Below are positions 1-13,584 of a stretch of DNA of 13,584 nt, one piece after another; the first letter of the stretch is position 1; every line of letters starts with the position of its first letter. The stretch covers positions 1 to 13,584 of the forward strand of contig URCB01000045.1 in the NCBI GenBank assembly GCA_900546255.1, written 5' to 3'. This DNA comes from an uncultured Eubacteriales bacterium. Lineage in GTDB: Bacteria > Bacillota > Clostridia > Oscillospirales > Oscillospiraceae. A program made the position numbers and the translations under genes. Below the pieces are notes generated by a model, which was given only the letters and a program-made list of their open reading frames with translations, did not search any database and had not been told where the DNA came from.

Positions 1-73
1 CTAGAGAAAGCCTGGATCCCCCGCCCGGGACCGGGCGGGAACCCACCCCGCAGGTCTGGACCTGCGGCGGTCC
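1..73 (+). repeat. Structured terminal repeat, left copy
   Basis: The first 56 bases match the reverse complement of 13521-13575 with a single one-base indel, and a weaker match runs to base 73 (13504 in the other copy). The unit folds into consecutive hairpins: arms 20-28 and 31-39 (CCCGCCCGG / CCGGGCGGG, 2-base loop) and arms 48-56 and 59-67 (CCGCAGGTC / GACCTGCGG, 2-base loop). The left end begins inside a third palindrome that is complete in the other copy. No coding sequence is visible in it. It is probably a dispersed genomic repeat at which the assembly ended; that last point is inference. Confidence 0.85.
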
Positions 74-113
74 CAACGGAACCACCTGCCGCTCCCGGCA
101 CCTCCCGCCCGTC

Positions 114-142
114 TTGACTTTTTGAAGCGGAAACCGTACAAT
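114..142 (+). promoter_or_regulatory. Promoter of the cysteine desulfurase gene
   Basis: TTGACT at 114-119 and TACAAT at 137-142 are separated by exactly 17 bases, each one mismatch from the sigma-A consensus. Transcription would start near 149, giving a leader of about 30 bases that contains the ribosome binding site GAGGGG at 165-170. Confidence 0.8.
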
Positions 143-178
143 GAAAGCCAATGTTTGGAGAAACGAGGGGACCAAGGA

Positions 179-1321
179 ATGGAACCGATCTATTTTGACC
201 ACGCCGCCACCACCCGGGTGCTGCCGGAGGCCGCCCAGGCGGCCCTCCGTGCCATGACGGAGGAGTATGGCAACCCGTCCTCCCTGTACGCCCTGGGGAC
301 CCGGGCAGCCAAGGCGCTGGCCGCCCACCGGGAGGCGGTGGCCCAGGCCCTGGGCTGCCAGGCCGGGGAGGTCATCTTCACCTCCGGAGGTACCGAGGGG
401 GACAACTGGGCCATCTCCCTGGCGGCCCACCTGGGGCGGCATCGGGGCAAGCACATCATCACCACCGCCGTGGAGCACGCGGCGGTGCTGGAACCCTGCA
501 AGGCCCTGGAGGCCCAGGGGTACCAGGTCACCTACCTCACCCCCGGCCCCGACGGGCGGGTGAAGGTGGCCGACCTGGAGGCCGCCCTCCGGCCGGACAC
601 GGTGCTGGTGTCCATGATGCTGGTGAACAACGAGACCGGGGCCATCCAGCCGGTGAAGGAGGCCGGGCAGGTGATGAAACGCTGCCGTTCCCAGGCCCTT
701 CTCCACACCGACGCCATCCAGGGGTTTCTGAAAATCCCCTTCACCCCCAAGGCGCTGGGGGTGGATCTGCTCACCGTGAGCGGCCATAAGATCGGGGCCA
801 TGAAGGGGTCCGGGGCGCTGTACCTCCGCGCCGGCCTCCGGGCGGTGCCTCTGCTCCGGGGGGGCGGGCAGGAGAAGGGCCTGCGCTCCGGCACGGAACC
901 CACCCCCCAGATCGCCGCCCTGGCCGCCGCCTGCACCCTGGGCAAGGCGGCGCTGGAGGACCACCAGACCTATCTCACCCATCTGAAGACCTACGCCCTG
1001 GCAGCTTTCCAGAAGGCGGTGCCGGGGCTGGTGGTGGTGGCCGCCGGGGATGCCCCCCACATCTGCGCCATCTCCCTGCCGGGGTACCCCAGCCAGGTGG
1101 TGGTGCGCTGGCTCAGTGACCAGGGGTTCTGCCTGTCGGCGGGGTCGGCCTGCCACCGGGGACAGGCCAGCCATGTGTACGCCGCCATGGGCCTGTCCAA
1201 GCCCGTGCGGGACGGGATGCTCCGGGTGTCCTTCGGGCCGGAAAACACCCAGGAGGAGGTGGACCGGCTGGCCCAGGCCCTGGGCACGGCCACCCAAGTG
1301 CTGCTGCCGGCCGGGCGGTGA
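179..1321 (+). CDS. nifS: Cysteine desulfurase, NifS/IscS family (PLP-dependent)
   Basis: This 380-residue cytosolic enzyme should remove sulfur from L-cysteine, giving alanine and an enzyme persulfide for Fe-S cluster or thio-cofactor synthesis. Visible family features are the N-terminal DHAATT (7-12), GNPSS (31-35), TSGGTEGDN (68-76) that grips the PLP phosphate, His100, NNETG (150-154), Asp178/Gln181, the PLP Schiff-base lysine in SGHK (Lys204), RSGTE (236-240), and the catalytic cysteine in SAGSAC (Cys325). Length is normal for the family. The ATG at 179 is chosen because GAGGGG lies 8 bases upstream; an in-frame TTG at 122 would start inside the promoter. No iscU, thiI or mnmA gene is adjacent, so the sulfur acceptor cannot be named. 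The gene has its own promoter and terminator, so it appears monocistronic. The class is certain; the precise pathway is not. Confidence 0.93.
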   Translation: MEPIYFDHAATTRVLPEAAQAALRAMTEEYGNPSSLYALGTRAAKALAAHREAVAQALGCQAGEVIFTSGGTEGDNWAISLAAHLGRHRGKHIITTAVEHAAVLEPCKALEAQGYQVTYLTPGPDGRVKVADLEAALRPDTVLVSMMLVNNETGAIQPVKEAGQVMKRCRSQALLHTDAIQGFLKIPFTPKALGVDLLTVSGHKIGAMKGSGALYLRAGLRAVPLLRGGGQEKGLRSGTEPTPQIAALAAACTLGKAALEDHQTYLTHLKTYALAAFQKAVPGLVVVAAGDAPHICAISLPGYPSQVVVRWLSDQGFCLSAGSACHRGQASHVYAAMGLSKPVRDGMLRVSFGPENTQEEVDRLAQALGTATQVLLPAGR

Positions 1322-1336
1322 GTGTGCGGAACTTCC

Positions 1337-1366
1337 AAAAAACACCCCCCTTCGGGGGTGTTTTTT
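1337..1366 (+). terminator. Intrinsic terminator after the cysteine desulfurase gene
   Basis: A perfect 13-bp stem (arms 1337-1349 and 1354-1366, core CACCCCC/GGGGGTG) with a CTTC loop ends in six T. The mirrored A-tract means it could also work on the opposite strand, although no gene there needs it. Confidence 0.95.
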
Positions 1367-1439
1367 GCGTTTCCAGGGCATAGGATGAAAGTGGGCCCGG
1401 AAAAACGTGTCAAAAATCGAAAAAATTTTTCGTTTCCTC

Positions 1440-1468
1440 TTGCAAATATGCAGGATGCTTACTATAAT
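1440..1468 (+). promoter_or_regulatory. Promoter of the aminotransferase gene, with upstream A/T tract
   Basis: TTGCAA at 1440-1445 and a perfect TATAAT at 1463-1468 are spaced by 17 bases. Just upstream lies an A/T-rich palindrome, CGAAAAAATTTTTCG at 1418-1432, placed like an UP element or an upstream operator. The leader to the ATG at 1527 is about 50 bases. Confidence 0.85.
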
Positions 1469-1526
1469 ATTTCATCGAATACGAAAAAAGCATTGAGATT
1501 AGATGTAATTGGGAGGCCGGCAACCT

Positions 1527-2720
1527 ATGAAACCACTTTCTACCTTAGCCCAGTCCGTCCGGGCATCCACCACCATGGCCATCGACACGCAGTTTAAAAA
1601 GATGCGGGCCGAGGGCATCGACGTCATCGGCTTCAGCGTGGGGGAGCCCGATTTCCCCACCCCGGAACGCATCAAGCAGGCGGGCATCCGGGCCATTGAG
1701 GCAGACCAGACCAAGTACACCCCCACCCCCGGCACCCTGGCCGTCCGCCAGGCGGTGTGCCAGCGGCTGGCGGCGGACTGGGGCCTGCACTACACCACCG
1801 ACGAGGTGGTGGTCACCGGCGGCGGCAAGCCGGTGCTGTACACCGCCCTGAAGGCCCTGGTGAACCCGGGGGACGAGGTCATCCTCCCTGCGCCCTACTG
1901 GGTGAGTTACTATGAACTGATTCAAATGGTGGGGGGCACCCCCGTGGTGGTGGAGACCACCGAGGAGAACGGGTTTAACCTCACCCCCCAGCAGCTCCGC
2001 CAGGCCATCACCCCCAAGACCAAGGCGCTGATCCTCAACAGCCCCTCCAACCCCACGGGGATGATTTACAGCCGCCAGCACCTGGAGGACCTGGCCCAGG
2101 TGTGCCTGGAGGCCGACCTCTACGTCATTGCCGATGAGATGTACAGCAAGCTCATCTTCGATGGAAAGGAGTTCGTCTCCTTCCCCACCCTGTCGGAGGC
2201 GGTGAAGGCCCACACCATCCTGGTCAACGGGGCCTCCAAGACCTACGCCATGACGGGCTGGCGCATCGGCTTTGCCGCAGCCAGCCGGGAGATCATCCAG
2301 GTGATGAACAACTACCTCAGCCACAGCCTCTCCGGCACCTGCTCCATCGCCCAGGCGGCGGCAGCGGAGGCCTTCGGCGGCCCCCAGGAGGAGATTGAGG
2401 CCATGCGCCAGGCCTTTGAGACCCGGCGGAACTACCTCTATGACCGGATGTCCCAGATCCCGGGGGTCCACCCCGTCCGGTCGGAGGCCACCTTCTATAT
2501 GCTGATGAACCTCTCCCAGCTCATCGGCAAAACCCTGTACGGGGTGGAGATTCACGATGCCGACGACTTTGCCAACGTCTTCCTGAAGGAGGGCCTGGTG
2601 GCGGTGGTGCCCTGCACAGGCTTTGGGGCGCCCCACTATGTCCGGTGGTCCTTCGCCGTGTCCATGGAGAACATCAAGGAGGGCATGGACCGGCTGGAGA
2701 AGTTCTTGAAAAACGCCTGA
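1527..2720 (+). CDS. Class I/II pyridoxal-phosphate aminotransferase, aspartate aminotransferase-like (subgroup Ib type)
   Basis: This is a 397-residue cytosolic PLP enzyme, probably transferring the amino group between aspartate and 2-oxoglutarate or a related amino acid pair. Visible features are the N-terminal GEPDF (39-43), the GGGKPVL segment (98-104) at the PLP phosphate, PYWVSY (123-128) with the aromatic residue that stacks on PLP, NSPSNPTG (171-178) with Asn175, ADEMY (202-206) with Asp203 and Tyr206, the Schiff-base lysine in GASKTY (Lys238), Arg246, and Arg374 in YVRWSF, which binds the substrate carboxylate. The ATG at 1527 is preferred because GGGAGG stands at 1511-1516; an in-frame TTG at 1509 overlaps that site. 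The PYWVSY signature fits the Bacillus/Thermus type aspartate aminotransferases, but related enzymes act on other amino acids, so the substrate is an inference. It has its own promoter and is not linked to a biosynthetic operon here. Confidence 0.92.
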   Translation: MKPLSTLAQSVRASTTMAIDTQFKKMRAEGIDVIGFSVGEPDFPTPERIKQAGIRAIEADQTKYTPTPGTLAVRQAVCQRLAADWGLHYTTDEVVVTGGGKPVLYTALKALVNPGDEVILPAPYWVSYYELIQMVGGTPVVVETTEENGFNLTPQQLRQAITPKTKALILNSPSNPTGMIYSRQHLEDLAQVCLEADLYVIADEMYSKLIFDGKEFVSFPTLSEAVKAHTILVNGASKTYAMTGWRIGFAAASREIIQVMNNYLSHSLSGTCSIAQAAAAEAFGGPQEEIEAMRQAFETRRNYLYDRMSQIPGVHPVRSEATFYMLMNLSQLIGKTLYGVEIHDADDFANVFLKEGLVAVVPCTGFGAPHYVRWSFAVSMENIKEGMDRLEKFLKNA

Positions 2721-2773
2721 GTTTTTTCCGTAACCGAGGATTGCCCCAGGAACCTGGTTTGCCTGGGACAGGG

Positions 2774-2812
2774 AACCGGCCCGGCGCTGTATCCTACAGC
2801 GCCGGGCCGGTT
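2774..2812. terminator. Perfect 18-bp hairpin between convergent genes
   Basis: Arms 2774-2791 (AACCGGCCCGGCGCTGTA) and 2795-2812 are perfectly complementary with a TCC loop. The hairpin sits between the ends of the aminotransferase (+) and the flavoprotein (-). Neither strand has a T-tract after it, so it is not a textbook intrinsic terminator. A role as a bidirectional transcription stop or an RNA 3'-end protector is inferred from position. Confidence 0.7.
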
Positions 2813-2840
2813 CGTTCAGAAAAGAAAAGGGAAAGCGGCG

Positions 2841-4463
2841 TTACGGGGCCAGCAGGTCCAACAGCTGGGGCAGGGACTTTTTTCCAAAGACCACCTGCTG
2901 GCCGTGGTTGACCACCAGGCAGGGCACGCTCATCACCTGGTAGCGGTCCCGCAGGGCGGGGAAGTGGTTGAGGTCATAGGCCTGGGCGGTGACCTGGCCG
3001 CTGGCTGCCGCCAAACGCTGGGCGGCGGTCACCAGGTCGGGACACATGGTGCAGGAGAGGGAGACCAGGATCTGCAGGTCCACCGGTGCCCGGAGGGCCT
3101 GGATGGCCTGTTCCGTGGCCCCGTCCAGGGCCTGCCCTGGGCCGGCGGCGTTGTACAGCCCCAGGACGAAGGCGGTGAACTCATGGCCCCCCGGCACGCC
3201 GTGGAAGGCCAAGCCCGTCCAGCTGCCATCGGGGCGGCACACCCGGACGCAGGGGGGCTCGGGGTCCTGCCCGGTGGTGGTGAGGGTGAGCTGGTCGGTG
3301 AGCTGGCACAGGGCCTGCATGTATGCCTCCAGCTCCCGGGAGAGGGGGGTGCCGTCCAGGGTGAGCTCCAGCACCAGGGACCCGGTCATCCGGCGGAACA
3401 CCGTCTGGAGTTGGGCCAGCATCTCCGGCGGAAAGAGGGCGTCCCCCGGTTCTGCAGGGGGAGCCCCCTCCGCCGGGGCAGGGGGGAGGACCTCCGGCGG
3501 GGTAGGGCGCAGGCCGGTGCGGGCCTGGGCGGCCGCGGCGTACTTTTCCAGCTCGGTGGCGGCCAGCGCGCCGTCCCCTACGGCGGTGACCACCTGGCGC
3601 AGAGGCTTTTGGCACACGTCCCCGGCGGCATAGAGGCCGTCGGCGGAGGTCCGCTGCCCCCGGTCGGTGAGAACATACCCCTGGTCATCCAGGTCGGCCA
3701 CGCCCTGGAGCAGTTCGGTGGCCGGTTCGTACCCGGCAAAGACGAAGAGGCCGAAGGTCTCCCCCGCCGGGGGGCGGTACTCGGTGACCTGGCCGGTCTG
3801 GGTGTTGCGGTAGCGCAGCAGGCGGAGGGCGTCGTCCCCCTCCACCCCCTCCACCTGGGTGTGGGGGAGGACGGTGATCCTCTCGTGGTCCCGGGCGGCC
3901 TGGGCCACGGAGGGGGCGCAGGAGAAGTCCGCGCCCCGGATGAGGATGGTCACATGACGGGCGTACTTGGTGAGGAACACGGCCTCCTCCGCGGCGGCAA
4001 AGCCGCCGCCCACCACGAACACATCTTTGCCGGTGAAAAACTCCCCGTCGCACGTGGCGCAGTAGGCCACGCCCCGGCCCTGGAAGGCCGCCTCCCCGGC
4101 AAAGCCCACTTTTCTGGGGTGGGCCCCGGTGGCCCACAGGACCCCGAAGCAGGACAGCGCCCCCCGGGTGGTGCGGACGGTTTTGACGTCCCCGGTCAGG
4201 TCCAGCCCCGTGACCTGGGCCAGCAGGAATTCCGCCCCGAAGGACTGGGCCTGCCGGCGCATGGTCTCGGTGAGTTCGGCGCCGCTGGCCTGGGCCACAC
4301 CGGGGTAGTTGACCACCTGGTGGGTGATGGTGACTTGGCCGCCGAAGTGGTCCTGCTCTACGATGACCACCCGGTACCGGGCCCGGGCCAAATAGAGCCC
4401 GGCGGTGAGGCCGGCGGGGCCGCCCCCCACGATGACCACGTCATAGAAGGTCTTGGGGTCCAT
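2841..4463 (-). CDS. AhpF-type peroxiredoxin reductase with reversed domain order (TrxB-like flavoprotein plus C-terminal AhpF-N-type module)
   Basis: This 540-residue cytosolic flavoprotein should pass electrons from NAD(P)H through FAD and two CxxC pairs to the peroxiredoxin encoded just upstream. Residues 1-310 form a thioredoxin-reductase core: FAD site GGGPAG (13-18), redox CATC (135-138), nucleotide site VGGG (151-154) and the FAD motif YAAGDV (278-283). A Pro/Ala-rich linker (about 311-343) leads to a double thioredoxin-fold module like the AhpF N-terminal domain, with GGHEFT (425-430), a second redox pair SLSCTMCP (Cys471, Cys474) and the cis-proline segment MSVP (511-514). In classical AhpF this module is at the N-terminus; here it is at the C-terminus. 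The ATG at 4463 shares one base with the ahpC stop (TGATG), indicating translational coupling; a longer in-frame start at 4532 lies inside ahpC and would add 23 residues before the FAD domain, so it is rejected. Function is confident; NADH or NADPH preference cannot be read. Confidence 0.92.
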   Translation of the reverse strand: MDPKTFYDVVIVGGGPAGLTAGLYLARARYRVVIVEQDHFGGQVTITHQVVNYPGVAQASGAELTETMRRQAQSFGAEFLLAQVTGLDLTGDVKTVRTTRGALSCFGVLWATGAHPRKVGFAGEAAFQGRGVAYCATCDGEFFTGKDVFVVGGGFAAAEEAVFLTKYARHVTILIRGADFSCAPSVAQAARDHERITVLPHTQVEGVEGDDALRLLRYRNTQTGQVTEYRPPAGETFGLFVFAGYEPATELLQGVADLDDQGYVLTDRGQRTSADGLYAAGDVCQKPLRQVVTAVGDGALAATELEKYAAAAQARTGLRPTPPEVLPPAPAEGAPPAEPGDALFPPEMLAQLQTVFRRMTGSLVLELTLDGTPLSRELEAYMQALCQLTDQLTLTTTGQDPEPPCVRVCRPDGSWTGLAFHGVPGGHEFTAFVLGLYNAAGPGQALDGATEQAIQALRAPVDLQILVSLSCTMCPDLVTAAQRLAAASGQVTAQAYDLNHFPALRDRYQVMSVPCLVVNHGQQVVFGKKSLPQLLDLLAP

Positions 4464-5026
4464 CACAGCTGCCCCACCAGGTCCAGGCTGGGCTTCAAGG
4501 TTTCGGCTCCGGGCTGCCACTTGGCGGGGCACACCTCGTCCCCGTGCTGGTGGACGAATTGGCAGGCCTGGACCTTCCGCAGCAGCTCGTCGGCGTTGCG
4601 GCCTACGTTGCCGGCGTTCACCTCATAGGCCACAATCTTCCCCTCGGGGTTCACCACGAAGGTGCCCCGTTCGGCCACCCCTTCGGCTTCGATGTAGACG
4701 GCGAAGTCCTGGGACAGGACGTGGGTGGGGTCGGCCAGCATGGGGTATTGGATCTTCTGGATGCGCTCCGAGGCGTCGTGCCAGGCCTTGTGGACGAAGT
4801 GGGTGTCGCAGGAGACGGCGTAGATCTCGCAGCCGATGGCCTGGAACTGGGGGTACAGGTTGGCCAAATCCTCCAGCTCTGTGGGGCAGACGAAGGTGAA
4901 GTCGGCGGGATAGAAAAAGAACACAGACCACTGGCCCAGCACGTCCGCCTTGCACACCGGGACAAAGGCGCCCTTGTGGTAGGCCTGCACCTGAAAGGGA
5001 CCAATCTCTTTTTGAATCATAGACAT
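4463..5026 (-). CDS. ahpC: Alkyl hydroperoxide reductase C, typical 2-Cys peroxiredoxin
   Basis: This 187-residue peroxiredoxin reduces hydrogen peroxide and organic hydroperoxides in the cytosol. The peroxidatic cysteine is Cys47 in FYPADFTFVCPTE, and the resolving cysteine is Cys166 in EVCPAKWQPG, in the usual C-terminal position for the AhpC/Prx1 group. VGRNADELLRK (141-151) is also typical of AhpC. Length matches the family. The ATG at 5026 is preceded by a strong GGAGGGG (5040-5034) with 7 bases between, which favours it over the second Met at codon 3. The stop overlaps the start of the flavoprotein reductase gene, so the two proteins are made as a coupled pair. Upstream lies a 16-bp palindrome (5058-5073) that may be its operator. 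No confident promoter hexamers were found. Confidence 0.97.
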   Translation of the reverse strand: MSMIQKEIGPFQVQAYHKGAFVPVCKADVLGQWSVFFFYPADFTFVCPTELEDLANLYPQFQAIGCEIYAVSCDTHFVHKAWHDASERIQKIQYPMLADPTHVLSQDFAVYIEAEGVAERGTFVVNPEGKIVAYEVNAGNVGRNADELLRKVQACQFVHQHGDEVCPAKWQPGAETLKPSLDLVGQL

Positions 5027-5057
5027 GGGGGAACCCCTCCTTTTTTAAAATCCAGAT

Positions 5058-5073
5058 GTTAGCATACGCTAAC
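5058..5073. promoter_or_regulatory. Palindrome upstream of ahpC, possible operator
   Basis: GTTAGC-ATAC-GCTAAC is a perfect 6+6 inverted repeat, 32 bases upstream of the ahpC ATG. It does not resemble a PerR box. Its half-site GCTAAC is also part of the two MarR operators at 9383 and 9896, but there the arms face the other way. On the minus strand its centre reads TATGCT, a weak -10 candidate, with no good -35. A MarR- or OhrR-type regulator is a reasonable guess. Confidence 0.5.
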
Positions 5074-5144
5074 TAAAAGGAGTGTACCATGCCCCAAAGG
5101 GGAAAGTCAATGCGGAAACGGACGGAGACCGTCCCAAAACGACG

Positions 5145-5174
5145 AAAAAAGCGGGGCCCCGTTTGGGACCCCGC
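5145..5174 (-). terminator. Intrinsic terminator of the marR-ABC exporter operon
   Basis: Read on the minus strand, a 10-bp GC-rich stem (arms 5174-5165 and 5160-5151, one G-T wobble) with a 4-base loop is followed by six T at 5150-5145. It lies 15 bases after the stop of the last ABC gene and separates that operon from ahpC. Confidence 0.92.
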
Positions 5175-5188
5175 CAGGGGAGGAATGG

Positions 5189-7588
5189 TCAGGAGACCTG
5201 CTCGAACTGGCTGTTGTACAGCTCGGCGTAGAAGCCCCCCTGCTGGAGGAGCTGGTCGTGGGTGCCGCTCTCCACGATGTCCCCCTCCCGCAGGACCAGG
5301 ATGAGGTCTGCGTTCTTGATGGTGGACAGGCGGTGGGCGATGACGAAGGAGGTGCGGTGCTCCATGAGCTGGTCCATGGCCGCCTGGATCTTCTGCTCGG
5401 TGCGGGTGTCCACGGAGGAGGTGGCCTCGTCCAGGATGAGCATGGGCTTGTCGGCGATCATGGCCCGGGCGATGGTGAGCTGCTGCTTCTGCCCCTGGGA
5501 GAGGCTCACCTGGTCGTTGAGGATGGTGTCGTACCCCTTGGGCAGGGTGCGGATGAAGTGGTGCAGGCCCACAGCCTTGCAGGCTTTCTCCATGGTCTCG
5601 TCACTGACCCCGGGGGTGCAGTAGACCAGGTTTTCCCGGACGGTGCCCTCGAAGAGCCAGGTGTCCTGGAGGACCATGCAGAAGAGGCTGTGCACCGCCT
5701 GGCGGCTGAGGTCCTTGGTGGAGATGCCGTCGATGAGGATCTCCCCCTGCTGGATCTCGTGGAAGCGCATGAGCAGGTTGACCAGGGTGGTCTTGCCCGC
5801 CCCGGTGGGGCCCACGATGGCGATCTTCTGCCCCGGCTGGGCCACGGCGGAGAAGTCGTGGATGACGGTGGTGTCGGTGTCCTCATAGCCGAAGGTCACG
5901 TGGCGGAACTCCACCTTGCCCTGGACCTGGGGCAGGGCGGTGGGCTTGCCGGCCTCGTCCTCCATCTCCTGGGCCTCCAGGAACTCGAAGACCCGCTCCC
6001 CCGCGGCGGCGGCGGACTGGAGGGACTGGACCGCCTGGGCGATCTGGGACAGGGGCTGGGTGAAGTACCGGACGTACAGCATGAAGGCCACGATGACCCC
6101 GAAGCTGATGGCGTCGTTGAGGGCCATGGCGCCCCCCACCACGCAGACGGCCACATAGCCGAAGTTGCCGATGAAGCTCATAATGGGCATCATCAAGCCG
6201 GACAGGCACTGGGCCTTGAAGTTGCTGCTGCAGAGGTTGGCGTTCATCTCGTCGAACTGGGCCTGGGCGTGGGCCTCCCCATTGTAGGCCTTCACCACGG
6301 TGTGGCCGGTGTAGATCTCCTCGATGTGGCCGTTGAGCTGGCCCAGGTGCTTTTGCTGGCGGCGGAAGTACTTCTGGCTCTTGCCCATGATGGCGAACAT
6401 CAGGGCAAAGCCCAGCAGGCTGGCCACCACCGCGGTGAGGGTCATCCAGACGTTGGTGAGGAGCATCATCACCAGGCTGCCCAGAAGGAGGACCACGGCG
6501 GAGAGCAGGCCGCCGATGCTCTGGTTCAGGGACTGGCCGATGGTGTCCACGTCGTTGGTCACCCGGGAGAGGACGTCTCCGGTGGTGGTGCGGTTATAGT
6601 ACCACATGGGCAGGCGGTTGATCTTGTGGGAGATGTCCGAGCGCATCTCCTTGGACACCCGCTGGGTGATGGTGGCCATGATCCACCCCTGCACGGCGGA
6701 GAGGACGTAGCTGATGGCGTACAGGGCCACCAGGAACAGGCCGATGCCCACCACGGTGTCCATGTCGACGGAGGGTTTGACCAGGTTGTATACCGAGGCC
6801 GGCAGGCTGTCGATGGCGGCCAGGAGGGCGTTGGTGTCGCTGCCGTCCAGGTGGGTGAACAGATCCAGCATGGCCTGCTGGTCCGCCCCGGAGAGGGTGG
6901 TGCCTTCCACATCCACGTCAGTGAACAGGGCGGCCTGGGCCTCTGCCGGCAGGTCTGTGAGGACGCCGGCCAGGGCGGCGGGGTCCTCAGAATCCAGCTG
7001 GCCCAGGGTGGTCAGCAGCTGGACCTGGTCCTGGGGGGCCAGGGTGACGCCGTGGACGGTCACCGGGGAGAGGAGGGCCTCCAGCATCCCCTCCGGCAGG
7101 GAGAGGAGGAGGGCCTGCTGCTGGCTGGGGTCTGTGGCCCCCGCCAGGCCGGCCAGGGTCTCCTGGAAGGCCTGCTTCTCGGCGGGGGTGAAGTCCGGGG
7201 AGGCCAGGATGGCCCCCGCCTTCTGGGTGAGCTGGGCCTGGTCCCCCAGGCCGGCGGAGGTGGCCTGGGTCACGGCCTCTAAGTTGTCGGTGAGGGTTTG
7301 GGAGACGGTGTCGGTGACGGTCTCCAGCATTGCCTGGTCGGGGGCGATGCCGGCGGTGATGGTGTCGGTCATGTCGGAGAGTTGATCCGGCCCTGCCAGG
7401 GTGAGCACCGTGCCCAGCACGGCGCAGAGGAGGGCCACCACCAGGGCCACCCGGTACCGGCGGCAGTAGCCCAGCAGCTTTTTCCAGGTGCCGATGAGGT
7501 CCTTGGCCTTTTCGCCCCCCCGGGCCATGCCCATGGGGCCCCCGTGGCCCCGGCGAGGGGGTGCGGATGTGGTGCGCGGTTCTTCCAT
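5189..7588 (-). CDS. ABC exporter half-transporter with large repeated extracellular insert (catalytic-site subunit)
   Basis: This 799-residue protein fuses a type-IV exporter membrane domain to a nucleotide-binding domain. It should pair with the 585-residue protein encoded immediately upstream to expel a substrate, probably a drug or peptide. Nucleotide-binding features are Walker A GPTGAGKT (593-600), Q-loop Gln641, signature LSQGQ (696-700), Walker B with catalytic Glu721 (LILDE) and H-loop His752. The first membrane helix is about 46-65 and the second about 277-300; the roughly 205 residues between them form an Ala/Asp/Thr-rich, cysteine-free extracytoplasmic insert containing three ~49-residue repeats (about 129-175, 176-224, 225-272). 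Ordinary exporters have a short loop here. The ATG at 7588 overlaps the upstream stop by one base (TAATG) and has AGGAGG 10 bases upstream. Residues 1-30 are basic and Gly-rich. The substrate cannot be read. Confidence 0.95.
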   Translation of the reverse strand: MEEPRTTSAPPRRGHGGPMGMARGGEKAKDLIGTWKKLLGYCRRYRVALVVALLCAVLGTVLTLAGPDQLSDMTDTITAGIAPDQAMLETVTDTVSQTLTDNLEAVTQATSAGLGDQAQLTQKAGAILASPDFTPAEKQAFQETLAGLAGATDPSQQQALLLSLPEGMLEALLSPVTVHGVTLAPQDQVQLLTTLGQLDSEDPAALAGVLTDLPAEAQAALFTDVDVEGTTLSGADQQAMLDLFTHLDGSDTNALLAAIDSLPASVYNLVKPSVDMDTVVGIGLFLVALYAISYVLSAVQGWIMATITQRVSKEMRSDISHKINRLPMWYYNRTTTGDVLSRVTNDVDTIGQSLNQSIGGLLSAVVLLLGSLVMMLLTNVWMTLTAVVASLLGFALMFAIMGKSQKYFRRQQKHLGQLNGHIEEIYTGHTVVKAYNGEAHAQAQFDEMNANLCSSNFKAQCLSGLMMPIMSFIGNFGYVAVCVVGGAMALNDAISFGVIVAFMLYVRYFTQPLSQIAQAVQSLQSAAAAGERVFEFLEAQEMEDEAGKPTALPQVQGKVEFRHVTFGYEDTDTTVIHDFSAVAQPGQKIAIVGPTGAGKTTLVNLLMRFHEIQQGEILIDGISTKDLSRQAVHSLFCMVLQDTWLFEGTVRENLVYCTPGVSDETMEKACKAVGLHHFIRTLPKGYDTILNDQVSLSQGQKQQLTIARAMIADKPMLILDEATSSVDTRTEQKIQAAMDQLMEHRTSFVIAHRLSTIKNADLILVLREGDIVESGTHDQLLQQGGFYAELYNSQFEQVS

Positions 7589-9345
7589 TATGCCAATTCC
7601 TCCTTTGAAAGCTGGGAGAGTGCGATCTGCTGGTAGACCCCACAGGTCTGCATCAGGTCTTGGTGTTTGCCTATGCCGGCGATCTGGCCGTCGTCCAGGA
7701 CGATGATCTGGTCGGCGTCCCGGATGGTGCCGATGCGCTGGGCCACGATGATCCGGGTGGTGTTTTGGCAGGTCTGGTCCAGGGCGCTGCGGAGGACCCG
7801 GTCGGTCTTATAGTCCAGGGCGGAGAAGGCGTCGTCGAAGAGGAGGATCTCCGGCTTCCGGGCGATGGCCCGGGCGATGGAGAGCCGCTGCTTCTGCCCG
7901 CCGGAGAGGTTGGCACCCCCCTGGGCCACGTACCCCTCATAGCCCCCCTCCATGTGGGTGACAAAGTCCTCGGCCTGGGCGGTGGCCACGGCGGCCTGCA
8001 CGTCGGCCGGGGAGGGGGGCGCCTCCCCGTTGTCCCCATAGGCCACGTTGGAGGCGATGGTCCCGGTGAAGAGGGTGGCCTTCTGGGAGACGTACCCAAT
8101 CTTGTTGCGCAGGCTCCGCTGGTCGTATTCCCGCACGTCCACCCCGTCCACCAGGACTTGGCCTTCGGTGGCGTCGTAGAACCGGGGGATCAGGTTGACC
8201 ACGGTGCTCTTGCCGCAGCCGGTGGAGCCGATGATGGCCACCGTCTCCCCCCGTTTGGCGGTGAAGGAGATGTCTTTGAGGACGTACTCCTCCGCGTCCG
8301 GGTAGCGGAAGGAGACGTTGCGGAACTCCACCTGGCCGGGGCAGGCGGGGTCGCCGCTGGCCTGGGTGCCGTCCAGAATGGTGGGGTGGGTGTGGAGGAC
8401 CTCCCCGATGCGGTGGGCGGCCACAGAGGCCCGGGGGAGGATCATAAAGATCATCACCAGCATCATAAAGGCCATGACCACCTGGATGGCGTACTGGGAA
8501 AAGACCATCATGTCGGAGAACAGGGTGAGCTTGGCCTGCATCCCCGCCTGGTCGATGAGCACGCCGCCGATCCAGTAGATGGCCAGGGACAGGCCGCTCA
8601 TCACCAGTTGGATGCTGGGCAGCAGGAAGGCCAGGGTGCGCTGGGCGAAAAGCTGGTTGCCGGTGAGGGCGGCGTTGGCCTGGGCGAACTTGGTCTCCTG
8701 GTAGTCCTCGGCGTTGTAGGCCCGCACCACCCGCAGGCCGGTGAGGTTCTCCCGGGTGACCCGGTTGAGGTCGTCGGTGAGTTTCTGCATCCGGCGGAAC
8801 TTGGGGGTGGCCAGCAGCAGGCAGCCCCCCACCACCACCAGCAGAACCACCACCGCCACGGCGGTGGCCAGGGTCCACTCCCACTGCTTGCCGGCGATCT
8901 TATAGATGGCGAACACCGCCATGATGGGGGCCCGCAGCAGCATTTGCAGGCCCAGGACGATGAGCATCTGGATCTGGGTCACGTCGTTGGTGGAGCGGGT
9001 GATGAGGCTGGCGGTGGAGAAGTGGCCGATCTCCTCCATGGAGAAGGACTGCACTTTGGAAAACAGCCGGCCCCGGAGGGTGGCCCCCAGGGTGGCGGCG
9101 ATGCGGGCCGCGCAGATGGCGGTGACCACCGAGGCGGCCAGGCTGCCCAGGGAACACACCAGCATCATTCCCCCGGCGGAGAGGATCTCCCCCATGGTGC
9201 TGCCGGCGGTCTGGACCAGGGTGGTGATCTCGGCCATATAGTCCGGGGTTTTCAGATCCAGCCACACTTGGAGGGCGATAAAGGCCAGACAGACGGCAGC
9301 CAAGAGCCAGTCGGTCTTTTTCAAGTTTTGGAATACGGTTTTCAT
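7588..9345 (-). CDS. ABC exporter half-transporter (degenerate-site subunit)
   Basis: This 585-residue fused permease/ATPase is the partner of the 799-residue protein downstream, with which it overlaps by one base. It has about six membrane helices in residues 15-305, then Walker A GSTGCGKS (373-380), Gln421, a canonical signature LSGGQ (480-484) and Walker B ILLFDD, where the catalytic Glu is Asp505. The H-loop His is replaced by Gln536 (VAQRIGT). Its partner has the intact Glu and His but a changed signature (LSQGQ). The pair therefore forms one competent and one degenerate ATP site, as in the TM287/288 and LmrCD heterodimers. The ATG at 9345 is preceded by AAAGGAG about 7 bases upstream. 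A MarR-type operator stands 38 bases before the start, which points to induction by a small molecule. Confidence 0.95.
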   Translation of the reverse strand: MKTVFQNLKKTDWLLAAVCLAFIALQVWLDLKTPDYMAEITTLVQTAGSTMGEILSAGGMMLVCSLGSLAASVVTAICAARIAATLGATLRGRLFSKVQSFSMEEIGHFSTASLITRSTNDVTQIQMLIVLGLQMLLRAPIMAVFAIYKIAGKQWEWTLATAVAVVVLLVVVGGCLLLATPKFRRMQKLTDDLNRVTRENLTGLRVVRAYNAEDYQETKFAQANAALTGNQLFAQRTLAFLLPSIQLVMSGLSLAIYWIGGVLIDQAGMQAKLTLFSDMMVFSQYAIQVVMAFMMLVMIFMILPRASVAAHRIGEVLHTHPTILDGTQASGDPACPGQVEFRNVSFRYPDAEEYVLKDISFTAKRGETVAIIGSTGCGKSTVVNLIPRFYDATEGQVLVDGVDVREYDQRSLRNKIGYVSQKATLFTGTIASNVAYGDNGEAPPSPADVQAAVATAQAEDFVTHMEGGYEGYVAQGGANLSGGQKQRLSIARAIARKPEILLFDDAFSALDYKTDRVLRSALDQTCQNTTRIIVAQRIGTIRDADQIIVLDDGQIAGIGKHQDLMQTCGVYQQIALSQLSKEELA

Positions 9346-9382
9346 GGCATTGCTCCTTTGCGATGGGATGGGCGGAACCGAT

Positions 9383-9405
9383 GGCTAACCCGGTTAGACG
9401 ATAGA
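9383..9405. promoter_or_regulatory. MarR operator in front of the first ABC gene
   Basis: The core CTAACC-C-GGTTAG (9385-9397) is a perfect palindrome. The 23-bp segment matches the site in front of marR (9896-9918) at 19 of 23 positions: GGCTAAC, two variable bases, GGTTAGA, two variable bases, ATAGA. The equivalent of the marR -10 reads TATCGT here and no -35 is recognisable, so this may be an internal operator or a weak promoter. A small stem (9415-9421 with 9434-9440) follows the marR stop. Confidence 0.8.
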
Positions 9406-9438
9406 AGGCAAATCAGCCCCCTATGCCTGGCCGGGGGG

Positions 9439-9873
9439 CTACAGGTTCAGCTTGGGTGGGGTGAGCAGGCCCTTGATCTCTTGGGCGGTGCGGATGAAGT
9501 CCAGCAGCCGGGCCTCGCCAATCTGGTCGATGAGCAGGCCCACCTGCTGGTGCATATGGTCGGCCAGATCCTGGACGGTCTGTGCCCCCAGGGGGGTGAG
9601 GGCCACCACGGTGACCCGGGCGTCCACCGGGTCCCGCCCTTTGGTGACCAGGCCTTTGGCCACCAGCTTTTTCAGCAGTACCGCCACCCGGGCGGTGCTG
9701 ACGTGGAGTTTCTCGCTGATGGTCCCTGCGGTCACCGGCTGGTCGGCCAGGTAGAGCAGGCGCAGTACGGCGCCCAGCCCGGCGTTGGCGGCGTCGATGG
9801 GTTTGAAGCAGTCGGCGGGGTGCAGGGCGACCAACTGTGACAGGATGGATGCAATCTGTTCCGGGGTTGCCAC
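9439..9873 (-). CDS. MarR-family transcriptional repressor of the ABC exporter
   Basis: This 144-residue DNA-binding protein has the MarR winged-helix layout: a helical N-terminus, helix-turn-helix around residues 50-75 (VTAGTISEKLHVSTARVAVL), and a wing with RDPVDAR and VALTPLG (about 84-98) carrying the family's Asp-x-Arg motif. The C-terminal helices would make the dimer. It should bind the palindromes at 9383 and 9896 and release them on binding a ligand, derepressing itself and the exporter. The start is taken as GTG at 9873, because AAGGAGG sits 9 bases upstream; the TTG at 9894 would place the ribosome binding site inside the gene. It has a single cysteine (Cys22), near the N-terminus, reminiscent of one-Cys OhrR sensors, but the surrounding sequence is not clearly OhrR-like. 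The regulated genes are inferred from the matching operators. Confidence 0.93.
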   Translation of the reverse strand: MATPEQIASILSQLVALHPADCFKPIDAANAGLGAVLRLLYLADQPVTAGTISEKLHVSTARVAVLLKKLVAKGLVTKGRDPVDARVTVVALTPLGAQTVQDLADHMHQQVGLLIDQIGEARLLDFIRTAQEIKGLLTPPKLNL

Positions 9874-9895
9874 GGGGGACCGCCTCCTTTCCAAA

Positions 9896-9918
9896 GGCTA
9901 ACTGGGTTAGATTATAGA
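9896..9918. promoter_or_regulatory. MarR operator at the marR promoter
   Basis: CTAAC-TGG-GTTAG (9898-9910) lies directly downstream of, and its 23-bp extension covers, the -10 box of the marR promoter. Bound repressor would block RNA polymerase. It is the close copy of the 9383-9405 site. Confidence 0.85.
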
Positions 9919-9939
9919 CGGATTGTCTACCCCTGTCAA
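9911..9939 (-). promoter_or_regulatory. Consensus promoter of the marR-ABC operon
   Basis: On the minus strand TTGACA (9939-9934) and TATAAT (9916-9911) are both perfect and spaced by exactly 17 bases. Such a full-consensus promoter needs tight repression, which fits the overlapping operator. Confidence 0.95.
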
Positions 9940-9950
9940 GGGGGGAATGG

Positions 9951-9967
9951 AAAAACCGGCGGGCCGG
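9951..9967 (-). terminator. Weak terminator after the lysR gene
   Basis: On the minus strand CCGGC-CC-GCCGG (9967-9956) is followed by five T (9955-9951), just after the lysR stop. The stem is short, so termination may be partial. Confidence 0.45.
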
Positions 9968-9970
9968 GGC

Positions 9971-10870
9971 TCAGGGCCGCCCCTGGCCGGGGGCGGCCTG
10001 GTCCAGCACCACCTGGAGCAGGTCCCGGGCCAGGGGGGAGAGGACCTTCTCCCGGTGCCACACCACCCGGAACTGCCGGCGGAACACCAGGCCCTCCACG
10101 GCCACCTCCCCCACCTTGCCCTGGGCGATGGCCTCGGCGGCCACCTGGCGGGAGAGGACCGCCAGCCCCAGCCCTGCCGCCGCGGCCTGGAGCAGGGCGG
10201 TGTTGCTCACCGACTCCCACCGGGGGTGGGGGGTGAGGCCGGCGGCCTCCATCACCCGGTCAAACTCCTCCCGGGTGCCGCTGCCCTTCTCCCGGAGGAG
10301 GAGGGGCTGCCGGACAAAGGCATCCGGGGTCAGGGCGGTACCCGGGGGCACCGGCCCGTGGGGGGCGGCCAGGACGGCCAGGTGGTCCTCCTGGTAGGCC
10401 TCCCACTGGAGGGCGGGGGCGTGGGGGAGGCCCTCCATCAGGGCCAGGTCCAGGCGGTGGTCCAGCAGGGCCTCCTCCAGGGCTTTGGAGGGGGCCACGG
10501 TGACCTGGACCTCCACCTCCGGCCGCTGGGCGGCGAAGGCCCGCAGGGCCTGGGGCAGGAAGCGGGAGCCGATGGTCAGGCTGGCCCCCATGGTCAGCTT
10601 GCCCACCTGGTCCCAGTGGCGCAGCTCCCGGTCCAGGTCCTGGAACAGGCCGGCGATCCGCTGGCCATAGGTCTGGAACCGCCGGCCCTGCTGGGTGAGC
10701 ACCAGCCGACGGCCCACCCGGTCAAACAGGGGCACGCCGTAGTGGGTCTCCAGCTCCCGGATGGCGGCGCTGACGGCGGGCTGGGTCAGGTGGAGCTGCT
10801 GGGCGGCCTTGGTGGCGCTGCACCCGCAGGCGCACACCGCCAGAAAGATGTGAATGTGGCGAATGGTCAT
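9971..10870 (-). CDS. LysR-family transcriptional regulator, divergent from chromate transporter genes
   Basis: This 299-residue regulator has the standard LysR layout. The N-terminal winged helix covers residues 1-60, with KAAQQLHLTQPAVSAAIREL (21-40) as the helix-turn-helix and LFDRVGRRLVLT (about 46-57) as the wing. The effector-binding domain covers about 88-295 and includes LLREKGSGTREEF, a segment common in CysB/CbbR-like members. Three cysteines are packed at 13, 15 and 17 (CACGC), before the recognition helices. The ATG at 10870 is chosen because MTIRHIHIF is the normal LysR N-terminus and a GGGAAGG site precedes it; an upstream in-frame start at 10969 would run through the promoter region. 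Being divergent from the chrA pair with shared promoter DNA, it most likely controls those genes. Its effector is unknown. Confidence 0.93.
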   Translation of the reverse strand: MTIRHIHIFLAVCACGCSATKAAQQLHLTQPAVSAAIRELETHYGVPLFDRVGRRLVLTQQGRRFQTYGQRIAGLFQDLDRELRHWDQVGKLTMGASLTIGSRFLPQALRAFAAQRPEVEVQVTVAPSKALEEALLDHRLDLALMEGLPHAPALQWEAYQEDHLAVLAAPHGPVPPGTALTPDAFVRQPLLLREKGSGTREEFDRVMEAAGLTPHPRWESVSNTALLQAAAAGLGLAVLSRQVAAEAIAQGKVGEVAVEGLVFRRQFRVVWHREKVLSPLARDLLQVVLDQAAPGQGRP

Positions 10871-10909
10871 GGAAATGCCTTCCCTTATATGAATTTTGTT
10901 ATGATTCTG

Positions 10910-10921
10910 ATAGTATACTAT
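10910..10921. promoter_or_regulatory. LysR-type box in the divergent promoter region
   Basis: ATAGTATACTAT is a perfect 12-bp palindrome with the T-N11-A style symmetry of LysR sites. It covers the -10 of the lysR promoter and lies immediately upstream of the chrA -35, the usual place for autorepression and activation of the divergent operon. Confidence 0.65.
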
Positions 10922-10940
10922 GATTTTACGCCGGGGGCAA
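10912..10940 (-). promoter_or_regulatory. lysR promoter
   Basis: On the minus strand TTGCCC (10940-10935) and TATACT (10917-10912) are spaced by 17 bases. The -10 lies inside the palindrome. The leader is about 35 bases. Confidence 0.6.
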
Positions 10941-10953
10941 GAGGGGGTATAAT
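10925..10953 (+). promoter_or_regulatory. chrA operon promoter
   Basis: TTTACG (10925-10930) and a perfect TATAAT (10948-10953) are spaced by 17 bases. The -35 is imperfect (4 of 6) and lies between the -35 and -10 of the divergent lysR promoter, so the two polymerases compete and an activator is plausible. Confidence 0.7.
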
Positions 10954-10986
10954 ACCGGCAGAATACCATGTTGGGAGGGATGCCCC

Positions 10987-11577
10987 TTGGCAGAACCTTT
11001 GGAAAAACCCCGGTACCGGGCGCTGTTCTGGTCCACCTTTCGCCTGAGCGCCTGCACCTTTGGGGGGGGCTACGTCATTGTGCCCCTGATGCGGAAAACC
11101 TTTGTAGAGAAACTCCACTGGATCGACGAGGGGGAGATGATGGACTTCACCGCCATCGCCCAGTCCACCCCCGGGGCCATGGCGGTGAACGCCTCCATCC
11201 TGGTGGGGTACCGGATGGCGGGGGTCCCCGGGGCCCTGGTGACGGTGGGGGGGACGGTGCTGCCTCCGTTGATCATCATCTCGGTGATCTCCCTGTTTTA
11301 CCAGGCCTTTCGGGCCAACCCCATTGTGAACCTGGCCATGACCGGCATGCTGGCCGGGGTGGCGGCGGTGCTGTGCGACGTGGTGTACACCATGGCCCGG
11401 TCGGTCCTCCGGCCGGGGAAGTGGGTGCTGCCGGCGGTGCTGATGGGCCTCTCCTTCCTGGCGGTGGCGGTGGGAGGGTGGAACCCCATCCTGGTCCTCC
11501 TCCTCTGCGGCGGGGTGGGGGCGGTCCAGCTCCTGGCCCCCCGGCGGAAGGGGAAGAGAGGGGGGCAGCAGCCGTGA
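10987..11577 (+). CDS. chrA: Short chromate-transporter (CHR) family protein, first subunit
   Basis: This 196-residue membrane protein is one CHR domain with the family motifs FGGGYVIVPL (25-34) and QSTPGAMAVN (59-68), followed by several hydrophobic helices and a basic C-terminus. Bacterial CHR proteins export chromate. Short single-domain members come as adjacent pairs and are thought to act as heterodimers with opposite membrane orientation. The start is TTG at 10987: GGGAGGG at 10973-10979 lies 7 bases upstream. The ATG at 10968 is in another frame, does not yield this protein, and starts before the ribosome binding site. The gene overlaps the next by 4 bases (GTGA). The real substrate in a gut anaerobe is uncertain and may be another oxyanion. 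Confidence 0.92.
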   Translation: MAEPLEKPRYRALFWSTFRLSACTFGGGYVIVPLMRKTFVEKLHWIDEGEMMDFTAIAQSTPGAMAVNASILVGYRMAGVPGALVTVGGTVLPPLIIISVISLFYQAFRANPIVNLAMTGMLAGVAAVLCDVVYTMARSVLRPGKWVLPAVLMGLSFLAVAVGGWNPILVLLLCGGVGAVQLLAPRRKGKRGGQQP

Positions 11578-12134
11578 TCTACCTGGAACTGCTGTGGAGT
11601 TTTATCCAGATCGGCCTGTTCAGCATCGGCGGGGGATACGCCGCCATGCCCCTCATCCAGCACCAGGTGGTGGACCTGCACCCCTGGCTGACCATGACCC
11701 AGTTTGCCGACGTCATCGCCATCGCGGAGATGACCCCCGGCCCCATCGCCCTCAACGCCGCCACCTTTGTGGGGATCCAGGTGGCGGGCCTCCCCGGGGC
11801 CCTGGTGGCCACGGCGGGGAGCGTGCTGCCCTCCTGCGTCATCGTGCTGCTGTTGGCCTTCCTGTACTATAAGTTCAAGGGGTTCTCGGTGATCCAGGGG
11901 ATCCTGGCAGGGGTACGGCCGGCGGTGGTGGCTATGATCGCCTCGGCGGGGGTGTCCATGGTGCTGCTGGCGGTGTACGGCACCCGGACCCTGCCGGCGG
12001 ACCCCACGGCCGTCCAATGGACGGCGGTGGCCATCCTGGCCGGGGGGCTGGTGGTGCTGCGGAAGTGGAAGGTGAATCCGGTTTGGGTGATCCTCGGCTC
12101 GGGCCTTGTGGGAATCCTAGTGGGAATTTTGTAA
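11574..12134 (+). CDS. chrA: Short chromate-transporter (CHR) family protein, second subunit
   Basis: This 186-residue membrane protein is the partner of the preceding gene, with the same CHR motifs: FSIGGGYAAMPLIQ (16-29) and EMTPGPIALN (52-61). Hydrophobic stretches follow at about 75-97, 107-135, 149-162 and 170-186. The GTG at 11574 is chosen because it opens the conserved IYLELLWSF start and gives the 4-base GTGA overlap with the upstream stop; a purine-rich stretch (GAGAGGGGGG) precedes it. The reading frame is open far upstream, but that part lacks any family similarity and only shadows the first subunit. The stop codon lies within one arm of a 15-bp inverted repeat (12125-12139). Confidence 0.92.
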   Translation: MIYLELLWSFIQIGLFSIGGGYAAMPLIQHQVVDLHPWLTMTQFADVIAIAEMTPGPIALNAATFVGIQVAGLPGALVATAGSVLPSCVIVLLLAFLYYKFKGFSVIQGILAGVRPAVVAMIASAGVSMVLLAVYGTRTLPADPTAVQWTAVAILAGGLVVLRKWKVNPVWVILGSGLVGILVGIL

Positions 12135-12221
12135 GGGGCGAGGGGGGTTGGCGCTTCGTTCGGGGCGGTAGCGTACGGGGGTGTCAGAGATTCTGTTTGG
12201 GTTGAGGCCCCTTACAAAATT
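12125..12221. repeat. Long-range 15-bp inverted repeat spanning the chrA stop codon
   Basis: AATTTTGTAAGGGGC (12125-12139) is repeated as its exact reverse complement at 12207-12221, with 67 bases between. The first arm contains the chrA stop codon (12132-12134). It could be a large mRNA stem or the ends of a small ~97-bp inserted element. No target duplication is evident. Confidence 0.8.
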
Positions 12222-12251
12222 GGGGGATGCACCCCGAACCATACCCATAAC

Positions 12252-12282
12252 AAAAGGAGAGAGCCTGGCTCTCTCCTTTTTT
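12252..12282 (+). terminator. Intrinsic terminator of the chrA operon
   Basis: A 12-bp perfect stem (AAAAGGAGAGAG, 12252-12263, with 12269-12280) and a 5-base CCTGG loop is followed by T residues. It lies 118 bases after the chrA stop, so the inverted repeat at 12125-12221 would be transcribed. Confidence 0.93.
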
Positions 12283-12446
12283 GTGCAACTTTTTTTCGGG
12301 GAACGTGTACGTTTTCGTGCAAGTATGGACCGGGTGCCCGGGTAGGGTGAGGGGGCTGGAAGTGGGTCCAGCGCCGGAAAACTGGGGGGGCCAGCCGGGA
12401 AAAGGGCCGCCGGGGGAATCCTCCGCCCAGGCGGGGCGCGGAGACG
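12283..12446. other. GC-rich non-coding spacer
   Basis: No credible gene was found; open frames here have no plausible composition or ribosome binding site. Small dyads are present: AACGT-GT-ACGTT at about 12304-12315, CCGGG-TG-CCCGG near 12329-12342 and CTCCGC with GCGGAG (12421-12443). It leads directly into the DnaA-box block. Confidence 0.6.
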
Positions 12447-12473
12447 TTTTCCACACCCAGTTATCCACACCCG

Positions 12474-12548
12474 GGGCCAGATTTGACCCCGGTCCGGATT
12501 TGGCCTACCCCGGTCCGAATCTGGCCTGGGGGGGGTCCGAATTTGGCC
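12474..12548 (+). repeat. Four iteron-like direct repeats, consensus GGTCCGRATTTGGCC
   Basis: Units begin at 12474 (GGGCCAGATTTGACC, the most diverged), 12491 (GGTCCGGATTTGGCC), 12512 (GGTCCGAATCTGGCC) and 12534 (GGTCCGAATTTGGCC). The last three are spaced by 21 and 22 bases, about two helical turns, so a protein would bind all on the same DNA face. Each unit has partial dyad symmetry (GGYC...GRCC). Confidence 0.85.
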
Positions 12549-12550
12549 CC

Positions 12551-12600
12551 CTATTCAAGTAATTTAACCAAGTGAGTAAATCAATCTATATGCTTATAGG
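12551..12600. other. AT-rich stretch, possible DNA unwinding element
   Basis: 36 of 50 bases are A or T. It includes the small dyad CTATA-TGCT-TATAG (12586-12599) and is bordered on the right by a G-rich cluster (12599-12608). On the minus strand the order is DnaA box, DnaA box, C-rich cluster, AT-rich DNA, similar to the basal unwinding arrangement of Bacillus oriC. A clear DnaA-trio is not seen. Confidence 0.5.
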
Positions 12601-12644
12601 GGGCGGGGATTGGCCTGTGAAAAAGTCGGAGAATGTGGAAAACT

Positions 12645-13418
12645 TCACAGCCGCCGGAACAGCTCCATGAGGGGCACCATCAGGCAGTGGGGGATGAACT
12701 TGGCCGCCACCCGGTGCAGGGTGCACACGATGCCCGGGGTGGCCACCCACAGGTTCACCGCGCTGGCGGCCAGGGAGAGGGCCACCACCGACTTGCTCCG
12801 GGAGGCCAGGGGGAAGTGGTGGAACTGGCCGGCCTTGCCCTCCTGGGCCAGGGGGATGAACTCCGTGTCCTTCACCCAGTAGGGGCACACGGCGGTGACG
12901 TGGATGCCCTTGGGGAGGAGCTCGTGGTGCAGGGTCTTGGCGTAGCTGTGGAGGAAGGCCTTGGTGGCGGCGTACACCCCCAGCCCCGGCATGGGCTGGA
13001 AGGCGGCGGTGGAGCAGATCTCCAGCACCCGGCTGCCCCGGGTGAGGTAGGGCAGGCACAGGCCGGTGACCCCCACGGCAGCCCAGCAGTTGAGGTCGAT
13101 CATGGCCAGGTTGTCCCCGGGGTCCACGGCGGCGATGTTGCCCATCTTGCCAAACCCCGCCGCGCACACCAGGCGGGTGACCACGGGCTGCTCCTGGGCC
13201 AGCAGGTCCCGGAGGGTGTCCAGGGACTCCTGCCGGGTCAGGTCCAGGGGGATGGCCCGGACGGGGCAGGCGGCGAGGGTGGACAGGGCCTCCAGCCGGT
13301 CCTTCCGCCGGGCGATGGCCCAGATCTCCTGGACCTTGGGGTCCCGGCTGAGCTGGCGGACGTACTCCTGCCCCAGCCCGCTGGAGGCCCCGGTGATCAG
13401 AGCGATGGATTGTGACAT
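12645..13418 (-). CDS. Short-chain dehydrogenase/reductase (classical SDR, NAD(P)-dependent)
   Basis: This 257-residue oxidoreductase shows the classical SDR fold: cofactor motif TGASSGLG (9-16), DL (59-60), a CAAG variant of NNAG (85-88), Asn110, catalytic Ser136 (ICSTA), and Tyr149/Lys153 in YAATK. ARRKDR (36-41) after the second strand suggests NADPH use. The last ~45 residues are hydrophobic with scattered basic residues and end in FRRL; they may contact the membrane or a lipid-like substrate. The ATG at 13418 is chosen because AGGAGGTG (13432-13425) lies 6 bases upstream; a longer in-frame start at 13499 adds a Pro-rich low-complexity segment and lacks such a site. The gene stands alone, its 3' end next to a DnaA box, with no clear terminator or promoter. 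The substrate is unknown. Confidence 0.93.
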   Translation of the reverse strand: MSQSIALITGASSGLGQEYVRQLSRDPKVQEIWAIARRKDRLEALSTLAACPVRAIPLDLTRQESLDTLRDLLAQEQPVVTRLVCAAGFGKMGNIAAVDPGDNLAMIDLNCWAAVGVTGLCLPYLTRGSRVLEICSTAAFQPMPGLGVYAATKAFLHSYAKTLHHELLPKGIHVTAVCPYWVKDTEFIPLAQEGKAGQFHHFPLASRSKSVVALSLAASAVNLWVATPGIVCTLHRVAAKFIPHCLMVPLMELFRRL

Positions 13419-13444
13419 GTGACGCACCTCCTGGGGGTGGGCCG

Positions 13445-13463
13445 CACCCGGCGGCGCCGGGTG
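13445..13463. repeat. Hairpin in the leader of the SDR gene
   Basis: CACCCGGC-GGC-GCCGGGTG is a perfect 8-bp stem with a 3-base loop, 13 bases upstream of the SDR ribosome binding site. It is separate from the terminal repeat. It could affect translation or mRNA stability, but no promoter could be placed to show that it is transcribed with the gene. Confidence 0.5.
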
Positions 13464-13503
13464 GCCTTGCTTGCCTGCTGGAATCGGCAGGGGGTTCATT
13501 CTT

Positions 13504-13584
13504 GGACCTTCGCAGGTTAGGACCTGCGGGGTGGGTTCCCGCCCGGTCCCGGGCGGGGATCCAGGCTTTCTCTAGAGAAAGCCC
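13504..13584 (-). repeat. Structured terminal repeat, right copy (inverted)
   Basis: This is the inverted copy of the repeat at 1-73. It shows the unit in more complete form: hairpin 13511-13517 with 13522-13528, hairpin 13538-13546 with 13549-13557, and the perfect 20-bp palindrome GGCTTTCTCTAGAGAAAGCC at 13564-13583. The innermost stem differs from the left copy in its loop and apex while its lower pairs stay intact. The window ends one base past the palindrome. Confidence 0.85.

Follow-up and report, generated by a model that had tools for sequence, protein, structure and literature searches.

Titration sites of the datA type in Escherichia coli are clusters of DnaA boxes away from oriC. 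In the available part of the RepA_N literature, most iterons are said to be direct, semi-palindromic repeats whose inverted arms meet at an A-tract, and how replication is started by RepA_N initiators is stated to be unknown (PMC7145576). The plasmid pSK41 carries four Rep boxes inside rep, and the C-terminal domain of its Rep is essential; according to the same partial source, DnaA boxes were not detected in staphylococcal plasmids (PMC5703833). For short RepA_N proteins, which were left aside, a different job was considered probable (PMC5357655, available in part). Among chromosomal origins, oriC2 of C. difficile has a layout of DnaA box plus trio behind dnaA (PMC7561715, available in part).

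The site described here lies in a window of 13,584 nucleotides, the whole stretch of DNA that was analysed, and is quite probably an orphan (rep-less) copy of a RepA_N-type origin in the chromosome of an Evtepia-like gut bacterium. With RepA_N theta replicons (pSK41, pTZ2162 and, with its RepA, the Vibrio cholerae satellite PLE), as covered in the partial sources, its family shares a RepA_N-domain initiator and, in the Evtepia copies linked to a rep gene, an origin in or at rep. It differs from them in that the Evtepia origin stands at the 3′ end of the gene or just behind it, and in that the window copy has no rep gene. The four Rep boxes of pSK41 are matched by four direct repeats in the window, which were judged by eye to be semi-palindromic with arms around an A-tract (PMC5703833, PMC7145576, both in part). 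Unlike the Rep of pSK41, the Evtepia Reps have no C-terminal domain, and unlike the staphylococcal plasmids, the site has exact DnaA boxes beside its iterons (PMC5703833, in part).

Short RepA_N proteins of integrative and mobilizable elements are, as far as the available text goes, truncated and chromosomal like the Evtepia Reps (PMC5357655), whereas the genes tested or read beside the Evtepia copies were ordinary chromosomal ones, with no integrase or relaxase noticed among them. A group of RepA_N genes encoding 137 aa has, as here, DnaA boxes close to the end of the gene and, after it, an AT-rich stretch. Clostridial oriC2 (dnaA-dnaN) shares with the site exact DnaA boxes next to an unwinding candidate; in contrast to it, the window site has RepA_N-type repeats and is multicopy, no DnaA-trio was recognised there by eye, and neither dnaA nor dnaN was among the window genes compared with databases. 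From datA, the site is set apart by its iterons, its AT-rich stretch and its relation to a rep gene.

Genomes and sequence model

Relatives were found through the SDR protein of the window, giving four Evtepia loci: L001 in Ca. Evtepia faecavium (G001), L002 in Clostridiales SUG277 (G002), L003 in the gut commensal isolate E. gabavorous KLE1738 (G003) and L004 in Ca. E. faecigallinarum (G004). Contigs of these genomes are given as C numbers. A sequence model (R1) was built from six copies of the element, which match it by construction, and was run over 16 genomes of the genus and 300 genomes of the family.

Organization of the site in the window

The original prediction of an origin-like cluster held in its parts. 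It had claimed four convergent DnaA boxes, two per strand; in an exact-motif scan, TTWTNCACA was found four times in the window, always within the 196-bp site (Table 1), with the + strand pair on the left and the − strand pair on the right pointing inward. Dinucleotide-preserving shuffles of the whole window (1000) contained a mean of 0.17 exact boxes per window, and two exact boxes at most 200 bp apart occurred in 0/1000. The outer boxes form an 18-nt inverted repeat (83%) ending the 196-bp core. The four iteron-like repeats that had been noted were recovered as 15-nt direct repeats between the two box pairs, the other three being 80, 87 and 93% identical to the reference repeat (12491). All four follow the pattern GG-N-CC / RRATTY / GG-N-CC, as judged by eye. 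The reported 50 bp at 72% A/T was confirmed at 12550-12599, against 34% A+T in the window overall. Comparable stretches exist elsewhere: among the first 60 matches listed, other 50-bp windows of at least 70% A+T start at 1399-1466 and 10867-10886, the highest reaching 76% (start 10880). Taken alone, the AT-rich stretch of the site is high but no exception in the window.

The conserved unit, ~12280-12644 (~365 bp), is longer than the 12447..12642 first noted. As in the window, a hairpin apparently stands before the left end in the C70 copy of G001 and in the rep-linked L002 and L003 (by eye). Reading frames of the stretch that stands in place of the rep coding sequence are not maintained from copy to copy.

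Table 1. Features of the putative orphan origin (positions are those of the window).
Feature	Position	Strand	Remarks
Hairpin, T-runs on both strands, terminator-like in both directions	12252..12280		Directly before the conserved left end
Leader	12280..12354	+	Homologous DNA lies before the start codon of rep in G002 and G003
Stretch in place of the rep coding sequence	12355..12446	+	No rep sequence recognised
DnaA box TTTTCCACA	12447..12455	+	9/9 identical to G001 C70 and C53
DnaA box TTATCCACA (consensus)	12461..12469	+	9/9 identical to G001 C70 and C53
Iteron 1 GGGCCAGATTTGACC	12474..12488	+	Repeat search
Iteron 2 GGTCCGGATTTGGCC	12491..12505	+	Repeat search
Iteron 3 GGTCCGAATCTGGCC	12512..12526	+	Repeat search
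Iteron 4 GGTCCGAATTTGGCC	12534..12548	+	Repeat search
AT-rich stretch, candidate unwinding element	12549..12598		Composition kept, sequence poorly conserved
G-rich run GGGGGCGGGGA after the AT-rich stretch	12599..12609		Largely conserved in the three G001 copies
DnaA box TTTTTCACA	12616..12624	-	7/9 in C70, 8/9 in C53
DnaA box TTTTCCACA, right end of the element, 2 bases from the SDR stop codon	12634..12642	-	

The position between convergent genes was likewise confirmed, with a + strand frame ending at 12134 and the SDR-like gene on the − strand ending at 12645. The former is presumably the second gene of a chromate-transporter pair, of which the preceding frame (10987-11577) alone was covered by the database comparison. 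No dnaA, dnaN, RepA_N gene or transposase was found among the window genes compared with databases. Further away, the − strand frame 5189-7588 encodes an ABC exporter of 799 aa with a long extra stretch in its N-terminal part; among the matches listed, nearly all alignments with known exporters begin only at residues 262-320.

A dispersed family in Evtepia-like genomes

A lack of conservation of the boxes and repeats in relatives had been named in advance among the refuting conditions. The comparison was run, conservation was found and the feature survived. In L001, the arrangement after the SDR gene is conserved in full, and three of its four boxes are exact; the next gene differs from that of the window, and we take it to encode a ZIP-type metal transporter. 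The element is present at three places in G001, all with different flanks. The C70 copy adjoins the orthologous SDR gene, the C53 copy lies between an amino-acid-kinase family gene (pyrH-like) and a ribD-like gene, and the C71 copy begins directly after the stop codon of a RepA_N gene. The window, C70 and C53 align over ~365 bp, and C71 over the right half only.

Within the 16 genus genomes, R1 detected three copies that were not in the model: G002:C9 (rep-less, E 9.9e-26), G003:C31 (rep-linked, E 3.6e-26) and, weakly, G004:C162 (rep-linked, E 1.5e-6). Over the 300 family genomes, 16 matched at E ≤0.01, strongly in G001 and G003 only, the remaining matches having E 9.6e-5 or weaker. One rep-linked copy is accompanied by two rep-less copies in G001 and by one each in G002 and G003; for G004, one weak rep-linked copy and no rep-less copy of comparable strength was found. 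Of the rep-less copies, the one in G002 is flanked by an ACT-domain gene and a PadR-family gene, and the one in G003 by dapH-like and dapF-like genes that converge on it. Both G002 copies and G003:C31 have an exact DnaA box at one side only. By homology, the window site belongs to a small family of copies scattered over Evtepia-like chromosomes.

In a second lineage (L181:1415-1560, G009:C154), an origin-like site without rep was seen that is of another type; here, a DnaA box, TTTTTGCA repeats and an AT-rich stretch are flanked by a sensor-kinase-like gene on one side and yabP on the other. This copy was picked up through its AT-rich part (E 5.8e-10). A search for further copies of this type matched 3 of the 300 family genomes, one with the known rep-linked copy in G006 and two with short, weak matches.

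Rep-linked copies and their initiator

G001, G002, G003 and, weakly, G004 each have one copy adjoining a short RepA_N gene (PF06970), either at its 3′ end or immediately after it. The products encoded at the rep-linked copies score over the PF06970 cut-off; for C71 of G001, where the gene is truncated by the contig end, the match to Pfam RepA_N has E 3.6e-10, over the cut-off. The genes of G002 and G003 occupy L002:4588-5226 (-) and L003:2329-2961 (-). In both, rep overlaps at its 3′ end with the left DnaA box and the iterons, and its stop codon is followed by the AT-rich stretch. The gene order sodium/hydrogen-exchanger family gene, rep, SDR was found on one contig in G002, G003 and G004, with ~1.5 kb of other sequence separating rep from SDR in G004; the exchanger gene was not found in G001. 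RepA_N matches were obtained in 8 of 16 genus genomes and in 48 of 200 family genomes, 46 of them over the cut-off.

The Evtepia Reps are ~200 aa long and end with or before the origin-coded part, leaving no room for a C-terminal domain, the lack of which was judged from length and Pfam matches only. Since Rep is short and without the domain needed in pSK41, the modules may not replicate at all. The N-terminus of a homologous Rep, P0022 (198 aa, 320 member sequences), matches structures of the RepA N-terminal domain (4PTA, 5KBJ, 4PQL, 4PT7). Its C-terminus is LSTPQAESGPGPDLADPRPNLAGGGAESGPLFQ, and one frame over the window iterons reads LSTPGARFDPGPDLAYPGPNLAWGGSEFGPLFK, which points to P0022 as a likely candidate for the rep of the window's species or of a near one. 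RepA_N-type relatives of P0022 were found on 351 plasmid records by tblastn, with <60% identity among the 20 matches listed. Four RepA_N entries near the E. gabavorous one (P0012, P0019, P0024 and P0036) were read as its frame-shifted versions, the shifts being due to mutation or sequencing error.

Construction and conservation of the putative orphan

The left part of the window matches the rep leader of G002/G003 over 24 nt at 96% (E 1.4e-5) and over 35 nt at 83% (E 4.7e-5), and the 16 nt at the left end (TTTGTGCAACTTTTTT) are identical in all four aligned orphan copies. In G002:C9, the leader is joined to the origin without rep, as in the window. The ~600 bp of rep coding sequence are replaced by 92 bp in the window, by a somewhat longer stretch in the G001 copies and by a shorter one in G002:C9, with no recognisable rep sequence. 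The AT-rich stretch and the leader persist in the four aligned rep-less copies; the rep-less copy G003:C2 is without leader (by eye). Because of the leader homology and the lack of rep sequence between leader and origin, the orphan looks like a leader plus origin from which rep was lost. A small coding gene inside the orphan was also considered, and was dropped as one frame common to the window and C70 is absent from C53.

Between the window and C70, identity amounts to 34/36 in the boxes, 51/60 in the iterons, 56/74 in the leader and 29/52 in the AT-rich stretch (counted over 12549-12600). The element as a whole is 76% identical, which is less than the agreement at four-fold sites of the SDR gene (73/83); this suggests selection at the level of the motifs only, the element as a whole not being slow.

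Alternative explanations

Of the three readings offered at the outset, two concern replication directly. That the site is the main origin of the chromosome, uncoupled from dnaA, is extremely unlikely: it would agree with the DnaA boxes, the AT-rich stretch and the fact that the SDR gene is followed by a copy in G001, G002 and G003, but the site is multicopy, with several dispersed copies in G001, and is linked to RepA_N genes. Following inspection of the dnaA loci of G001-G005, an oriC-like site was recognised behind dnaA in G001-G004, made up of a TTTTCCACA box and then a DnaA-trio sequence such as CCCCTACTACTACCACTACGAC; the gene after it we take to be dnaN. A chromosomal origin in the window is therefore not supported and was set aside. 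GC skew is positive on both sides of the site, in the window and at G003:C2, without sign change of the base skew at either, on short contigs; this test is soft, since the skew near dnaA in G003, used as control, is itself weak. Box and TACTACTACCACTACGAC-type trios behind dnaA in G001-G004 are arranged as in C. difficile oriC2 (PMC7561715, in part). The origin of an integrated or extrachromosomal element, the other reading, is best supported, by the homologous copies at or just behind RepA_N genes in relatives. A current plasmid was rejected, the single plasmid match of 47 nt being judged chance, and so was a current phage, with no phage match and no relative in viral contigs.

The third reading was a DnaA-titrating locus. 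A datA-like titration or control site for DnaA (or Rep), origin-derived and now only a putative protein sink, would fit two observations: the boxes are better conserved than any other part when the window is compared with G001 C70/C53, and G001, G002 and G003 each combine a single rep-linked copy with one or two rep-less ones. A pure sink, however, needs neither the AT-rich stretch nor the leader, both of which are retained in the four aligned rep-less copies, and as a separate explanation it is improbable. As a present role, titration possibly overlaps with the orphan-origin explanation. Dispersed copies at several genomic positions, the sharp left end and the inverted repeat formed by the outer boxes at the ends of the 196-bp core could also point to a non-autonomous mobile repeat carrying origin-like sequence and moved by a putative recombinase. 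This is very unlikely, as by eye no inverted repeat or target duplication was noticed at the ends of the 365-bp unit in the aligned copies, no transposase was among the window genes compared, and the rep-linked copies hold one position (exchanger, rep, SDR) in G002, G003 and G004. Repeats of an IS end were discarded on the same lack of a transposase among these genes and on the repeats following rep genes. A structured non-coding RNA or regulatory leader would account for a leader kept without its gene and for the bidirectional terminator beside it, but the origin explains repeats and DnaA boxes, no promoter-like site was found in 12100-12700, and two Rfam searches gave no family at gathering score (one match, 17.9 bits against a gathering score of 45), so that this explanation is as improbable as that of oriC.

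In the dnaA loci L101-L104 (G001, G004, G002 and G003), exact boxes and trio sequence were seen downstream of dnaA, and no exact DnaA box upstream (in L101 over ~390 bases only). L105 (G005, ~2700-3450) contains no exact DnaA box within the locus, and the gene after its dnaA is presumably mutL, not dnaN. Clostridial oriC1 boxes were counted with one mismatch allowed (PMC7561715, in part), which is not a strict contrast to an exact-box scan. In E. gabavorous, a long, apparently non-coding repeat was seen by eye at two places, after the SDR gene and before dnaA (L003 ~1790-2100 and L104 ~800-1300).

Proposed function

Preference for an orphan RepA_N-type origin follows from the leader being joined to the origin with rep missing, while relatives hold rep-linked copies. 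The window site probably acts, or acted in the past, as RepA_N origins do; since its initiator gene is absent, it does not qualify as a replicon. A short Rep, acting in trans, and DnaA probably bind the orphan origin. Given a short Rep without C-terminal domain and exact boxes beside the origin, we infer that Rep may bind the iterons and that DnaA may do the opening and loading. In this model, a short RepA_N protein encoded at another place of the genome would bind the four semi-palindromic iterons as a dimer, and DnaA would bind the inward-facing boxes. Together, they could open the AT-rich stretch, with DnaA perhaps taking over recruitment of the primosome from the C-terminal (DnaD-like) domain that is missing.

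Within the orphan-origin reading, a slowly decaying relic is tentatively placed first as present role. A putative binding site for Rep and DnaA that does not fire, serving titration or pairing, is possible and comes next, and an origin that fires occasionally is rather unlikely. It is also improbable that one short RepA_N protein, having lost its helicase-loading domain, and DnaA act together on several dispersed origins. Such a multi-site system of Evtepia-like chromosomes, built from a domesticated plasmid replicon, would provide additional chromosomal origins that depend on DnaA, or else a brake on DnaA under the control of Rep. The orphans raise the question whether several plasmid-type origins can reside in one chromosome without being fired, and of what maintains them.

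DnaA boxes behind short and long RepA_N genes

In total, 43 loci were surveyed, comprising all 13 RepA_N matches of the genus and those 30 family matches for which a locus was obtained; 25 genes were short, 16 were long, and two, cut by contig ends, were assigned to neither group. An exact box at most 600 bp behind the N-terminal domain was present in 16/25 short and 3/16 long genes. Box counts were 22 for the short group (~0.8 expected) and 4 for the long group (~0.6 expected), expectations being taken from shuffles of non-overlapping base pairs, a rough null. As 21/25 short and 3/16 long loci had been inspected, with boxes visible, before the idea was counted, this is not an independent test; among the loci not inspected beforehand, a box was found in 1/4 short and 1/13 long, which decides nothing. 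One box of the 137-aa group, 89 bases ahead of the stop codon, falls on a conserved GCGKP motif of the protein. Between L189 and L190, the protein and DNA shown are identical. Due to such relatedness and to the protein-coded box, the 25 short loci are not mutually independent. The counts suggest that DnaA boxes are associated with short more than with long RepA_N genes, an association mostly noticed before it was counted. It suggests that the short Rep may recognise the origin and host DnaA open it.

GTACG repeats, followed by an AT-rich stretch, were observed behind the short RepA_N genes of L187, L189, L190, L191, L198 and L204 (137 aa, in some cases within an extended open frame) and of L197. 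Where the sequence reaches far enough, the gene starting after this AT-rich stretch presumably encodes a MobA-type relaxase.
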